Below are positions 1 to 64,000 of a stretch of 64,000 bases of DNA, piece by piece. The stretch comes from Oceanicola sp. 22II-s10i. GTDB taxonomy: Bacteria > Pseudomonadota > Alphaproteobacteria > Rhodobacterales > Rhodobacteraceae. The notes beneath the pieces are model-generated. The model had not been told where the DNA came from, did no database searches, and worked only from the letters and a program-made list of their open reading frames with translations. The translations under genes and the position numbers were made by a program. The stretch covers positions 1 to 64,000 of the forward strand of contig NZ_AQQU01000013.1 in NCBI RefSeq assembly GCF_002210105.1, in the 5' to 3' direction. How positions within the stretch are numbered: position 1 is the stretch's first letter; each line of letters begins with the position of its first letter.

Positions 1-18
1 CACCGGCCCGAGGTCCAC

Positions 19-1335
19 CTACACCGTCTCGAGGTAGACCTTCCACCGCTCGCTTTCGGAAATCGTGTCCAGCCGCGCCAACTCCTGCCGCTTGGTCAGG
101 CAGAAGTTCTCGACCAGCTCCCCCGGCAGGATCCGCCGCACCAGCGGATCGCTCTCGAACCGGTCGATGGCGCTGGCCCAGTCGGGCTCCAGCGACGGCA
201 GGTCCAGCGCATAGGCGTTGCCGGTGATCGGCGCGGGCGGCTCCATCGCGTCCTCGATCCCGATCAGCGCGGCGCCGAGGATCATCGCCATGGCGAGGTA
301 GGGGTTGTTGTCCCCGCAGGCCACGCGGTGCTCGATCCGCCGCGCCTTGGGCGATCCGCCCGGCACCCGGATCGCCGCCGTCCGGTTCTCGTAGGCCCAG
401 CAGGCCCCGATCGGCGCATGCGCGCCCGGCACGATCCGGTCGTAACTCGGCCCGTGCGGCGCGAAAACCAGCGTCGACGGCGCCATCCCTGCCAGACAGC
501 CCGCCACCGCGTGCCGCAGCAGCTCGGTCCCCTCCGGCCCGCCGTTGTCGAAGATGTTCCGCCCCTCGGCATCCAGCACCGAGAAATGCACATGCATCCC
601 GTTGCCCGCATCCTCGGCGAAGGGTTTGGCCATGAAGGTCGCGGCCATCCCGTGCTTGCGCGCCAGACCCTTCACCGCCGATTTGAAGAGGAACACGTCA
701 TCCGCCGCCGCCATCGCATCGCGATGCGTCATGTTGATCTCGAACTGGCCCAGCCCGGCCTCGGAAATCGCGCTTTCGGCGGGGATCTCCATCGCCTCGC
801 AAGCCTCGTAGAGCTCGGTGAAATAGGCGTCGAAGGCGTCGAGCTGGCGGATCGACAGGATCGCGTGGCCGTTGATCGGCCTTCCCGAGATCGGGTTCAC
901 CGGCGGGGCCAGACCCTCGTCGGTATCGTCGACCAGGTAGAACTCCATCTCCGCCGCCGCCTCGACCCGCCAGCCGCGCGCGGCATAACGGTCCAGCACG
1001 GCGGCGAGTGCATGGCGCGGGTCGCCCGCGAAGGGCTGGCCGTCGTCGGTGTACATCCACATCGGCACCAGCGCGGCGGGCGAGCCGAGCCATGGCATCG
1101 GCACCGGCCCGTGATCGGTGGGGTAGAGGATGCCGTCGATGTCGCCGGTCTCGAAGACCAGCGGGCTGTCCTTGATGTCGGCGCCCCATATGTCGACGTT
1201 CAGCACCGATAGCGGCATCCGCACGGTGCCTTCTGAGAGCTTGGGGAACTGGTTGGCGGGCAGGCGCTTGCCGCGCATCTGTCCGTTGAGGTCGCATGCC
1301 GCGACGCGGAAGGTCGGATAGCCTTCGAATTCCAT
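19..1335 (-). CDS. Glutamine synthetase family protein (gamma-glutamyl-amine ligase type)
   Basis: This is an ATP-dependent ligase of the GS fold, 438 aa from the ATG at 1335; a TTG 60 bases further upstream is possible but adds unconvincing sequence. The N-terminal beta-grasp region contains VAACDLNGQMRGKRLP, typical of the PuuA/GlnA-III-like group that act on polyamines or other amines rather than ammonia. The catalytic barrel shows the metal-binding Glu in AAAEMEFYL, the ammonia/amine-site motif NGMHVHFS and the C-terminal RxEHRVACGDNNPYLA segment. I infer gamma-glutamylation of putrescine or a related amine, but no other puu gene is beside it. The neighbour upstream on the same strand is a PhnM-like amidohydrolase. 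Family is secure, substrate is not. Confidence 0.85.
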   Translation of the reverse strand: MEFEGYPTFRVAACDLNGQMRGKRLPANQFPKLSEGTVRMPLSVLNVDIWGADIKDSPLVFETGDIDGILYPTDHGPVPMPWLGSPAALVPMWMYTDDGQPFAGDPRHALAAVLDRYAARGWRVEAAAEMEFYLVDDTDEGLAPPVNPISGRPINGHAILSIRQLDAFDAYFTELYEACEAMEIPAESAISEAGLGQFEINMTHRDAMAAADDVFLFKSAVKGLARKHGMAATFMAKPFAEDAGNGMHVHFSVLDAEGRNIFDNGGPEGTELLRHAVAGCLAGMAPSTLVFAPHGPSYDRIVPGAHAPIGACWAYENRTAAIRVPGGSPKARRIEHRVACGDNNPYLAMAMILGAALIGIEDAMEPPAPITGNAYALDLPSLEPDWASAIDRFESDPLVRRILPGELVENFCLTKRQELARLDTISESERWKVYLETV

Positions 1336-1452
1336 GAACTGCCTGTGGATCGTTTCCCTTGCACCTAGCTTGGTCGGTGCCGCAGGGCAAGGCAAGCCGC
1401 ACCCGGCGTCACGGCAGGGGCCATGGCGCTGGCGCCCGTTCGACGGGCAGGG

Positions 1453-2613
1453 CTATTCCGCCGCCATCGTCCGGGGCAGGTCGGCTGCCATCAGCCGTTC
1501 GCGCGCCTGCCCGGACAGGTGGGTGATCCGTCCGCCTGACAGGGTCAGCTCGATCCGCCGGCTCTCCGCATGGATCGCGACAAGATCCGCCCGCCGTCCC
1601 GGCGCGATACGTCCCCGGTCGGGCAGGCGCAGGATTTCGGCGGGGCGGGTCGAGATCAGCGCCCATGCCTCCTGCAACGGCATCACGCCTACATCGCTCA
1701 GCCGGAAAGCGGCGGCGGCCAGGCAGGGTCCGCTGTCGCCCGACATGAGCGCATCGCAATGGCCGTCGCGCATCAGGTCCATCGCCAGCCGCGCCTGTTG
1801 CGTCGCCTCGCCACGGGCCAGCCCGTCGGCGCTCAGGACCACCGGATCGCCGACGGCGCGGGCCAGCGCCGCCGCCGCGCGCGAGGCCGGATCGCCGCAG
1901 ACCTTGGCGCCGATCATGGAAAAGGTCTCGCGCGTCTCGCCGTCCGGATCGCCATGGCTGCCATAGATGATGCCCAGCCGGTCAAAGGCCTCGGCCAGCC
2001 GGCACAGGTGACGCGGCACCTCGCGCTGCTGCTTCCGCGCCGTGCGGATGCGGTCCATATGCGCCTCGGCGCTGCGACCCGCGCAGGCGGCGCTGACGGC
2101 GAAATCCTCGGGCCGTGTCGATGCGGTGGCCAGCGCGTCGTCCAGCGTGTTCACGAAAGCCACGCAGGCGGCCGCACCGGTCCCGGCCAGCGCCAGCAGG
2201 TCAGTCGCGGTCTCGACCGTATGGGTCTCGCAGCGCAGGGTCAGCCGCAGGTCCGCGCCTTCCGCCCCGGTCCGGGCCAGCGCCGACGCCAGCGCAGCGG
2301 CCTGCTCAGGCGCTTCCGCGCCGCTCGCCCAGGACCAGCCCTGCACAAGATGCCCGGTCGTGACTCCAGCCGCGGCGGCCGCACGACCGGCCTCCCGCAG
2401 AACCCGATCCGCCCGTCCGTGCCATGCCACGCCGACCCGGCCGATGTTCATGTCGACGATCCCCGGCAGCACGAGGTAGCCGCTCATGTCCACCACGGGC
2501 AGCGGCCCGCGGGTGAACAGCCCCTCGGCCACGGCAACCGAGCGTTGCCGCAGGGCGCCGTCGCGAAGGACATGCGCACCGGTCAGGCGCAGGGCGGGCA
2601 GGGCGGACAGCAT
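1453..2613 (-). CDS. PhnM-like amidohydrolase, metal site degenerate
   Basis: 386 aa from an ATG at 2613 preceded by a good GAGGA ribosome binding site. The layout follows alpha-D-ribose 1-methylphosphonate 5-triphosphate diphosphatase PhnM: LPGIVDMN after the first beta strands, LRCE in the middle, GSHGDPDGET, and a C-terminal DRGRIAPGRRADLV segment. In PhnM the segment after LPG carries the first metal-binding His (LHTD); here it reads DMNIGR, and the other His-rich motifs are also changed, although an Asp remains in MSGDSGP. Either the active site differs or the protein is no longer a classical hydrolase. No other phn gene is nearby. The function is therefore uncertain; only the fold assignment is supported. 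Confidence 0.7.
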   Translation of the reverse strand: MLSALPALRLTGAHVLRDGALRQRSVAVAEGLFTRGPLPVVDMSGYLVLPGIVDMNIGRVGVAWHGRADRVLREAGRAAAAAGVTTGHLVQGWSWASGAEAPEQAAALASALARTGAEGADLRLTLRCETHTVETATDLLALAGTGAAACVAFVNTLDDALATASTRPEDFAVSAACAGRSAEAHMDRIRTARKQQREVPRHLCRLAEAFDRLGIIYGSHGDPDGETRETFSMIGAKVCGDPASRAAAALARAVGDPVVLSADGLARGEATQQARLAMDLMRDGHCDALMSGDSGPCLAAAAFRLSDVGVMPLQEAWALISTRPAEILRLPDRGRIAPGRRADLVAIHAESRRIELTLSGGRITHLSGQARERLMAADLPRTMAAE

Positions 2614-2728
2614 GGGGGGCTCCTCGATTCCTCCCCCTGTGGATAACCCGGGAATGTATCGCCGCCGTGACATCCGCGCACAGGTCATCCACCCCCGTGC
2701 AGTGTCGCGCGGAGGGCACAGATCCCCT

Positions 2729-2792
2729 GCTTCTTCTGGTCAAAAATACCTCGGGGGGAGGGCCTTCAGGCCCGGCGGGGGCAGAGCCCCCG
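2729..2792 (+). repeat. Intergenic repeat copy A (GCTTC-TCTGG family) with GC hairpin
   Basis: Begins GCTTCTTCTGGTCAAAAATA and continues into a G-run and a perfect 7-bp hairpin, CGGGGGC-AGA-GCCCCCG, at 2776-2792. Three related copies occur near 8081, 53714 and 63613. It lies between the start of the amidohydrolase gene and the end of typA. Confidence 0.6.
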
Positions 2793-2798
2793 CAACCC

Positions 2799-2820
2799 GG
2801 CCGCGCGCCCCGGCGCGGCC
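2799..2820 (-). terminator. Probable typA transcription terminator hairpin
   Basis: GGCCGCGC (2799-2806) pairs perfectly with GCGCGGCC (2813-2820) across a 6-base loop, 11 bases after the typA stop codon. There is no T-run, so it may act with the neighbouring repeat hairpin or simply protect the 3' end. Confidence 0.45.
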
Positions 2821-2830
2821 GTCACCGGTG

Positions 2831-4648
2831 TCAGCTGGCCTTCGCCATCCGCTTGCGCTCATGCGGGTCGAGGAAGCGCTTGCGCAGACGGATCGCGTTC
2901 GGCGTGACCTCGACCAGCTCGTCGTCGTTGATATAGGCGATGGCCTCTTCCAGCGACATCTCGATATGGGGCGTCAGGCGCACGGCCTCGTCCGTGCCCG
3001 AGGCGCGGACGTTGGTCAGCTTCTTGCCCTTCAGCGGGTTCACTTCCAGGTCGTTGTCGCGCGAATGCTCGCCGATGATCATGCCGGTGTAGACCGGGGC
3101 CTGCGCCCCGATGAACATGCGGCCCCGCTCTTCAAGGTTCCACAGCGCATAGGCCACGGCCGCGCCCGCTTCCATCGAGATCAGCACGCCCGCGCGGCGT
3201 CCGGGGATCGCGCCCTTGTGCGGGATCCAGCCGTGGAACACGCGGTTCAGAACGCCGGTGCCGCGGGTGTCGGTCAGGAACTCGCCGTGGTAGCCGATCA
3301 GGCCGCGCGACGGCACATGCGCCACGATGCGGGTCTTGCCGGTGCCCGAGGGCTTCATCTCGACCAGGTCGCCCTTACGCGCGCCGGTCAGCTTCTCGAT
3401 CACCGCGCCGGAATAATCGTCGTCCACGTCGATGGTGGCTTCCTCGACCGGCTCCATCAGCTGGCCGTCCTCTTCTTTCATGATGACCTGCGGGCGCGAG
3501 ATCGACAGTTCGAACCCTTCGCGGCGCATGTTCTCGATCAGGACGCCCATCTGAAGTTCGCCCCGGCCCGAGACCTCGAAGGCCTCGCCGCCCGGCGTGT
3601 CCTTGACCTTGATCGCGACGTTGACCTCGGCTTCCTTCAGCAGCCGCTCGCGGATCACGCGGGACTGCACCTTCTTGCCGTCACGGCCCGCCAGCGGGCT
3701 GTCGTTGATGCCGAAGGTGACGGTGATGGTCGGCGGGTCGATCGGCTGTGCGGCCAGCGGCACGTCGACGGCCAGCGCACAGATCGTGTCGGCCACGGTC
3801 GCCTTGGACATGCCGGCGAGGGTGACGATGTCGCCCGCCACGCCTTCCTCGATGTCCTGCTGGGCGAGGCCGCGGAAGGCCTGCACGCGGGTCACGCGGA
3901 ACTGTTCGATCTTCTGGCCGATGCGGCTGATCGCCTGCACGGTCTGGCCGACCTTGACCTTGCCGGTCTCGACCCGGCCGGTCAGGATCCGGCCCACGAA
4001 GGGGTCTGCCGACAGCGTGGTGGCCAGCATCGAGAAATCCTCGTCCGCGCGCTTCTGCTGCTTGGGGGCGGGGACGTGGTCGACGATCAGGCGGAACAGG
4101 GCCGACAGGTCCTTGCGCGGCCCGTCGAGCGTCGCATCCGCCCAGCCCGCGCGGCCCGAGGCATACATGTGCGGGAAGTCGAGCTGGTCGTCATCCGCGC
4201 CGAGGTTGGCGAAGAGGTCGAAGCATTCGTCGAGCGCGCGGTCGGGTTCGGCATCCGGCTTGTCGACCTTGTTCAGCACCACGATCGGGCGCAGGCCGAG
4301 GGCGAGCGCCTTGGAGGTCACGAACTTGGTCTGCGGCATCGGGCCTTCGGCGGCATCGACCAGCAGCACCACGCCGTCGACCATCGACAGGATCCGCTCC
4401 ACCTCGCCGCCGAAGTCAGCGTGGCCGGGGGTGTCGACGATGTTGATGCGGGCGCCCTTCCATTCGACGCTCGTGCATTTGGCGAGGATGGTGATCCCGC
4501 GCTCGCGTTCGATGTCGTTGGAATCCATCGCGCGCTCGGCCACGGCCTGGTTCGCACGGAAGGCACCGGATTGTTTCAGAAGCTCGTCCACGAGGGTCGT
4601 CTTGCCGTGGTCGACGTGGGCGATGATCGCGATGTTGCGCAGGTCCAT
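2831..4648 (-). CDS. typA: Ribosome-associated translational GTPase TypA/BipA
   Basis: 605 aa, the usual length for this family of EF-G-like GTPases that bind the 70S ribosome and support 50S assembly and stress adaptation. The G1 motif AHVDHGKTT lies at residues 10-18, followed by RGITI (switch I/G2), DTPGHADFGGEV (G3) and NKVDKPDAEPD (G4). The EF-G-like domains follow, with the TypA-specific C-terminal domain near SRGLIGYHGEFLTDTRG. The ATG at 4648 places the P-loop at the expected position. It is transcribed alone, divergently from the TRAP transporter operon with about 200 bases between them. Identity is firm. Confidence 0.97.
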   Translation of the reverse strand: MDLRNIAIIAHVDHGKTTLVDELLKQSGAFRANQAVAERAMDSNDIERERGITILAKCTSVEWKGARINIVDTPGHADFGGEVERILSMVDGVVLLVDAAEGPMPQTKFVTSKALALGLRPIVVLNKVDKPDAEPDRALDECFDLFANLGADDDQLDFPHMYASGRAGWADATLDGPRKDLSALFRLIVDHVPAPKQQKRADEDFSMLATTLSADPFVGRILTGRVETGKVKVGQTVQAISRIGQKIEQFRVTRVQAFRGLAQQDIEEGVAGDIVTLAGMSKATVADTICALAVDVPLAAQPIDPPTITVTFGINDSPLAGRDGKKVQSRVIRERLLKEAEVNVAIKVKDTPGGEAFEVSGRGELQMGVLIENMRREGFELSISRPQVIMKEEDGQLMEPVEEATIDVDDDYSGAVIEKLTGARKGDLVEMKPSGTGKTRIVAHVPSRGLIGYHGEFLTDTRGTGVLNRVFHGWIPHKGAIPGRRAGVLISMEAGAAVAYALWNLEERGRMFIGAQAPVYTGMIIGEHSRDNDLEVNPLKGKKLTNVRASGTDEAVRLTPHIEMSLEEAIAYINDDELVEVTPNAIRLRKRFLDPHERKRMAKAS

Positions 4649-4846
4649 GGGTAACTCTTGTCTGGGGTTGGCGCCCGCCTATACCGCATCGCCACAAAAT
4701 GCCAGAGGCAATGCCGCAGTGCCGCAACGTGCCCCTGTTTGCAAAGTGATCTTCCGCCGTGCGGATTATCGCTTGCCATTCCCGGTCGGCCCGATAGGTT
4801 TCCCCACCAAGCGGCAAGGGAGAAGCCGCGCCATAGGGAGACTAGC

Positions 4847-5860
4847 ATGACCAAGATCATGAAACGCGCCGCAGCCTCTGCGGTCATATTTGCCATCGCA
4901 GCACCGGCCATGGCCACCGAATGGAATGCCTCGGTCTGGGGCAAGCGCCGCGAATTCACCGAACACGTCGAGAAAATCGCCGAGCTTGTCAGCGAAAAGA
5001 CCGGCGGCAGCTTCACCATCAACGTCAGCTACGGCGGCCTGTCCAAGCCGACCGAGAACCTCGACGGCATTTCCATCGGGGCCTTCGAGATGGCGCAGAT
5101 CTGCGCAGGCTATCACGAGGACAAGAACCCGACGCTGACCGCGGCCGAACTGCCGTTCCTCGGCGTGCGCGACCTGCGTGAAGAAGTGGCGATCAGCAAC
5201 GCGCTGTACGCGCATCCGGCCGTCAAGAAGGACATGGAGCGCTGGAACGCCCAGATCCTGATGTCGTCGCCGATGCCGCAGTATAACCTCGTGGGCCGCG
5301 GCGATCCGCGCGCGACCGTCGACAGCTTCAACGGCATGCGCGTCCGCGCCACCGGCGGTCTGGGCGACGCGTTCAAGGCCGTCGGCGCCGTGCCGACCTC
5401 GGTCGCCTCGAACGAAGCCTACAACGCGATGGAATCCGGCGTCGTGGACACCGTGGCCTTCGCGCCCCACGCCCACCTGTCGTTCCGCACCATCGACCAG
5501 GCCAACTGGTGGACCGAGAACCTGAACCCCGGCACCGTGAACTGCCCGGTCGTGGTCAACATCGACGCCTACAACGCCCTGTCCGACGAAGAGCGCGCGG
5601 CGCTCGACGGATCGGTGGACGAGGCGATCGACTACTACATCGAGACCTACGGCAAGCTGATGGACCGCTGGGAAAACGTCCTGACCGAGAAGAACATCCA
5701 GAAGGTCGACTTCTCGGACGAGGAACTGGCCAAGTTCCGCGAGGCCACCAAGGGCATCCAGGCCGACTGGGTCGCCAAGATGGACGCGCAGGGCATTCCG
5801 GGCGAAGAGCTTCTCGCGACCATCGAGAAGACGCTGGAAGAAGCGCACAAGACCAACTGA
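4847..5860 (+). CDS. dctP: TRAP transporter solute-binding protein, DctP family
   Basis: 337 aa secreted periplasmic binding protein. The ATG at 4847 follows AGGGAG at the right distance and gives a clean signal peptide ending near APAMATE. The body has the DctP fold, including the MRVRATGGLGDAFKAVGA segment, whose conserved Arg normally contacts the ligand carboxylate, and NEAYNAMESGVVDTVA. It delivers a small organic acid to the membrane components encoded just downstream, using the sodium gradient. A strong hairpin separates it from the permease genes, which commonly keeps binding-protein mRNA in excess. The ligand cannot be deduced; dicarboxylates, ketoacids and other carboxylates are all possible. 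Confidence 0.93.
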   Translation: MTKIMKRAAASAVIFAIAAPAMATEWNASVWGKRREFTEHVEKIAELVSEKTGGSFTINVSYGGLSKPTENLDGISIGAFEMAQICAGYHEDKNPTLTAAELPFLGVRDLREEVAISNALYAHPAVKKDMERWNAQILMSSPMPQYNLVGRGDPRATVDSFNGMRVRATGGLGDAFKAVGAVPTSVASNEAYNAMESGVVDTVAFAPHAHLSFRTIDQANWWTENLNPGTVNCPVVVNIDAYNALSDEERAALDGSVDEAIDYYIETYGKLMDRWENVLTEKNIQKVDFSDEELAKFREATKGIQADWVAKMDAQGIPGEELLATIEKTLEEAHKTN

Positions 5861-5867
5861 TCCGGCT

Positions 5868-5894
5868 GACCCCGGCGGCATCGCCGCCGGGGTC
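5868..5894 (+). terminator. Intercistronic hairpin between TRAP binding protein and permease genes
   Basis: GACCCCGGCGGC (5868-5879) and GCCGCCGGGGTC (5883-5894) form a perfect 12-bp stem with a 3-base loop followed by TTT. It lies 7 bases after the dctP stop and 75 bases before dctQ, fitting a partial terminator or mRNA-stabilising element that lowers permease expression relative to binding protein. Confidence 0.75.
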
Positions 5895-5969
5895 TTTCGC
5901 TGAACAGAGGGGGCAGGGACCGGATGCGGTTCCGTGCCTTTTTACGTTTTAACAATCGGGGGACATTGC

Positions 5970-6614
5970 ATGGCCGGATCGCTCTCCGTCCTGACGGATG
6001 ACAGCCTGCTCAGCCGGATCGACCGGCGGTTCTACGTTTTCGAGAAAGCCATCGGCTTCCTGTCCGGGGCCGCCGTGCTGGCACTGATGTTCCTTGCCGT
6101 GATCTCGGTCGGGGGACGCAACTTCTTCAACATGCCGCTGCCCGGTTACGTCGACTGGATGGAGCTGGCGATGCCGCTGATCGCCTTCCTCGGCATCTCC
6201 TACGCGATGCGGGATGGCGGGCATATCCGCATGGACATCCTGATCGGTCAGCTGCAGGGCCGCAAGCTGTGGATGGCAGAGTTCGTCACCACCTTCGCCA
6301 CGCTGGTCCTGATCGTGCTGCTGATCTGGGGCAGCTGGGCCCACTTCGGCCGCAGCTTCGACTGTTCGCGGCCGCTGTGCAGTGCGGACAGCACCATCGA
6401 CATCGGGATACCGCTGTGGCCCGCAAAGCTGCTGGTGCCTGCCAGCTTCTCGGTCCTCGCGCTGCGGCTTGTGCTGCAGCTCTGGGGCTATGCCCGCGCG
6501 ATTTCCGAGGGTACCGACCAGCCCGTCGCCGTGCCGCTGGTGAAATCGGCGGCTGAACTGGCCCAGGAAGAGGCCGAACACGTGCAGGGTGCCAGCGGGG
6601 AGGGTCGGTCATGA
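5970..6614 (+). CDS. dctQ: TRAP transporter small permease subunit, DctQ family
   Basis: 214 aa inner-membrane protein starting at the ATG at 5970. Four hydrophobic helices are visible, at roughly residues 25-45 (FLSGAAVLALMFLAVIS), 55-80, 95-120 and 145-165, the usual DctQ topology. The segment YVDWMELAMPLIAFLGISYAMRDGGHIRMD is typical of the family. It partners with the large DctM subunit, whose ATG overlaps this stop codon by four bases, so the two are translationally coupled. The C-terminal 40 residues form a hydrophilic, acidic cytoplasmic tail. Confidence 0.9.
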   Translation: MAGSLSVLTDDSLLSRIDRRFYVFEKAIGFLSGAAVLALMFLAVISVGGRNFFNMPLPGYVDWMELAMPLIAFLGISYAMRDGGHIRMDILIGQLQGRKLWMAEFVTTFATLVLIVLLIWGSWAHFGRSFDCSRPLCSADSTIDIGIPLWPAKLLVPASFSVLALRLVLQLWGYARAISEGTDQPVAVPLVKSAAELAQEEAEHVQGASGEGRS

Positions 6615-8011
6615 CCAGCATCGACATCGGTCTGTGGACCACCGCATTCCTGTTCCTGCTCGTCGTCCTCGGGATGCGCGTCGCCTTTGCGGCGGGTATC
6701 GCGGGGCTGGTCGGGCTGATCTGGATCTTCTGGGCCAAGTTCGGCTACGACCCCGGCCGCTTCGGCCAGGCGGTCACGGTCGCCGTCAAGACGGCGGGGC
6801 AGGTGCCGCATTCCAAGATCGCCAGCCAGGAACTGTCGCTGATCCCGACCTTCATCCTGATCGGCTACATGGCCTACTACGCGGGGCTGACCGCCGCGCT
6901 GTTCGACGCGGCCAAGAAATGGGTCGGCTGGCTGCCGGGCGGCATGGCGGTCTCCACCGTCTTTGCCACCGCGGGCTTCGCCGCCGTGTCGGGCGCTTCG
7001 GTCGCCACCTCGGCCGTCTTCGCCCGGATCGCGATCCCGGAGATGCTCAAGGTCGGATACGACAAGCGCTTTGCCGCGGGCGTCGTGGCGGCGGGCGGCA
7101 CGCTGGCCTCGCTGATCCCGCCGTCGGCGATCCTCGTGATCTACGCGATCATCGTGGAACAGGACGTGGGCAAGCTGCTGCTGGCGGGCTTCATCCCCGG
7201 CGCGTTCTCGGCCATCGTCTATGGCGCGATCATCGTGACGCTGGCGCTGGCGCTGCCGCGCTTCGGCCCGCCGGTCGGAGGGTTCACGTGGAAGGAGCGC
7301 TTCGCCTCGCTGCCGCCGGCCTTCCCGATCTTCTTCGTCGTCTTCATCATCATCTTCTTCATCTACAACCCGTTCGGCGGCGACCCCTGGGGCACACCGA
7401 CCGAGGGCGGCGCGCTCGGCGCGGCGGTGGTGTTCCTGATGGCGGTGATCAAGGGCATGAAGTGGTCGCAGCTCAAGGACGCGCTGCTGGAGACCGCCAA
7501 GCTCGCCACCATGATCTTCACGATAATCTGGGGCGTTCTGGTCTATGTCCGGTTCCTCGGCTTCGCCGACCTGCCGGGGGCGTTTTCCGACTGGATCACC
7601 TCGCTCGAGCATTCGCCGATGATCACGCTGGTGATGATCCTGCTGGCCTATGCCGTGCTGGGGATGTTCATGGACGCGATCGGGATGCTGCTGCTGACCT
7701 TGCCGGTGGTCTATCCGGCGGTCATGGCGCTGAACGGGGGCGAGTTCGTGTCGGCCGCCGACAGTGCCTTCGGCATGTCGGGCCCGATGTGCGCGATCTG
7801 GTTCGGGATCCTCGTGGTGAAGATGGCCGAGTTCTGCCTGATCACCCCGCCGATCGGGCTGAACTGCTTCGTGGTCGCGGGCGTGATGCCCGAGATCTCG
7901 GTGCAGGACGTGTTCCGCGGCGTGACGCCGTTCTTCATCGCGGACGGGATCACCATCGCGCTGCTGGTGGCATTCCCGCAGATCGTGCTGTTCCTGCCCT
8001 CGCTGGCCTAG
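6611..8011 (+). CDS. dctM: TRAP transporter large permease subunit, DctM family
   Basis: 466 aa, strongly hydrophobic with about 12 predicted membrane helices; it forms the substrate-translocating subunit of the tripartite transporter. The first half carries FATAGFAAVSGASVATSAVFARIAIPEM and GYDKRFAAGVVAAGGTLASLIPPS, hallmark DctM motifs around the sodium/substrate site. The second half has the symmetry-related GMFMDAIGMLLLTLPVVYP and LITPPIGLNCFVV. The start overlaps dctQ by ATGA. Two GC-rich hairpins follow the stop codon. Confidence 0.95.
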   Translation: MTSIDIGLWTTAFLFLLVVLGMRVAFAAGIAGLVGLIWIFWAKFGYDPGRFGQAVTVAVKTAGQVPHSKIASQELSLIPTFILIGYMAYYAGLTAALFDAAKKWVGWLPGGMAVSTVFATAGFAAVSGASVATSAVFARIAIPEMLKVGYDKRFAAGVVAAGGTLASLIPPSAILVIYAIIVEQDVGKLLLAGFIPGAFSAIVYGAIIVTLALALPRFGPPVGGFTWKERFASLPPAFPIFFVVFIIIFFIYNPFGGDPWGTPTEGGALGAAVVFLMAVIKGMKWSQLKDALLETAKLATMIFTIIWGVLVYVRFLGFADLPGAFSDWITSLEHSPMITLVMILLAYAVLGMFMDAIGMLLLTLPVVYPAVMALNGGEFVSAADSAFGMSGPMCAIWFGILVVKMAEFCLITPPIGLNCFVVAGVMPEISVQDVFRGVTPFFIADGITIALLVAFPQIVLFLPSLA

Positions 8012-8015
8012 GGGT

Positions 8016-8037
8016 GCGCCGCCTTTCGGGGCGGCGC
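8016..8037 (+). terminator. dctM terminator hairpin
   Basis: GCGCCGCC (8016-8023) pairs with GGCGGCGC (8030-8037), loop TTTCGG, five bases after the dctM stop. No T-tract follows. Confidence 0.55.
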
Positions 8038-8046
8038 CCAAGTATC

Positions 8047-8077
8047 GGGCCGGACGGGCATCGAGCCCGTCCGGCCC
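8047..8077 (+). terminator. Second, stronger hairpin after dctM
   Basis: GGGCCGGACGGGC (8047-8059) pairs perfectly with GCCCGTCCGGCCC (8065-8077) across ATCGA. It sits between the convergent dctM and rhomboid genes, so it could serve both strands. Confidence 0.6.
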
Positions 8078-8080
8078 GGC

Positions 8081-8113
8081 CTCCGGCGGGCATATTTATG
8101 GCAAGATGAAGCG
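8081..8113 (-). repeat. Intergenic repeat copy B (GCTTC-TCTGG family)
   Basis: On the minus strand it reads GCTTCATCTTGCCATAAATA followed by TGCCCGCCGGAG, matching copies near 2729, 53714 and 63613. It lies directly after the rhomboid stop codon. Confidence 0.6.
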
Positions 8114-8126
8114 GGTGGAGCGCGCC

Positions 8127-8873
8127 CTACTTGCGACGGCGAACCTGCGGGATGCTTGTCGGCGAAAGCCTGTATTTCGCTTCCGGGTGCGGGGGATGGC
8201 CGTGGGTGCGGTTCCAGAACTTCGTGCCGCCGAGTTTCAGGAACAACGGGAACGTCAGGCCCGCGCCGACGATGAAGCCGCCGGCATGCGCCCAGTAGGC
8301 GACGCCGCCGCCGGTCGGGTCCGAACCGACTCCGTTGAGGAGCTGCAGGGCGAACCAGACCCCGAGCATGATCCATGCGGGCACCGGGAAGATGCGGAAG
8401 AAGACGATGAAGATGAACAGGATGTCGACCTTCGCCTTGGGAAACAGCAGCAGGTAGCCGCCCATCACCCCGGCGATCGCGCCGGAGGCACCCACCACGG
8501 GCACCGGCGAGAACGGGGCCGACAGGTAATGCACCAGCGCCGCGCCGATGCCCGAGGCGAGGTAGAAGCCGAGGTAGGGCAGGTGGCCCATCTCGTCCTC
8601 CATGTTGTCGCCGAAGATCCACAGGAACAGCATGTTGCCCGCCAGGTGCATGAGTCCGCCGTGCAGGAACATCGAGGTGAACATCGTCCCGAACCCCTCG
8701 CCCGAGGACACGCGGGCGGGGATCATCGCCCATTCGCCGTAAAAGGCGTTGATCGCAGCCATGTCGCCCGCGACCGGCAAGGTCAGCAGGAACACGGCGA
8801 CATTCGCCAGGATCAGGGCGTAATTGACGAAGGGCGTGCTGCCGGACGGGTTGTGATCGCGCAGGGGAAACAT
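8127..8873 (-). CDS. Rhomboid family intramembrane serine protease
   Basis: 248 aa from the ATG at 8873. Six to seven membrane segments are visible. The catalytic dyad is present: Ser in GASGAIAG, and His in WAHAGGFIVGAG in a later helix. The L1-loop region HGGLMHLAGNMLFLWIFGDNMED is the standard rhomboid signature, with the HxxxHLxxNM arrangement. It cleaves membrane protein substrates within the bilayer; the bacterial target is unknown. It is a single gene convergent with the TRAP operon and divergent from the secreted TPR gene. Family call is firm. Confidence 0.93.
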   Translation of the reverse strand: MFPLRDHNPSGSTPFVNYALILANVAVFLLTLPVAGDMAAINAFYGEWAMIPARVSSGEGFGTMFTSMFLHGGLMHLAGNMLFLWIFGDNMEDEMGHLPYLGFYLASGIGAALVHYLSAPFSPVPVVGASGAIAGVMGGYLLLFPKAKVDILFIFIVFFRIFPVPAWIMLGVWFALQLLNGVGSDPTGGGVAYWAHAGGFIVGAGLTFPLFLKLGGTKFWNRTHGHPPHPEAKYRLSPTSIPQVRRRK

Positions 8874-8977
8874 GGAAGCGGACGCTACGCCAAAGCCGGG
8901 GGGCGTCAATCCCCCGCGTCGGGCGGGCCGCGCGAATGTGACTTGATCGGCGCGCGGTTCCGTGCGGCAATGACGGG

Positions 8978-9520
8978 ATGAAGCCGCTGTTCGCCATACT
9001 GGCGCTCGTGGTCTCCACCGGCGCCCAAGCTGAGAGCTGTCCCCCGCCGCCCGACCACGGCGCGGCCATCGCCGCCCTGCTGGCGCAGGTGCGCGAGGCG
9101 GGGACGGAGATGGAGGCGCGGGTCCTGACGAACGAACTGTGGGGCCTCTGGGCCGATGCGCCGGACGAACGGGCGCAGGCGGTGCTCGACAGCGGGATGC
9201 GCAAGCGCGAGAGCTTTGACCTGCGCGGCGCGATCGAGGAGTTCGACCGTCTGATCGCCTATTGCCCGGACTATGCCGAAGGCTACAACCAGCGCGCCTT
9301 TGCGCTGTTCATCGCGCAGGACTATGGCAGGGCCCTCGCGGACCTCGACCGGGCGATCGCGCTTCAGCCGCAGCATGTCGCGGCGATGGCTGGGCGTGCG
9401 CTGACCCTGATGGGGCTGGAGCGTTCGGACGAGGCGCAGGCAGAGCTGCGCGCGGTGCTGAAGATCCACCCCTGGTTGCCCGAGCGGCGGATGCTGGTCG
9501 AGACCGACACCGAGCTTTGA
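8978..9520 (+). CDS. Secreted tetratricopeptide repeat protein
   Basis: 180 aa with a signal peptide (MKPLFAILALVVSTGAQA, cleavage near residue 18). Residues 60-165 contain TPR-like pairs: LRGAIEEFDRLIAYCPDYAEGYNQRAFALFIAQDYGRALADLDRAIALQPQ and its successor, with the usual A/G, Y and P positions. Such small periplasmic TPR proteins mediate protein contacts, but no partner is encoded nearby. It is monocistronic, divergent from the rhomboid gene with about 100 bases between. Confidence 0.85.
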   Translation: MKPLFAILALVVSTGAQAESCPPPPDHGAAIAALLAQVREAGTEMEARVLTNELWGLWADAPDERAQAVLDSGMRKRESFDLRGAIEEFDRLIAYCPDYAEGYNQRAFALFIAQDYGRALADLDRAIALQPQHVAAMAGRALTLMGLERSDEAQAELRAVLKIHPWLPERRMLVETDTEL

Positions 9521-10134
9521 CGGTCGCTTGCGTTTTACAGGAGAGCCGCGTCCGCTAAGGTCGCGAAGGCCGTCCGCGTGGGGGGAGGGTAGGTCTTGGG
9601 GACTCCAGAATGCGCCGTTGCGCAGATGACATCGACACCAGTGGTGGAATTGGCCATGTTGATGGACTGTATTTGAATCAGCGGCTTAGGGTTTTCTGAC
9701 CAGCCCGACTCGACACCGGACGAGGAAACCGCGCAGGGACCGGCGCAGGACGTGAAAAGCCTTGTTGCGGGGTGGAGGACATCCACGAGAACAAGGCAGG
9801 TATTTGCATACGGTGAAGACTGTACAGCTTGTATCGCGGTCCAGGCGGGCATCTCGCCAACTCCGTGGGTTTCCTGCAGTTGTCCCAAAGGCGTCAGATG
9901 GCACCTGGATACCTCAGGTAGGCGCCAACGTCTTTGCGATGAGCCACTCACATGACGTGGAGCAAAGAGACGAACGCGGCACGCAGGTACAAGACCGTCG
10001 ACGGCACCGACACCACCCTCGTTGGAAATCGATGTGATGTGAATTATGAGATCATCTGAGGCGCGTTATCCCTGTTTCTTCGGAGACGGATTTCGAGCAA
10101 TCGAAAGGGATGACGGAGTTGTCGTAGTAACTGT
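9521..10134. other. Gene-poor stretch upstream of tRNA-Leu
   Basis: No open frame here has a recognisable family, signal peptide or good ribosome binding site. The base composition looks lower in GC than the surrounding genes, with many TTG/ATG-rich words. One minus-strand frame (9535-9951) is open but low-complexity and unconvincing. I regard this as decayed or accessory DNA, with the tRNA promoter at its right end. Confidence 0.5.
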
Positions 10135-10218
10135 GGCGGCGTGGTGGAATGGTATACACAGCAGACTTAAAATCTGCCGCCTTATGGATTGTGGGTTCGA
10201 ATCCCACCGCCGCTACCA
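10135..10218 (+). tRNA. tRNA-Leu (anticodon TAA)
   Basis: An 84-nt class II tRNA with encoded CCA. The acceptor arms GGCGGCG and CGCCGCT pair (first pair G-U). The anticodon stem-loop GCAGA-CTTAAAA-TCTGC gives TAA. An extended variable arm follows, and the T-arm GTGGG-TTCGAAT-CCCAC is perfect. It reads UUA leucine codons, rare in such a GC-rich genome. An IS remnant begins 29 bases downstream. Confidence 0.97.
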
Positions 10219-10247
10219 ATGAAGGACAACCGGGCTTTCCCTGAAAA

Positions 10248-10552
10248 TGTGGAGAGCACCAACTGAGGACTCAGAAGGCGTTCTACGGGAAGCGGAAACA
10301 GGCCGACGCCGTTGTTTCGGCGTGACGCGCTGCGACATCGCCATGGTCGAGAGGTTCTTCAAGACGATCGAGTCGGCACTGATCCGGCTGTCGGCCTACG
10401 CCTCGCCCCGGCAATCGCGACAAAAGGCCGAAGACGCCATCGCCCGACACATCGACGGGTCGTACAATCCCGTCAGACGGCACTCATCGCGCGACTTCCA
10501 GAGCCCGAACGCCTCCGAGCGGACAGCCCGCAAACCCTGAACGCTCTCCACA
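10248..10552 (+). mobile_element. IS3-type insertion sequence remnant bounded by 10-bp inverted repeats
   Basis: The left end TGTGGAGAGC (10248-10257) and right end GCTCTCCACA (10543-10552) are perfect inverted repeats beginning TG and ending CA, as in IS3-family elements. The 305 bp between them encode only the C-terminal end of an IS3-type transposase, so the element is internally deleted and cannot move by itself. No convincing target-site duplication is visible. It sits beside tRNA-Leu. Confidence 0.65.
10316..10540 (+). pseudogene. IS3-family transposase, C-terminal fragment of integrase core
   Basis: The fragment reads C-D-I-A-M-V-E-R-F-F-K-T followed by SALIRLSAYASPRQSRQKAED and YNPVRRHSSRDFQSP. 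This matches the end of the DDE integrase core (usual form DNAxxExFFKTLK ... YNxxRxHSxLGYxSP). The Glu in MVERFF would be the third catalytic acid. The first two acids and OrfA are missing, so it is a decayed copy. Confidence 0.75.
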
Positions 10553-10577
10553 AGACCCGGAGACGTCCAGCCTAGCG

Positions 10578-10832
10578 TCATGAATCCGCTTCCTGGTCGG
10601 TCTGTTGCGGAACAAGGTCCTCAAGCAGGTTCTTCCCATCGTCAGAGCTCTTCAGCCCGGCGTTGATGATATCAATCGCTTCCCGCAGGCTTTCCAAGGC
10701 ATCCGGATCGTCGACATCCTGCAGGGCCAACCTTATCAGCCTGCGGATCTGCGACAGGCGCGCGACATTGTTCAGACGCGTCTCTGCAAGTTTGTACAGG
10801 GTCTCGACGTAGAGTACGCGCGCGTCCGACAT
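10578..10832 (-). CDS. Hypothetical small helical protein (doubtful)
   Basis: 84 aa from an ATG at 10832 with AGG seven bases upstream. The sequence is amphipathic and helix-rich (VETLYKLAETRLNNVARLSQIRRLIRLALQDV), ending in an acidic tail. I do not recognise a family. The open frame continues upstream but that part looks non-coding. The opposite strand is also open, and coding bias is weak on both, so this may be a gene remnant of the accessory patch. Confidence 0.35.
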   Translation of the reverse strand: MSDARVLYVETLYKLAETRLNNVARLSQIRRLIRLALQDVDDPDALESLREAIDIINAGLKSSDDGKNLLEDLVPQQTDQEADS

Positions 10833-11393
10833 GACATACCTATAGGCTTGCGGATAAAGGAGCGCATCTACTTTAAGTTGCGCCTGCTCAACAACCCAAC
10901 GCGGGAACGGCTTCCCAAGTTCGTGATGAGGACGTGGCGGAAGTTTCGTGTCTCGGCGACGGACCGCCCCGGCAGCGTCGCGTGGGTCATTTGGAGTGCA
11001 ACGAAGGTATACCGGGCATAAAGTCCGGATGAAGCAGCAAGGAGAAGCCAGTGACCCCATGGCCGCCGGGCAGACGTGCCCGTGATCGGGTGGACCCGTC
11101 GAATCTCTGCCGACACGGGTGTTTGGATGCGCCTGACGGTCCAGAGGCCGACGTGGTCCGCGAACAACCGCCGGTGCCGCAGAACAAGCCGCGCACATGC
11201 GGTGCTGCATGGCCCGGAAGGCGGGGAAACACGGAGTCCGCTGGAGCTTTCTGGGGGTCACATCATGGTTCGGAGTGGACAACGCTCCTTCCGATCAGAG
11301 GGCGAGAGCCGGGAACACATAAATGCTGTAATTCACTTCTATGGTGCTGACTCGGAGCCGTCTCAGTACTTGGATCAAAGCGCGAGGACGGGA
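10833..11393. other. Intergenic stretch with no supported gene
   Basis: Open frames exist on both strands but none resembles a protein family or has a matching start region. It presumably holds the promoter of the beta-barrel gene starting at 11394. Composition is similar to the atypical stretch left of the tRNA. Confidence 0.45.
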
Positions 11394-11996
11394 ATGCTTA
11401 AGGTGGGCACACGCAATTGGACAGCGTTGAGCTGTTCCACTGTTGGGCTGGCATTGGCTTTGACATATGCTGCGCCGGCGCGGGCCGACGGAGAGTTTTT
11501 CCAGCTCGATATCGCCGAAGGCGCGACGGACTTCAGCCTCGCGATTGCGAGGGGACGACTCAATCTCGGCGGGAATTACGCCCGTTACGACGGCGGCAGT
11601 TCCGGCAGCCTGTCCTTGCTGTGGTCAATACCGGTCGACCCGCTCGGCACGTTCAAGGTCGGACCCAGCGTTGCCCGCATCCTGAGCGACACCGATCCTG
11701 ACAGAACTCGGGTCGGGGCCAAGATCACGTTCGAGCGCTGGTCGCCGACCGAATTCGGCCATCTCTTCCTCCTGGGCGAATACAGCACGATCGACAACAG
11801 CTACTTCGGGCTGGTTCAGACCGGGTTCGGCAACTCCGGCTTCGCGGCCGAGCTGTCTGTCGGCGGCAGCGACAACTACAGCGCCATCACCGCTGCGGTA
11901 TCGAAGCGGATCGGTGAGGGACCACTGGTCCTCAGGGCGGGCTATCGCTTCAAGGCCGAGACCCTGTTCGTCGGTTTCGCCATCAACACGTTCTAA
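11394..11996 (+). CDS. Putative small outer-membrane beta-barrel protein
   Basis: 200 aa from an ATG at 11394 preceded by GAGGACGG. A signal peptide spans about residues 1-32, ending near AAPARADGEF. The mature part alternates short amphipathic strands (FSLAIARGRLNLGGNYARYD, SLSLLWSIPVD, RVGAKITFERW, HLFLLGEYSTI, LVLRAGYRFKAE). It ends in FVGFAINTF, with the terminal aromatic typical of barrel substrates of the Bam machinery. Length fits an 8-strand barrel. The next gene, a dCache-HAMP membrane protein, starts 12 bases later, so the two form an operon convergent with the GT2 glucan synthase operon. A role as the outer-membrane exit or anchor for the polymer is my inference; no family was recognised. 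Confidence 0.6.
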   Translation: MLKVGTRNWTALSCSTVGLALALTYAAPARADGEFFQLDIAEGATDFSLAIARGRLNLGGNYARYDGGSSGSLSLLWSIPVDPLGTFKVGPSVARILSDTDPDRTRVGAKITFERWSPTEFGHLFLLGEYSTIDNSYFGLVQTGFGNSGFAAELSVGGSDNYSAITAAVSKRIGEGPLVLRAGYRFKAETLFVGFAINTF

Positions 11997-12008
11997 CAGG
12001 AGAAGCCA

Positions 12009-13112
12009 ATGGCTGAGAATCCGTACCGGGGATTGATCACTTTGCCACAGGCCGCATACGGTTTCGTTGCACTCTCATTCCTCGTGCTGACCCTGGTCAC
12101 GATCGCGCTGTTTTCGGCGCGGTCCGAGTCCGTGCTGGACGATGCACTGGACAGCGCGGTCAGGAAGCGGACCGAGGCGGCGGCGCAGGATTTCGCCCGG
12201 ACGCTGCACTCCGACTGGGCCAATCTCAAGCACCTTTCCCGCATGATCGACGGCTCGGACATCGGTGGTGTGGGCGAGGTCATGGCCGGGATTCGGGGCA
12301 ATGGTGAACGGATCTCGTGGATCGGTTACGCCGGTGTGGACGGCATCGTGCGCGAGGCTTCGGACGGGTTGCTGGTCGGCGCGGATGTCACTGAAAGACC
12401 CTGGTTCCGCAACGGCCTGCGTTCGGGGTTCGCGGGCGACGTGCACGATGCGGTCTTGCTGGCCAAGCTCCTGCAGCCCAAGGGTGGCGACCCCTTGCGC
12501 TTTGTCGACCTTGCCCTGCCGGTCACAGACGGCAGGGGAGAACTGACGGGTGTCGTCGGCATCCATATCGACGCAGCATGGGCAGAACGGTTTCTGACTG
12601 AAACGGCCGAAAGCCTGGGGGTCGACCTTTACCTGATAAACCAGTCCGGTGAGGTGGTCATGGCGAGCGGTGGCCAGTCGCCCGACGAGGACGAACAAAA
12701 GCTGCTGGCGGCCGCGCGTCTTGGTGCCGAGTCGGCCAGCCGCGATGAATGGCCGGATGGGCAGCAGTACTTCACCACGCTTGTGCCGGACGTGAGTTAC
12801 GCGGATTTGCCGAGCTTCGGATGGCGGCTTGCCGGACGGCTGGACGTGCAGACTTTCCGTCCCCAGATCTACACGCTCGTCGTGTCCGCGATGCTGGCCG
12901 CCGCAGTGGCGCTTGGGGCGCTCGCGGCGCTCACCCATCTGTTTGTGCGCATTTACATCCGGCCCATCGGGGCACTTGTCGAGAACGCCACGCAGCTTGC
13001 GGCAGGCGAGGCGGTCTATCCGCGCGAACGCAACGCGACGCGCGAGGCCGCACAGCTGTCGGCCGCGCTGGCGGTCCTGCAGGCGCGCAGGCAGAAGATC
13101 AGCGGTTACTGA
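12009..13112 (+). CDS. dCache-HAMP membrane sensor protein without output domain
   Basis: 367 aa; the ATG at 12009 follows AGGAGAAG. The order is: membrane helix 1 at about 16-38; a periplasmic dCache-type sensor at about 45-275, with features such as WIGYAGVDGIVREASDGLLVGADVTERPWFRNGL and DLALPVTDGRGELTGVVGIHID; membrane helix 2 at about 283-308; then a HAMP-like segment (RPIGALVENATQLAAGEAVYPRERN). It stops after a short helix with no GGDEF, kinase or MCP domain. It may sense a periplasmic signal and act through contacts with another membrane protein. The 3' end overlaps the end of the GT2 gene by 14 bases on the opposite strand, suggesting a fixed relationship with the glucan locus. Confidence 0.8.
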   Translation: MAENPYRGLITLPQAAYGFVALSFLVLTLVTIALFSARSESVLDDALDSAVRKRTEAAAQDFARTLHSDWANLKHLSRMIDGSDIGGVGEVMAGIRGNGERISWIGYAGVDGIVREASDGLLVGADVTERPWFRNGLRSGFAGDVHDAVLLAKLLQPKGGDPLRFVDLALPVTDGRGELTGVVGIHIDAAWAERFLTETAESLGVDLYLINQSGEVVMASGGQSPDEDEQKLLAAARLGAESASRDEWPDGQQYFTTLVPDVSYADLPSFGWRLAGRLDVQTFRPQIYTLVVSAMLAAAVALGALAALTHLFVRIYIRPIGALVENATQLAAGEAVYPRERNATREAAQLSAALAVLQARRQKISGY

Positions 13113-15078
13113 ACGAGAACCGTTCCATCAGGTCGCTGATCAGTGCGGTTGCGCGGACGTTTGAGACACCCGGCGCATTTCCTTCAGCGTAGAAGCGGAC
13201 GAAGAACGCATCGCGCTGCGCCGAATCCGGCAGCAACTGCACCCGCGCGCCATCCGCGGTCGACGCGATGACATATGCCCCGACCTCGCCCGGAACCCCT
13301 TCGATCTCGATCGTGCCGCGCGTCTCGGTCGGGAAGACGGCACCGCGCAGGCGCACCGTGTCCATCGTCAGCGACGTGATCCATAGCCCCCATTCGTCTG
13401 CGCCTGACCGGAAGGTCACGCGCTCGGGGCGGTCGGCTACGTGTATTTCGGTGCGGGGCATTTCGATGCATGCCAGAGACGTCACGCCGAGCACGACGAG
13501 ATTGTAGAGCGTCCAGAACAGGATCACCCACTTTCCGTCGCCCGCGTCGTTGAAGGCAAAGCGGTCGGACACGACCCCCAGCCAGAGCCCCACGAAGGTG
13601 GCAAGGAAACCCAGAAGGAACGGCATCATCATTTGCCATTGCACGACGATGCGGGACCGGTCGCCGCCCTTGGCCGTGACCGAGAACGGGTGCCCGTGCG
13701 GCCGGAATAGCCCTACGATCGCCGCGCGGCTGATCGGAATCGCGCCGATCAGCTGACTGACGTCGTTCAGGATGGGCACCACCATGCCGCGGCTGAGGAT
13801 GTTCAGGATCACGATGATCCAGATGTAGTAACAGCCAAAATAGCTGATCACGTCCGGCAGGCGGGCATCGACCACGGTGATGTTGCCGTACCAGTAGAGC
13901 AGCGGAAACAGGATCGCGGCGATGCGAAAGGGAAAGGTCGTCAGCCAATAGAAGACCGAGTCGATGACGCTCCACCGGTCGCGCAGTCGCAGGTTGCTCT
14001 TCGCGAAGGGACCGAGCGAGGACCGTGCGATCTGCATCAGTCCGAGACACCAGCGGGCACGCTGCGTGACGTATTCCCTGAGGCCTTCCGGTGCGAGACC
14101 CTCGGTCAAGGGCTCGGCCAGATAGACGGTGCGCCATCCCTTGTTCTGAAGGGCCAGGGTCAAGAGGAAATCCTCGGTCACGCTTTCCGTCGGCAAGCCG
14201 CCGATGTCCTGCAGCGCCGACATTCGGCAGACCGACGAGGTGCCGCAGCAAAAGGCGATACCCCAGCCATCGCGGGACGGCTGCATGTGGTCGAAGAAGA
14301 AGCGCTGTTCGTCGGGATAGGACCGGCTCAGACCGAAATTGTGCTGGATCGGGTCAGGGTTGAAGAAATGCTGCGGCGTCTGCACCAGCCCGACGTCCGG
14401 GTCGTGGAACAGCGCCAGCGTGCGCGACAGGAACCCCCTGTGCGGCACGAAATCGGCGTCCAGCACGGCGACGAAATCCGGCGGCACCGCGTCCTCGGCC
14501 AGCCGCGCCAGCGCGTGGTTGATGTTGCCGGCCTTGGCGCCCTTGTTGTCGGGGCGGCGCATGTAGCGCACGCCAAGCTGGTCGCAGAAATCCCGCAACC
14601 AGTCCCGGCGGCTGTCGTCCAGGACGATGACCTCCTTGTTCTGGTGGCGGAGTGAGCGCGACCCGACGATGGTGCGCTCGAGGACGTCCTTGTCCTCGTT
14701 GTAGGTCGCGATCAGGATTGCGACCTTCGGCTCGGGTCCATTCCACCAGCCGGCATGTTCCGTCGCCTCGTCGCTGCGCAGTTTGACACGCGACATGATG
14801 ACGAAGGCGCTGAGCGAGCCGACCAGCGACAGCATCTCGAGCGCGAAAAGCGATCCGGAGGCGAGAAAATCGATGGTCAGACCGACTGGCGCCAGGGTCT
14901 CGGTCAGTCGCCACCACGCGTAGCGAATTGCGAGGAAGAACGCGATCGTGAACAGCGCCGCGCGGTGTCTGTCGTTGGTCCGGTCGACAATGGACGGCAG
15001 GATCAGGGCGATGCCCGTGATCATCCACAGATGGATGACGCTGGAGCCGAGGCCACCCAGATGGGGGAACTCAAGCAT
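13099..15078 (-). CDS. Processive GT2 beta-glucan synthase (BgsA/BcsA-like)
   Basis: 659 aa inner-membrane glycosyltransferase. Three N-terminal membrane helices lie at about 12-30, 40-56 and 68-95. The GT2 core (about 117-360) has DDS at 154-156, DAD at 207-209, TED at 301-303 and the product-binding QRARW at 339-343, all marks of processive cellulose-synthase-type enzymes. Four further helices lie at about 375-540. The C-terminal 120 residues sit where BcsA has PilZ, but the RxxxR and (D/N)xSxxG c-di-GMP motifs are absent. An HlyD-like partner ends one base before this start, and a GH8 glucanase lies further upstream; bcsB and bcsC are missing. This matches Sinorhizobium BgsA, the mixed-linkage beta-glucan synthase, better than BcsA. 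Product is inferred. Confidence 0.8.
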   Translation of the reverse strand: MLEFPHLGGLGSSVIHLWMITGIALILPSIVDRTNDRHRAALFTIAFFLAIRYAWWRLTETLAPVGLTIDFLASGSLFALEMLSLVGSLSAFVIMSRVKLRSDEATEHAGWWNGPEPKVAILIATYNEDKDVLERTIVGSRSLRHQNKEVIVLDDSRRDWLRDFCDQLGVRYMRRPDNKGAKAGNINHALARLAEDAVPPDFVAVLDADFVPHRGFLSRTLALFHDPDVGLVQTPQHFFNPDPIQHNFGLSRSYPDEQRFFFDHMQPSRDGWGIAFCCGTSSVCRMSALQDIGGLPTESVTEDFLLTLALQNKGWRTVYLAEPLTEGLAPEGLREYVTQRARWCLGLMQIARSSLGPFAKSNLRLRDRWSVIDSVFYWLTTFPFRIAAILFPLLYWYGNITVVDARLPDVISYFGCYYIWIIVILNILSRGMVVPILNDVSQLIGAIPISRAAIVGLFRPHGHPFSVTAKGGDRSRIVVQWQMMMPFLLGFLATFVGLWLGVVSDRFAFNDAGDGKWVILFWTLYNLVVLGVTSLACIEMPRTEIHVADRPERVTFRSGADEWGLWITSLTMDTVRLRGAVFPTETRGTIEIEGVPGEVGAYVIASTADGARVQLLPDSAQRDAFFVRFYAEGNAPGVSNVRATALISDLMERFSFSNR

Positions 15079-15079
15079 G

Positions 15080-16243
15080 TCAGCCGCGGAACAGGTCGAG
15101 CGGCCGCCGGTCGAAGAAGGCGCGTCCGGTCTGGCCGATCAGACATCCGACCTCGGGGTCGGTCGCCAGACCCGGAATCTGAAGCATCACGTCATACCGT
15201 TCGAGATGCTTCTGGCTGGGGGCCACCGCGAGGTGGTCATAGACGGTCACCGCGCCAGAACCGGCCAGCCGGATCACGGTGCCGTCAAAGGTGCCGGACT
15301 GACCTTCCAGCCGGAACGTCGCGGCCTGTCCGATCCTGAGACCGTTGTAGACCCGTTCGGTCACCGACAATGTGACCATGACCTGGTCGCAGTCCACCAG
15401 CCGCAGGATCGGGTCGCCGCGTTGAACCGTGACGCCGTCGGCCTGAAGGACTTCCCAGAACAGGCCGTCGTTCGGCGCACTGATCTTGCCGCCACGGAGC
15501 CCATTCACCCGCACCCGTTCGCGGTCGATCCGACCTTGTATGGCCGCGGCCCGAGCCTGTGCTTCGGCCAGCGCGTTCTTCAGGCCGGTCAGGACGGAGT
15601 CGAGTTCGGTCGCGCGCTGCGCGGCATTGGGGGAATCGTTGTAGCCATCGCCAAGAAACACGCCTGCCTCGCCGGCCTTCACCGCGATTTCCAGAACCTC
15701 GACCCGCTCCCGCGCATGGTCCAGGACGAGGGCATCGACCAGCGGTTCGCCCGGAAGGCGGTTCTGAAGATCGTCCAGCCCGTCGATCAGCCGCTGGTCG
15801 GCATCGTCGGGAAAGGCCCCGCCTTCGAGCAGCTTCAGCCGTATCCGGGCGTGATCAAGCCGTGTGCGCAGTTCGTCCAGCCGGTGTTGGCTATACACGT
15901 CGGACCGGTCCACCAGCCCGGCGCGCACAGTCTCGGTCGCCTCAATGTCGGCGGTCAGTCGCGCGGCTTCGGCCGCGGAGAAATCAAGTTCCATCATGAG
16001 GTCGTTCAGCCGGACGGAATCGACCAGTTCGTCGGTCACGGTGGCGAGGACCTCACCTTCGGACACACGCGAGCCCAAGGCACGATCCGGCATCTCCAGC
16101 GTACCGGCCACTTCTGAACGGACAGTGACCACCGGGGCATTCACAACCGCATCCGCGCTGGCTCCGGACATCTGTTCTCCGACGATGATCCAGACGGCAA
16201 CGACAATTACGATGAGACCGATCGCGAGACGGGCGTATTTCAT
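15080..16243 (-). CDS. HlyD-like membrane fusion protein of the glucan locus (BgsB-like)
   Basis: 387 aa with one N-terminal membrane helix (about 5-23) and a long periplasmic part. A split lipoyl/biotinyl-like half at about 38-75 (VVTVRSEVAGTLEMPDRALGSRVSEGEVLATV) precedes a long alpha-helical hairpin (about 80-270). The second lipoyl half follows (GKISAPNDGLFWEVLQADGVTVQRGDPILRLVD), then a beta-barrel domain. In type I secretion such proteins bridge to the outer membrane. Here the gene is directly followed by the GT2 synthase, as in bgsBA and like Alg44 in alginate synthesis, so it probably guides the nascent polymer through the periplasm. Start is an ATG at 16243. Confidence 0.82.
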   Translation of the reverse strand: MKYARLAIGLIVIVVAVWIIVGEQMSGASADAVVNAPVVTVRSEVAGTLEMPDRALGSRVSEGEVLATVTDELVDSVRLNDLMMELDFSAAEAARLTADIEATETVRAGLVDRSDVYSQHRLDELRTRLDHARIRLKLLEGGAFPDDADQRLIDGLDDLQNRLPGEPLVDALVLDHARERVEVLEIAVKAGEAGVFLGDGYNDSPNAAQRATELDSVLTGLKNALAEAQARAAAIQGRIDRERVRVNGLRGGKISAPNDGLFWEVLQADGVTVQRGDPILRLVDCDQVMVTLSVTERVYNGLRIGQAATFRLEGQSGTFDGTVIRLAGSGAVTVYDHLAVAPSQKHLERYDVMLQIPGLATDPEVGCLIGQTGRAFFDRRPLDLFRG

Positions 16244-16332
16244 ATCAGATCCTTGGAGGATTGGGCGATTGGTTAGGGGCTCTGTGGATCCGGGCCGAAT
16301 CCCTCGAACCTACTATTTCACGGCGCTGTCGT

Positions 16333-17349
16333 CTAATTATGGCGCTCGTTTCGGGCGATGGCGCAGAGCAAATGCAGTGTTGCTGAGTAGTATGGCTGAT
16401 TGGCAATATCTTGCCCTTCGATATCCGGAATTCCGCCGGAGGCCAGCGTGACAATGGCCCGGAACCCCGGTTCGTTGCTTTCGCTGAGCGGGGTGCCGTC
16501 CTTGTCGAAGGCCACCGCAACATGCCCTGGGAGGGTGGCCCGGCGCATGGCGGCACGCATTTCAACGACCGCCGCATGATCACCCAGACCGGACCAGGCA
16601 AGGTAGAGCGGCACGCGAAGCGCGTCATAGCTCGATCGCAGAAGGTGGTCGCGGGGCGGGGCGAACCCCTCGGTCGTGACCTCGATCCAGTCGGGCACCG
16701 GGCCGATGGAGGCGAGCTCGTGCAAGAGGCGCTCGCCGTGGGCCGCGGCTTGTGACAGCTCAGGCATCCCGAAGGCCGTGCCAAGCTCCCTCAGGGCGCG
16801 GGGATGATAATAGGACGGGTTCACGAGCACGCCCGCCTCGTCATGTCGCGCCTCGGCTCCCGGAAGGAGAAGCAGCGCGTCGGGTGTCCGCGGGTCGGGT
16901 GCCAGACACAGTGTGACGACGTCGCGGCAGATCGCCTCGGTCACGGAAAGGTCGATCGACCAGCCCGTCACGCGGGACGCTCGCAATAGGGCCCAGGCCC
17001 GGAACAGGTCGCCGTCCGTGGCATTGTGCCAGTCGAGGATGTGCTGTGCCTGTGAAGGGTCCCAGGCCCAGGACATGAGCGCGTCCTGGCGATTGGCGAG
17101 TGTCCGGCGCGTCCAGGCCTCGATCCGCTCGAAGGTGGGCCGGTCTCCGAAGGCCTGCGCAAGCAGGAGGCCATAGGCCTGCCCCTCGGAGTGGCTGATG
17201 CCGTTCTGGCCGTTGTCAACCACTCTGCCGTCCTGAGCAACGAACTTGTCGCGCCACTGAATCCAGGCCGACCTGCCATCACCGCCCCTTGCTCCGTAGG
17301 CCGCAAGCGGAAGCGACGCGAGGGCTCCAATGAAGGGTCTGCGTTTCAT
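16333..17349 (-). CDS. Glycoside hydrolase family 8 endoglucanase/licheninase
   Basis: 338 aa secreted glucanase. The ATG at 17349 gives a twin-arginine type signal (KRRPFIGALASLPLA), suggesting Tat export. GH8 motifs are clear: the catalytic acid Glu55 in HSEGQAYGLLLA, the substrate-binding ATDGDLFRAWALLRA (Asp112 and Asp114), and SSYDALRVPLYLAW near residue 245 containing the usual catalytic base. GH8 includes BcsZ cellulases and beta-1,3-1,4-glucan hydrolases. As first gene of the operon with the HlyD-like and GT2 genes, it probably trims the polymer during synthesis or release. It lies 89 bases upstream of the HlyD-like gene. Confidence 0.88.
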   Translation of the reverse strand: MKRRPFIGALASLPLAAYGARGGDGRSAWIQWRDKFVAQDGRVVDNGQNGISHSEGQAYGLLLAQAFGDRPTFERIEAWTRRTLANRQDALMSWAWDPSQAQHILDWHNATDGDLFRAWALLRASRVTGWSIDLSVTEAICRDVVTLCLAPDPRTPDALLLLPGAEARHDEAGVLVNPSYYHPRALRELGTAFGMPELSQAAAHGERLLHELASIGPVPDWIEVTTEGFAPPRDHLLRSSYDALRVPLYLAWSGLGDHAAVVEMRAAMRRATLPGHVAVAFDKDGTPLSESNEPGFRAIVTLASGGIPDIEGQDIANQPYYSATLHLLCAIARNERHN

Positions 17350-17700
17350 GTCCGTGGTGTCAGGGAGGGGCACGCAAGTGACCGCGTGCAATTCAGGTTG
17401 GAGGTTGCCTTGGCTGAGCCCGTGCAGCCTAAGCCGCCCCTCCCATCTTCGCAAGCCGGGGTCATTCGCGGTCTTGAGGATCGAAAGGGTGGGGGGGACG
17501 ACGACCCAGAATGGCGTGGAGCCGAAGGCCGACATTCGCCCGCGTCGCGCACGGTTTCCGCCTGAAGCGGGGTCTGGCGAAAGCCCCGGCGCCGCAACGG
17601 CCAGCGCTTCAGTCGATGAGGCCCGTTTGCAGACTTCGTTGCGCCCCTGCGAAACCTGCCGCCGTCGATCGGGCCTGCATGGCATCCCCTGTCGGTTCGA
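17350..17700. other. Leader region of the glucan operon
   Basis: About 350 bases between the response-regulator stop and the GH8 start. The GH8 frame stays open upstream, but the extension is Arg/Pro-rich with no family resemblance and would bury the Tat signal, so I treat it as non-coding. It should contain the operon promoter, but I found no convincing sigma-54 or sigma-70 match by eye. Confidence 0.45.
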
Positions 17701-18336
17701 TCAGCCCTTGCGTCCGCCATCGTCCAGGTTCGAGGCCAGCTTGACCAGTTCGACCAGTGACTTGACCGCGAGCTTCTCGAGAATGCGGGCGCGGTGGTGG
17801 TCGACCGTCCGGGGGCTGATCCCGAGCGCAGCGGCGATCTCCTTGCTCGTGGCCTCGGCCGGGCGGGCCAGCACCTGGTTCACGATCTCGGCCTCGCGTT
17901 CGGTCAGGCGGGCAAGACGCTGGCGGAATGCGTTATGCGTCGCGCTGTCGGCCTGCCGCGAGGCGGCGTAGTCAAGCGCCGCGCGGATGCGGTCGACCAG
18001 TTCGGACTGGCGGAAGGGTTTCTCAAGGAAGTCGATCGCGCCGCCCTTCATCGCCTGAACGGATTCCCGGACCCCGCCGTGGCCGGTGATGAAGACCACG
18101 CCAAGGGGCCAGCCGCGGGCGTTCAGATCGGCCTGCAGTTCCAGCCCGTTCACCTCGGGCATCCCGTAATCGAGCACGAGGCACGCGACATGGCTGCCGT
18201 CGCAGGAGGCGAGGAAGCTTGCGGCGGAGTCGTAGGCCTCGACCTCGAATCCGCGCTGGCGCAACGCACGGGTGAGAGACGTGCGAATGTCCTGATCGTC
18301 GTCGACGATGTAAACGAGTGAGTGGTCTTCTGTCAT
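17701..18336 (-). CDS. FixJ/NarL-type response regulator
   Basis: 211 aa. The receiver domain occupies residues 8-125, with the acidic pocket VDDDQD, phosphoacceptor Asp56 (LVLDYGMPEVNG), Thr in FITGHG and Lys in LEKPF, so it is intact. A LuxR-type helix-turn-helix follows at about 140-205 (LTEREAEIVNQVLARPAEATSKEIAAALGISPRTVDHHRARILEKL). The ATG overlaps the stop of the sensor kinase by four bases, so they are a coupled pair. Its position just upstream of the GH8-HlyD-GT2 operon on the same strand makes regulation of that operon a reasonable hypothesis, unproven from sequence. Confidence 0.92.
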   Translation of the reverse strand: MTEDHSLVYIVDDDQDIRTSLTRALRQRGFEVEAYDSAASFLASCDGSHVACLVLDYGMPEVNGLELQADLNARGWPLGVVFITGHGGVRESVQAMKGGAIDFLEKPFRQSELVDRIRAALDYAASRQADSATHNAFRQRLARLTEREAEIVNQVLARPAEATSKEIAAALGISPRTVDHHRARILEKLAVKSLVELVKLASNLDDGGRKG

Positions 18337-20657
18337 GCCGCATCCTTGTGCGGCATCGCTATGTCCACCGTAAAGCTGAATCGGGCGCCGCGCGGCTCCC
18401 CACTTTCGTGCCACAGCCGTCCGCCGTTGGCCTGCACGATAGATTGGCAGATCGACAGGCCCAGCCCCATGCCGCTCGGCTTGGTGGTGGCGAAGTCGGC
18501 GAAGAGGTTGATGGCGGGATCGACGCCCGGCCCGTTGTCCGCGACGGTCAGCATGACCTGACCGTTCTCCTGCCGGGCGCTGAGGTGGACGCGGCGGTCG
18601 TTCTGCCAGTCCGAGGCCAGCGCCTCGATCCCGTTGCGGATCAGGTTGACCAGCACCTGCGCGATCTGCAGGCGGTTGGCATGGACCGGGGGCAGGTGGC
18701 CCAGATCGGCAGTGACCGTGACCCCGGCGGCCCGCGCCTCGGCGCTGACCAGGTGGCGGGTCTGTTCCACCAGCCCGGCCAGGTCGAAGTCGCTGCGGAT
18801 GCCTTCGTCGCGGCGGATGAAGGCGCGCAGGGCCTTGATGATGTCGCCCGCGCGCATGGACTGTTCCGCGATCTCTTCCAGCGTGGCGTGCAGTTCGCTG
18901 TCCGCCCCGGCCAGCCGGTCCACGGCGAAAAGCGCGCTGTCGGCGTTCTGCGCGATGGCGGTCAGCGGCTGGTTCAGTTCGTGCGCCAGACCGGCGGCCA
19001 TCTGGCCCATCGTGTTGTCGCGCGACAGGTTCGACAGTTCGCGGCTGAGCTCCGCGATCTGGTCCTCGGTCTGCTTGGCCTGGGTGATGTCCTCCATCGT
19101 CAGGACGTAATGCAGCGGCTTGCCGTCGTGGTTGAAGACCATGATCGCGTTGACCGCGACCCAGATCGCCTCTCCGTCATGGCGCAGGCAGCGCAGTTCG
19201 TGGGTGATCTCGTGCGGCGCGCTCTGACGGGCGCCGTCGAACAGCAGGAAGGGCGGATCGTCCGGGTGCACGAGGTCGGAAAACGCCATCTGTTCGAGCG
19301 CCGCGGTGTCATAGCCGGTGATCGTGCAGAAGCGGTCGTTCACGCGCAGGAACCGGCCCGAGGAGGAATCGATCTGCGCCATGCCGCGCGACGACAGGTC
19401 GAAGGTCTGGCCATATTCGATCTCGGTCGCCCGCCGCGCCGCGATCTGCTGCATGAGCGTGGTGTTCGCGTTTTCCAGCTCCTGATAGGTCTTGGGCAGC
19501 GGCTCGGCGGGATCGAGCTCCCCCTGCGAGATCAGGGCGGAGCGGACGGCGAAGGCGCGGACAGGCTTGTAGATGTAGTTGGCCAGCCCCAGACCGGCCA
19601 GACCGGTGATCGCCGCTACCAGCGCCGCGATCCAGATGTTGGTCCGCCGGTTCAGCTTGATGACCTCGGTAAAGTCGCTCTCCGGGGCATAGGCGGCGGT
19701 GATCCACGGCAGGTTTTCATTGATCGGCGGCATCACGACCGAGACATAGGTCTCGCCGCCATAAGTGAATTGCGACAGCGTTTCCCGGTCGACCGAGATC
19801 GTCCCCTGGTCCATCAGGTCCCCGAAGGCCGCCCGTGCGATCGGATCCTCGAAGTCGCGGATATTGGCGAAGCGCAGCGTGCCGTCGGCATCCTGTGTCT
19901 TCAGCAGGGCCTTGTTCGGATGGGCGATCACATCGCCGTTGCTGTGGATGATCAGCGCCTGCCCGGAGTCGCCGATCCTGAGCCGGGCGAGAAAGTTCGA
20001 GATGTCGCTGATCTCGATGTCGACACCGACGATGCCGCGCACGTGCCCAGGCTGGTCCAGCACGGGCGAAGCGAGCGTGATACCCGGCCGCTGCGACGAG
20101 AAGAAGATATAGGGATCGGTCCAGACCGTGGTCAGCCGGTCGCGGGCCAGCACATACCAGGGCCGGGTGCGCGGATCGTAGGTGTCTTCGGGATCCATCC
20201 GCCGTTCGACAACCGCGAAGTTCTCGTCCCGCCAGATCAGTTCCGTGGTGCGCGTCTCGCCCTCGGTGCGGATGATCTTGGTTCGGAACGGGGCGGGGCC
20301 CTCGCTGCGCATGACATAGACGAAACCGCCGGTTTCGGTCCCATGGTAAAGTCCCGAGAACTGTGGCGCGAGCTGCAGTTGCTGGAACAGCAGCCGCTCC
20401 AGCTGTTCCGGCACATCGCTGGCGATGACCCGGTCCTCGGCCAGCCGGGCCGACAGTTCCGCCGCGCCGCGCGCCGGGCTGAGGAAACCGCGCGAATGTT
20501 CAATCGCGTTGGTGCCGATGTCGCTCAGCAGGTCACGCGCATGGTCCAGCAGGGCGCGCTCCGAGGTGACATAGGAGGAAAAGACCACCGCCAGAACGGC
20601 AATGAACTGAAGCCCGGCAAGGCCGATGGCCAGCATGGCGCCAAGTGAGTTCCGCAT
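18333..20657 (-). CDS. dCache-PAS sensor histidine kinase (FixL/DctB-like)
   Basis: 774 aa. Membrane helix 1 lies at about 7-28, with a large periplasmic dCache domain at about 35-335 including DPRTRPWYVLARD and VRGIVGVDIEISDIS. Helix 2 lies at about 341-360, followed by a coiled linker, a PAS domain at about 412-528 and the kinase core. The H-box is GLAHELNQPL with His559; the ATP-binding domain shows the N-box VNLIRNGIEAL, DNGPGVD and GMGLGLSIC. It senses a small extracytoplasmic ligand, probably a carboxylate or amino acid judging by Cache type, and phosphorylates the overlapping FixJ-like regulator. Start is an ATG at 20657. Confidence 0.93.
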   Translation of the reverse strand: MRNSLGAMLAIGLAGLQFIAVLAVVFSSYVTSERALLDHARDLLSDIGTNAIEHSRGFLSPARGAAELSARLAEDRVIASDVPEQLERLLFQQLQLAPQFSGLYHGTETGGFVYVMRSEGPAPFRTKIIRTEGETRTTELIWRDENFAVVERRMDPEDTYDPRTRPWYVLARDRLTTVWTDPYIFFSSQRPGITLASPVLDQPGHVRGIVGVDIEISDISNFLARLRIGDSGQALIIHSNGDVIAHPNKALLKTQDADGTLRFANIRDFEDPIARAAFGDLMDQGTISVDRETLSQFTYGGETYVSVVMPPINENLPWITAAYAPESDFTEVIKLNRRTNIWIAALVAAITGLAGLGLANYIYKPVRAFAVRSALISQGELDPAEPLPKTYQELENANTTLMQQIAARRATEIEYGQTFDLSSRGMAQIDSSSGRFLRVNDRFCTITGYDTAALEQMAFSDLVHPDDPPFLLFDGARQSAPHEITHELRCLRHDGEAIWVAVNAIMVFNHDGKPLHYVLTMEDITQAKQTEDQIAELSRELSNLSRDNTMGQMAAGLAHELNQPLTAIAQNADSALFAVDRLAGADSELHATLEEIAEQSMRAGDIIKALRAFIRRDEGIRSDFDLAGLVEQTRHLVSAEARAAGVTVTADLGHLPPVHANRLQIAQVLVNLIRNGIEALASDWQNDRRVHLSARQENGQVMLTVADNGPGVDPAINLFADFATTKPSGMGLGLSICQSIVQANGGRLWHESGEPRGARFSFTVDIAMPHKDAA

Positions 20658-21115
20658 GGCCAGTCCCCCCGTTCACCGGCCCGAGCGCCGTCGTCCGATA
20701 CGCCGAGTTTCCACATATCGGAGAAGTGCGCAACTGCGCGGCGGGTGGGGCGATATAGGCAATATTACCGGGGCAATGACGCGCATTTCGCACTGGTTTT
20801 ATATGTGCCAGTCTGAACTTACGCGCCGCGCCTGCCAAAACATCCCCAATGTAGCTTGCGTGGAACGTTATTTTAGATGTGACTTTCTCCGGGGCGTTTT
20901 GTGAGTGGACGTTCCGATCAGAATAGTTGTTGTGCTGCCGGTGCCGGGTTCTTTTCGGCGCCGGCAATTTCGTTCTGGCCGGTGGTTTCTTGGCCGCCGG
21001 CCGATCCGAACTCGGAAGGATTGTTCCGAAAACCTGCGACATCCTGCGACCAGCCTTAACCCGGTCGAAAGACGCGGTGTCGATAGTGGCGCCACAACAA
21101 TCAACAGGTGTCGCG
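20658..21115. other. Divergent promoter region between kinase and Cache/MCP operon
   Basis: 458 bases with no supported gene. AT content rises around 20760-20920, consistent with promoters for the kinase (leftward) and the secreted Cache protein (rightward). Short open frames here have no family resemblance. Confidence 0.45.
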
Positions 21116-21700
21116 ATGTCGAAATTCAGTGTGCTGCCGCGCGTCCTCGTCCTGCCTCTGCTGCTCGGGGCACCGCAGGCCGGGGCGGTCGATGGCTTTG
21201 GCCCCGTCCTGCGCGGCTATGTGGAAACGAATGTCCTGGGCTGGCTCAACGATCCGGCCGTGATCAGCGCGATCCACGATCAGAACCGCAGGCATACGGG
21301 GATCACGCAGGCCAGGATCGACGCGCTGGAATACGAATGGCAATCACAGATCGCCGCCGCCGAGAGCCCGTTGATCGACGGTGTCACTCGGTCCGCGGCG
21401 GCTGATGTCCTGCGGTTACGCGTCGCCGAGTCCTCGGGCATCATAGCCGAGGTCTTTGTGATGGATGCGCATGGCCTGAACGTCGCGGCCAGTGGTCTCA
21501 CCTCGGACTACTGGCAGGGGGACGAGGCGAAGTTCACCGAAACCTTCGGTGCCGGTGGCGGTGTCCATGTCAGCGATGTCGAATTTGACGAAAGTACCCA
21601 GCTTTACCTCGGGCAGGTATCGGTTCCGATTTCCGACCCGGACACCGGCGCGCTGATCGGTGCCGCGACAATCGGCCTGAACGCCGAACTGCTGTTCTGA
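21116..21700 (+). CDS. Secreted single-domain Cache/PDC sensor protein
   Basis: 194 aa from an ATG at 21116. The signal peptide is about 24 residues, ending [10 protein letters not shown]. The mature protein is a stand-alone PDC-like sensor domain: [35 protein letters not shown], then [22 protein letters not shown] and [11 protein letters not shown]. There is no membrane helix after the signal peptide, so it should be periplasmic. The MCP gene starts 23 bases downstream. I infer that it binds a ligand and presents it to the MCP or to the neighbouring dCache kinase, in the way periplasmic binding proteins feed chemoreceptors. Confidence 0.8.
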
Positions 21701-21723
21701 CCCTCAGGCAAAGGCGTTCGCAT

Positions 21724-24297
21724 ATGATCCTCGGTACCGACAACAGGACTGGACCGAACAGGTTCCGGTCGACATTCATCATCAGCACACTTGTCACCGC
21801 GCTGGGTATCCTGGCCGTCGTCACGTTGACCGAGGTGCGGTCAAGGGCCCAGCTTGCCACGACGCTGCAGGGCAACCTTGCTGCGCGGGCAGGACAGACC
21901 ACGGGCCTGCTCGCCCGTCAGGCCGTCGGTGCGGTCCGCTTCGGCAAATCGGCCCCGTTGGCCGACCTCGGGGACAGCCTGCTCCTGGACGGTGGCGGCG
22001 ATGCCCTTGGCGCGATCTTCATCGACGCCCAGGGCAATGTCCTCTACGCCGCCCGCGGCACTGACTTCAACGAAGACGCGGCACTTTCTCTGGCCCGCTC
22101 GGTCATGCGGGACGGGCCGGATCGGGCGTTGGACGGGATGCTCCGTGCTCACAGGATCGAGGTGCCGGATGGCACCGCGATCGGCGCGGTGGTGACGCAA
22201 TGGTCGGCCGCGCGGCAGTTGGACGAGCTGGCCAAGGCGCGTCAGTTGACGATTCTCGTCGCCGGCATGACCTTCGCAGGCGCTCTTGCTGCGGTCGCGC
22301 TGTTTCAGTTCCTGTACGTTTCGCGTCCGCTCGTCCGCATCTCCGGGGCCATGCGTGCCCTCGCGGACGAGGATTTCGACACCGATTTGCCACCACGGAA
22401 CCGCCGCGACGAACTGGGCGAGATTGCCGGCCGCCTGCATGATTTCCGCGACTCGCTGAAGGCTGCCAAATCCGCGGAGCGTCAGAATGCGTTTCGCAGC
22501 GCCGCGATCGCCGGGTCCTCGGCTGCATTGCTGCTTGTCGATGGCGGCGGCATTGTTCTTTTCGCCAACCCCAGCTGTCGCAGGCTGCTGGACAGGATGG
22601 CAGTCGATCTGGCCGCGTCGAAGGGCAGGTTCGACAGCGCAACGCTCGAAGGACGCCGGGTGAACGAACGGCCTGGTCTGCCGGAGCTGCTGGCTGGGCC
22701 TGCCCCGGCAACGGAGACCCTGCAATGGGGCGGTCGGCATGTGCGGGCCAGCATCGCCGCAGTAACCGACGGTGACGGCACGCAACTGGGTCATGTCATC
22801 GAGCTCGAGGATGTTACGCAGGCGGAACTCAATGCCGCGCTGCTCAATGCCCTTGAGACACGGCTGCTCAGGGTCGACTTTGCCCGTGATCATCGCGTGC
22901 TGCATTGCAATCGGCCCGTTCTGGCACTGACCGGCTTTGCGTCCCTGGAGGAAATGAGACCGTCCGGTCACGACCTGTTGGAGCCGGTAGACATGCCGGA
23001 TGCGCCGGCGCCGTCCGCAGCGGAGGTCGAGGCGAGGCTCGTCGCAGGCGATGCCGTATCGGGACGTTTCCGGATGCATGGTGCGGCGGGTGCGGTTCAC
23101 GTCGTCGATGGCGCTTTGAACCCGGTGCGATCTGCAGAAGGCGCGTTGGAACGTGTCGTCTTTCTAGGCGCCGACATCACGGACCAGCTCGCCCGCATGG
23201 AGATCCTGGACGCGGAGCGTGTGCGCATCGCCCAAGAGCAGCAACAGGTCGTCAGCGCACTCGGACGTGGGCTGGGCAAACTCTCCGAAGGCGATCTGCT
23301 GCACAGCCTGGATACCGCCTTCCCGGATGACTACGAGGGACTCAGACAGGATTTCAATTCCGCCGCACATGCCCTGAAGGAGGCCATGATCGCGGTGCAC
23401 GAAAATGCGATTTCGATCCGTTCGGAAACCACGGAAATCAGCGGCGCGGCCGACGATCTCGCGCAGCGCACTGAACGGCAGGCGGCAACGCTGGAGGAAA
23501 CGGCAACCGCGCTGGACCAATTGACGACATCTGTGAAGTCCGCCGTGTCCGGTGCGGACGAGGCAAGCTCCATCGCCCAGGGGGCGCAGCAGAGTGCCGA
23601 GGAAGGTGGGCGCGTCGCCGGGCAGGCTGTGGTCGCTATGGATGCGATCCGGTCGTCGTCTCAGGAGATCTCCAAGATCACCGGCGTGATTGGCGATATC
23701 GCCTTTCAGACAAACCTGCTGGCCCTGAACGCCGGTGTCGAGGCGGCTCGCGCGGGCGAATCCGGGCGCGGTTTTGCCGTGGTCGCGACCGAGGTGAGAG
23801 CCCTGGCTCAGCGGTCCTCGGACGCGGCACGCGACATCAACACGCTGATCTCTGAAAGCGCGGCAAAGGTCGGGTCGGGCGTCGAGCTCGTGAACCGCAC
23901 GGGCGACGCGCTGCGCGCGATCGTCACTGCCGTCTCGGATATCTCGGCAAGGGTGTCGGAAATCGCCGGATCAGCGCGCGAACAATCCGCCGGTCTGAGT
24001 GAGATCAACCGGGCGGTCAACGAGTTGGATCAGGTCACACAGCAGAATGCGGGAATGTTCGAAGAGACGACCGCAGCTAGCCATGCCCTGATGCAGGAAG
24101 CGGAGTCGCTATTGGCTGCTGCGTCGCGTTTCCGCCTCTCGGACACCGCTCCGGCTTCGGCAGCCGTCTCCGCGCCTCGACCGACGCCGGGACGAACCCC
24201 GAGCGCTCCGGTCCGAACCGCTGCCCGCGTCGACTCACGCGCATTGGCCGCGGCTCATGAGGCTCCGGCCGCGGAAACCGGCTGGGAAGAATTCTGA
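21724..24297 (+). CDS. Methyl-accepting chemotaxis protein with PAS-like domains and C-terminal tether
   Basis: 857 aa. Helix 1 is at about 14-34, a short periplasmic sensor domain at about 38-170 and helix 2 at about 178-202. A HAMP domain follows at about 203-255 ([19 protein letters not shown]), then two PAS-like regions at about 260-370 and 380-480 and a second HAMP-like segment ([21 protein letters not shown]). The signalling hairpin contains the invariant tip [24 protein letters not shown] and the [16 protein letters not shown] region. The protein ends in the pentapeptide GWEEF, resembling the xWxxF tether that recruits CheR/CheB. It would control the CheA kinase and flagellar bias; no che genes are in the window. 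Confidence 0.95.
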
Positions 24298-24362
24298 TGA
24301 TCAGCGCAGCGCCGGTCCGGGTGGCACCGGCGCGGTCGCGCAGGAGCCGCAGCTTCGCCAAA

Positions 24363-26078
<1,716 letters not shown>

Positions 26079-26165
26079 GTTTCGTGCCGTTTGCTGTCGA
26101 CCGGCACGGCTTTAACGCAGCCTGTGGTCAAGGGCTACCCCCGCCGGGTCCGCAGGCAGGGGGAA

Positions 26166-26912
26166 TCAGCGCGCGGTATAGCCGCCATCGACCACGTGAT
26201 AGGACCCGGTCACGAAACTGGCCTTCTCGGACAAGAGGAAACAGGCCAGCGCCGCGACCTCTTCCGGGCTTCCCATGCGTCCGATGGGGTGCAGTGCGGA
26301 GATATAGGCTTCGCGCGCCGCGTCGAATCGGTCGTCCACCAGCGGTGTATGGATGAATCCCGGCCCGATGGAATTGATCCTGACGCCCTCTGTCGCATGG
26401 TCCAGGGCGGCGGTCTTGGTCAGGCCGACAACGGCATGTTTGGCGGCGACATAGGCTGCGGCAGTGTTGAAGCCGACGGAGCCAAGGATCGAGGCCACGT
26501 TCACGATCGCGCCGCCACCTGCCGCTCTGATTGCCGGAATGCCGTAACGCAGCCCGTAGAAGACGCCGTTCAAGTTGACGTCGATCACCCTGTGCCAGGT
26601 GTCGAGGGGGTAGGCGCCGGTCGGTTCGCCCGCGCCGCCGATACCCGCGTTGTTGACGAGGAGATGCAGTGCCCCCGTGTTTGCAACGGCAAAGTCGATG
26701 ATCGCCTCGACCTGCGCAGGGGCCGAAACGTCGCAGGTGGTGGCAAGGGTTCCATGACCGATCTCGGCCGCCATGGCCTCGGTCCGGGCCATATCGAGAT
26801 CAGCCAGCACCACAGTGGCTCCGCTCGTGGCAAGTTCTTTCGCAATCGCGGCGCCGATGCCCGAGGCGCCACCGGTCACGATGGCCGTCTTTCCGTCGAA
26901 TCGTATGTCCAT
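26166..26912 (-). CDS. Short-chain dehydrogenase/reductase
   Basis: 248 aa classical SDR. The cofactor motif TGGASGIG is near residue 14, an acidic residue ends beta-2 (ADLDMAR), which favours NAD(H), and NNAGIGG is near 89. The catalytic residues are Ser in VNVASILGS and Tyr/Lys in YVAAKHAV, with PGFIHTPLV after. All catalytic residues are present. The substrate is not deducible. The ATG at 26912 is chosen over an upstream non-ATG extension. It lies between metG and an MFS transporter on the same strand. Confidence 0.88.
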   Translation of the reverse strand: MDIRFDGKTAIVTGGASGIGAAIAKELATSGATVVLADLDMARTEAMAAEIGHGTLATTCDVSAPAQVEAIIDFAVANTGALHLLVNNAGIGGAGEPTGAYPLDTWHRVIDVNLNGVFYGLRYGIPAIRAAGGGAIVNVASILGSVGFNTAAAYVAAKHAVVGLTKTAALDHATEGVRINSIGPGFIHTPLVDDRFDAAREAYISALHPIGRMGSPEEVAALACFLLSEKASFVTGSYHVVDGGYTAR

Positions 26913-26984
26913 TTCTGGTCTCCCGGTTCTTGCGCGTTCACCGGGAAGTTTGACGAGCGCGGGCGCCGCTGCCAAGGCCCGGCG

Positions 26985-28217
26985 TCAGGACGTCCCGTCC
27001 CTTTTGTCGCGGGACCGGCGCAGAAGGCGTCCGATGACAAAGCTGGTGCGTGGCGCGTAGACGTAAGGTGTGCGCTCGTCGAGTGTCGGGCGGGCCCGCA
27101 TGCGGTAGAGGCCAAAGGCCAGCAATCCGACGTGACCTGCAGCAACCATCCAGAACAGGGCAGGGGGGCCGAAGGCCTCGATCAACTGCGACGCCGTCCA
27201 CGGCGCGGCAATGGCGCCGAGCGCATAGAAGAACAGCAAGGCGGCCGAAAGTTCCGCCCGTTCCTCGGAGCGTGCGAAGTCGTGGGCGTGCGCCGCGGCA
27301 ATGGAATAGACGGGGAAGGTGGTGAAACCGAACAGCGCCGCATTCACCATGACCGAGGCAAAGCCGCCGGAGGTGAAGATCGAGGCGATACAACTGACGA
27401 TCGCGGCGGCGGAGATGCCGATCAACACCATGCGCCGGTCGAACTTGTCCGCCAGCCAGCCCGCCGGATATTGCGCGACCGCGCCGCCGAGGATGTAGAC
27501 CGACAGGAAACCGGCGATTTCCTCTGCGGCAAGGCCCACGTCCTGCCCGTAGAGCGGTCCGATCATCCGGAAAGTGGCGCCCGAAAGTGCGGACACGATG
27601 ACGGCGGCCACCGCCAGCGGCGAACAGGCCCAGGCCAACATCGGCCGCAGGCGCGGAGCCGAGGGCATGGCCGGCTGGCGGCTGGTGGTCAGAGAGAGCG
27701 GGAACAGGGCGGCGCAGCACATCAGCGCCAGCAGGTTGTACGAGACATAGTCGGCCGGTTCCAGAAAGCCGATCAACGTCTGCGCCACCAGCGATCCGCC
27801 CATGTCGATGATCCGGTATATGCCCATGACCCGTCCGCGTGTGCGGTTGGTGAGCTTGGCCATCATCCAGCCCTCGATCACCGTGTAGCAACCCGCGATA
27901 CACAGGCCCGAGGCGATCCGCATCAGGGCCCAGGCGTAGGGGTCCAGGATCAGCATATGGGCCAGCAGCCCGATCGCGCCCGAGGCGGTGAAGGCCGCGA
28001 AGGCCCGCGAATGTCCGACCGAGCCCATCAGGCGTGGCGCCCACCAGCAGCCGATGAAGAACCCTACGAAATGGGCAGAGCCGAGCATCCCGATCTCAGA
28101 ACGGGAGAAACCGAGGGCGACACCCGACAGTGCGTCCAGTGGGCCGACCCCGCCGGAGGAGAGCTGTAGCAGGATGACCGAGAGAAAGAGGGCCGAGAAG
28201 GAAACCATCAAGCGCAT
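26985..28217 (-). CDS. MFS transporter, YcaD-like
   Basis: 410 aa with 12 predicted membrane helices. Typical features are GVGPLDALSGVALGFSRSEIGMLGSAHFVGFFIGCWWAPRLMGSVGH in the first half and ILGGAVAQYPAGWLADKFDRRMVL, the loop 8-9 MFS motif, in the second. This resembles the YcaD/TsgA-like group of unknown substrate. It follows imuA by 100 bases on the same strand and precedes the SDR by 72 bases, so all three may share transcripts. Confidence 0.85.
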   Translation of the reverse strand: MRLMVSFSALFLSVILLQLSSGGVGPLDALSGVALGFSRSEIGMLGSAHFVGFFIGCWWAPRLMGSVGHSRAFAAFTASGAIGLLAHMLILDPYAWALMRIASGLCIAGCYTVIEGWMMAKLTNRTRGRVMGIYRIIDMGGSLVAQTLIGFLEPADYVSYNLLALMCCAALFPLSLTTSRQPAMPSAPRLRPMLAWACSPLAVAAVIVSALSGATFRMIGPLYGQDVGLAAEEIAGFLSVYILGGAVAQYPAGWLADKFDRRMVLIGISAAAIVSCIASIFTSGGFASVMVNAALFGFTTFPVYSIAAAHAHDFARSEERAELSAALLFFYALGAIAAPWTASQLIEAFGPPALFWMVAAGHVGLLAFGLYRMRARPTLDERTPYVYAPRTSFVIGRLLRRSRDKRDGTS

Positions 28218-28316
28218 GAAGCATCTGTGCCGCCGTGACGCGCCGGGATCCAGTCCGGTCGCGACCCTTGGCGTCGGTATCCTGCGATTTCTCGCGGATG
28301 GCGCTCGGGGCGGAAC

Positions 28317-28946
28317 TCAGTCCGCGACCGAGGCGGACAGTTCCGGCCCTCCGCCACGCCACGCCACCGACCAGCGTTTCGGGGGATCGCTTCGCGCCCT
28401 GAGCCGGTCCAGCCGCCAGCCTGTCTGACCGGCCCCATGACGCGCGTCGAGCCGCCAGCGGCTTTCCACCCCGGGCGCGCCGCCATCGCCGGCGGTCAGG
28501 ATCAGCCCCAGCGGGGCGTAGCGTCGGCCCGTGGCTTCGGCACCCGTTTCGGCGGCCAGATGCATCCGCCGCACGGCGGTCAGCGTCGGCAGACCGGGCA
28601 GATCGGCGACCATCAGCGCGGCAGCGCCGGACCGCAGCACCTCCTCGGCGGTCCACAGAACGTCCTCGGCCCGCGGCGCGGTGACAAAGACAACATGGGC
28701 AGGCGGCAGGAACCGCGACATGCCATCGCCGTTCAGCCGTCCGGAGTCCCACGTGGGTGCGATCCAGATCAGTGGCCGCGCCGGGCCGGTCCCCGCACGG
28801 GCGGCGATCATCAGCGCCAGCGTCCACCGGGCGTTGCCGCAAAGTTCGTGCACCCGCGCCAGCCGCAACCCCGCGCCGGGGCCGAGGGAGAGCCCGGGGG
28901 CGGGCCGATGCGGGGCATTGCCCAGAAGAGTCGCGGCGTCTGGCAT
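28317..28946 (-). CDS. imuA: ImuA-family SOS mutagenesis protein
   Basis: 209 aa from an ATG at 28946. It resembles the RecA-fold-derived ImuA proteins: RVHELCGNARWTLALMIAARA near the N-terminus, PLIWIAPTWDSGRLNGDGM, a central AAALMVADLPGLPTLTAVRRMHLAAE and a basic C-terminus. ImuA normally works with ImuB and the DnaE2 polymerase in damage-induced mutagenesis. An SOS box, GTTC-N7-GTTC, lies 17 bases upstream. Unusually, imuB and dnaE2 do not follow; the next gene is an MFS transporter. An out-of-frame ATG 16 bases upstream arises from a small tandem duplication. Confidence 0.75.
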   Translation of the reverse strand: MPDAATLLGNAPHRPAPGLSLGPGAGLRLARVHELCGNARWTLALMIAARAGTGPARPLIWIAPTWDSGRLNGDGMSRFLPPAHVVFVTAPRAEDVLWTAEEVLRSGAAALMVADLPGLPTLTAVRRMHLAAETGAEATGRRYAPLGLILTAGDGGAPGVESRWRLDARHGAGQTGWRLDRLRARSDPPKRWSVAWRGGGPELSASVAD

Positions 28947-28962
28947 GTTTCGAGTCTGGCAT

Positions 28963-28977
28963 GTTCCATTTTTGTTC
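28963..28977. promoter_or_regulatory. LexA (SOS) box
   Basis: GTTC (28963-28966), seven bases, GTTC (28974-28977): an exact match to the alphaproteobacterial direct-repeat LexA site. It lies 17 bases from the imuA start and 71 bases from the divergent aldo/keto reductase start, so it may control both. Confidence 0.85.
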
Positions 28978-29048
28978 TCAAGAGCTGGCCGGCCGTTCAG
29001 CATTCCGAAACCAGAGGCGACTATGACAGGGGGCGGAGGCGGAAACAT

Positions 29049-30092
29049 ATGCAGACATCCCCGCTCGGACGGACCGGAACCAGCGTCAGCCGATACTGCC
29101 TCGGGTCGATGACATGGGGCGGGCCGACCCCGATGCGCGAGGCGCATCAGCAGATCGACATGGCGCTGGATCACGCCATCACCTTCCTCGACACGGCCGA
29201 GGTGTTCCCCGTCGCCCCCGTCCGCGCCGAAACCGTGGGCCGGACCGAACGCATCATCGGGCTCTGGTTCGAACGCAACGGGCGCCGGGGCGAAGTCACG
29301 CTGGCCACCAAGCAGGCGGGGCGGGGACTGGGCATGGTCCGTGGCGAAGCCGCGATCACCCCCGCGACGATCCGGGACGCACTGGAAGGATGCCTGCGGC
29401 GGCTGCGGACCGATTACATCGACCTTTACCAGTTCCACTGGCCGAACCGGGGTGCCTATCACAACCGACGCAACTGGGATTACGATCCTGCGGGCCAGAG
29501 CGCCGCCGCCGTCCGGCAGAACATGGCCGACTGCCTCGGCGCGTTGCAGGACGAGGTGCGGCGCGGAACGATACGGCATTTCGGCCTGACCCACGAATCC
29601 GCCTGGGGCATGGCGCAATGGCTGGCCCTCGCGGATGCCGGGGCCGGGCCGCGTCCGGTTACGGTGCAGAACGAATATTCGCTGCTGTGCCGGGCGTTCG
29701 ATACCGACCTTGCGGAACTGGCCGTCAACGAGGATCTGGGGCTGCTGGCCTTTGCGCCGCTGGCCTGGGGATTGCTGACCGGGAAATATCGTGACGGTCC
29801 GCTGCCCGCCGGTGCCCGCACCGCGGTGGTGCCCACCCTTGCGGGACGCCTGACCGACCGGGCCCGGAGCGCGGCCGACGCCTATGTCCGGCTGGCCGAA
29901 CGGGCGGGGCTCGATCCGATCGGCATGGCGCTTGCCTGGGTGGCCGGTCGGCCCTTCACCACGTCGGTCGTCTTCGGGGCGACCACGTCGGAACAGCTCG
30001 CCCATATCCTCGCCCAGACCGACCTGACCCTCACACCCGACGTACGGACCGCCATTGACGCGTTGCACCGGGACCACCCGATGCCGTTCTGA
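29049..30092 (+). CDS. Aldo/keto reductase, Tas-like, catalytic Tyr replaced by Phe
   Basis: 347 aa NADPH-dependent oxidoreductase of the TIM-barrel AKR superfamily, closest in layout to E. coli Tas (LGRTGTSVSRYCLGSMTWG, DTAEVFPVAP, QNEYSLLCRAF, LAFAPLAWGLLTGKY, VVFGATTSEQL). The tetrad normally comprises Asp, Tyr, Lys and His. Asp48, Lys88 and His130 are present, but the position normally holding Tyr (DTAEMYP in Tas) is Phe53, encoded TTC. Activity may therefore be altered. It is divergent from imuA, sharing a 102-base intergenic region with the LexA box. Confidence 0.85.
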   Translation: MQTSPLGRTGTSVSRYCLGSMTWGGPTPMREAHQQIDMALDHAITFLDTAEVFPVAPVRAETVGRTERIIGLWFERNGRRGEVTLATKQAGRGLGMVRGEAAITPATIRDALEGCLRRLRTDYIDLYQFHWPNRGAYHNRRNWDYDPAGQSAAAVRQNMADCLGALQDEVRRGTIRHFGLTHESAWGMAQWLALADAGAGPRPVTVQNEYSLLCRAFDTDLAELAVNEDLGLLAFAPLAWGLLTGKYRDGPLPAGARTAVVPTLAGRLTDRARSAADAYVRLAERAGLDPIGMALAWVAGRPFTTSVVFGATTSEQLAHILAQTDLTLTPDVRTAIDALHRDHPMPF

Positions 30093-30123
30093 CGCCACGC
30101 TGCCCGGAAATCGACGGCGCGCG

Positions 30124-30146
30124 TCGTTTTGTGACTTGCGAAACGA
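30124..30146. promoter_or_regulatory. Inverted repeat upstream of carnitine genes, candidate operator
   Basis: TCGTTT (30124-30129) and AAACGA (30141-30146) form a perfect 6-bp inverted repeat with an 11-base spacer, 60 bases before the BKACE start. The T-N11-A geometry is typical of LysR-type or other dimeric regulators. Confidence 0.4.
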
Positions 30147-30205
30147 GCGGGGCCTCCGTTCCATCGTGACCTGCAGGACCGCTGCCACGGTCCGGGGGAG
30201 ACACG

Positions 30206-31126
30206 ATGCCACTTGCCATGACCCGCGAGGTCTTTATCACCTGTGCCGTCACCGGCTCGGGCCAGACGCAGGACCGGTCGCCGCATGTCCCGCGGTCGCC
30301 GAAAGAGATCGCGGACAGCGCCATCGCCGCCGCCCGCGCCGGGGCCGCCGCCGTCCATATCCATGTCCGCGATCCCGAAAGCGGTGCGCCGTCGCGCGAT
30401 CCGAAGCTCTATCGCGAGGTCACGGACCGGGTTCGCGACGCCGATGTCGATGCGGTCTTGAACCTGACCGCGGGCATGGGGGGCGACCTGATCCTCGGCG
30501 GGACGGAGAATCCGCTGCCGCCGGGGCCGGGCACCGACATGATCGGCGCCGAGGAGCGGCTGGCGCATGTGGCCGAATGCCTTCCCGAGATCTGCACGCT
30601 CGACTGCGGCACGATGAATTTCGCCGAGAACGACTATGTCATGACTAACACGCCGGGCATGTTGCGGGCGATGGGGGCAATGATCCGCGACATGGGGGTC
30701 ACACCCGAGGTCGAATGTTTCGACACCGGCCATCTCTGGTTCGCACGGCAACTGGCCGAAGAGGGAATCCTGCGCGATCCCGCGCTGGTGCAGCTTTGCA
30801 TGGGGGTGCCGTGGGGCGCGCCCGATGACCTGCCGACGCTGCTATCGATGGTCGGAAACCTGCCCGCCGGATGGACCTTTTCGGCGTTTTCGCTGGGGCG
30901 CAACCAGATGCCCTATGTCGCCGCCGCCGTTCTGGCGGGCGGCCACGTTCGCGTGGGTCTGGAAGACAACCTCTGGCTCGACCGCGGTGTGCTGGCGACG
31001 AATGCCGACCTCGTCACCCGCGCGGTCGAGATCGTGGAGCGGATGGGCGCCCGTGTGATGACGGCGCAGGACATGCGCGATCGGCTGGGGCTGACCAAGC
31101 GCGCGCCTGTGGGGGCGGCCGCATGA
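30206..31126 (+). CDS. Beta-keto acid cleavage enzyme (3-dehydrocarnitine cleavage)
   Basis: 306 aa BKACE (DUF849) TIM-barrel protein. These zinc enzymes react a beta-keto acid with acetyl-CoA to give acetoacetate and a new acyl-CoA. The metal-binding pair is His51/His53 in VHIHVRDPESG. NLTAGMGGD, DCGTMNF, ECFDTGHL and VGLEDNLW are family motifs. Its stop overlaps the start of a carnitine dehydrogenase/thioesterase fusion by four bases. The predicted reaction is therefore 3-dehydrocarnitine plus acetyl-CoA to betainyl-CoA plus acetoacetate, the CdhC step of aerobic carnitine degradation. A GGGGGAGA ribosome binding site precedes the ATG. Confidence 0.9.
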   Translation: MPLAMTREVFITCAVTGSGQTQDRSPHVPRSPKEIADSAIAAARAGAAAVHIHVRDPESGAPSRDPKLYREVTDRVRDADVDAVLNLTAGMGGDLILGGTENPLPPGPGTDMIGAEERLAHVAECLPEICTLDCGTMNFAENDYVMTNTPGMLRAMGAMIRDMGVTPEVECFDTGHLWFARQLAEEGILRDPALVQLCMGVPWGAPDDLPTLLSMVGNLPAGWTFSAFSLGRNQMPYVAAAVLAGGHVRVGLEDNLWLDRGVLATNADLVTRAVEIVERMGARVMTAQDMRDRLGLTKRAPVGAAA

Positions 31127-32598
31127 CCCAGACGGCCGCGATCATCGGCGGCGGCGTCATCGGCGCCGGCTGGGCCGCACGGTTCCTGCTCAACGGCTGG
31201 AACGTTCGCGTCTTCGATCCCGAACCGGGGGCGGAAGAGCGCGTCGGCGCGATCATCGACCGCGCCCGGCTGGCGCTGCCCGGCCTTGGCGACGTGGCGC
31301 TGCCGCCCGAGGGCGAACTGACCTTCTGCAAGCTGATGTCCGAAACGGTCGCGGGCGCGGCCTGGATCCAGGAAAGCGTGCCCGAGCGGCTGGAGTTGAA
31401 GCAGACGATCTACCAGAAGCTTCAGGAACATGCCGAGGAGAGTGCGATTCTCGCGTCGTCCACCTCCGGCTTCACCCCCTCGGAACTGCAGGCCCATTCC
31501 AACAATCCCGGCCAGATCCTCGTCGCGCATCCGTTCAACCCGGTCTATCTCGTGCCGCTGGTCGAGGTCGTGCACAGCGGCAAGAACCACCCGGACATGA
31601 TTGACAACGCTCAGGAAATCCTGAGTAGCCTCGGGATGTATCCGCTGCGTGTCCGCAGCGAGATCCCGGCGCACATCGCGGATCGCCTGCTGGAGGCAGT
31701 CTGGCGCGAGGCGCTGTGGCTGGTGCGCGACGATGTGGCCACCACCAAGGAGATCGATGAGGCGATCCGCATGGGCTTCGGCCTGCGCTGGGCGCAGATG
31801 GGGCTGTTCGAGACCTACCGCATCGCGGGCGGTCCCGGCGGCATGGCGCAGTTCATGGCGCAGTTCGGCCCCGCGCTGAAATGGCCCTGGACCAAGCTGA
31901 TGGATGTGCCCGAGCTGACCGACGAGCTGATCCACAAGATCGCCGAGCAGTCGGACGACCAGTCCGGACATCTGAGCCTGGACGATCTGCAATCGGCGCG
32001 CGACCGGAACCTCGTCGGCATCATGCGGTCGCTGATGCGCGAGGGCTGGGGCGCGGGGGACATGCTGAATAAGGCGGACCGCGCGCGTGAGGCGGGGCGG
32101 GCGATGGCGCGGCAGCTGGCCGATATCGCGGACCTGTCGCAGCCCGTCCTGACCATGGATCGGGCGGTGCCGCTCGACTGGCTGGACTACAACGGCCACA
32201 TGACCGAGGGGAAGTATCTGCACGCTTTCGGCAATGCGACCGACCGGATCATGGAAATCATCGGCTGCGATCCCGAATATGTCGCGGCCGGCAAGAGTTT
32301 CTTTACCGTCGAGACCCATATTCGCCACATCGACGAGGTGAAGGCGGGCGCGCCGCTTCAGATTCGCAGTAGGCTGCTGGCGGGCGACGGCAAGCGGATG
32401 CGGATCTGGCACGAGATGACGTCGGGCGACCGTCTGCTGGCGACCGGGGAACACATGCTGCTGCATGTGGATCTCGAAACGCGGCGGGTGTGCGATGCGG
32501 AGCCTGCCGTCGCGGCGGCGATGCGGCAACTGGCCGAGGCGCAGGCGGCGCTGCCGGAGCCCGATGGCGCGGGGCGGGCGGTCGGTCAGCCTCGGTAA
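31123..32598 (+). CDS. lcdH: L-carnitine dehydrogenase / betainyl-CoA thioesterase fusion
   Basis: 491 aa. Residues 1-320 are a 3-hydroxyacyl-CoA-dehydrogenase-type NAD enzyme, with GGGVIGAGWAA at 9-19, VAHPFNPVYLVPLVEVV at 134-150 (catalytic His136) and PAHIADRLLEAVWREAL after it. Residues 345-475 form a hotdog thioesterase domain (LDWLDYNGHMTEGKYL). This fused form combines the two enzymes called CdhA and CdhB in Pseudomonas. Together with the upstream BKACE it converts L-carnitine to 3-dehydrocarnitine, then betainyl-CoA, then glycine betaine. The ATG at 31123 overlaps the BKACE stop. Assignment rests on domain order plus context. Confidence 0.92.
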   Translation: MTQTAAIIGGGVIGAGWAARFLLNGWNVRVFDPEPGAEERVGAIIDRARLALPGLGDVALPPEGELTFCKLMSETVAGAAWIQESVPERLELKQTIYQKLQEHAEESAILASSTSGFTPSELQAHSNNPGQILVAHPFNPVYLVPLVEVVHSGKNHPDMIDNAQEILSSLGMYPLRVRSEIPAHIADRLLEAVWREALWLVRDDVATTKEIDEAIRMGFGLRWAQMGLFETYRIAGGPGGMAQFMAQFGPALKWPWTKLMDVPELTDELIHKIAEQSDDQSGHLSLDDLQSARDRNLVGIMRSLMREGWGAGDMLNKADRAREAGRAMARQLADIADLSQPVLTMDRAVPLDWLDYNGHMTEGKYLHAFGNATDRIMEIIGCDPEYVAAGKSFFTVETHIRHIDEVKAGAPLQIRSRLLAGDGKRMRIWHEMTSGDRLLATGEHMLLHVDLETRRVCDAEPAVAAAMRQLAEAQAALPEPDGAGRAVGQPR

Positions 32599-32652
32599 AC
32601 GCAGCAGCGTGGCCTTGACGCGTGCGTTGCGCAAGGCCGGCGCAGCGCGGCC

Positions 32653-33510
32653 TCAGATCGTCCGCCGCAGACCGACGAGGTAGGCTGTGACCTCGCGGTC
32701 GGAGATCCGCGCCTCGCGCACCAGCTGGTCGAAGTGCTCGGTCAGCGCAGCGACCCGCGCGCTGTCGCGAAAGGCGATGTAATTGCGCCCGGCATAGAGC
32801 ACCGCCATCAGCGGGCCGAACACGGTGATCGGCGCGGAATACAGGCGGCGGGCGTCGAAAAAGAAGAGGCGCAGGCGCGGGAAGAGGTTCGTCGTCAGTT
32901 CGACAAGGCGGGTCAGTTGCGCCTCTCGGATCTCGGCCGGGATATTGCGGTAGTAGCCCTCGGCTCGGGCGAAACTTTCGATCTCGTGCATCGGCATCGC
33001 GATCTCGTAATCCGACCGCGCGCCGCGCATCCAGTCCAGACGGGCATTGGACGCGCGGATCGCCTGCACCGTGCTGCGCCCGAGATGGGGGGAATATTCC
33101 CATTGCAGCATCGCGTCGGTCTTGAGCATGTCGGGCAGGGCGGCTGGAACGTGGCGGATCTTGTAGCCCTCTGCCTCGCGGTGCCAGGCGAAAATCTGTT
33201 CGTCGACCAGCGCCCGCTCGGCCGCAGTCAGCGTCATCGAAGTCGCCAGCAGGTCCGCCGCCGTCTCGGGCCGGTCGGACAGCGACAGCAGCCAGTCCGC
33301 TGACACCCCGAGCGCCGTGGCGCATTCACCCACCACCTGCGCATTCGGCAGCCGCGCGCCGTCGCCCCCAAGAAGCTGCGAGACGGTGGAACGGTCGACC
33401 GCGATCCGCCGGGCGAGTTCGGCCTGCGACATGCCGGTTGAGGCGAGGGCCTGCGCCAGCCGGGCGCGGAACTGCGCGGCGCGGGTAAGCTTGTCGAGTT
33501 TCTTCGTCAT
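32653..33510 (-). CDS. XRE-family transcriptional regulator
   Basis: 285 aa. The N-terminal helix-turn-helix at about 18-75 reads MSQAELARRIAVDRSTVSQLLGG. A large C-terminal domain (about 95-285) is rich in aromatic residues (LFPRLRLFFFDARRLYSAPITVFGPLMAVLYAGRNYIAFRD) and probably binds a small molecule. It is convergent with the carnitine genes. Regulation of those genes or of the divergent desaturase is possible but not shown. Start is an ATG at 33510. Confidence 0.85.
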   Translation of the reverse strand: MTKKLDKLTRAAQFRARLAQALASTGMSQAELARRIAVDRSTVSQLLGGDGARLPNAQVVGECATALGVSADWLLSLSDRPETAADLLATSMTLTAAERALVDEQIFAWHREAEGYKIRHVPAALPDMLKTDAMLQWEYSPHLGRSTVQAIRASNARLDWMRGARSDYEIAMPMHEIESFARAEGYYRNIPAEIREAQLTRLVELTTNLFPRLRLFFFDARRLYSAPITVFGPLMAVLYAGRNYIAFRDSARVAALTEHFDQLVREARISDREVTAYLVGLRRTI

Positions 33511-33639
33511 GCGATGGATATTATCACCAAACGAAGGATTTGTGCACCATATCCCTGCTGCACCGCCGCATCCGGATTGCGTAACATTTCCATGACGCCC
33601 GGCGCAAAGATCGGGCGCAGGGTATGGGACCGATCCAAC

Positions 33640-34587
33640 ATGGCCGACAGCGTCAAGACGCAGTCATATATCTCTGTCTGGAAAGAGAAATTCTATCGCC
33701 GCCGCTTCGAGTGGCCAACGCTGGCACTGCTGGCGGCCTGTTACTTCGCCTGGGGGCTGGGCACCACATGGCTCGCCACGCTCTGGCTGCCTGCCGCCAT
33801 CGTGCTGACGGTTCTGGCCATAGCCCTGCATTCGTCGCTGAGCCACGAGATGATCCACGGGCATCCGTTCCGATCAAAATACCTGAACGAAGCGCTGGTC
33901 TTTCCCGCGCTGACCCTGCTGATCCCCTACCGCAGGTTCCGCGACACGCATCTGGACCACCACCAGGACGCGATCCTGACCGATCCCTATGACGATCCGG
34001 AGAGCAACTACCTCGACCCGGAGGTCTGGGCGACGCTCGGCCCGGTGCGGCGGGCGGTGCTGTCGTTCAACAACACGCTGGCGGGGCGGCTGCTGATTGG
34101 ACCGGCGGTCGGGCAGGTCGCCTTCATGGCGTCGGACTGGCGCGCGATCCGCAACCGCAAACCCGGCGTGCTGAGCGGCTGGCTTTGGCATCTGCCGGCG
34201 GTCGCAGTGGTCGCTGCATGGCTGGTATTCGTGGCGGACATGCCTGTCTGGGCCTACCTCGTCTCGGCCTACGCGGCATTGGCGGTGCTCAAGATCCGCA
34301 CCTTCCTCGAACATCAGGCGCACGAGCGCGCGCGGGGTCGAACGGTCATCATCGAGGACCGGGGAATCCTGGCTTTTCTGTTTCTGAACAACAACCTGCA
34401 CGTCGTTCATCACATGCATCCGCGGACACCCTGGTACAAGCTGCCCGAGCTCTACCGCGACAACCGCGACCGCTATCTCGCGCGGAACGACGGCTATCGC
34501 TACGCCTCCTACGCCGAGATTTTCCGCCGGCACCTGTTTCGTGCAAAGGACCCTGTGCCGCATCCTCTCTGGTCGCGCTCCAAATAA
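33640..34587 (+). CDS. Membrane fatty acid desaturase/hydroxylase family protein
   Basis: 315 aa di-iron membrane enzyme. The three histidine boxes are HEMIHGH (69-75), HLDHH (104-108) and HVVHHMH (near 270), all intact. Three to four hydrophobic hairpins lie between. It would desaturate or hydroxylate an acyl chain or similar lipid at the inner membrane. I chose the ATG at 33640; the in-frame ATG at 33592 is possible but adds a basic stretch without a better ribosome site. The next gene starts 18 bases after its stop, so the two may be co-transcribed. Confidence 0.85.
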   Translation: MADSVKTQSYISVWKEKFYRRRFEWPTLALLAACYFAWGLGTTWLATLWLPAAIVLTVLAIALHSSLSHEMIHGHPFRSKYLNEALVFPALTLLIPYRRFRDTHLDHHQDAILTDPYDDPESNYLDPEVWATLGPVRRAVLSFNNTLAGRLLIGPAVGQVAFMASDWRAIRNRKPGVLSGWLWHLPAVAVVAAWLVFVADMPVWAYLVSAYAALAVLKIRTFLEHQAHERARGRTVIIEDRGILAFLFLNNNLHVVHHMHPRTPWYKLPELYRDNRDRYLARNDGYRYASYAEIFRRHLFRAKDPVPHPLWSRSK

Positions 34588-34605
34588 AGGCGCATAGCCC
34601 GAGGG

Positions 34606-35508
34606 ATGGAAACCTGGGTCCTTTTCACCTTTGGCGCGGTGGTCTTCCAGACCCTGCGCTTCATGGTTCAGAAACAGCTGAGCACGTCTTCCCTCTCCGC
34701 GAGCGGGGCGACATTCGCGCGCTTCATCTACTCCGCGCCGCTGGTGCTGGCCGCCGTGCCTTTCCTGCTGAACATCTACGGGCTGGACTGGCCGCATTTC
34801 TCGCTGACGTTCTGGCTCTACGCATGGGTCGGCGGGATCACCCAGATCTTCGCCACCGTCTTTGTCCTGCTGATCTTTCGCAGCCGTCACTTCGCCGTCG
34901 GCGTGACCCTGAAGAAGACCGAGGTGCTGCTGACCGCCATCGTTTCCCTCGCCGTGCTGGGCGAGGGGGTGTCGTTGCCCGCGCTGGTCGCGATCATGGT
35001 GGGGCTGGCGGGGGTGCTGCTGCTGTCGGACCTGCCGGGCGGCGACGCGCCGCTCTGGCGGCGGATCGGCAACCGGGCGGCGGTGCTGGGGATCGGGTCG
35101 GGCGTGCTGTTCGCATTGTCCGGCGTCTGCTATCGCGGCGCGACGCTTGAGATCGCGGCGGACGAACCGCTGGTCCGGGCCGTCGTCACGCTGGCGGCGG
35201 TCGGTATGTCGCAACTGATCGGCATGGGCCTGTGGCTGCGGCTGCGCGAACCGGGCGAGATCGGGCGCGTGGTCGGCGCATGGCGGACGGCGGGGCTGGT
35301 CGGGCTGACCTCGCTCTTCGGCTCGGTCTGCTGGTTCACCGCCTTCACGTTGCAGAACGCGACCTACGTCTATGCCGTCGGGCAGAGCGAGGTGATCCTG
35401 AGCCTGATGGCGGGCTACCTGTTCTTCCGCGAACGGCTTTCGTCGCGCGAAATCGTCGGGATCGGCCTGATCACCGCATCCGTGCTGTCGCTGATCCTGC
35501 TGGTCTGA
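34606..35508 (+). CDS. DMT-family (EamA) transporter
   Basis: 300 aa with about ten membrane helices in two EamA-type halves (SLAVLGEGVSLPALVAIMVGLAGVLLL; VGQSEVILSLMAGYLFFRERLSSREIVGIGLITASVLSLILL). The paired Glu-containing helix ends are the usual drug/metabolite exporter signature. Substrate unknown. It follows the desaturase and is convergent with the Nudix gene, ending four bases before that gene's stop codon. Confidence 0.88.
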   Translation: METWVLFTFGAVVFQTLRFMVQKQLSTSSLSASGATFARFIYSAPLVLAAVPFLLNIYGLDWPHFSLTFWLYAWVGGITQIFATVFVLLIFRSRHFAVGVTLKKTEVLLTAIVSLAVLGEGVSLPALVAIMVGLAGVLLLSDLPGGDAPLWRRIGNRAAVLGIGSGVLFALSGVCYRGATLEIAADEPLVRAVVTLAAVGMSQLIGMGLWLRLREPGEIGRVVGAWRTAGLVGLTSLFGSVCWFTAFTLQNATYVYAVGQSEVILSLMAGYLFFRERLSSREIVGIGLITASVLSLILLV

Positions 35509-35512
35509 GCCG

Positions 35513-36217
35513 TCAGTCGGCCCGCTCGCCGCGCCTGATCATCCCCTTGAGCCGGGTGAAGGCGCGGTTCTCGTCGTTGTTGGAGAAGAACGGCACCGAC
35601 TCCGGCGGGGTCGGGTCGGCGGCGCGCTGCGCCACCTCGGCCAGGACGACCTCGGTGATGAAGGGCAGGTCGAACTCGCGCACCTGTTCCAGCGGGATCC
35701 ACTGCAGCAGCGACAGTTCGTCCTGCGCGCGGCTGAAGTCGTCCGGGTCGGTCTGCAGCGTTTCGGCATCGGTCAGGAAGAACCGCGCGTCGAAGCGGCG
35801 CGGACGGCCCGGAGGGGTGATGGCGCGGAACACGAACTGCAGGTTGGTCGCGTCGGGGATGTGGCCGGTGGCGGCGAATTCGGTCCAGTCCTCGGCCGGG
35901 GTGCCGGGCCAGTCGGCCTTGGTGCCGAGGATCTGGCCGGTTTCCTCCCACAACTCGCGGATGGCGGCGACCGAAAGCGCGTGGCTCAGGTCGTCCTCGC
36001 AGCCTTCGGCGATGCGGGTCGCGCAGAGGTCGGGCAGGGGGCCGGCCAGCGGCACGTCGGCATCGCCCTTGTCCATCGCGCCGCCCGGAAAGACGAACAT
36101 GGACGGCATGAACACCGCCTTGGCACCCCGCTGACCCATCAGCACCTTGGGTGCGGTCGCGCGGTCCCTCAGCACGATGATGGTGGCTGCGTTGCGAATG
36201 GCGGATTTGTCGATCAT
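35513..36217 (-). CDS. Nudix hydrolase
   Basis: 234 aa. The Nudix box is present in long form: FPGGAMDKGD, then an insertion, then AAIRELWEETGQILG with the metal-binding REXXEE core. The N-terminal NAATIIVLRDRATAPKVLMGQRG is the usual first strand. Long-insert Nudix proteins of this type (NUDT19/CoA-pyrophosphatase-like) hydrolyse nucleoside-diphosphate-linked compounds such as CoA derivatives. The exact substrate is open. Start is an ATG at 36217. Confidence 0.88.
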   Translation of the reverse strand: MIDKSAIRNAATIIVLRDRATAPKVLMGQRGAKAVFMPSMFVFPGGAMDKGDADVPLAGPLPDLCATRIAEGCEDDLSHALSVAAIRELWEETGQILGTKADWPGTPAEDWTEFAATGHIPDATNLQFVFRAITPPGRPRRFDARFFLTDAETLQTDPDDFSRAQDELSLLQWIPLEQVREFDLPFITEVVLAEVAQRAADPTPPESVPFFSNNDENRAFTRLKGMIRRGERAD

Positions 36218-36289
36218 GTGCTTCTCCCGGCGGCGTCGCGTGCGCCCTGCCGCGCGACCCTAGCGCGCGGCGTTACCGGTGCCAAGCGC

Positions 36290-36748
36290 TCACCTGCCGT
36301 TCGGCAAGGATGTGGCCCGCCCGTCGCGCGCATCGGCAAAGCCGTGCATGAACCGCGCCCACTGGAAGCCGATCAGCGCGCCCTTGAGCCGGGGCAGCAG
36401 GTAGAGCGACAGGCCCACGGTGCCGATCAGGAACGCGGTGAACAGCACCAGCGGTTCGGGGCGCAGGGCCGTGAAGGCGATCAGCATCGAGGGGGCCATC
36501 AGGTGGCCGACGATGAGGATCGTCAGATAGGCCGGGCCGTCGTCGGCGCGGTGGTGGCTGAACTCCTCCCGGCAGACCGAGCAGTGGTCGCGGACCTGCA
36601 GGAAGCCCTTGAGCAGCGGCCCGGAGCCGCAGTTCGGGCAACGACGGCGGAACCCGTTCAGGACGGCGCGTCTGGTGTCGCGGGCTGCGGGGTTCATGTC
36701 TGTCTGGGTCATGTCGGCATGGACTGTCGCGGTCATGGGAGCACTCAT
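36290..36748 (-). CDS. DUF983 family membrane protein
   Basis: 152 aa. A zinc-ribbon-like pair (RRCPNCGSGPLL and HCSVCREEF, residues about 36-60) precedes two membrane helices (YLTILIVGHLMAPSMLIAF and LVLFTAFLIGTVGLSLYLLP). DUF983 genes are often close to cytochrome oxidase or Nudix genes; function unknown. Start is uncertain among several N-terminal Met codons (36748 used). Confidence 0.85.
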   Translation of the reverse strand: MSAPMTATVHADMTQTDMNPAARDTRRAVLNGFRRRCPNCGSGPLLKGFLQVRDHCSVCREEFSHHRADDGPAYLTILIVGHLMAPSMLIAFTALRPEPLVLFTAFLIGTVGLSLYLLPRLKGALIGFQWARFMHGFADARDGRATSLPNGR

Positions 36749-36824
36749 ATTCGTCTGGTCCCGAACCTAATGCTTGGTGCCCGGGAAGGAAGAGGGCGGA
36801 TTGTCCCACGGGTGCGGCGCGTCG

Positions 36825-36836
36825 CGAAAATTTTCG
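36825..36836. promoter_or_regulatory. 12-bp palindrome upstream of EF-hand gene
   Basis: CGAAAATTTTCG is a perfect palindrome in the intergenic region between the divergent DUF983 and EF-hand genes, about 105 bases before the EF-hand start. It may be an operator; it could also be chance in an AT-rich patch. Confidence 0.3.
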
Positions 36837-36941
36837 ACGGATCGCGACGGAACCCGTCAGCCCGCCCGTATCAGTACTGAAATCGGACGAAGAAACGGTT
36901 TCGCGACCGAGGGCAAAACGAGCTTCTGAGGAGACTACAGG

Positions 36942-37505
36942 ATGAAGACGATGACGATGACGGCCGCAGCGGCCATGATCGCGATGATGGCAGGCGGTGC
37001 GGCCTATGCGGACCAGCGTGGTCCGGGTGGCATGCACGGGATGCAAGGTGCATTCGGCGGGCCGGAGTTCGATTTCTCGGCTGCCGACACCGATGGAAAC
37101 GGGCAGCTGTCCAAGGAAGAGATGCAGGCCTATGCCACCTCGCGTTTCGGCGCGGCGGATACCGATGGCGACGGTGCGATCAGCAAGGAAGAGATGCTGG
37201 CCCACATGGAGAAGCGCGACGCCGAGCGTCGGGCCGAGCGCCGGTCGCGGATGTATGACCGGATGCTCGAACGCGTTGACGACAACGACGACGGCAAGAT
37301 CGGCATCGACGAGATGATGCCGCCCGAGCGGACGCAGACCCGGATGTTCGACCGGATCGACGCGGATGGCGACGGGATGATCTCGGAAGAGGAATTCGCC
37401 GAGATGCAGAAGATGCGCGAGGACCGCCGCGAACGTCGGGGTCATGGCGAGCGTGGTGAACACAGGCACGAGCGCAAATGGCGCGACGGGCGCGACACGA
37501 AGTGA
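36942..37505 (+). CDS. Periplasmic calcium-binding protein with four EF-hands
   Basis: 187 aa with a signal peptide cleaved near AAYADQ (residue 23). Four canonical 12-residue EF-hand loops are visible: DTDGNGQLSKEE (49-60), DTDGDGAISKEE (73-84), DDNDDGKIGIDE (113-124) and DADGDGMISEEE (140-151). Each has acidic ligands at positions 1, 3, 5 and 12. The tail is Arg/Glu/His-rich. It is followed by an ECF sigma factor, a membrane protein and a CpxP/Spy-like protein, suggesting an envelope calcium or metal sensing unit. A GAGGAGA ribosome site precedes the ATG. Confidence 0.92.
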   Translation: MKTMTMTAAAAMIAMMAGGAAYADQRGPGGMHGMQGAFGGPEFDFSAADTDGNGQLSKEEMQAYATSRFGAADTDGDGAISKEEMLAHMEKRDAERRAERRSRMYDRMLERVDDNDDGKIGIDEMMPPERTQTRMFDRIDADGDGMISEEEFAEMQKMREDRRERRGHGERGEHRHERKWRDGRDTK

Positions 37506-37514
37506 CAGCGGTGC

Positions 37515-37541
37515 GGGCCGGGGGGATGACGCCTCCGGCCC
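37515..37541 (+). terminator. Hairpin between EF-hand and sigma factor genes
   Basis: GGGCCGGGGG (37515-37524) pairs with CCTCCGGCCC (37532-37541), with one G-U pair, just after the EF-hand stop. There is no T-run; it may attenuate read-through into the sigma gene. Confidence 0.45.
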
Positions 37542-37598
37542 GTGCGACCCCGCTCCGGCGTTGCCGGGGCGGCGGGAATGGAATACGCCCGCGGGACG

Positions 37599-38192
37599 AT
37601 GACCGGTATGGCCCTGGACGCCCTGAGCGACTGCGACGACGAGACCTTGCTGGCGCATTATGCGGCCGGCGACGCCGCGGCCGCGCGCCTGCTGACGGCG
37701 CGGCTGGGGCCGCGGGTCTTCAGCCATGCCGCCCGTCTGCTGGGCGACGCGGCCGAGGCCGAGGATGTGGCGCAGGAGGCGATGCTGCGCCTGTGGCGCA
37801 TCGCGCCCGAGTGGCGGGCGGGCGAGGCGCAGGTTTCGACCTGGCTCTATCGCGTGACGGCCAACCTCTGCATCGACCGCAAGCGGCGGGCGCGTGGCGG
37901 GCACACGGCTCTGGACGCGATCGCGGAACCGGCGGATCCGGCGCCGAGTGCAGCGGGGCAGTTGCAGGACAAGGCGCGGATGCAGGCGCTGGACGAGGCA
38001 CTTGCCACCCTGCCGGACCGGCAGCGGCAGGCCGTCGTGCTGCGGCACATCGAAGGTCTGGGCAATCCCGAGATTGCCGAGATCATGGAAATCAGCACCG
38101 AGGCGGTGGAATCGCTCACCGCGCGGGGCAAGCGGGCGCTGGCTGCGGCTCTGGCCGGACGGCGCGAGGACCTGGGGTATGCGGATGACTAG
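37599..38192 (+). CDS. ECF-type RNA polymerase sigma factor
   Basis: 197 aa from the ATG at 37599, which follows GCGGGA. Region 2 is at about 10-85 (LLGDAAEAEDVAQEAMLRLWR, STWLYRVTANLCIDRKRR) and region 4 at about 125-180 (LPDRQRQAVVLRHIEGLGNPEIAEIMEISTEAVESLTARGKRAL). No region 1.1 or 3 is present, so it is group 4. The next gene overlaps its 3' end by 14 bases and probably encodes its membrane regulator. It may direct the cluster in response to envelope stress; the target promoter is not identified. Confidence 0.92.
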   Translation: MTGMALDALSDCDDETLLAHYAAGDAAAARLLTARLGPRVFSHAARLLGDAAEAEDVAQEAMLRLWRIAPEWRAGEAQVSTWLYRVTANLCIDRKRRARGGHTALDAIAEPADPAPSAAGQLQDKARMQALDEALATLPDRQRQAVVLRHIEGLGNPEIAEIMEISTEAVESLTARGKRALAAALAGRREDLGYADD

Positions 38193-38592
38193 GCAAGGCG
38201 GACCCGACGACACGGACCGGATGATCGACGCGCTGCTGGATCAGGCGCGCGCGACCCCGCGCGACATGCCCGAGGGGCTGGCGGCGCGGATGCTGCGCGA
38301 TGCCTATGACGAACAGGCGGCCCGGCGAGACGCGGTGCCGGTCACGGCGCCGGCACGGCAAGCTGTGCGCGGATGGCGCCCCGGCCTCTGGCGGCAGTTC
38401 CTCGATGCAGTCGGCGGGTATCCTTCGGTGGCGGGGCTGGCCTCGGTCGCCGTGTTCGGGGTGTTTATCGGGATCAACACCCCGGACCTGCTGACGCAGG
38501 GGGCCACGACGCTGGGGCTCACGACGGCCTCGACCGATCTCTACATGGTCGATGTGGCCTCGGTCTGGGACGATCTGGCGGCGGAGCAGTAG
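38179..38592 (+). CDS. Small single-pass membrane protein, possible anti-sigma factor
   Basis: 137 aa. A cytoplasmic N-terminal helical region of about 75 residues (DRMIDALLDQARATPRDMPEGLAARMLRDAYDE) precedes one membrane helix at about 85-103 (YPSVAGLASVAVFGVFIGI) and a short periplasmic tail ending DVASVWDDLAAEQ. Size, topology and overlap with the ECF sigma gene are those of an anti-sigma factor, but there is no recognisable zinc-binding HxxxCxxC motif. The ATG at 38179 has GAGGA at the right distance. Confidence 0.7.
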   Translation: MRMTRQGGPDDTDRMIDALLDQARATPRDMPEGLAARMLRDAYDEQAARRDAVPVTAPARQAVRGWRPGLWRQFLDAVGGYPSVAGLASVAVFGVFIGINTPDLLTQGATTLGLTTASTDLYMVDVASVWDDLAAEQ

Positions 38593-38601
38593 GAGAGGCA
38601 G

Positions 38602-39114
38602 ATGAACGACAAGCCCGAAATGACGCCCGCGCCCGATGCGAAACCGACCCGGCTGCGGCCATGGCTCAAGGTCCTCTTTGCCGCCTCGCTGGCGCTCAAC
38701 CTGCTGATCGTGGGGGTCGCCGGAGGGCTGGCCCTGTTCCACGGACCGGACGGCGATCACCGCAAGCCGCCCCGTGTCGACCGCTATGGCGGCCCGCTGA
38801 CCGGTGCGCTGACGCGCGAGGACAAGCGCGCGATCTGGCAGGAGCTGCGCGCCGCCTACCGCGAAGGCCGCCCGTCGCGTGACGAGATGCGGGCCGAGTT
38901 CGCGACCGTCGTGCAGGCGCTGCGGGCCGATCCCTATGACCCGACGGTGGTCGAGGACAGCCTGAACCGCCAGTACCAGATGGCGGTCGAGCGGCAGCGT
39001 CTGGGGCAGGACCTGCTGATGAAGCGCCTGCGCGAGATGTCCCCGGACGAGCGCCGGGCCTTTGCCGACCGGCTGGAGGAGGGCATGAACCGCCGCCGGT
39101 CCGACAAGGACTGA
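38602..39114 (+). CDS. Periplasmic metal-sensor/chaperone-like protein (CpxP/Spy/ZraP type)
   Basis: 170 aa, anchored by one N-terminal membrane helix (about 22-45, WLKVLFAASLALNLLIVGVAGGLAL). The periplasmic part is almost all charged helix with LTxxDxRAIWQELR and the LTPDERR-like MSPDERRAFADRLEEG repeat seen in LTXXQ proteins. Such proteins sense metals or envelope damage and signal through anti-sigma factors or kinases. It starts 10 bases after the putative anti-sigma gene with an AGGAGAGG site. Confidence 0.85.
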   Translation: MNDKPEMTPAPDAKPTRLRPWLKVLFAASLALNLLIVGVAGGLALFHGPDGDHRKPPRVDRYGGPLTGALTREDKRAIWQELRAAYREGRPSRDEMRAEFATVVQALRADPYDPTVVEDSLNRQYQMAVERQRLGQDLLMKRLREMSPDERRAFADRLEEGMNRRRSDKD

Positions 39115-39122
39115 GCGCGGGG

Positions 39123-40496
39123 TCAGCCCGCCGCGACAGCGACGAGGTTCCGTCCGGCGCCCTTGGCCGCGTAAAGCGCGCGGTCGGCCTGCTGGATCAT
39201 CCGTTCCACCGCGCCGGGGCCGGGGGGCAGGCTGGCGCTCAGCCCCATGCTGACGGTCAGGTGCAGCACCTCGGACCCGCCCGGCACCGGAACCGCCGCG
39301 CGCGAGATCTCTTCGCGCAGGCGGTCGGCGACGCGCTGCGCCTCGGGCAGGCGGGTGTCGGGCATGACGATCAGGAACTCCTCTCCGCCGAAGCGCGCGA
39401 CCAGGTCGCACGTCCGCAGGTTGTCGCGCAACAGATCGGCCAGCACGACCAGCGCCGCATCGCCCGCGGGATGACCGTGGGTGTCGTTCACCCGCTTGAA
39501 GTGGTCGATGTCCGCCAGGGCCAGCGCAAAGGGCCGCCCGCCGAGCGCGGCATCCTCGACCAGCTGGTCGAGGTAGCTTTCCGCGTAACGCCGGTTGCGC
39601 AGGCCGGTCAGCGAATCCGTGACGGCGGCGCGAAGTCCGTCCTGCACCCGCCGCCGCATCCGGTCGGCGCTGCGCTTGCGGCGCAGCAGGATCTCGGTCC
39701 GGCCCAGCACCTCGCGCGGGTCGAAGCCGAAGGGCAACAGCGCGCTGCCGCCCTGATCCAGCGCATCCGCGGCCACCGGATTGCGGTGATCGGCGGTCAG
39801 CAGCAGGACTTCCGCGTGCCGGGTCGACCGCTGCGACCGGATGTCCGCGATCAGACGCAGCACCGCCTTGCGTTCGGTCCCGTCGAGGTCGATCACCACG
39901 ACGTCCGGGGCGTTGCCGGACTTGAGCCAGCGCAGCGCCTCGTTGATCGGCAATGGCATGAACCGGTGCCGGGACAGGCGCGACAGGGCGTGGTGCCAGT
40001 CCAGCGCGGTCGGGGAGCGCCGCGTGACCAGCGACACGGTGCCCGGCTGTTCGAACTCGGACATCGGCTCGGCCATGCCGAAGCTGCGGCCGGTCAGGTC
40101 GCGCAGCCGCATCTCGTCCTCGGTCCCGTGGGTGCGGATCAGGCTGCGCAGGCGGGCGTGCATCAGCACCTCGGGCTGCGTGCGGAAGAACACGTCATCG
40201 GCGCCGGCCGCCAGCATCCGTGCGCGGGTGGTGCGGTCGCTGCGCTGTGTCAGGACGACGATCGCCGCCGTTCCGGTGTCGGGCCGTTTGCGCAGGTCGC
40301 GGATCAGGTCCTCGGCAGGGGTGCCGGACAGGGTGTCCGACACCATCACCACGTCCGGCCGCCGTCCATCCAGCTGCGCCTGTGCCTCCGCCCAGTCAGA
40401 GGCTTGCAGAATCGTGGGAAAGGTCGCGTTAAGCTGAACCTTCAGGACGATCCGATTGGTCGCCGATTCATCAATGACTATGGCGGTGCCGACCAT
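39123..40496 (-). CDS. pleD: PleD-like diguanylate cyclase with two receiver domains
   Basis: 457 aa: receiver 1 (1-120), receiver-like 2 (about 140-280), GGDEF domain (about 290-457). The GGDEF active site is GGEEF at 370-374, and an inhibitory I-site RTCD at 361-364 lies exactly five residues before it, so the cyclase should make c-di-GMP with feedback control. Receiver 1 is unusual: the acidic pocket reads VIDES rather than DD, and the phosphoacceptor position is Ser53 (VVMVSDTLSG). This suggests activation that does not depend on phosphorylation of that receiver. The ATG at 40496 starts at the receiver boundary. DUF3572 is divergent next door, a common neighbour of pleD. Confidence 0.9.
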   Translation of the reverse strand: MVGTAIVIDESATNRIVLKVQLNATFPTILQASDWAEAQAQLDGRRPDVVMVSDTLSGTPAEDLIRDLRKRPDTGTAAIVVLTQRSDRTTRARMLAAGADDVFFRTQPEVLMHARLRSLIRTHGTEDEMRLRDLTGRSFGMAEPMSEFEQPGTVSLVTRRSPTALDWHHALSRLSRHRFMPLPINEALRWLKSGNAPDVVVIDLDGTERKAVLRLIADIRSQRSTRHAEVLLLTADHRNPVAADALDQGGSALLPFGFDPREVLGRTEILLRRKRSADRMRRRVQDGLRAAVTDSLTGLRNRRYAESYLDQLVEDAALGGRPFALALADIDHFKRVNDTHGHPAGDAALVVLADLLRDNLRTCDLVARFGGEEFLIVMPDTRLPEAQRVADRLREEISRAAVPVPGGSEVLHLTVSMGLSASLPPGPGAVERMIQQADRALYAAKGAGRNLVAVAAG

Positions 40497-40604
40497 GAAG
40501 CAGCCTTCGACGCGCGTGAACGATTGGTCTATCTTTTGTTCGGATTGGTTAAGAAATTCTTTCCAACGCCGGACAGCCGTCCGAAATAACAGGGATCCCG
40601 CCCC

Positions 40605-40883
40605 ATGAAGCAGAGTTCCGCCGAAACCGTCGCCCTGGAATGCCTGGCCTGGCTGGCCGGACACGACGACCTGCTGCCGGTGTTCCTCGGCGCGTCGGGG
40701 GCCAGCGGGGACGATCTGCGCGCGCGTGCGACCGAACCGGCCTTTCTGGCCTCGGTGCTGGAGTTCCTGACGATGGACGACGCCTGGGTCGTGCGGTGCT
40801 GCGACGCGCGGGGGCTGGCCTACGAGACGCCGATGCAGGCACTGGCCGTCCTGCAGGGGCGCGGGCGGACCCACTGGACCTGA
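40605..40883 (+). CDS. DUF3572 family protein
   Basis: 92 aa soluble helical protein: AETVALECLAWLAGHDDLLPVFLGASGASGDDLRARATEPAFLASVLEFLTMDDAWVVRCC. This is the complete DUF3572 family length. It is commonly adjacent to pleD in alphaproteobacteria; function unknown. It ends seven bases before the stop of the convergent MarR gene. Confidence 0.88.
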   Translation: MKQSSAETVALECLAWLAGHDDLLPVFLGASGASGDDLRARATEPAFLASVLEFLTMDDAWVVRCCDARGLAYETPMQALAVLQGRGRTHWT

Positions 40884-40890
40884 CCCACGG

Positions 40891-41346
40891 TCAGAGGTGC
40901 TTCAGACCGCGCGAGTCACCCTGCACCAGCTTGTCGAGCAGGGACTTGAGCTGGGCGTGTTCCGCATCCGACAGCCGCGCGGCCAGCGCCGCGCCGTTCG
41001 CGCGCGCCAGCGGGGTGCCCTCGGTCAGCGCCGTGGTTCCGGCGGCGGTCAACTGCACCCGCCGCGTCCGCCTGTCGCCGTCGCCGGTGTCGCGCGCGAC
41101 AAGGCCCGCCGCCTCCATCTGGCGCAGGGCGCGGCTGGTGGCGGTGCGGTCGATGCCCACGAAATCCGCGATGTCAGAGGGCTGGGTCAGCCCCTCGTTC
41201 CCGACGGCCAGCAGCACGCACCACGTGATCCGCGTCAGGCCAAGCCCGCGCAGGGAGTCGTCCAGCCGCCGCTCCTGCTGGCGCGAGGCGATGGACAGGC
41301 GGTAGCCGAGCGAGTCGTGCAGGCGATAGGGGGGCTGTTGGGTCAT
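40891..41346 (-). CDS. MarR-family transcriptional regulator
   Basis: 151 aa winged-helix dimer protein. LGYRLSIASRQQERRLDDSLRGLGLTRITWCVLLAV is the N-terminal helix pair. QPSDIADFVGIDRTATSRALRQMEAAGLVARD is the recognition helix, and GDRRTRRVQLTAAG the wing with its basic Asp-Arg pair. It is divergent from the HAD phosphatase gene with about 100 bases between, so it may control itself and that gene. Ligand unknown. Confidence 0.92.
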   Translation of the reverse strand: MTQQPPYRLHDSLGYRLSIASRQQERRLDDSLRGLGLTRITWCVLLAVGNEGLTQPSDIADFVGIDRTATSRALRQMEAAGLVARDTGDGDRRTRRVQLTAAGTTALTEGTPLARANGAALAARLSDAEHAQLKSLLDKLVQGDSRGLKHL

Positions 41347-41444
41347 GGGCCATCCCTAGTCGCGCGGTGGTCATTGTCAATCGCGCCGGCTTGCGGAGGG
41401 GGGCGTATCCGGCCAAGGTGCCGCCGCGCGGCAAGGGGACAGAC

Positions 41445-42137
41445 ATGCGGATCGACGGCATCATCTTCGACAAGGACGGCACGCTGTTCGACTTCGGTGC
41501 GACATGGAACGCCTGGGCGGGGCGGGTGATCGAGGACAGCAGCGGCGGCGACCCCGAGATCGCGCGCCGTGTGGCGGACTCGATGCGTTACGACCTCGAA
41601 GCGCGGACGTTTCTGCCCGACAGCCCGGTGATCGCGGGGACCAACCGCGAGGCGGCGGAACTGGTGGTGCAGGGCAACCCGGCGCTGTCGGTGGAGGAAA
41701 CCGAAGTGCTGCTGATGACCCGCGCCGCCGAGGCGCCGCAGGTGTCCGCCGTGCCGCTGGTGCCGTTGCTGAGCGCGCTGCGGGACCGTGGCCTGCGGAT
41801 CGGGCTGATGACCAACGACACCGAGTTTTCGGCCCGCGCGCATCTGGATGCGGCCGGCGTGACGGACCTGTTCGACATGGTGATCGGGTTCGACAGCGGC
41901 TACGGGGCGAAACCCGATCCCGATCCGCTGCTGGCCTTCGCCGCGCAGATGGATCTGACGCCTGCGCGGGTGGCGATGGTCGGCGACAGCACCCACGACC
42001 TGATTGCAGGGCGTGCCGCCGGGATGATCCCGGTCGCTGTTCTGACCGGAATGGCGCAGCGGGGCGAACTGGAAGAATTCGCCGACCTCGTCCTGCCCGA
42101 CATCGGCCATATCCCCGGCTGGCTCGACACGCACTGA
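41445..42137 (+). CDS. HAD-superfamily hydrolase, phosphoglycolate-phosphatase-like
   Basis: 230 aa. HAD motif I is FDKDGTLFDF (nucleophile and acid Asp), motif II is LMTND, motif III is the Lys in GAKPDPDPLL, and motif IV is MVGDSTHDL. The helical cap sits between motifs I and II (C1 type), as in Gph/PGP phosphatases. The substrate is a small phosphate ester, not determinable here. The ATG at 41445 follows AAGGGGA. It is followed about 100 bases later by the MttB-family gene. Confidence 0.9.
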   Translation: MRIDGIIFDKDGTLFDFGATWNAWAGRVIEDSSGGDPEIARRVADSMRYDLEARTFLPDSPVIAGTNREAAELVVQGNPALSVEETEVLLMTRAAEAPQVSAVPLVPLLSALRDRGLRIGLMTNDTEFSARAHLDAAGVTDLFDMVIGFDSGYGAKPDPDPLLAFAAQMDLTPARVAMVGDSTHDLIAGRAAGMIPVAVLTGMAQRGELEEFADLVLPDIGHIPGWLDTH

Positions 42138-42234
42138 CGCCAGCGGGGCCCGAATGCGACAGGACCCGTCGCATCCGGGAGCGAATCCGCCGCTCATCAG
42201 CGATTTTCTTGGCACGACCGAGAGGGAGACGCAG

Positions 42235-43791
42235 ATGAACGACCACCCCAGACGCAAACGCGGCGGCGGCCGTGCGGGCCATGCCGCCCGCCGTGGCCCG
42301 GCGGTGATCGAACAGCGCCCGTGGCAGCTGACCGTCAACCGCGACCGCCCGACCGAACCGCTGACCGAGGAGGGCGTGCAGGCCATCCACGAGGGCGCCA
42401 TGACCATCCTCGAGGAGATCGGCGTCGCCATCCTGAACCCCGAGGCGCTGAGGATTCTCGAAGAGGCGGGGTGTCGCTCCGAGGGCGAGGTCGTGTTCTT
42501 CGACCGTGATTTCATCATGGAGATGGTGGCGAAATGCCCGCGCGAGTTCACGCTGACGCCGCGCAACCCGGACCGGCAGATCGTGGTGGGTGGCGAGTAC
42601 ATCCTGTTCGGCAACGTCTCTTCTCCGCCGAACTACTGGGATCTGGAGATCGGCAAGAAGGTCCCCGGAACGCGAGAACACTGCGCCAACCTGCTGAAAC
42701 TCACGCAGTATTTCAACTGCATCCACTTCGCCGGCGGCTATCCGGTGGAGCCGGTGGACGTCCATGCCTCGGTCCGTCACCTCGACGTGCTCTATGACAA
42801 GCTGACCCTGACCGACAAGGTGCCCCACGCCTATTCGCTGGGGGCCGAGCGGGTCGAGGACGTGATGGAGATGGTCCGCATCGCGGGCGGCTGGTCGCAC
42901 GAGGAATTCGATGCAACCCCCCGGATGTACACGAATATCAACTCCACGTCGCCGCTCAAGCATGACTACCCGATGCTGGACGGCTGGATGCGGCTGGCGC
43001 GGCGCGGACAGGGCCTGATCGTTACGCCCTTCACGCTGGCCGGCGCGATGGCCCCGGTGACCATGGCGGGCGCCGTGGCGCAGTCGCTGGCCGAGGCGCT
43101 GTCGGCTGTCGCACTGGCGCAGTGGATCAACCCCGGCGTGCCCTGTGCCATCGGCACCTTCACCTCGAACGTCGACATGAAATCCGGCGCGCCCGCCTTC
43201 GGCACCCCGGAATACATGCGCGCGACCCAGATGACCGGCCAGCTCTGCCGGTTCTACGGCCTGCCGATGCGCTCCTCCGGGGTCTGCGCGGCGAACGTAC
43301 CGGACGGGCAGGCGATGTGGGAGACGTCGAACAGCCTCTGGGCCGCCGTGCAGTCCGGGACCAATGTCATCTACCACGCGGCGGGCTGGCTGGAGGGCGG
43401 GCTGATCGCGTCGCCCGAGAAATTCGTCATGGACTGCGAGGTCATCCAGCAGATCCAGCGCTACATGGACCCCGAGATCTACGCCACCGGACCCGACGAC
43501 ATCGCGCTGGATGCGATCCGCGAGGTCCGGCATAACGGCCATTTCTTCGGCACACAGCACACGCAAGATCGTTACACGACAGCGTTTTACCAACCGTTCC
43601 TCAGCGACTGGCGGAATTACGAGGCATGGGAGGCCGCCGGGTCGATCTGGACCGCCGAGCGGGCCCATCACCTCTACAAGCGCATCCTCGCCGAATTCGA
43701 GGCGCCGCCGATGGACGAGGCCATCCGCGACGAACTGGCGGCCTTCGTCGAGCGGCGGAAATCCGAAGGCGGGGCGCCGACGGACTTCTGA
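42235..43791 (+). CDS. MttB-superfamily methyltransferase, non-pyrrolysine type
   Basis: 518 aa, full family length with no in-frame amber codon, so it belongs to the non-pyrrolysine branch that includes glycine betaine methyltransferases. Family motifs visible include EEGVQAIHEGAMTILEEIGVAILN near the start, a Gly-rich NINSTSPLKHDYPM, the TPFTLAGAMAPVTMAGAVAQSLAEAL barrel strand and NVIYHAAGWLEGGL. It would move a methyl group from a quaternary amine to a corrinoid protein. No corrinoid protein or second methyltransferase is adjacent. The ATG follows GAGGGAGA. Link to the carnitine/betaine genes 10 kb away is inference. Confidence 0.88.
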   Translation: MNDHPRRKRGGGRAGHAARRGPAVIEQRPWQLTVNRDRPTEPLTEEGVQAIHEGAMTILEEIGVAILNPEALRILEEAGCRSEGEVVFFDRDFIMEMVAKCPREFTLTPRNPDRQIVVGGEYILFGNVSSPPNYWDLEIGKKVPGTREHCANLLKLTQYFNCIHFAGGYPVEPVDVHASVRHLDVLYDKLTLTDKVPHAYSLGAERVEDVMEMVRIAGGWSHEEFDATPRMYTNINSTSPLKHDYPMLDGWMRLARRGQGLIVTPFTLAGAMAPVTMAGAVAQSLAEALSAVALAQWINPGVPCAIGTFTSNVDMKSGAPAFGTPEYMRATQMTGQLCRFYGLPMRSSGVCAANVPDGQAMWETSNSLWAAVQSGTNVIYHAAGWLEGGLIASPEKFVMDCEVIQQIQRYMDPEIYATGPDDIALDAIREVRHNGHFFGTQHTQDRYTTAFYQPFLSDWRNYEAWEAAGSIWTAERAHHLYKRILAEFEAPPMDEAIRDELAAFVERRKSEGGAPTDF

Positions 43792-43847
43792 ACTGGTCCT
43801 GCCTCGGCGGTCCTGTCAAAGTCGGCGGACTGTCAGGAGGACCACAC

Positions 43848-45614
43848 GTGACGCAGCAGGACGACACACCCCGATCGCCGGTCGCCAGCCGGATCACCCT
43901 CAGCGCGCTCGGCGCGCTGGCGGGGCTGTCGGCCTGGACGGTCAGCGAGACATGGGATGGCTCGCGCCTCGCCCTCGGGCTGTCGGTCTTCGTGCTGGGC
44001 AGCTTTGCCGTCTTCTTCGCGCTCAGCGGCCCGGTGCGGCTGCGACAGGCGGCGGTCGCCGCCGTGGCGCTGGTTCTGCCGGTCACGCTGATGCTGCTCT
44101 GGGCCAGCCTGCGGTTCGACAACGCCGGAGACTTCGTCGCGGAGACGCCGGCACTGGCGGGCTATGCGGTGATCCTCGTGATCGGAATGCCGTTCGTCGC
44201 GGCCGCGCTGAAGGGGCCCGGCGGCTGGCGGCGATACGACTGGCTGTTCGATATTTCATGGGTCGCGACAGTGCGTTACGCAGCGGCATGGATCTTTACC
44301 GGCGTGTTCTGGCTGCTGGTCACGCTGTCGGACCAGCTGCTGAGGATCGTTGGCATCCGCCTGATCGACCGGCTGCTCGACATCGACCCGGTCCCGTTCA
44401 TCCTGACCGGTCTCGTCCTCGGCCTCGCGCTGGCGGTGGTGCATGAACTGCGCCGCTACGTGACGCCGTTCCTCGTGCTGCGCCTGCTGCGTCTGCTGCT
44501 GCCGCCGATCCTCGTCGTGTCGCTGGTGTTCATCGCGGCCCTGCCGGTGCGGGGGCTGTCGGGGCTGTTCGGAAACCTGTCGGTCGCGGGCACGCTCATG
44601 GCGATGACGCTGGCGCTGCTGACTTTGGCGACCGCTGCGCTGGACCGCGACGACGGGGCCGGGGTCAAGGGACGGGGCATGCTGGCAATCGTCCGGCTGA
44701 GCGCCATCGTCACGCCGATACTGGGCGCGCTGGCCGTCGCGGCGGTGGCGCGGCGGGTGATGCAATATGGCTGGACGCCCGACCGCGTGGCGGCGGCCTA
44801 TGGCGTGGCGGTGGCGCTGCTCTACGGGCTGGGCTACGGCCTCGCGGCGCTCCGGGGCGGGCCGTGGCGCGACCGCCTGCGTCGGACCAACATCGCCATG
44901 GCGCTGGCTACGGTCGGTGTGGCGCTGCTGTGGATGACGCCGTTGTTCGGCCCCGAGCGCATTTCGGCCCGCGATCAGGTGGCGCGGGTGCTCGACGGGC
45001 GCACGCCCGCCGCCGAGGCCCCGGTGTGGGAGCTGATGAACGACTGGGGCCGCGCCGGGACCGCCGGTCTGGCCCGGCTGGCCGCGGCCGAGGATCACCC
45101 CGAGAGTGAAACACTGGCCCGGATGATCGAGGAGGCCCGCGCCGCGCGCACCCGCAGCGACTTCCTCTATGCGATGCGCGATTCAGGCGCCGACGAGATG
45201 ATCGAACGCCTGACCCGTCGTCTGGCCGTCCGGCCCGAAGGGGCGGCGATCCCGCCCGGCCTGCTGCGCGAGGTTCCGGCCCGGCAACTGGCGCAATGGG
45301 CCTCGGGATGTGAACGCAGCCTGCCGGACGGGCGCCCGGCCTGCGTCGCGCTGGTGGACCGCTTTCTGCCTGATGGCGGAGAGGTGCAGATCCTGATCCT
45401 GTCCAGCCTGTCGGGCGACCGGGCGCAGGCGCACTATGTCTTCCGCCGCGATGACAGGGTCGATGTGCGGATGCCCCGCGACATGGCGGATCCCGGCTGG
45501 CTCGACCTGCGCGGCGCCGATATCGCCGCGATCCTCGACGGCGCCACAAGTTTCGAACCGGTGACGATCCGCGCCCTGCGCCTCGGCGACCGTCTGATCG
45601 TTCCCGACAATTGA
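43848..45614 (+). CDS. DUF4153 family polytopic membrane protein
   Basis: 588 aa from a GTG start at 43848 with a perfect AGGAGG seven bases upstream. About eleven to twelve membrane helices fill residues 15-375 (for example LTLSALGALAGLSAW, YAVILVIGMPFVAAALKG, AAAWIFTGVFWLLVTLSD). A soluble C-terminal part of about 200 residues follows. DUF4153 proteins are widespread in Rhodobacterales, with unknown role. Paired hydrophobic blocks suggest a transporter-like or envelope function. Confidence 0.85.
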   Translation: MTQQDDTPRSPVASRITLSALGALAGLSAWTVSETWDGSRLALGLSVFVLGSFAVFFALSGPVRLRQAAVAAVALVLPVTLMLLWASLRFDNAGDFVAETPALAGYAVILVIGMPFVAAALKGPGGWRRYDWLFDISWVATVRYAAAWIFTGVFWLLVTLSDQLLRIVGIRLIDRLLDIDPVPFILTGLVLGLALAVVHELRRYVTPFLVLRLLRLLLPPILVVSLVFIAALPVRGLSGLFGNLSVAGTLMAMTLALLTLATAALDRDDGAGVKGRGMLAIVRLSAIVTPILGALAVAAVARRVMQYGWTPDRVAAAYGVAVALLYGLGYGLAALRGGPWRDRLRRTNIAMALATVGVALLWMTPLFGPERISARDQVARVLDGRTPAAEAPVWELMNDWGRAGTAGLARLAAAEDHPESETLARMIEEARAARTRSDFLYAMRDSGADEMIERLTRRLAVRPEGAAIPPGLLREVPARQLAQWASGCERSLPDGRPACVALVDRFLPDGGEVQILILSSLSGDRAQAHYVFRRDDRVDVRMPRDMADPGWLDLRGADIAAILDGATSFEPVTIRALRLGDRLIVPDN

Positions 45615-45676
45615 GAATATTCGCCATTCCTTAAGCCCGCGCCGCGATGCTGGTGCCGCGCGTAAGGACGGGACGG

Positions 45677-46264
45677 ATGCACGGGCTGATCATTCAGGCG
45701 CTTCAGCGCTTCATCGTGGACACCTACGGGGCAGGCCCATGGGCGGCGGCCTGTCGGGCCATGGGGCTGGCCGGGACGGAATTCGAACCGATGATCGTCT
45801 ATGACCCGGCACTGACCGACGGTCTGGTCGATGCGCTGTCGACCGGGCTGTCACGCCCCCGCCCGGCGCTGCTCGAGGACCTGGGAACCTACCTTGTCTC
45901 CACCCCCAAGAGCGCGGGGTTCCGGCGGCTGCTGCGCTTTCTGGGCGCCGGGTTCGAGGATTTTCTTCACGCGCTCGATGATCTGCCCGACCGGGCACGG
46001 CTGGCGATCCCGGACATGCGCCTGCCTGTGCTGGCCCTGCGGTCGGAGGGGGCCGGTTGCTACCTGCTGTCCTGCAGGTCGCACCTGCCGGGGGCCGGGC
46101 ATGTACTGGTCGGCGTGCTGCGCGCCATGGCGGACGATTACGGCGCGCTCGCGACGCTGGATCACCGGGGCGAAACCGGCGGGGCGGAACAGGTCGCCGT
46201 GCAGGTGCATGTCAGCCGTTTCGCGGAGGCGCGGACATTCGACCTGGGGGCCAGGACGGGCTGA
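45677..46264 (+). CDS. H-NOX-like (heme NO-binding fold) protein, proximal His apparently missing
   Basis: 195 aa from the ATG at 45677. The N-terminus MHGLIIQALQRFIVDTYG and the LLEDLGTYLVSTP segment are those of H-NOX sensors. In classical H-NOX the heme ligand is the His of an LDxLH motif; here the segment is HALDDLPDR, with Pro104 at that place. The YxSxR heme-propionate motif is reduced to LLSCR (Ser132, Arg134 kept). The protein may bind heme differently, or use another ligand. The next gene, starting two bases after its stop, is an H-NOX-associated GGDEF protein, so the pair should regulate c-di-GMP. Confidence 0.8.
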   Translation: MHGLIIQALQRFIVDTYGAGPWAAACRAMGLAGTEFEPMIVYDPALTDGLVDALSTGLSRPRPALLEDLGTYLVSTPKSAGFRRLLRFLGAGFEDFLHALDDLPDRARLAIPDMRLPVLALRSEGAGCYLLSCRSHLPGAGHVLVGVLRAMADDYGALATLDHRGETGGAEQVAVQVHVSRFAEARTFDLGARTG

Positions 46265-46266
46265 GG

Positions 46267-47241
46267 ATGGCGGGTTGCGACAATACGGACGACATGCTGG
46301 ACCTGCTCTGCCCGATGCACCTACGCGTGGATCCTTCCGGGGTGATCGCGCATGCGGGTCCGTCGCTGGCCAAGCTCAGGCCCGCTGCGCCCTTCGCGGG
46401 GACACGCTTCGCCGACCGCTTCGATCTGCTGCAACCGGCGCTGTCGGATGCGGGCGCCGGTCTGGCGGATATGGCGGGGCGTCGGCTCCGATTGCGGTTC
46501 CGCGACCGGCCCGCGACGATGCTGGTCGGCATCGCGGCCCGCGATGCCGATGGCGGGGCGATCGTAAACCTGTCCTTCGGGATTTCAATCGTCGAGGCGG
46601 TGCGCGACTATACCCTGACCATCGCCGATTTTGCCCCGACCGATCTGGCGGTCGAGCTGTTGTTCCTCGTCGAAACGAAATCCGCAGCGATGGCCGCCCT
46701 GCAGCAGATGTCGCAGCGGTTCAACGGGGCCCGCATGGCGGCCGAGGAACAGGCACTGACCGATCCGGGCACCGGCCTGCGCAACCGCCGTGCGCTGGAC
46801 CTGGCGCTGGAGCGGATGATTTCGGACGGGCAGGAATTCGCGCTGATGCATGTCGACCTCGACCGGTTCAAGCAGGTGAACGACACGCTCGGCCATGCCG
46901 CGGGCGACCATGTCCTGCGACAGGCTGCGCATGTCATGTCGGTCGAAACCCGGGCAGAGGATACGTTGGCCCGCGTCGGGGGGGACGAATTCGTCCTGCT
47001 GTTCCACCGGCTGTGCGACCGTGATCGGCTGGGCGAAATCGCAGCGCGCCTGATCGCGCGGCTGGAAATGCCCATCGACTGGCAGGGGCATCGGTGCGGG
47101 ATATCGGCCAGCGCGGGGACCGCGATCTCGATCGACTACGACAACCCTTCGGCGGCCCGGATGCTGGCCGATGCGGACGAGGCGCTTTATGCGGCCAAGC
47201 GGGCAGGGCGCGGCAGGCACCGGTTCCACCCCGATGGCTGA
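46267..47241 (+). CDS. Diguanylate cyclase with H-NOX-associated (HNOBA-like) N-terminal domain
   Basis: 324 aa. Residues 1-140 resemble an H-NOX-associated sensory region (HLRVDPSGVIAHAGPSLAKLRPAAPFAGTRFADRF, then SFGISIVEAVRDYTLTIADFAPTDLAVELLFLVE). A coiled segment leads to the GGDEF domain at about 165-320, with active site GGDEF at 238-242 and I-site RAED at 229-232, both intact. It lies two bases after the H-NOX-like gene, which presumably controls it by direct binding. Predicted output is c-di-GMP synthesis. Confidence 0.9.
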   Translation: MAGCDNTDDMLDLLCPMHLRVDPSGVIAHAGPSLAKLRPAAPFAGTRFADRFDLLQPALSDAGAGLADMAGRRLRLRFRDRPATMLVGIAARDADGGAIVNLSFGISIVEAVRDYTLTIADFAPTDLAVELLFLVETKSAAMAALQQMSQRFNGARMAAEEQALTDPGTGLRNRRALDLALERMISDGQEFALMHVDLDRFKQVNDTLGHAAGDHVLRQAAHVMSVETRAEDTLARVGGDEFVLLFHRLCDRDRLGEIAARLIARLEMPIDWQGHRCGISASAGTAISIDYDNPSAARMLADADEALYAAKRAGRGRHRFHPDG

Positions 47242-47245
47242 GGCG

Positions 47246-47752
47246 TCACAACAACCCGAGGACCGAGGCGATGCCCTGCGCCAGCAGCGCCGCGATCACC
47301 GGCAGTGTCAGGCAGGCGGCGGAACGCAGGGCGACGAACCGCCAGCCCATGATCGGTGCCTCGTAGGCCAGGAGCCGGTGCAGGGCGAAGACGGCCCAGC
47401 CCGAGATCAGCGCGACCATCTGCGGCAGGCCCGCGCCGCTCTGCTGGAACACGATGGCGATCGGAAACGAGGTCATGGGCCCGCCGGGCAGCAGCCCGCC
47501 GATCCCCGCGGCCAGCGCGATCCCCGTGATACCGGACTGCGGCCCGATGACGTGCGACAGGGCGGCGACCGGCACGATCTGCACCAGAAAGGACGCCGCC
47601 AGCAAGGCGAAGGGCAGGCGCAGCATCAGCGTCTTGGCCGTGCCGAGCGCCGATACTCCGGCCTTCTGCAGGCCCGGCGTGCCTTCGCGCCGCCAGACCA
47701 GCACCGACAGCACCAAAACGGCCGCCCAGATGAAGATGACCGCCCCGATCAT
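47246..47752 (-). CDS. Half-size permease, ArsP/DUF318-like, second subunit
   Basis: 168 aa with four to five membrane helices and the motif LLPGGPMTSFPIAIVFQQSGAG, which parallels the PGGP-containing helix of ArsP/DUF318 permeases. Classical members are about twice this length, with two repeated halves. The ATG overlaps the stop of a sister gene of similar size and motif by four bases, so the two probably form a heterodimer. Substrate unknown. It is convergent with the GGDEF gene, whose stop lies four bases away. Confidence 0.78.
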   Translation of the reverse strand: MIGAVIFIWAAVLVLSVLVWRREGTPGLQKAGVSALGTAKTLMLRLPFALLAASFLVQIVPVAALSHVIGPQSGITGIALAAGIGGLLPGGPMTSFPIAIVFQQSGAGLPQMVALISGWAVFALHRLLAYEAPIMGWRFVALRSAACLTLPVIAALLAQGIASVLGLL

Positions 47753-48282
47753 TCGCGCGGCGGCGGTTTGAGCCGGAACAGCGGCAGGCGCACCAGATAG
47801 CGCGCGATCAGCCCGGCGAGGATCGGAAGCGGCAGGCAGGCGGCATAGCGGATGGCCGAGAATTCGACCCCGAGCAGCGGCAGTTCCCAGACGATCAGCC
47901 GGTTGAAGCCAAGCAGCGACCATGCCGAGATGAAGGCGATCAGCGCCCCGGCATCGGCCCCCGCGATCCACAGCGCATAGACCATCGGGAACGAGGTGAA
48001 CGGCCCGCCGGGGGTCAGCAGGCCCGCCACAAGTGCCAGCGTCAGGCCCTTGATCCCGGATCCCGCGCCCAGCAGTTGCGCGACCTTCTCCTGGCTGACC
48101 AGCCGCGTGACCAGCCCGCCGATCAGCAGACCGGCGGCCAGCTGCGGCAGGATCGACAGCATCAGCAGGGCCGCTTCTGTCAGGGCGTCGGTGACAGCGC
48201 CGGGACCCGATTTGTGATAGGCGATCGCCCCGGTCACAACGGCGAGGCTGATGAAAGCGATGTCGGTCTTGGCGATTTTCAA
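47749..48282 (-). CDS. Half-size permease, ArsP/DUF318-like, first subunit
   Basis: 177 aa if translation starts at the TTG at 48282, which has AGG about eight bases upstream. An in-frame start codon at 48336 adds 18 basic residues that look non-coding. Membrane helices include TDIAFISLAVVTGAIAYH and ALLMLSILPQLAAGLLIGGLV. The signature is LLTPGGPFTSFPMVYALWIAGAD, equivalent to that of the downstream subunit. Start choice is uncertain; family is reasonably clear. Confidence 0.72.
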   Translation of the reverse strand: MKIAKTDIAFISLAVVTGAIAYHKSGPGAVTDALTEAALLMLSILPQLAAGLLIGGLVTRLVSQEKVAQLLGAGSGIKGLTLALVAGLLTPGGPFTSFPMVYALWIAGADAGALIAFISAWSLLGFNRLIVWELPLLGVEFSAIRYAACLPLPILAGLIARYLVRLPLFRLKPPPRE

Positions 48283-48449
48283 ACGAGGGGGCCTTCTGTG
48301 TCCGGCCAAGCTGCGGCTGCGGCGGGGGAATTGCAATCGCCGACGCGGCCCGTTTCACGAACATGCAGTGTTGCAGCCACTGAAACGGGCAGCGGTGGAC
48401 ATCGCGTTCCTTCGGCGTGATCCTGTGGCGGCTGAGCGGAAGAGGCGTC

Positions 48450-49037
48450 ATGGACAACACCGATCGCAGGGCCGGGGTCTTTTACGACCGGCTGACCAAT
48501 TGGCAGGACGAGGCGCGGATGTTCCGCGAGATCCTGCTGGCGACGCCTCTGGTCGAGACGTTCAAATGGCGGCAGCCCTGTTACGGCTGGGAGGGCGAGA
48601 ATGTCGCCTTGGTCGGTGTCTTCCGGGACTTCTGCGCGCTGAGCATATTCCGGGGCGTGCTGCTTAACGATCCGGAGGGCATCCTCGTACCGCCGGGCGA
48701 GAACAGCCGGTCGGCCCGGATCTTTCGCGCCACGAGCACCGAGGACATCAGCGCGCATCGCGACGCCCTGCACGCCTGCCTGCTGGAGGCGATCGAGTTG
48801 CATCGCGCGGGACGGACTGTCGCACCGATGGACGGCGATCCCGACCACCCCGAGGAACTGACCGAGGCGCTGGATGCCGATCCGGGGCTGGCCGAGGCCT
48901 TTGCCGCCCTGACACCGGGCCGCCGCCGCGGATGGATCCTGCAGTTCGCCGGGGCCAAGCAGGCCGCGACCCGGCGGTCACGGATCGAAAAGGCGATGCC
49001 CCGGATACTGGAGGGTCAGGGGCCACACGACCGCTGA
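48450..49037 (+). CDS. DUF1801/YdeI-type protein
   Basis: 195 aa. The first 100 residues form a DUF1801-like fold (FREILLATPLVETFKWRQPCYGWEGENVALVGVFRDFCALSIFRG). The C-terminus has the YdeI-type LTPGRRRGWILQFAGAKQAATRRSRIEKA helix, as in bacteriocin-protection-like YdeI/OmpD-associated proteins. Biochemical function unknown. Start is an ATG at 48450. Confidence 0.85.
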   Translation: MDNTDRRAGVFYDRLTNWQDEARMFREILLATPLVETFKWRQPCYGWEGENVALVGVFRDFCALSIFRGVLLNDPEGILVPPGENSRSARIFRATSTEDISAHRDALHACLLEAIELHRAGRTVAPMDGDPDHPEELTEALDADPGLAEAFAALTPGRRRGWILQFAGAKQAATRRSRIEKAMPRILEGQGPHDR

Positions 49038-49055
49038 GCGGTCGCAGCCCCCCAG

Positions 49056-50852
49056 TCAGGGCCGCAGCGGTCCCAGCAGGCCAAGTTCCGTCGCGAGAAT
49101 CTGCAGTGCGAGGTATCGCGACCGGATGCGGGCATGCGACAGGCCGCCCGCGATGAACCACAGGTTCTTCTGCGGCGTCCGGCGGCAGATGTTGTTCAGC
49201 TCGCCATCCTCGCCCAGCCCCCAGACGGGTCCCAGCCTGTCGACAACCGCCTGCCCCATGGTGCGGCGCACCAGTTCCGACTGGCCGAGATAGCCGGTGG
49301 CCAGCACGATGACGTCGGCGGGCACAGTCGAGCCGTCCTTCAGCCGCGCGCCCTCGGGCGAAAAGCTTTCGATCCGGTCGTAATCCAGCAGGCCGATCTC
49401 GCCCTTGATGAGCAGTTCCGAACTGCCGGCGTCGAGGTTGTAGCCCCCGCCGCGCCGGTAGTATTTCATCTGGTGGCCGGTCTCGTCATGGCCGATGTCG
49501 AACTTGAAGCCGATCCGCTTGAGGCCCTCGATCATGTCGTGGTCCAGTTCCAGCATACGCTTGACGACAAGCCGATAGGCGTCGGCCTGCAGGGCCGGGC
49601 TGGCCGAGGTGGCGATCAGGTCGTTGTCGGCCATCGGCGGGCCTTCGTTGTAGATCGCCTCGTTCAGCCGCGCGCTCGGGTTGATCGAGACCACGGTCGT
49701 CGACCCGCGCTGCACCATCGTGGTGTTCACGCCAAAGCTGTGGAGGTCCAGCGCGATGTCGTTGGCGCTGGTGCCGGTGCCGATGATCAGCGCCCGCTTG
49801 CCCGCCCATTTCGCGCCGGTGTCGAAACCTTCGGCATGGATCACCTCGCCTTCGAAGTCGCTCAGTCCGGGCAGGTCGGGCACCTTGGGATAGCTGCTGG
49901 TGCCGTTGGCGAGAATGATATGGCGGGGCCGCACGGTGCGGAGGCCGTCCTCGCCGCGGTTCAGGACCGCCTCCCACCGTCCGCTGTCCTCGTCCCACCG
50001 GGCCGAGACCAGTTCGGAGTTGGTCCAGCAGTTGATCTCCATCGCCTCGGCATACATCTCGAACCAGTTTCCGAGCATGTCCTTGGGGATGTAGGTCGGG
50101 TAGGTCGGCGGAAACTCCATGAACGGCAGGTGGTTGATATGCGTGGAGTTGTGCAGCGCCAGCGAATGGTAGCGCCTGCGCCAGCTGTCGCCGATCCGGG
50201 GCCAGCGTTCGGCCACCAGCGTGTCCACCCCGATCGCGCCGAGCCGGGCGGCGACCGAAAGCCCGGCCTGCGCCGCGCCGATCACGAGGACCGTCGGTTC
50301 GCGGTCGGCATAGGCAACCGCCTTCTGCCGGACCTCCAGCCAGTTGTCGCCGCCGAAGTTGCGGGAATAGGCCGCGCCCGTGGGGCGGTTCTTGCCGATG
50401 CGTTCGGGATGGCCCTCGAGTTCCTCGAGGATAGTCGACACGTGCCATGCCTTCATCGCCCCGGTTTCGGCCTCGGGGATCAGGCGGAAGATGCCCGAGC
50501 CGCTCCCGATGGCGGTCTTGAATTCGAAGATCGCCTCGATGCAGTCGCGCCCGACGCGCTTGACCTGACGCGGGGCCTTGCGGCCCGCGGGCAGGTGCAG
50601 CCCTTCGGCCCGCGTCGTTTCCTGGGCGGCAGCCAGCCCTCCGGCCACGTCCGCACGCCCGCGCTCCGACGAGAAATCCCAGGTGAAGGCCATGACATCG
50701 CGCCAGTGGCAGTCGTCGTGAAACAGGGCCCCGATCCGTCCGGCATCGCGGCTGGACAGCGCCGCCTCGAAATCGGCGAGCCATGTTTCGCTGGCGATGC
50801 GGATGTCATCCGGGAGCGGGGCTGTCCCTGTCAGGGCTTGCTGAACCGTCAT
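49056..50852 (-). CDS. Flavin-dependent monooxygenase with N-terminal NTF2-like domain
   Basis: 598 aa. Residues 1-155 are an NTF2/SnoaL-like alpha-beta cone (DFEAALSSRDAGRIGALFHDDCHWRDVMAFTWDFSSERG). The rest is an FAD/NADPH monooxygenase: the FAD motif IGAAQAGLSVAARLGAIG at about 197, FMO-type HLPFMEFPPTYPTYIPKDML, the NADPH motif IGTGTSANDIALDLHSFG at about 350 and ATGYLG near residue 525. It would hydroxylate or oxygenate a small organic substrate. It is divergent from a CMD-like gene with about 240 bases between, suggesting joint regulation. Confidence 0.9.
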   Translation of the reverse strand: MTVQQALTGTAPLPDDIRIASETWLADFEAALSSRDAGRIGALFHDDCHWRDVMAFTWDFSSERGRADVAGGLAAAQETTRAEGLHLPAGRKAPRQVKRVGRDCIEAIFEFKTAIGSGSGIFRLIPEAETGAMKAWHVSTILEELEGHPERIGKNRPTGAAYSRNFGGDNWLEVRQKAVAYADREPTVLVIGAAQAGLSVAARLGAIGVDTLVAERWPRIGDSWRRRYHSLALHNSTHINHLPFMEFPPTYPTYIPKDMLGNWFEMYAEAMEINCWTNSELVSARWDEDSGRWEAVLNRGEDGLRTVRPRHIILANGTSSYPKVPDLPGLSDFEGEVIHAEGFDTGAKWAGKRALIIGTGTSANDIALDLHSFGVNTTMVQRGSTTVVSINPSARLNEAIYNEGPPMADNDLIATSASPALQADAYRLVVKRMLELDHDMIEGLKRIGFKFDIGHDETGHQMKYYRRGGGYNLDAGSSELLIKGEIGLLDYDRIESFSPEGARLKDGSTVPADVIVLATGYLGQSELVRRTMGQAVVDRLGPVWGLGEDGELNNICRRTPQKNLWFIAGGLSHARIRSRYLALQILATELGLLGPLRP

Positions 50853-51094
50853 GCGAGTCGTCCTCCTTGACCGTGACCCTAGGCGACATCCGACCAGCGG
50901 AGCAGATCGGACGACAATTTATCACTGTTGTGGCGGGTTCCATTTCACGGGGCCACCGGCTCATGAATGGCCATGTGACCACCGGAGCGAATCCCCGAAG
51001 CCTTCGCATCCGTGCGAAGACGCATCCGCGCCTTGCCGGACCGGTCGCCGGATGGCGTTCTGGGGCCGTATAGCGGGCGAGGGAGGTTTCAGTC

Positions 51095-51667
51095 ATGCCG
51101 AACGGATCAACTGGCGCACAGGGGCCGGCCCTGACGGTCGAATCGCTCGGCCGCGCCCCGGAACTGCCGGCCGAGGCCCTCGATGCACCGGCGCGCGAGG
51201 TCTTCGATGCCTTCCGGTCGTTCCGCGACACCATCCCCGGGCCGTTCCGCGCCTGGCTCCGGCACGGAGAGTTCGCGGCCCGGATGAAATCGGTCTCCGA
51301 CAAGGTGATCCGGGACGGCCTGCTGACGGCGCGGGAACGCGAGATCGCCATTCTGATGACGGCCCGCCATCTGGACGCCGCCTTCATCCGCGCGGCGCAC
51401 GAGAAGATCGGCGCGCGGGCGGGCCTGTCCGAAGCGGTCATGACCGCGATCCACGAAGGCCGCACGCCCGACCTCGACACGGATCGTGAACAGGCGCTCC
51501 ACGCTGCGGCGGCGGCCATGCTGACCGCGCGCCCTGCGCCGCAGGATGTCTACGACGAAGCCCTTGCGACACTCGGTATCGAGGCGCTGTGCGAATTGTC
51601 GGGACTGATGGGTTTCTACAGTTCCTGCGCCTTCATCCTGACGTTCCACGACGCACAGGCGGGCTGA
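51095..51667 (+). CDS. Carboxymuconolactone decarboxylase-like (AhpD-fold) protein
   Basis: 190 aa all-helical protein of the CMD/AhpD fold: IPGPFRAWLRHGEFAARMKSVSDKVIRDGLLTAREREIAILMTARHLDAAFIRAAHEKIGARAGLSEAVM. It lacks the CxxC pair of AhpD, so a peroxidase-reductase role is unlikely; it is closer to CMD-type proteins of unknown substrate. The ATG follows GGGAGG. It is paired divergently with the FAD monooxygenase, so both may act on the same compound. Confidence 0.8.
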   Translation: MPNGSTGAQGPALTVESLGRAPELPAEALDAPAREVFDAFRSFRDTIPGPFRAWLRHGEFAARMKSVSDKVIRDGLLTAREREIAILMTARHLDAAFIRAAHEKIGARAGLSEAVMTAIHEGRTPDLDTDREQALHAAAAAMLTARPAPQDVYDEALATLGIEALCELSGLMGFYSSCAFILTFHDAQAG

Positions 51668-51728
51668 AGGCGGAGGCCGCCGATTGCCTGTCTGGGCGGG
51701 CGGTTGAGGCTGTGATATGCGGGGGAAG

Positions 51729-51803
51729 TGGCAGCCCGTAGGGGAATCGAACCCCTCTTTCCAGGTTGAAAACCTGGCGTCCTAACCGATAGACGAACGG
51801 GCC
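51729..51803 (-). tRNA. tRNA-Glu (anticodon TTC)
   Basis: 75 nt including encoded CCA. The acceptor arms GGCCCGT and ACGGGCT pair (first pair G-U). The anticodon stem-loop CCAGG-TTTTCAA-CCTGG gives TTC. The T-arm GGGG-TTCGATT-CCCC is intact. It lies downstream of recJ on the same strand, or is transcribed from its own promoter. Confidence 0.97.
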
Positions 51804-51933
51804 AAACCTTGGCGTGAGGCGGCTTTTAGGCAAAGCCCCGGTGCTCTGCAAGGGGAAAATTTGCTCGGTTGCAGTATTTCGTCGCCTTCGGTTTTCACGT
51901 GCCGCCGTCCGCCCGCAATGGCCCGAACCGGCA

Positions 51934-53694
51934 TCACGCGGCGGGCACCGGCGCCGCATCTTCGAGGCGCATCTGGACGCTCTGCCGCCCGCCCCAGTCG
52001 TTGATTTCGAGCCGCCCGGCGAGGTGGAATCGCTGCCCCTTGCCGCTGGAAAGGGCCGGCCCGAGCGGGCCGTCGAAGGCGCCGAACAGGATCGCGTCGA
52101 GCTTGGCGCCCATGCCGTCGCCGAAGGTCAGCTTCAGGTGCCGTTCACCCACCGGACGGGCGTAGTGAATCGCCGCGTCGGGGAAGGCGAAACGCGGGGC
52201 GGGGGCGCTGGCGCCGTAGGGGCCCGCGTCCTCCAGCCTGCGGATCAGTTCGACCGTGGCGGCGCCGGGCATCAAAAGCCCGTCCAGCCGCAGGTCGGCA
52301 GCCCCGCCGGTGCCCGCGCCCTGCTTGGCCAGCAGTTCGGCCAGGCGGGCCATCGCGGGCTCCAGCCGGTCCCGTGCAACGGTCAGCCCCGCCGCCATGC
52401 GGTGGCCGCCGCCCTTGACCAGCAGGCCCTCCGCCGCCAGCCGCTGCACCGATGCGCCGAGGTCCACACCGGCGACCGATCGGCCCGAGCCTTTGCCTTC
52501 GTCGCCGTCCAGCCCGATCACCACGGCCGGGCGGTTGGTCAGCTCCTTCAGGCGCGAGGCGACGATGCCGACCACGCCGGGGTGCCAGCCTTCGCCCGCC
52601 GCCCAGACCAGCGGCGCATCCAGCCCGCGCGCCTCGGCCTGCGCCATGGCGGCGGCCTGCACCTGCGCCTCGATCTCTCGGCGTTCGGCGTTGAACTGTT
52701 CCAGCCGGTCGGCCATCGCCCTGGCCTCGTGCGGGTCGGTCGAGGACAGTAGCCGCGCCCCGAGATCCGCGCGCCCGACACGGCCCCCCGCATTGATCCG
52801 GGGGCCGAGCACGTAGCCGAGGTGATAGGAGGACGGCGCGCTGGTCAGCCGCCCGACATCGGCCAGCGCGGCCAGACCCGGCCGTTCGCGCCGCGCCATG
52901 ACCCGCAGGCCCTGCCGCACCAGAGCCCGGTTCACGCCGATCAGCGGCGCGACATCGGCCACCGTGGCCAGCGCGACGAGGTCGAGCATCGCCATCAGGT
53001 CCGGGCCACGCGCGCCGGCCTCGCGCATCTGGCGGTTCGCTTCGACCAGCATCAGGAACACCACGGCGGCGGCGCAGAGATGCGCGAGGTCGCCGCTTTC
53101 GTCCTGCCGGTTGGGGTTCACGCAGGCGACGCAGTCGGGCAGGGTCTCGCCGCCCAGATGGTGGTCCAGGATCACCACGTCGCAGCCCGCCGCCGCCACG
53201 GGTTCATGGCTCAGAGTGCCGCAGTCGACGCAGACGATCAGGTCATGCGCCGCGCCGAGCTCCCGCATCGCCGGCACGTTGGGCCCATAGCCCTCGTCTA
53301 TCCGGTCCGGCACGTAAAGGGTGGCCGTGCGCCCGACCTGCCGCAGCCAGTCGATCAGCAGCGCAGCCGACGTTCCGCCATCCACGTCGTAGTCGGCAAA
53401 GATCGCGATCCGTTCGCCGCCCTTCACCGCGCGCAGGAACCGGGCGGCGGCGGTCTCCATGTCCTTCAGGCTGCGTGGATTGGGCAGCAAGGCGCGGATC
53501 TGCGGGGCCAGATAGGCCTCGGCCTCTGCCGCCCCGACACCGGCCCGCGCGAGGACCTGCGCCAGCGCCCGGTCATAGCCGGTGGCCTGCATCAGCGCCT
53601 CGGCCGCGCGGTCGGCCTCGACCGACGGCCCGACCCAGCGTCGACCGCTCAGCGATGCCTCGACCCCCAGATATGCCAAAGGCGACCCCCTCAC
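51934..53694 (-). CDS. recJ: Single-stranded-DNA-specific exonuclease RecJ
   Basis: 586 aa from a GTG at 53694; no ATG fits. The DHH catalytic motifs are present: FADYDVDG at 99-106, VDCGT at 156-160, LDHHLG at 176-181 and a later RINAGGRVG. The DHHA1 nucleic-acid domain has GSGRSVAGVDLG and KGGGHRMAAG, and the C-terminal OB domain ends SVQMRLEDA. RecJ degrades single strands 5' to 3' in recombination and mismatch repair. A repeat element lies immediately upstream, between it and hom. Confidence 0.96.
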   Translation of the reverse strand: MRGSPLAYLGVEASLSGRRWVGPSVEADRAAEALMQATGYDRALAQVLARAGVGAAEAEAYLAPQIRALLPNPRSLKDMETAAARFLRAVKGGERIAIFADYDVDGGTSAALLIDWLRQVGRTATLYVPDRIDEGYGPNVPAMRELGAAHDLIVCVDCGTLSHEPVAAAGCDVVILDHHLGGETLPDCVACVNPNRQDESGDLAHLCAAAVVFLMLVEANRQMREAGARGPDLMAMLDLVALATVADVAPLIGVNRALVRQGLRVMARRERPGLAALADVGRLTSAPSSYHLGYVLGPRINAGGRVGRADLGARLLSSTDPHEARAMADRLEQFNAERREIEAQVQAAAMAQAEARGLDAPLVWAAGEGWHPGVVGIVASRLKELTNRPAVVIGLDGDEGKGSGRSVAGVDLGASVQRLAAEGLLVKGGGHRMAAGLTVARDRLEPAMARLAELLAKQGAGTGGAADLRLDGLLMPGAATVELIRRLEDAGPYGASAPAPRFAFPDAAIHYARPVGERHLKLTFGDGMGAKLDAILFGAFDGPLGPALSSGKGQRFHLAGRLEINDWGGRQSVQMRLEDAAPVPAA

Positions 53695-53713
53695 TATCTC
53701 AGCGCGATCCCCT

Positions 53714-53748
53714 GCTTCATCTGGCCGGATAAACTCCCGCCGTAGGCT
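53714..53748 (+). repeat. Intergenic repeat copy C (GCTTC-TCTGG family)
   Basis: Reads GCTTCATCTGGCCGGATAAA then CTCCCGCCGTAGGC, matching copies near 2729, 8081 and 63613. It fills much of the 100 bases between the recJ start and the hom stop. Confidence 0.6.
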
Positions 53749-53794
53749 CCCGCACCCTCCGCTCGCGCGGGGGACGGGGACAGGGCGCGCGGCC

Positions 53795-55081
53795 TCAGAC
53801 CTCCTCGATCCGCAGCGCGACCGGCTCGCCCTCGACGACCCCGGTTTCGGCCATCGCCCCGATGGCGCGGTCCAGATCGGCGCGGACGCAGCGATGCGTG
53901 ACGATCAGCACCGGCGCGGTCGTCTCGTCGTGGTCGTACTGCCGCATCCGGTTGATCGAAATGCCATTTTGCCCCAGCACCGCCGCCACCTTGGCGAGCG
54001 CACCGGGTTTGTCCTGCAGCGCCATGCGCAGGTAGAAGGCGGCGGGGGTGGCCGATACGGCGGGCGTCGCCTGCTTCAGCCCTGCGGCGGGCTGGCCGAA
54101 CACCGGCAGCCGCAGCCCGCGCGCGATGTCGCAGACATCGGCCATCACGGCCGAGGCGGTCGGACCTTCGCCCGCACCCGCGCCGCGCAGCACGATCTGG
54201 CCGACAGAGTCGCCTTCGATCACCACCATGTTCGTCCCGCCCTCGAGCTGGCCGAGCGGCGAGGCGCAGGGCACGAGGCAGGGCGACATGCGCTGTTCCA
54301 GCCCGCGACCGGTCATCCGGCTGACGCCGAGCAGCTTGATCCGATAGCCCATGTCGGCGGCCTGCCGGATGTCCTCGATGGTGATCCGGCCGATGCCCTC
54401 CAGCTCCATCGCGTCGAAGGCGACCCGGGTGCCGAATGCGATCGAGGCGAGGATCGACAGCTTGTGACCCGCGTCGATGCCGCCCACGTCGAGGTTCGGA
54501 TCGGCCTCCAGGTAGCCGAGCTTGTTGGCCTCCTCGAAGACCTCGTCATAGCTCAGCCCCGACGACTGCATCCGCGTCAGGATGTAGTTGCAGGTGCCGT
54601 TCATCACGCCCATGACACGGGTGATCTCGTTGCCGGCCAGCCCTTCCATCAGCGACTTGATGACCGGGATGCCGCCCGCGACGGCGGCCTCGTAGCGGAT
54701 CACCCGGCCCGCGCCCTCGGCCAGTTCGGCCAGCGCCTGACCGTGGACGGCCAGCATCGCCTTGTTGGCGGTAACGACATCCTTGCCCGCCTTCAGCGCG
54801 GCTTCGGTCGCGGCCTTGGCCGGGCCGTCGGCGCCGCCCATAAGTTCGACGAAGACGTCGACATCGTCGCGGGTCGCCAGTTCGACGGGGTTGTCCTCCC
54901 AGTCGTAGCCGGTGATCGGCACGCCGCGATCCTTGTCGCGGTTGCGGGCCGAGACGGCCGAGATCACGATCGCGCGGCCCGTGCGGGCGGTCAGCAGTGC
55001 GGATTGCTTGCGGACGATGCGCAGAACGCCGACGCCCACGGTTCCCAGACCGGCGATGCCGAGGCGCAGGGGTTTGGTCAT
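53795..55081 (-). CDS. hom: Homoserine dehydrogenase
   Basis: 428 aa NAD(P)-dependent enzyme making homoserine from aspartate semialdehyde, leading to threonine and methionine. The Rossmann motif is GIAGLGTVGVGVLR at about 8-21. The catalytic region contains MNGTCNYILTRM, GYLEADPNLDVGGIDAGHKLSILA and the conserved Lys/Asp pair. A C-terminal ACT domain (about 350-428, YLRMALQDKPGALAKVAAVLGQNGISINRMRQYD) provides threonine feedback. The ATG at 55081 is chosen over an upstream alternative start. Length and motifs are complete. Confidence 0.97.
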   Translation of the reverse strand: MTKPLRLGIAGLGTVGVGVLRIVRKQSALLTARTGRAIVISAVSARNRDKDRGVPITGYDWEDNPVELATRDDVDVFVELMGGADGPAKAATEAALKAGKDVVTANKAMLAVHGQALAELAEGAGRVIRYEAAVAGGIPVIKSLMEGLAGNEITRVMGVMNGTCNYILTRMQSSGLSYDEVFEEANKLGYLEADPNLDVGGIDAGHKLSILASIAFGTRVAFDAMELEGIGRITIEDIRQAADMGYRIKLLGVSRMTGRGLEQRMSPCLVPCASPLGQLEGGTNMVVIEGDSVGQIVLRGAGAGEGPTASAVMADVCDIARGLRLPVFGQPAAGLKQATPAVSATPAAFYLRMALQDKPGALAKVAAVLGQNGISINRMRQYDHDETTAPVLIVTHRCVRADLDRAIGAMAETGVVEGEPVALRIEEV

Positions 55082-55162
55082 GTCCGTCTCCGTCGTGGCT
55101 GCTCTTGGCGCCGGATTAGCGCGTTGCCGGGACCCTTGCAACGCGAAGCCGCGCCGCGCGGG

Positions 55163-55408
55163 TCATTGCCGGCGCAGGCGGGCGCCCTTTGCCCTCAGCC
55201 GGTCGCCGCGGGCCTGCAGCTCGGCCGCGGTGGTATCCTCGATCAGCGGTTCGGGAATCGCGTCGTCGAAGCGGGCTGTCGCGATCAGGTTCGGGTAGGG
55301 GGCCGCCTTGGCCTGCGCGTCGATGGTCCGGTCGATCGGCGGCAGTTGAGCACAGCCTGCGGTCAGGGCGACTGTCAGCATCAGGGCGAGGGAACGGGCA
55401 GGGCGCAT
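55163..55408 (-). CDS. Small lipoprotein
   Basis: 81 aa with a lipobox: ALTAGC, lipidated Cys19 after a basic-hydrophobic signal. The 62-residue mature part is short and charged (IDRTIDAQAKAAPYPNLIATARFDDAIPEPLIEDTTAAELQARGDRLRAKG). No family function is known. Its start is 77 bases from the divergent tetR start, with a palindromic operator between them, so it is a likely TetR target. Confidence 0.82.
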   Translation of the reverse strand: MRPARSLALMLTVALTAGCAQLPPIDRTIDAQAKAAPYPNLIATARFDDAIPEPLIEDTTAAELQARGDRLRAKGARLRRQ

Positions 55409-55454
55409 GTGTCAGCTTTGCCGCATCGGTCCGGCGCCGTCCAGCGCGGCTTGC

Positions 55455-55472
55455 TATGAACATCTGTTCATA
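55455..55472. promoter_or_regulatory. Perfect 18-bp palindrome, probable TetR operator
   Basis: TATGAACATCTGTTCATA: arms TATGAACA and TGTTCATA are exact reverse complements around a 2-base centre. It lies 12 bases before the tetR-type gene and 46 bases before the divergent lipoprotein gene, the classic place for an autoregulatory TetR site. Confidence 0.8.
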
Positions 55473-55484
55473 TACTCTGCCCGC

Positions 55485-56072
55485 ATGGCCCGCACGACAG
55501 GATCCCGCGCATCGGAAACCGGCCCGCGCATCCGCGCGGCGGCCCTGCGCCTGTTCGCGCAGCACGGCTATGCCGCCGTTTCCATGCGCCAGATCGCGGG
55601 CGAGGTCGGGCTGCAGGTCGGAGCGCTCTACAATTACACGCCCGACAAGCAGAGCCTGCTGTTTGACCTGATGCAGGGCCATATGACCGAGCTGCTGTCG
55701 GCGCTGGATGCGGTGGCCATGCCCGTCGAACCGGGTGCGGCGCTTGACGCTTTCGTGCGGTTTCACATCCGCTATCACGCCGAGCGGCCGGACGAGGTGT
55801 TCATCGCCTACATGGAACTCCGCAACCTGACGGACGAGAATTTCGAGCAGGTCGAGACGCTTAGGCGGAGCTATGAAAGTCGCTTGCAGGCGGTGCTGGA
55901 ACATGGCGCGGCGGCGGGTGTCTTTGCCGTGCCGGATGCCCGCATCGCGACGCTGGCGCTGATCGCGATGCTGACCGGCGTGAACACGTGGTTCCGGCGG
56001 CAGGGGCGGCTGAGTCTCGACGAGATCGAGTCGATCTACTGCGGCATGGCGCGCAAGGCGGTCGGGGCCTGA
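55485..56072 (+). CDS. TetR-family transcriptional regulator
   Basis: 195 aa. The helix-turn-helix occupies residues 10-55 (IRAAALRLFAQHGYAAVSMRQIAGEVGLQVGALYNYTPDKQSLLFDLM). The C-terminal ligand/dimer domain contains FHIRYHAERPDEVFIAYMELRNLTDENFEQVETLRRSYES, typical of the AcrR/FadR-like acyl-CoA-responsive branch (TetR_C with PDEVF). It should bind the palindrome directly upstream of its own start. Ligand unknown. Confidence 0.93.
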   Translation: MARTTGSRASETGPRIRAAALRLFAQHGYAAVSMRQIAGEVGLQVGALYNYTPDKQSLLFDLMQGHMTELLSALDAVAMPVEPGAALDAFVRFHIRYHAERPDEVFIAYMELRNLTDENFEQVETLRRSYESRLQAVLEHGAAAGVFAVPDARIATLALIAMLTGVNTWFRRQGRLSLDEIESIYCGMARKAVGA

Positions 56073-56075
56073 ACG

Positions 56076-56480
56076 TCAGTCGATCCCGTTGTTCTTCTGC
56101 ACTGCCCGGACATAGGCGATGATCTTGCGCGCGTCCTCTTCGCTGATCTTCGGCTGCGGGGGCATGTTGCCGAACTTCCAGTGATGCGCGCGGACGCCCT
56201 GACGGATCGCGATGACAAAGGCCTTGTCCCCGTGATGGGCGGATTCGTAGATCTTGTGGATCAGCGGCGGGCCATACCCCATCCGTCCGGACCCGGCTGT
56301 GCCGTGGCAGTTGGCGCAGGTCTGTTCGAACAGGGCCTTACCGGCAAGCTGCTCCTCGGTCAGCATGCCGGGGACGCGGACTTCGACCATGCCATTCACG
56401 CGGTCCTGCGCCTGTGCGGCGCCGGTCAGGGCGAGAGTTGCGGCGATGGTGGCGATGACGCTCCTGAAGGGGCCGGTCAT
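56076..56480 (-). CDS. Periplasmic mono-heme cytochrome c
   Basis: 134 aa with a signal peptide of about 25 residues ending GAAQAQ. The heme site is CANCH at 55-59 and the distal ligand is probably Met106 in FGNMPPQP. A single class I cytochrome domain is present (LTEEQLAGKALFEQTCANCHGTAGSGRMGYGPPL, ISEEDARKIIAYVRAVQ). AGGAGA precedes the ATG at 56480. It lies downstream of acnA, separated by a terminator hairpin. The electron partner is unknown. Confidence 0.92.
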   Translation of the reverse strand: MTGPFRSVIATIAATLALTGAAQAQDRVNGMVEVRVPGMLTEEQLAGKALFEQTCANCHGTAGSGRMGYGPPLIHKIYESAHHGDKAFVIAIRQGVRAHHWKFGNMPPQPKISEEDARKIIAYVRAVQKNNGID

Positions 56481-56516
56481 CCAGAGTCTCCTCGTACTGG
56501 ACCTTGGGCAAACGAA

Positions 56517-56546
56517 ATGCCCTGCCGGATGGTTCCGACAGGGCAT
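56517..56546 (-). terminator. Rho-independent terminator of acnA
   Basis: On the minus strand ATGCCCTGTCGG pairs with CCGGCAGGGCAT (one G-U), loop AACCAT, followed by a T-rich TTCGTTT. It sits about 40 bases after the acnA stop. Confidence 0.75.
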
Positions 56547-56586
56547 CATGGCGCTATTTCGCAGCTGCGAAAAGGGGGCGTTTCGA

Positions 56587-59337
<2,751 letters not shown>

Positions 59338-59427
59338 GAAGTGGCCTCCCTTTCGTAAGGAACAGGGGTTACGCTGGCCCGCTTCTGCCCCTTTTCGCGG
59401 AACCGATCAAGGGGGGAAACGGCGCTC

Positions 59428-59445
59428 TGCATACATTTGCATACA
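59428..59445. promoter_or_regulatory. Tandem TGCATACA repeats upstream of acnA
   Basis: TGCATACA occurs at 59428-59435 and 59438-59445; the second lies in TTGCATACAA, a near-palindrome resembling GntR-type sites. It is about 90 bases from acnA and 135 bases from the DUF1223 gene. Confidence 0.4.
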
Positions 59446-59578
59446 AAAAATGCAGGCAAGGTCCCGTAGCGTCACGATCACGTGCGGCGTGGAAAGATTT
59501 CTCGAAACCTTGATTGGTTATTTCAGTCGGGCTTGCATAGTGGTGAAGCAGAAGATGGGGCCAGTCAGGACGTATGGA

Positions 59579-60304
59579 ATGATAACGAACCTTACCGGGT
59601 GGGTGCGGGGCGCTGTGGTGGCGCTTGCTTTCGGAACGGGCGTCGCGGGGACCGCGGCGGCGCAATCCTCCAACCCGGTGGTCGTGGAACTCTATACGTC
59701 ACAGGGCTGCTCGTCCTGCCCGCCGGCGGATGCGTTCTTTGCCACGCTGGCCGAACGCGACGACGTGATCGCGCTGGCGCTGCATGTCGACTACTGGGAC
59801 TACATCGGCTGGAAGGACGTGTTCGGCAACGCGCAGTTCTCCAAGCGGCAGAAATCCTATGCCCGCCATGCCGGGCGGCGGTCGGTCTACACGCCCCAGA
59901 TGATCGTGCAGGGGCAGGACGACGTGGTCGGCACGCATCCGATGGACCTGACGGAACTGGTGATGCGCCACCGCGACCGGCCCGCCGGGATCGCCCTGAC
60001 CCTGACGCGCGCGAATGCCGAAGAGGTCGCGATCCGCGCGCAGGCCAATCCGAACGTCAAGCCGCCGCTGGTGGTGCAGCTTGTCCGCTACCGCCCCTCG
60101 GCCAATGTCGAGGTTCTGCGGGGCGAGAATGCGGGCAGGACGCTGGCCTATTCCAACATCGTGACCGAGTGGAAGGTGCTGGGCGAATGGAACCCGGCCG
60201 AACCGCTGGACCTTATGGCCGCCGCGCCGGGCGACACCCCGGTCGTGGTGCTGGTCCAGCGCCCCGGTCCCGGCGCGATCGAGGCCGCCGCGCGCCTGCG
60301 CTAA
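59579..60304 (+). CDS. DUF1223 secreted thioredoxin-fold protein
   Basis: 241 aa with a signal peptide ending near GTAAAQSS (residue 30). The mature N-terminus VVVELYTSQGCSSCPPADAFFATLAERDDVIALALHVDYWDYIGWKDVF contains a CSSC redox-like pair (Cys44/Cys47), followed by SVYTPQMIVQG. This is the full DUF1223 domain. It probably acts in periplasmic thiol chemistry, but no activity is assigned to the family. Earlier in-frame Met codons exist; 59579 is chosen because of AGGACG and the signal peptide. Its 3' end overlaps the acyltransferase 3' end by four bases. Confidence 0.87.
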   Translation: MITNLTGWVRGAVVALAFGTGVAGTAAAQSSNPVVVELYTSQGCSSCPPADAFFATLAERDDVIALALHVDYWDYIGWKDVFGNAQFSKRQKSYARHAGRRSVYTPQMIVQGQDDVVGTHPMDLTELVMRHRDRPAGIALTLTRANAEEVAIRAQANPNVKPPLVVQLVRYRPSANVEVLRGENAGRTLAYSNIVTEWKVLGEWNPAEPLDLMAAAPGDTPVVVLVQRPGPGAIEAAARLR

Positions 60305-61200
60305 CCGTAGTCCACATCCCCGCGCCACCGCCGGTGCGTCCAGAGCCACTGCTCGGGATGCGCGCGGATCTGGCGTTCCAGCGAGGTGTTCAGCGCCTGC
60401 ATCATGGTGGCCGGATCGCTGTGCGGGACCGGCTGTTCGACGGTGATGCGGAATGACAGGCCGTCCGGCTGGCGGATCGCGTAGAACGGGATCAGCGGCG
60501 CGCCGTGCCGCAGTGCCAGCTCGGCCGGGGACAGGGTCGTCAGGGTGGTCTTGCCGAAGAACGCCAGCGGTGCGCCGCTCTCGATGAACTGGTCATGCAG
60601 CAGCATCAGCGCGCCGCCCTCCTGCAGGTGGCGCAGCATCGCCGCCATGCCCGCGCGGTCGCGGGCGAAAAGGGGCAGGGCGTTGTCCTCCAGCGCGACG
60701 CGGTAGCGGCGGTTGAACGGCGCGTTGGCCATCGGCTGGTATAGCGCGGCGAGGCTGCCGTAACGCTGCGCCATCAGCGCGCGGAAAATCGTGTAGTTCC
60801 CGATATGGCCCGACACGAGGATCGTGGCGCGGCCCGAGATCATGGCGGCGTGCAGGGCCTCCACCCCGTCGCCTTCCAGCGTGGCGCGGTCCAGCCGGGC
60901 CCGCACGTCGGGGCCGGAAAAGAACTCCAGCGTGCTGCGGCCGATGTGGTCCGGCACGCGGTGGACCAGACGCTCGGCTTCGGCCGGGGGCAGGTCGGGC
61001 AGGGCATGGGCGAGGTTCGCGCGGATCCGGCGGGGCCAGCCGGCCAGCGGGGCGATGACATGGGCGGTGACGCGTCCGAACAGGCTCAGCCGGGTGGCGT
61101 AGGGCAGGGGCCGCAGCAGCGCGAAGGTCGTGGCGAGCGCGAGGTCGATCGCCCGGTCGCCCAGCCGTTTGTACAGGGGGCGCGGGGCGGCCCGGACCAT
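60301..61200 (-). CDS. LpxL/HtrB-like lysophospholipid or lipid A acyltransferase
   Basis: 299 aa from the ATG at 61200. The domain follows the lipid A late acyltransferase layout: an N-terminal amphipathic helix, RRIRANLAHALPDLPPAEAERL, ILVSGHIGNYTIFRALM (motif I), PFNRRYRVAL, and LHDQFIESGAPLAFFGKTTLTTLSPAELALRHGAPLIPFY. Motif I is normally HX4(D/E); here His132 is followed at +5 by Thr137, so the catalytic acid is not in its usual place. It may use another residue or be inactive. It is encoded just downstream of an EamA transporter. Confidence 0.82.
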   Translation of the reverse strand: MVRAAPRPLYKRLGDRAIDLALATTFALLRPLPYATRLSLFGRVTAHVIAPLAGWPRRIRANLAHALPDLPPAEAERLVHRVPDHIGRSTLEFFSGPDVRARLDRATLEGDGVEALHAAMISGRATILVSGHIGNYTIFRALMAQRYGSLAALYQPMANAPFNRRYRVALEDNALPLFARDRAGMAAMLRHLQEGGALMLLHDQFIESGAPLAFFGKTTLTTLSPAELALRHGAPLIPFYAIRQPDGLSFRITVEQPVPHSDPATMMQALNTSLERQIRAHPEQWLWTHRRWRGDVDYG

Positions 61201-61207
61201 GGCGCCG

Positions 61208-62101
61208 TCAGGCCGCCGCGCGCCGCGCGCGATGCTCGCGGTGCCAGACGTAAAGGCCGGCGCCCACGATGATCCCGGCGCCGATCCAGGTCCACGTATC
61301 CGGCCAGTCGCCGAAAATGACGATGCCGAACATGGTCGCGAAGACCAGACCGGCATAGCCGAAGGGCGCCAGCATCGCCGCCTCGCCGCTGGTGAAGGCG
61401 CGGATCAAGAGCAGCTGGCCGATGGTGCCGATGCCCGCCAGCAGCAACATCAGTCCGGCCAGCCGCGGCGTCAGCGGGACCCAGTGGAACGGGATCAGCG
61501 CGGTCAGGATCACCGCCCCGAACAACGCGGCGTAAAGCAGCGAGGTCCAGGCGTCCTCGGACCGGCCGACGTAGCGCGTCACCAGCGAATAGCCCGCATA
61601 GCAGACCGCCGCGCCGAGCGGCAGGACGGACCAGATCGAAAAGACGTCGCTGCCGGGGCGGATCACGATCAGCGCGCCAACCAGCGAGGCGGCGATCGCC
61701 ACGATCCGCCGCGCGCCGACGGTCTCGCCCAGGAAGAAGGCCGCACCGAGGGTGATCAGGACCGGGTGCAGGTCCATCACCGCGGTCGCCTGCGCGAGGC
61801 CGATGTGGCTGATGCCGAAGAAGAAACAGGTGGTCGCGCACATCAGGAAGGCGGAGCGCAGCAGTTGCAGGCCGGGAAAGTTCGTCCTGACCACGGATTT
61901 CAGCCGCGGCGCGACGAGGACGAGCACCAGCAGCGCCTGTCCGGCATAGCGCGCCCAGAGCGCCATCATCGGCCCGGCCTCCTGCGAGATCAGCTTGGCC
62001 GTCGCATCCATCGCGGTGAAAAAGAACATCGCGCCGATCATCAGCATGATCGCGCGGCTCTGGCCGGTGGCATCTGCCGTGCCGGTCCCGGTGGCGGTCA
62101 T
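61208..62101 (-). CDS. DMT-family (EamA) transporter
   Basis: 297 aa from the ATG at 62101, with ten membrane helices in two EamA repeats (AIMLMIGAMFFFTAMDATAKLISQEAGPMMALWARYAGQALLV; LLYAALFGAVILTALIPFHWVPL ... APFGYAGLVFATMFGIVIFGDWPDTWTWIGAGIIVGAGLYV). This group (RarD/YdcZ-like) exports metabolites; substrate unknown. The acyltransferase gene starts seven bases after its stop, so the two form an operon. Confidence 0.9.
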   Translation of the reverse strand: MTATGTGTADATGQSRAIMLMIGAMFFFTAMDATAKLISQEAGPMMALWARYAGQALLVLVLVAPRLKSVVRTNFPGLQLLRSAFLMCATTCFFFGISHIGLAQATAVMDLHPVLITLGAAFFLGETVGARRIVAIAASLVGALIVIRPGSDVFSIWSVLPLGAAVCYAGYSLVTRYVGRSEDAWTSLLYAALFGAVILTALIPFHWVPLTPRLAGLMLLLAGIGTIGQLLLIRAFTSGEAAMLAPFGYAGLVFATMFGIVIFGDWPDTWTWIGAGIIVGAGLYVWHREHRARRAAA

Positions 62102-62221
62102 CGGGTGGCCTGCGAGTGGTGGAGGCGGATGGAAGCGGGGGGCGGGGCCTTGCGTGTCATGGCCCAGCCATAGGCGCGGTGCGGGGGTTTGTCCACGCAT
62201 GCCGGCCGGATGCCCGCGCGC

Positions 62222-63268
62222 TCAGTCCTCGTCCTCTTCCGCCAGCAGCAGCAGGTCGCCCGCGGCCTCCATCGTTCGGATGGTGGTGACGATCTCGTTC
62301 ATCGCGGCCTCGCCGTCCTTGGCCTTGACCTTGCCCATTTCGCCCGCCTCCTCGCGGATCTGGTCGGCGAGGCGGCCGGACATGTTGGACAGGAAATGCT
62401 CTGCCGCCGCCTTTTCCGCACCGTCCGTTGCGGCGGCGATGGCGGTGGTCAGGGCGATCTGGTCGATGTTGCGCACGACCTTGGGAATGTCGCGGGCGGC
62501 AATGCGGGCGGGGATGTTGGCGAAGGTGAAAATCGCCCTGCGCACCTGGTCGGCGAAATCGCTGTCGGTTTCGTCGAGGCCCATCAGCATGTCGTCGCGC
62601 GTGGCCGAGGTTGAATGGTTCAGGATCGCGCCTACCATTTCCGCCGGGCCCTTGTCGAAGACCGACGCGCGCTGCGCCTCGATCTGGGCGGCCATGGACA
62701 GGCCGATCCGGTCCAGCGCCTCGGGCGAGACGGCGGTGGTCTGGCTGATCGCGTAGGTGATGCGCCGGGCACGGTCGCCGGGCAGCTTGCCGAGCACCTG
62801 AGCCGCCTTGCCGACCTCCAGCTTGGACAGCACGATCGCGGCGACCTCGGCGCTTTCCTGTTCGATCAGCGGGACCACGTCGCCGGGTTCCAGCCCGCGC
62901 ACGCGATCCCACGGATCGCCGGCCTGCATCACGCCCGCCTCTTTCCGCAGGCGGGCCGAGGTGTGCGGGCTGAGGCGGCCATCGAGGGCGTTCAGGGCCC
63001 CGGCAAGTCCGGCAGGGAAGGTCAGGCCCAGCTCCTCGACCTCGGCCACGAATTCCGCGACCACCGAATCGAGCGTGTCGCGGTCGATGTGGCGCATGGA
63101 GCCGAGAACCTGGGTCAGAACCTCCTGCAGGTCATCGGGCAGGTCGCGCAGGGGCAGGTCGACGCCCTGCGACAACAGCAGGTGCACGATGATCGCCGCC
63201 TTCTGGCGACGTGTCAGTTTCAGGCCGCCGCGTTGCGGGGCCTGACCGAGGGGCGCGAGACTGCCCAT
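62222..63268 (-). CDS. fliG: Flagellar motor switch protein FliG
   Basis: 348 aa, normal length. The order is an N-terminal domain (LTRRQKAAIIVHLLLSQG), a middle domain (DVVPLIEQESAEVAAIVLSKLEVGKAAQVLGKLPGDRARRITYAI) and a C-terminal torque domain (AIFTFANIPARIAARDIPKVVRNIDQIALTTAIAAATDGAEKAAAEHFLSNMSGRLADQIREEAGE). The usual EHPQ motif of the middle domain reads EQES, and the torque helix acidic pair is Glu-Glu rather than Asp-Asp. It would couple stator movement to the rotor at the cytoplasmic face. No other flagellar gene is in the window, so it is isolated from the main cluster or a paralogue. Confidence 0.9.
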   Translation of the reverse strand: MGSLAPLGQAPQRGGLKLTRRQKAAIIVHLLLSQGVDLPLRDLPDDLQEVLTQVLGSMRHIDRDTLDSVVAEFVAEVEELGLTFPAGLAGALNALDGRLSPHTSARLRKEAGVMQAGDPWDRVRGLEPGDVVPLIEQESAEVAAIVLSKLEVGKAAQVLGKLPGDRARRITYAISQTTAVSPEALDRIGLSMAAQIEAQRASVFDKGPAEMVGAILNHSTSATRDDMLMGLDETDSDFADQVRRAIFTFANIPARIAARDIPKVVRNIDQIALTTAIAAATDGAEKAAAEHFLSNMSGRLADQIREEAGEMGKVKAKDGEAAMNEIVTTIRTMEAAGDLLLLAEEDED

Positions 63269-63349
63269 GGAATCCTCTCACCTATCCGGGGGCAGTTGAC
63301 CCGAAAGCGGTGAAGAATTGCTGAAGCCGGTCGGGACCGGCCAATAGGA

Positions 63350-63505
63350 TCAGCTGGTGATCTGCTGGACGCAGCTCTGTGTGTCCGCGCTCCAGACATA
63401 GCCCTCGGCGCAGTTCTGGGCCTGATGCTTCTCGGAGCAGGAGGCCTGGGCGAGCGTGGCGGAGGGCAGGATCAGGACAAGGGCAGTGACGATGAGGCGC
63501 AGCAT
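63350..63505 (-). CDS. Small secreted Cys-rich protein next to purB
   Basis: 51 aa from the ATG at 63505. A signal peptide of about 20 residues (MLRLIVTALVLILPSATLAQ) is followed by a mature peptide of 31 residues with three Cys: ASCSEKHQAQNCAEGYVWSADTQSCVQQITS spread over positions 21-51. The C-x8-C-x12-C spacing and the Tyr-Val-Trp-Ser-Ala-Asp segment look like a tiny chitin-binding/peritrophin-like or disulfide-stabilised domain. No function can be assigned. Confidence 0.65.
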   Translation of the reverse strand: MLRLIVTALVLILPSATLAQASCSEKHQAQNCAEGYVWSADTQSCVQQITS

Positions 63506-63575
63506 GACGGAATCTCCGATGGATGTGACGCAAGGGTAACATGACCCAGCGTCACATCAAAACGGAACCGTCGCG

Positions 63576-63642
63576 GGGGGCGCTCCCCCGCCGCGGCCCT
63601 GCGGGCCGCGACTCCCCCGGAGTTTACGGGCCAGATGAAGCG
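63576..63642 (-). repeat. Intergenic repeat copy D with GC hairpins
   Basis: On the minus strand it reads GCTTCATCTGGCCCGTAAAC (upper end at 63642), then CTCCGGGGGAGT and GC-rich hairpins, matching copies near 2729, 8081 and 53714. It starts directly after the purB stop codon. Confidence 0.6.
63592..63610 (-). terminator. Probable purB terminator hairpin
   Basis: CGCGGCCC (63592-63599) and GGGCCGCG (63603-63610) pair perfectly around TGC, about 35 bases after the purB stop, inside repeat copy D. No T-run. Confidence 0.5.
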
Positions 63643-63644
63643 GA

Positions 63645-64000
63645 TCAGGCGCCGAAGACGCGGGCGAAGATCGTGTCCACGTGCTTGGTGTGGTAGCCGA
63701 GGTCGAACTTCTCCTCGATCTCGGCGGGCGAGAGCGCGGCGGTGACCTCGGAATCCTTCAGGAGTTCCTCTTTGAAATCGGCGCCCTGTTCCCAGACCTT
63801 CATCGCGTTGCGCTGCACGAGGCGATAGGCGTCCTCGCGGCTGACACCAGCCTGCGTCAGCGCCAGCAGGACGCGCTGCGACATGACCAGGCCTTTGAAC
63901 TTGTTCATGTTGGCCAGCATGTTGTCCGGATAGACGACCAGTTTCTCGATCACGCCCGCCAGACGGTTCAGCGCGAAATCGAGGTGGATCGTGGCGTCGG
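63645..64000 (-). CDS. purB: Adenylosuccinate lyase, C-terminal part (runs off the window)
   Basis: The last 118 codons are present; the 5' part lies beyond 64000. Visible sequence includes HLDFALNRLAGVIEKLVVYPDNMLANMNKFKGLVMSQRVLLALTQAGVSREDAYRLVQRNAMKVWE and a terminal HTKHVDTIFARVFGA. These are the C-terminal helical bundle and cap of PurB of the alphaproteobacterial type. It catalyses two steps in purine synthesis (SAICAR and adenylosuccinate cleavage). Catalytic residues are outside the window. Confidence 0.93.
   Translation of the reverse strand, partial: DATIHLDFALNRLAGVIEKLVVYPDNMLANMNKFKGLVMSQRVLLALTQAGVSREDAYRLVQRNAMKVWEQGADFKEELLKDSEVTAALSPAEIEEKFDLGYHTKHVDTIFARVFGA

Follow-up and report, generated by a model that had tools for sequence, protein, structure and literature searches.

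BcsA and BgsA are the best-studied synthases of the cellulose-synthase-like GT2 kind, and both are gated by c-di-GMP (PMC5567048). The same paper describes that BgsA binds c-di-GMP without PilZ motifs, and that changing its residues R599 and H615 lowered the affinity about 1000-fold. In the bgsBA operon of Rhizobium etli, the HlyD gene precedes the GT2 gene (PMC9495663). For the curdlan synthase CrdS, Gln237, Lys270, His374, Trp422, and His442 are given as channel residues in PMC6821405. In searches of open-access literature, judged by title and abstract, no listed paper links a Cache protein or a barrel like the one described here to such a GT2.

Here, a GT2 locus of Oceanicola sp. 22II-s10i is compared with these systems; the window is the whole stretch of 64,000 nucleotides that was analyzed. 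Synthesis and export of a glucan-like polymer are the probable function of the gene cluster. The original prediction was a BgsBA-type locus producing a mixed-linkage glucan under c-di-GMP. The HlyD-GT2 pair without bcsB or bcsC was confirmed, while the assignment to the BgsBA type, the product, and the control were not supported, given identities of 36% (GT2) and 27% (HlyD), the position of R599 and H615 in alignment gaps, and a different channel entrance.

Gene content and the outer-membrane barrel

The five predicted genes (barrel, Cache-HAMP protein, GT2, HlyD, and GH8) were all verified at their positions. The GT2 (13099..15078, minus strand, 659 aa) is recognized as a cellulose-synthase-like processive beta-glycan synthase by Pfam, NCBIfam, and the solved chains, the closest of which are cellulose synthase catalytic subunits. 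Its catalytic motifs are intact as predicted: DDS (154-156), DAD (207-209), TED (301-303), and QRARW (339-343) are invariant in 13 aligned sequences except for S156 and A341, and the processive signature (D, D, D, QxxRW, FxVTxK) falls on invariant columns of the alignment. The GT2 is single-copy in its own genome, with one further weak match (29%). BcsB and BcsC had no match in this genome, which is rated 100% complete, while the E. coli control was detected for both; thus no bcsB or bcsC elsewhere was found that could complete a cellulose synthase complex.

The HlyD-like periplasmic adaptor (15080..16243, minus strand; Pfam HlyD_3) shares 27% identity with the S. medicae HlyD that accompanies BgsA. 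The GH8 endoglucanase (16333..17349, minus strand) is BcsZ-like: it matches Pfam with 153 bits, the BcsZ model with 137 bits against a cut-off of 299, and solved GH8 glucanases. The 3' ends of the GT2 and Cache genes share 14 bases (13099..13112). A promoter and terminator scan revealed nothing above shuffled sequences.

The first gene (11394..11996, plus strand) encodes a signal peptide and, from about position 11484, a mature part predicted by AlphaFold to be a 12-stranded outer-membrane barrel (mean pLDDT 95.5). The best solved match of this model is the KdgM porin 4fqe (E 4.4e-4, TM 0.60/0.60). KdgM is a 12-stranded oligosaccharide porin. The modeled barrel would share its fold, but differs in sequence (9% identity) and in the glycan-synthase neighbors of its gene, which were found at 21 of 26 places. 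A C-terminal F or Y is present in all 25 barrel relatives listed (L049 is not among them). No Pfam family reached its cut-off in any of 12 barrel relatives, so membership in the KdgM family was not seen at the sequence level. An identification as BcsS (PF17036) was rejected, since the 12 relatives had no match to it and the genome itself had only a weak match elsewhere. The same genome encodes four TolC-type (OEP) proteins.

Relationship to BgsA, CrdS, and BcsA

The GT2 forms its own clade in the 95-row tree, apart from BcsA, and does not cluster with cellulose synthases in the phylogeny proposed as a check. Its identity is 36% with BgsA of S. meliloti and 35% with CrdS. The three BgsA rows are a separate clade (100/99), placed outside the window clade plus CrdS in the 95-row tree (support 89) but joined to CrdS in the 86-row tree. 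The window superclade has support 53/77 and the Cache-bearing clade 60/96; a firm placement beside BgsA or CrdS was abandoned. The clade was found in Rhodobacterales, Rhizobiaceae, Bradyrhizobium, Acetobacteraceae, and Azospirillum, and its Rhizobiaceae members include plasmid At of Agrobacterium fabrum C58. As a guess, it perhaps corresponds to "clade 4, unknown function" in PMC6821405.

The channel-entrance positions differ from those of BgsA, CrdS, and BcsA. At CrdS positions 237, 270, 374, 422, and 442, the window GT2 has Q, R, D, I, and Q, keeping one of five. Positions 374, 439, and 442 are D, D, and Q in all 54 window-group rows versus P, T/S, and G in the three BgsA rows.

A plain BgsBA-type mixed-linkage glucan locus, whose accessory genes would have no special meaning, would agree with the HlyD gene lying before the GT2 gene, as in R. 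etli bgsBA (PMC9495663) and at locus L008, and with the residues common to BgsA and the window GT2 at CrdS positions 237 (Q) and 270 (R). The union of BgsA and the window superclade is not rejected (AU p 0.28; 0.072 for the Cache-bearing clade with BgsA). This explanation is nevertheless highly improbable in view of the 36% identity, the substitutions at positions 374, 439, and 442, and a Cache gene that is co-inherited with the window GT2 but was found at none of three BgsA loci. The GT2 proteins of both systems end in a short cytoplasmic tail that lacks PilZ motifs; the window locus adds the Cache-HAMP receptor, the barrel, and GH8 to what BgsBA contains.

The CrdASC curdlan system of Agrobacterium likewise has a cellulose-synthase-like GT2 without PilZ motifs, but the window GT2 belongs to its own clade, CrdS H374, W422, and H442 are replaced by D, I, and Q, and the upstream partner is barely similar (21% over 169 aa). 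BcsABCZ shares the catalytic motifs, the gating loop FxVTxK, the GH8 partner, and the ancestral PilZ tail, whereas in the window the PilZ motifs are lost and BcsB and BcsC lack counterparts. The nearest sisters in the 95-row tree are PilZ-bearing HlyD-GT2 synthases (40-47% identity), mostly from Hyphomicrobiales (L085, L094, L089, L014, L007, and others). They also have an HlyD neighbor, but retain both c-di-GMP motifs (10/11), and neither the Cache gene nor the barrel was found at any of 11 such loci.

An output-less Cache-HAMP receptor co-inherited with the synthase

The second gene (12009..13112, plus strand) encodes a receptor of 367 aa. Pfam dCache_1 falls just below its cut-off (43 versus 45 bits) and Pfam HAMP gives no match, while the orthologue at L081 exceeds the HAMP cut-off (26.4 versus 25 bits). 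The AlphaFold model (pLDDT 90.4) contains a helix at 280-331, a connector, and a helix at 345-364 that stops three residues before the protein end; in this model they are read as membrane helix and HAMP. The model and the relatives together indicate a dCache-HAMP architecture, with a double Cache between two transmembrane helices followed by HAMP. The periplasmic dCache sensor occupies residues 36-287 (12114..12869, plus strand), and the HAMP-like module about residues 315-364 (12951..13100, plus strand), after which the protein ends. As predicted, there is no C-terminal output domain; it is missing from all 68 receptors, which have only 5-62 residues beyond window position 355, and thus its absence is no local truncation. 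Descent from a diguanylate cyclase by truncation, with a GGDEF ancestor beside the PilZ-bearing sisters, was rejected, as none of 11 such loci has a GGDEF gene in its stretch.

In a survey of 390 genomes of the order (GT2 clade at E <= 1e-60; Cache at E <= 1e-8, on the same contig and within 3 kb), the clade GT2 was found in 26, and every one of these carries the Cache gene inside this distance, with stops in three of these matches (G270, G303, and G371). Among the other 364 genomes, only G186 has a Cache gene, a remnant with three stops. Across the clade, 76 of 81 loci contain a relative of the receptor gene within the fetched stretch. The members without an adjoining one are L005, L022 (Cache gene 49 kb off), L077 (at a contig end), and L060 and L083, in whose genomes no Cache gene was found. 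The arrangements vary among 80 loci (L083 left out): 43 convergent, 19 downstream and 8 upstream on the same strand, 6 upstream divergent, and 4 without the gene. Parsimony needs a minimum of 10 changes of arrangement, through which the GT2-Cache link persists; at L026 and L054 all five genes form one same-strand run. GT2, HlyD, and Cache are the set that stays together. The suggested membership of the barrel and Cache-HAMP genes in the locus is thus borne out by neighborhood conservation, less strictly for the barrel.

Output-less receptors could pair with other signaling proteins. The Cache-HAMP protein may signal through a diguanylate cyclase, a chemoreceptor, or the FixL/FixJ-like neighbors, its link to the GT2 being one of regulation only. 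Directly upstream of GH8, the window encodes a dCache-PAS kinase and a FixJ-like regulator, and GGDEF genes occur in the stretches of 11 Cache-bearing loci. This possibility is unlikely, because most stretches lack GGDEF, the constant set is GT2, HlyD, and Cache, and the kinase/regulator pair is not conserved: a match above 60 bits was found at only one of 92 loci, L003-L094 (L076, 62 bits), and the pair was dropped as a part of the system.

The sensor is the variable part of the receptor and the HAMP the constant part. Among 18 loci with a GT2 core at least 70% identical to that of the window, sensor identity to the window is 49-60% in eight (class A) and 22-26% in ten (class B), while HAMP identity is 40-56% and 35-51%, respectively. 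The HAMP difference between the classes, over 43 positions, has p 0.27, which is the informative one of the two p values; the sensor value of 2.4e-4 (8 versus 12 loci) is circular because the classes were drawn after the identities had been seen. A HAMP HMM from the first class matches all 12 second-class receptors with E values up to 9.1e-10; beyond the receptor family it matches no ORF at E < 0.01. The class-A sensor HMM also recovers every one of the 12 class-B sensors (E 1.5e-25 to 1.5e-36), so the sensors are homologous and may have diverged quickly rather than been exchanged. Sensors are intermediate (20-45%) at loci whose GT2 is 63-69% identical.

At the locus on plasmid At, the gene order suggests that Atu5089 and Atu5091 may be the Cache and HlyD proteins. 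PMC8656257 lists Atu5089 and Atu5091 ("RcdB, curdlan synthesis protein") among the proteins of detergent-resistant membranes.

The C-terminal domain of the synthase and a proposed receptor-gated module

The GT2 ends in a C-terminal domain (residues 537-659; 13102..13470, minus strand) that descends from PilZ and aligns with 12 PilZ-bearing tails (hhalign 98.2%). It lacks RxxxR and D/NxSxxG and has its own motif PRxExHxxDxPER, W566, and RxRG. Both PilZ motifs are present in 10 of 11 Cache-less sister synthases and in 3/3 from Azospirillum, where the Cache gene also occurs, and in none of 74 readable Cache-bearing synthases outside Azospirillum. A Cache-bearing Bradyrhizobium tail (L010) gives a sub-threshold PilZ match (18.6 versus 22.5 bits). 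The domain is conserved rather than decaying, with other residues fixed (H546 in 54/55 and W566 in 55/55). The two traits, PilZ motifs and Cache, change only two and five times on the tree, too rarely for a correlation of PilZ loss with Cache gain to be judged.

It is possible, though rather unlikely, that c-di-GMP still controls the synthase, the altered tail binding it in a non-PilZ way as BgsA does, and the Cache-HAMP protein serving as a second input or a complex stabilizer. Motif loss is no proof of lost binding, because BgsA binds c-di-GMP without these motifs (PMC5567048), and loss of c-di-GMP control in the window lineage is not proven. The positions equivalent to BgsA Y633 and R656 are each conserved in 51 of 54 window-group rows, the tail is conserved, and Azospirillum combines intact motifs with an adjacent Cache gene. 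However, R599 and H615 align to gaps in 54/54 rows, R605 is kept in 6/54, D608 does not feature among the most frequent letters, and none of the 74 readable rows outside Azospirillum has both PilZ motifs.

The reading we prefer, at a probability of about 45%, is that a dedicated receptor directly gates a beta-glucan synthase, whose product is exported by HlyD and the KdgM-like barrel. The locus would be a self-contained module for beta-glucan synthesis and export. The GT2 would polymerize UDP-glucose and thread the chain across the inner membrane, the HlyD protein would span the periplasm, and GH8 would trim the chain there. The chain or oligosaccharides would pass the outer membrane through the predicted 12-strand barrel or, at loci that lack it, through a TolC-type protein. 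The control input would be a small molecule bound by the dCache receptor in the periplasm; we infer that the receptor HAMP contacts the PilZ-derived domain on the cytoplasmic side of the GT2 and thereby opens the synthase.

More tentatively, the lineage may have exchanged second-messenger control for a dedicated receptor. The receptor would have come first, as Azospirillum has both; the loss of the PilZ motifs would have turned the tail into a HAMP docking site; and repeated exchange or re-tuning of the sensor would have given different bacteria different triggers. The same proposal includes a beta-glucan whose linkage pattern would be new, and the unusual channel entrance makes this GT2 a good place to seek a new glucan linkage. 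Since the membrane receptor of the cluster may have replaced the usual second-messenger switch, polymer production could respond directly to an outside chemical. If this is true, a private receptor with an evolving sensor would act as a direct chemical switch for a biofilm polymer, and its changes in evolution would be a natural means of learning how HAMP drives a partner enzyme.

The locus and its relation to known synthases

All five genes of the original prediction were confirmed. The plus strand encodes a small barrel protein (11394-11996) and a dCache protein (12009-13112); the minus strand carries a GT2 gene of the cellulose-synthase-like kind (13099-15078), which overlaps the Cache gene by 14 bases, and genes for an HlyD-like adaptor (15080-16243) and a GH8 enzyme (16333-17349). 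The GT2 is the sole one of its kind in its genome, which is rated 100% complete, encodes four TolC-type OEP proteins, and gave no match to BcsB or BcsC. The GH8 signal peptide (17290-17349) begins MKRRPFIG, those of relatives with MNRRRLL, MIGRRRML, or MQRRTIL, and we take it to resemble a Tat-type signal. A FixJ-like response regulator and a dCache-PAS histidine kinase (17701-20657) are encoded on the GH8 strand immediately upstream of that gene, a pair not conserved among the related loci. Just outside the locus, at 10135-10540, a tRNA-Leu (taa) is followed by a fragment with a weak, below-cut-off rve_3 (integrase-core) match, which may mark an insertion site.

The locus had been assigned to the BgsBA type. 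The combination of HlyD and GT2 without BcsB and BcsC agrees with this, but the GT2 is just 36% identical to Sinorhizobium meliloti BgsA (642 aligned columns). Identity to CrdS is 35% (552 aligned columns), and that of the HlyD protein to its S. medicae counterpart is 27%. Here, L117 stands for BgsA and L119 for CrdS; both show the expected letters at the residues numbered in PMC5567048 and PMC6821405. In a tree of 95 GT2 rows (C-terminal tail excluded; 12 rows removed first, five fragments or split frames and seven near-duplicates), BcsA, BgsA, CrdS, and the window superclade (80 rows, SH-aLRT 98) were all separate. This tree, with a program warning of long branches, placed BgsA outside window plus CrdS (support 89), and an 86-row tree under a different model joined BgsA and CrdS. 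A careful 32-row tree supported the superclade at 53/77 and gave AU p values of 0.28 for window plus BgsA and 0.41 for BgsA plus CrdS, compatible with either branching order. One long-branched member without a Cache gene (L083) comes from a metagenome-assembled Opitutae (Verrucomicrobiota) genome and may reflect transfer or misbinning. A diguanylate cyclase gene lies near bgsBA in two of the three BgsA loci examined (L008:5278-6303, L117:2404-3474).

In PMC6821405, CrdS positions 270, 374, and 442 are discussed for linkage choice, and position 439 is a shared glucan contact. Positions 270/374/442/439 read R/D/Q/D in all 54 rows of the Rhodobacterales/Rhizobiaceae group, in contrast to K/H/H/E in CrdS (three rows), R/P/G/T or S in BgsA (three rows), and L/S or N/E/E in BcsA (five rows). 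Position 237 does not separate the window group from CrdS or BgsA, and position 422 is variable. At these residues the channel entrance is private to the window group. The product is probably a beta-glucan whose linkage is not readable from the BgsA, CrdS, or BcsA families. The GH8 is nearest to BcsZ-type endoglucanases, a likeness that hints at 1,4 bonds; it was found in 29 of 59 main-group loci within the stretch compared, and in 0 of 22 loci of the Azospirillum, Acetobacteraceae, and Bradyrhizobium-Bosea-Microvirga groups.

Association of the Cache gene and the barrel gene with the synthase

Among 390 genomes drawn evenly from the order Rhodobacterales (GT2 at E <= 1e-60, Cache at E <= 1e-8), 26 carry a window-clade GT2 (57-100% identity), and in 28 others GT2 matches never exceed 40% identity. 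The Cache gene lies within 3 kb on the same contig in 26/26, with a stop inside the match in three (G270, G303, G371). Among the other 364 genomes a Cache match occurs in G186 only, with three stops and an adjoining barrel remnant. The Cache gene belongs to the locus, as had been proposed, and is a core component of it. Decaying loci are seen in G270 (L114; GT2, Cache, HlyD, and GH8 each fragmented), G186 (L108; just Cache and barrel pieces), and G307 (L057/L113; a stop splits GT2).

From named genomes, 93 loci were compared: the window, 12 plasmid loci hand-picked out of 633 matching plasmid records, and the 80 top-ranking among 583 confirmed genome loci. They comprise one BgsA, 11 PilZ-bearing sisters (related HlyD-GT2 loci) or L087, and 81 clade members. 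The fetched stretch includes the Cache gene at 76 of these 81; at L022 it is 49 kb off on the same contig, at L077 the contig ends, L060 and L083 gave none genome-wide, and L005 is the fifth locus without a neighbouring copy. With L083 excluded, it is convergent at 43 loci, downstream on the same strand at 19, upstream on the same strand at 8, upstream divergent at 6, and absent at 4, corresponding to at least 10 changes by parsimony (best tree, 66 rows). All five genes share one strand in L026 and L054. The fetched stretches of three BgsA, three CrdS, and five BcsA loci include no Cache gene. A trio on pAtC58 (L003:6798-11089) possibly matches Atu5089-Atu5091, tags assigned by inference; PMC8656257 lists Atu5089 and Atu5091 in detergent-resistant membranes.

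The barrel gene was found at 26 places in 25 of the 390 genomes, including 18 of the 26 GT2-clade genomes. Sixteen places are at most 4 kb from a window-type GT2 and five at most 2.7 kb from another cellulose-synthase-like GT2, one beside BcsA and GH8 (L101) and four beside a separate family; one adjoins the Cache remnant of G186, and four are elsewhere. With 21 of 26 places near such synthases, the barrel is their frequent partner in the order. The separate GT2 family, also cellulose-synthase-like (L102:6529-8535, L103:4182-6107, L104:7150-9021, L107:9650-11545), has an insertion in the catalytic region. A terminal F or Y is usual for outer-membrane barrels, and all 25 listed relatives end so. 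Hydrophobic alternation is above that of shuffles (reached by 21 of 2000). The predicted model (pLDDT 95.5) has 12 strands; its best solved match, and the sole one at E <= 0.001, is the KdgM porin (E 4.4e-4, TM 0.60 on both lengths), followed at weaker E by further porins and by a designed barrel of 12 strands. The protein is thus a candidate outer-membrane pore. It is missing from the fetched stretch at 50 of 80 clade loci, so it is not the only exit.

The synthase tail and the receptor

Both c-di-GMP motifs of PilZ are present in 10 of 11 Cache-less sister synthases. They are also kept in 3/3 Azospirillum loci inside the Cache-bearing clade, and in 0 of 74 readable among the remaining 78 (L057, L060, L061, L063 unreadable; L069, L077 cut short), three of which have a single motif of either kind. 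Of eight GT2s scanned, Pfam PilZ is above cut-off in sisters L085 and L094, falls short in L006, in L010, and in the L121 BcsA, and is without a match in L003, BgsA, and CrdS; the window GT2 likewise gave none. Fifty-five window-type tails align nearly end to end with 12 tails that bear PilZ, nine from sisters and three from Azospirillum (hhalign 98.2%, E 3.7e-14); the tail is a repurposed PilZ domain. It is not decaying, as PRxExHxxDxPER, W566, and RxRG hardly vary (H546 in 54/55 and W566 in 55/55, window numbering). The main rival explanation, that the altered tail holds a non-canonical c-di-GMP site and the receptor is a second input, is judged somewhat less likely than the main reading; R599 and H615 of BgsA are absent from window-group tails, depending on the alignment. 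The tree position of Azospirillum suggests that the receptor came first and motif loss later, and the Cache-bearing clade on which this order rests has weak support (60/96) in the 32-row tree. With two changes of PilZ and five of Cache on the tree, a correlation test has no power.

The receptor lacks an output domain. Beyond window position 355 there are just 5-62 residues in 68/68 receptors, a set made up of the window's own and those of all 67 gene-bearing genome loci; six of the tails measure 47-62. In the AlphaFold model (pLDDT 90.4, 36 sequences), residues 12-79 form a helix that precedes the double Cache fold; the next helix (280-331) is joined by a short connector to the last one (345-364), and the protein ends at 367. 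Among nine receptors scanned, Pfam HAMP is above cut-off in L081 and weak in L018 and L026.

At 18 loci with a GT2 core at least 70% identical to that of the window, sensor identity is 49-60% (eight loci) or 22-26% (ten), with none intermediate, while HAMP identity is 40-56% and 35-51%, respectively. These classes were defined after the identities were seen, and weight is placed only on the unchanged HAMP (p 0.27). The second class was enlarged to 12 by L030 and L033. A first-class HAMP profile recovers each of the 12 at E 9.1e-10 or better, and at E < 0.01 it hits no ORF from outside the receptor family; the seven other matches listed, in L095, L108, and L111-L115, also belong to that family. 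Sensor class, assigned by clustering, changes at least nine times along the GT2 tree. If HAMP touches a constant partner, it is expected to stay constant while the sensor changes. The class-A sensor profile also matches 12/12 class-B sensors (E 1.5e-25 to 1.5e-36), which makes them distant homologues and allows fast divergence instead of exchange; loci with 63-69% identical GT2s have intermediate sensors (20-45%).

Proposed mechanism

The boldest reading, given roughly one chance in three (lowered from 0.35 to 0.33 for the sensor homology), is that the receptor replaced second-messenger control, the PilZ domain lost its c-di-GMP motifs, the sensor was repeatedly exchanged or re-tuned, and the linkage pattern is undescribed so far. 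In the main reading, given slightly less than even odds, a periplasmic ligand would bind the dCache sensor, and the signal would pass through HAMP to the PilZ-derived tail, which would open the synthase. The chain would leave via HlyD and then, presumably, an outer-membrane pore, and GH8 would trim it. To judge from titles, abstracts, and counts, no paper in the open-access literature searched treats the pairing of Cache receptor and GT2. The individual parts are of known kinds; their arrangement is a new variant.
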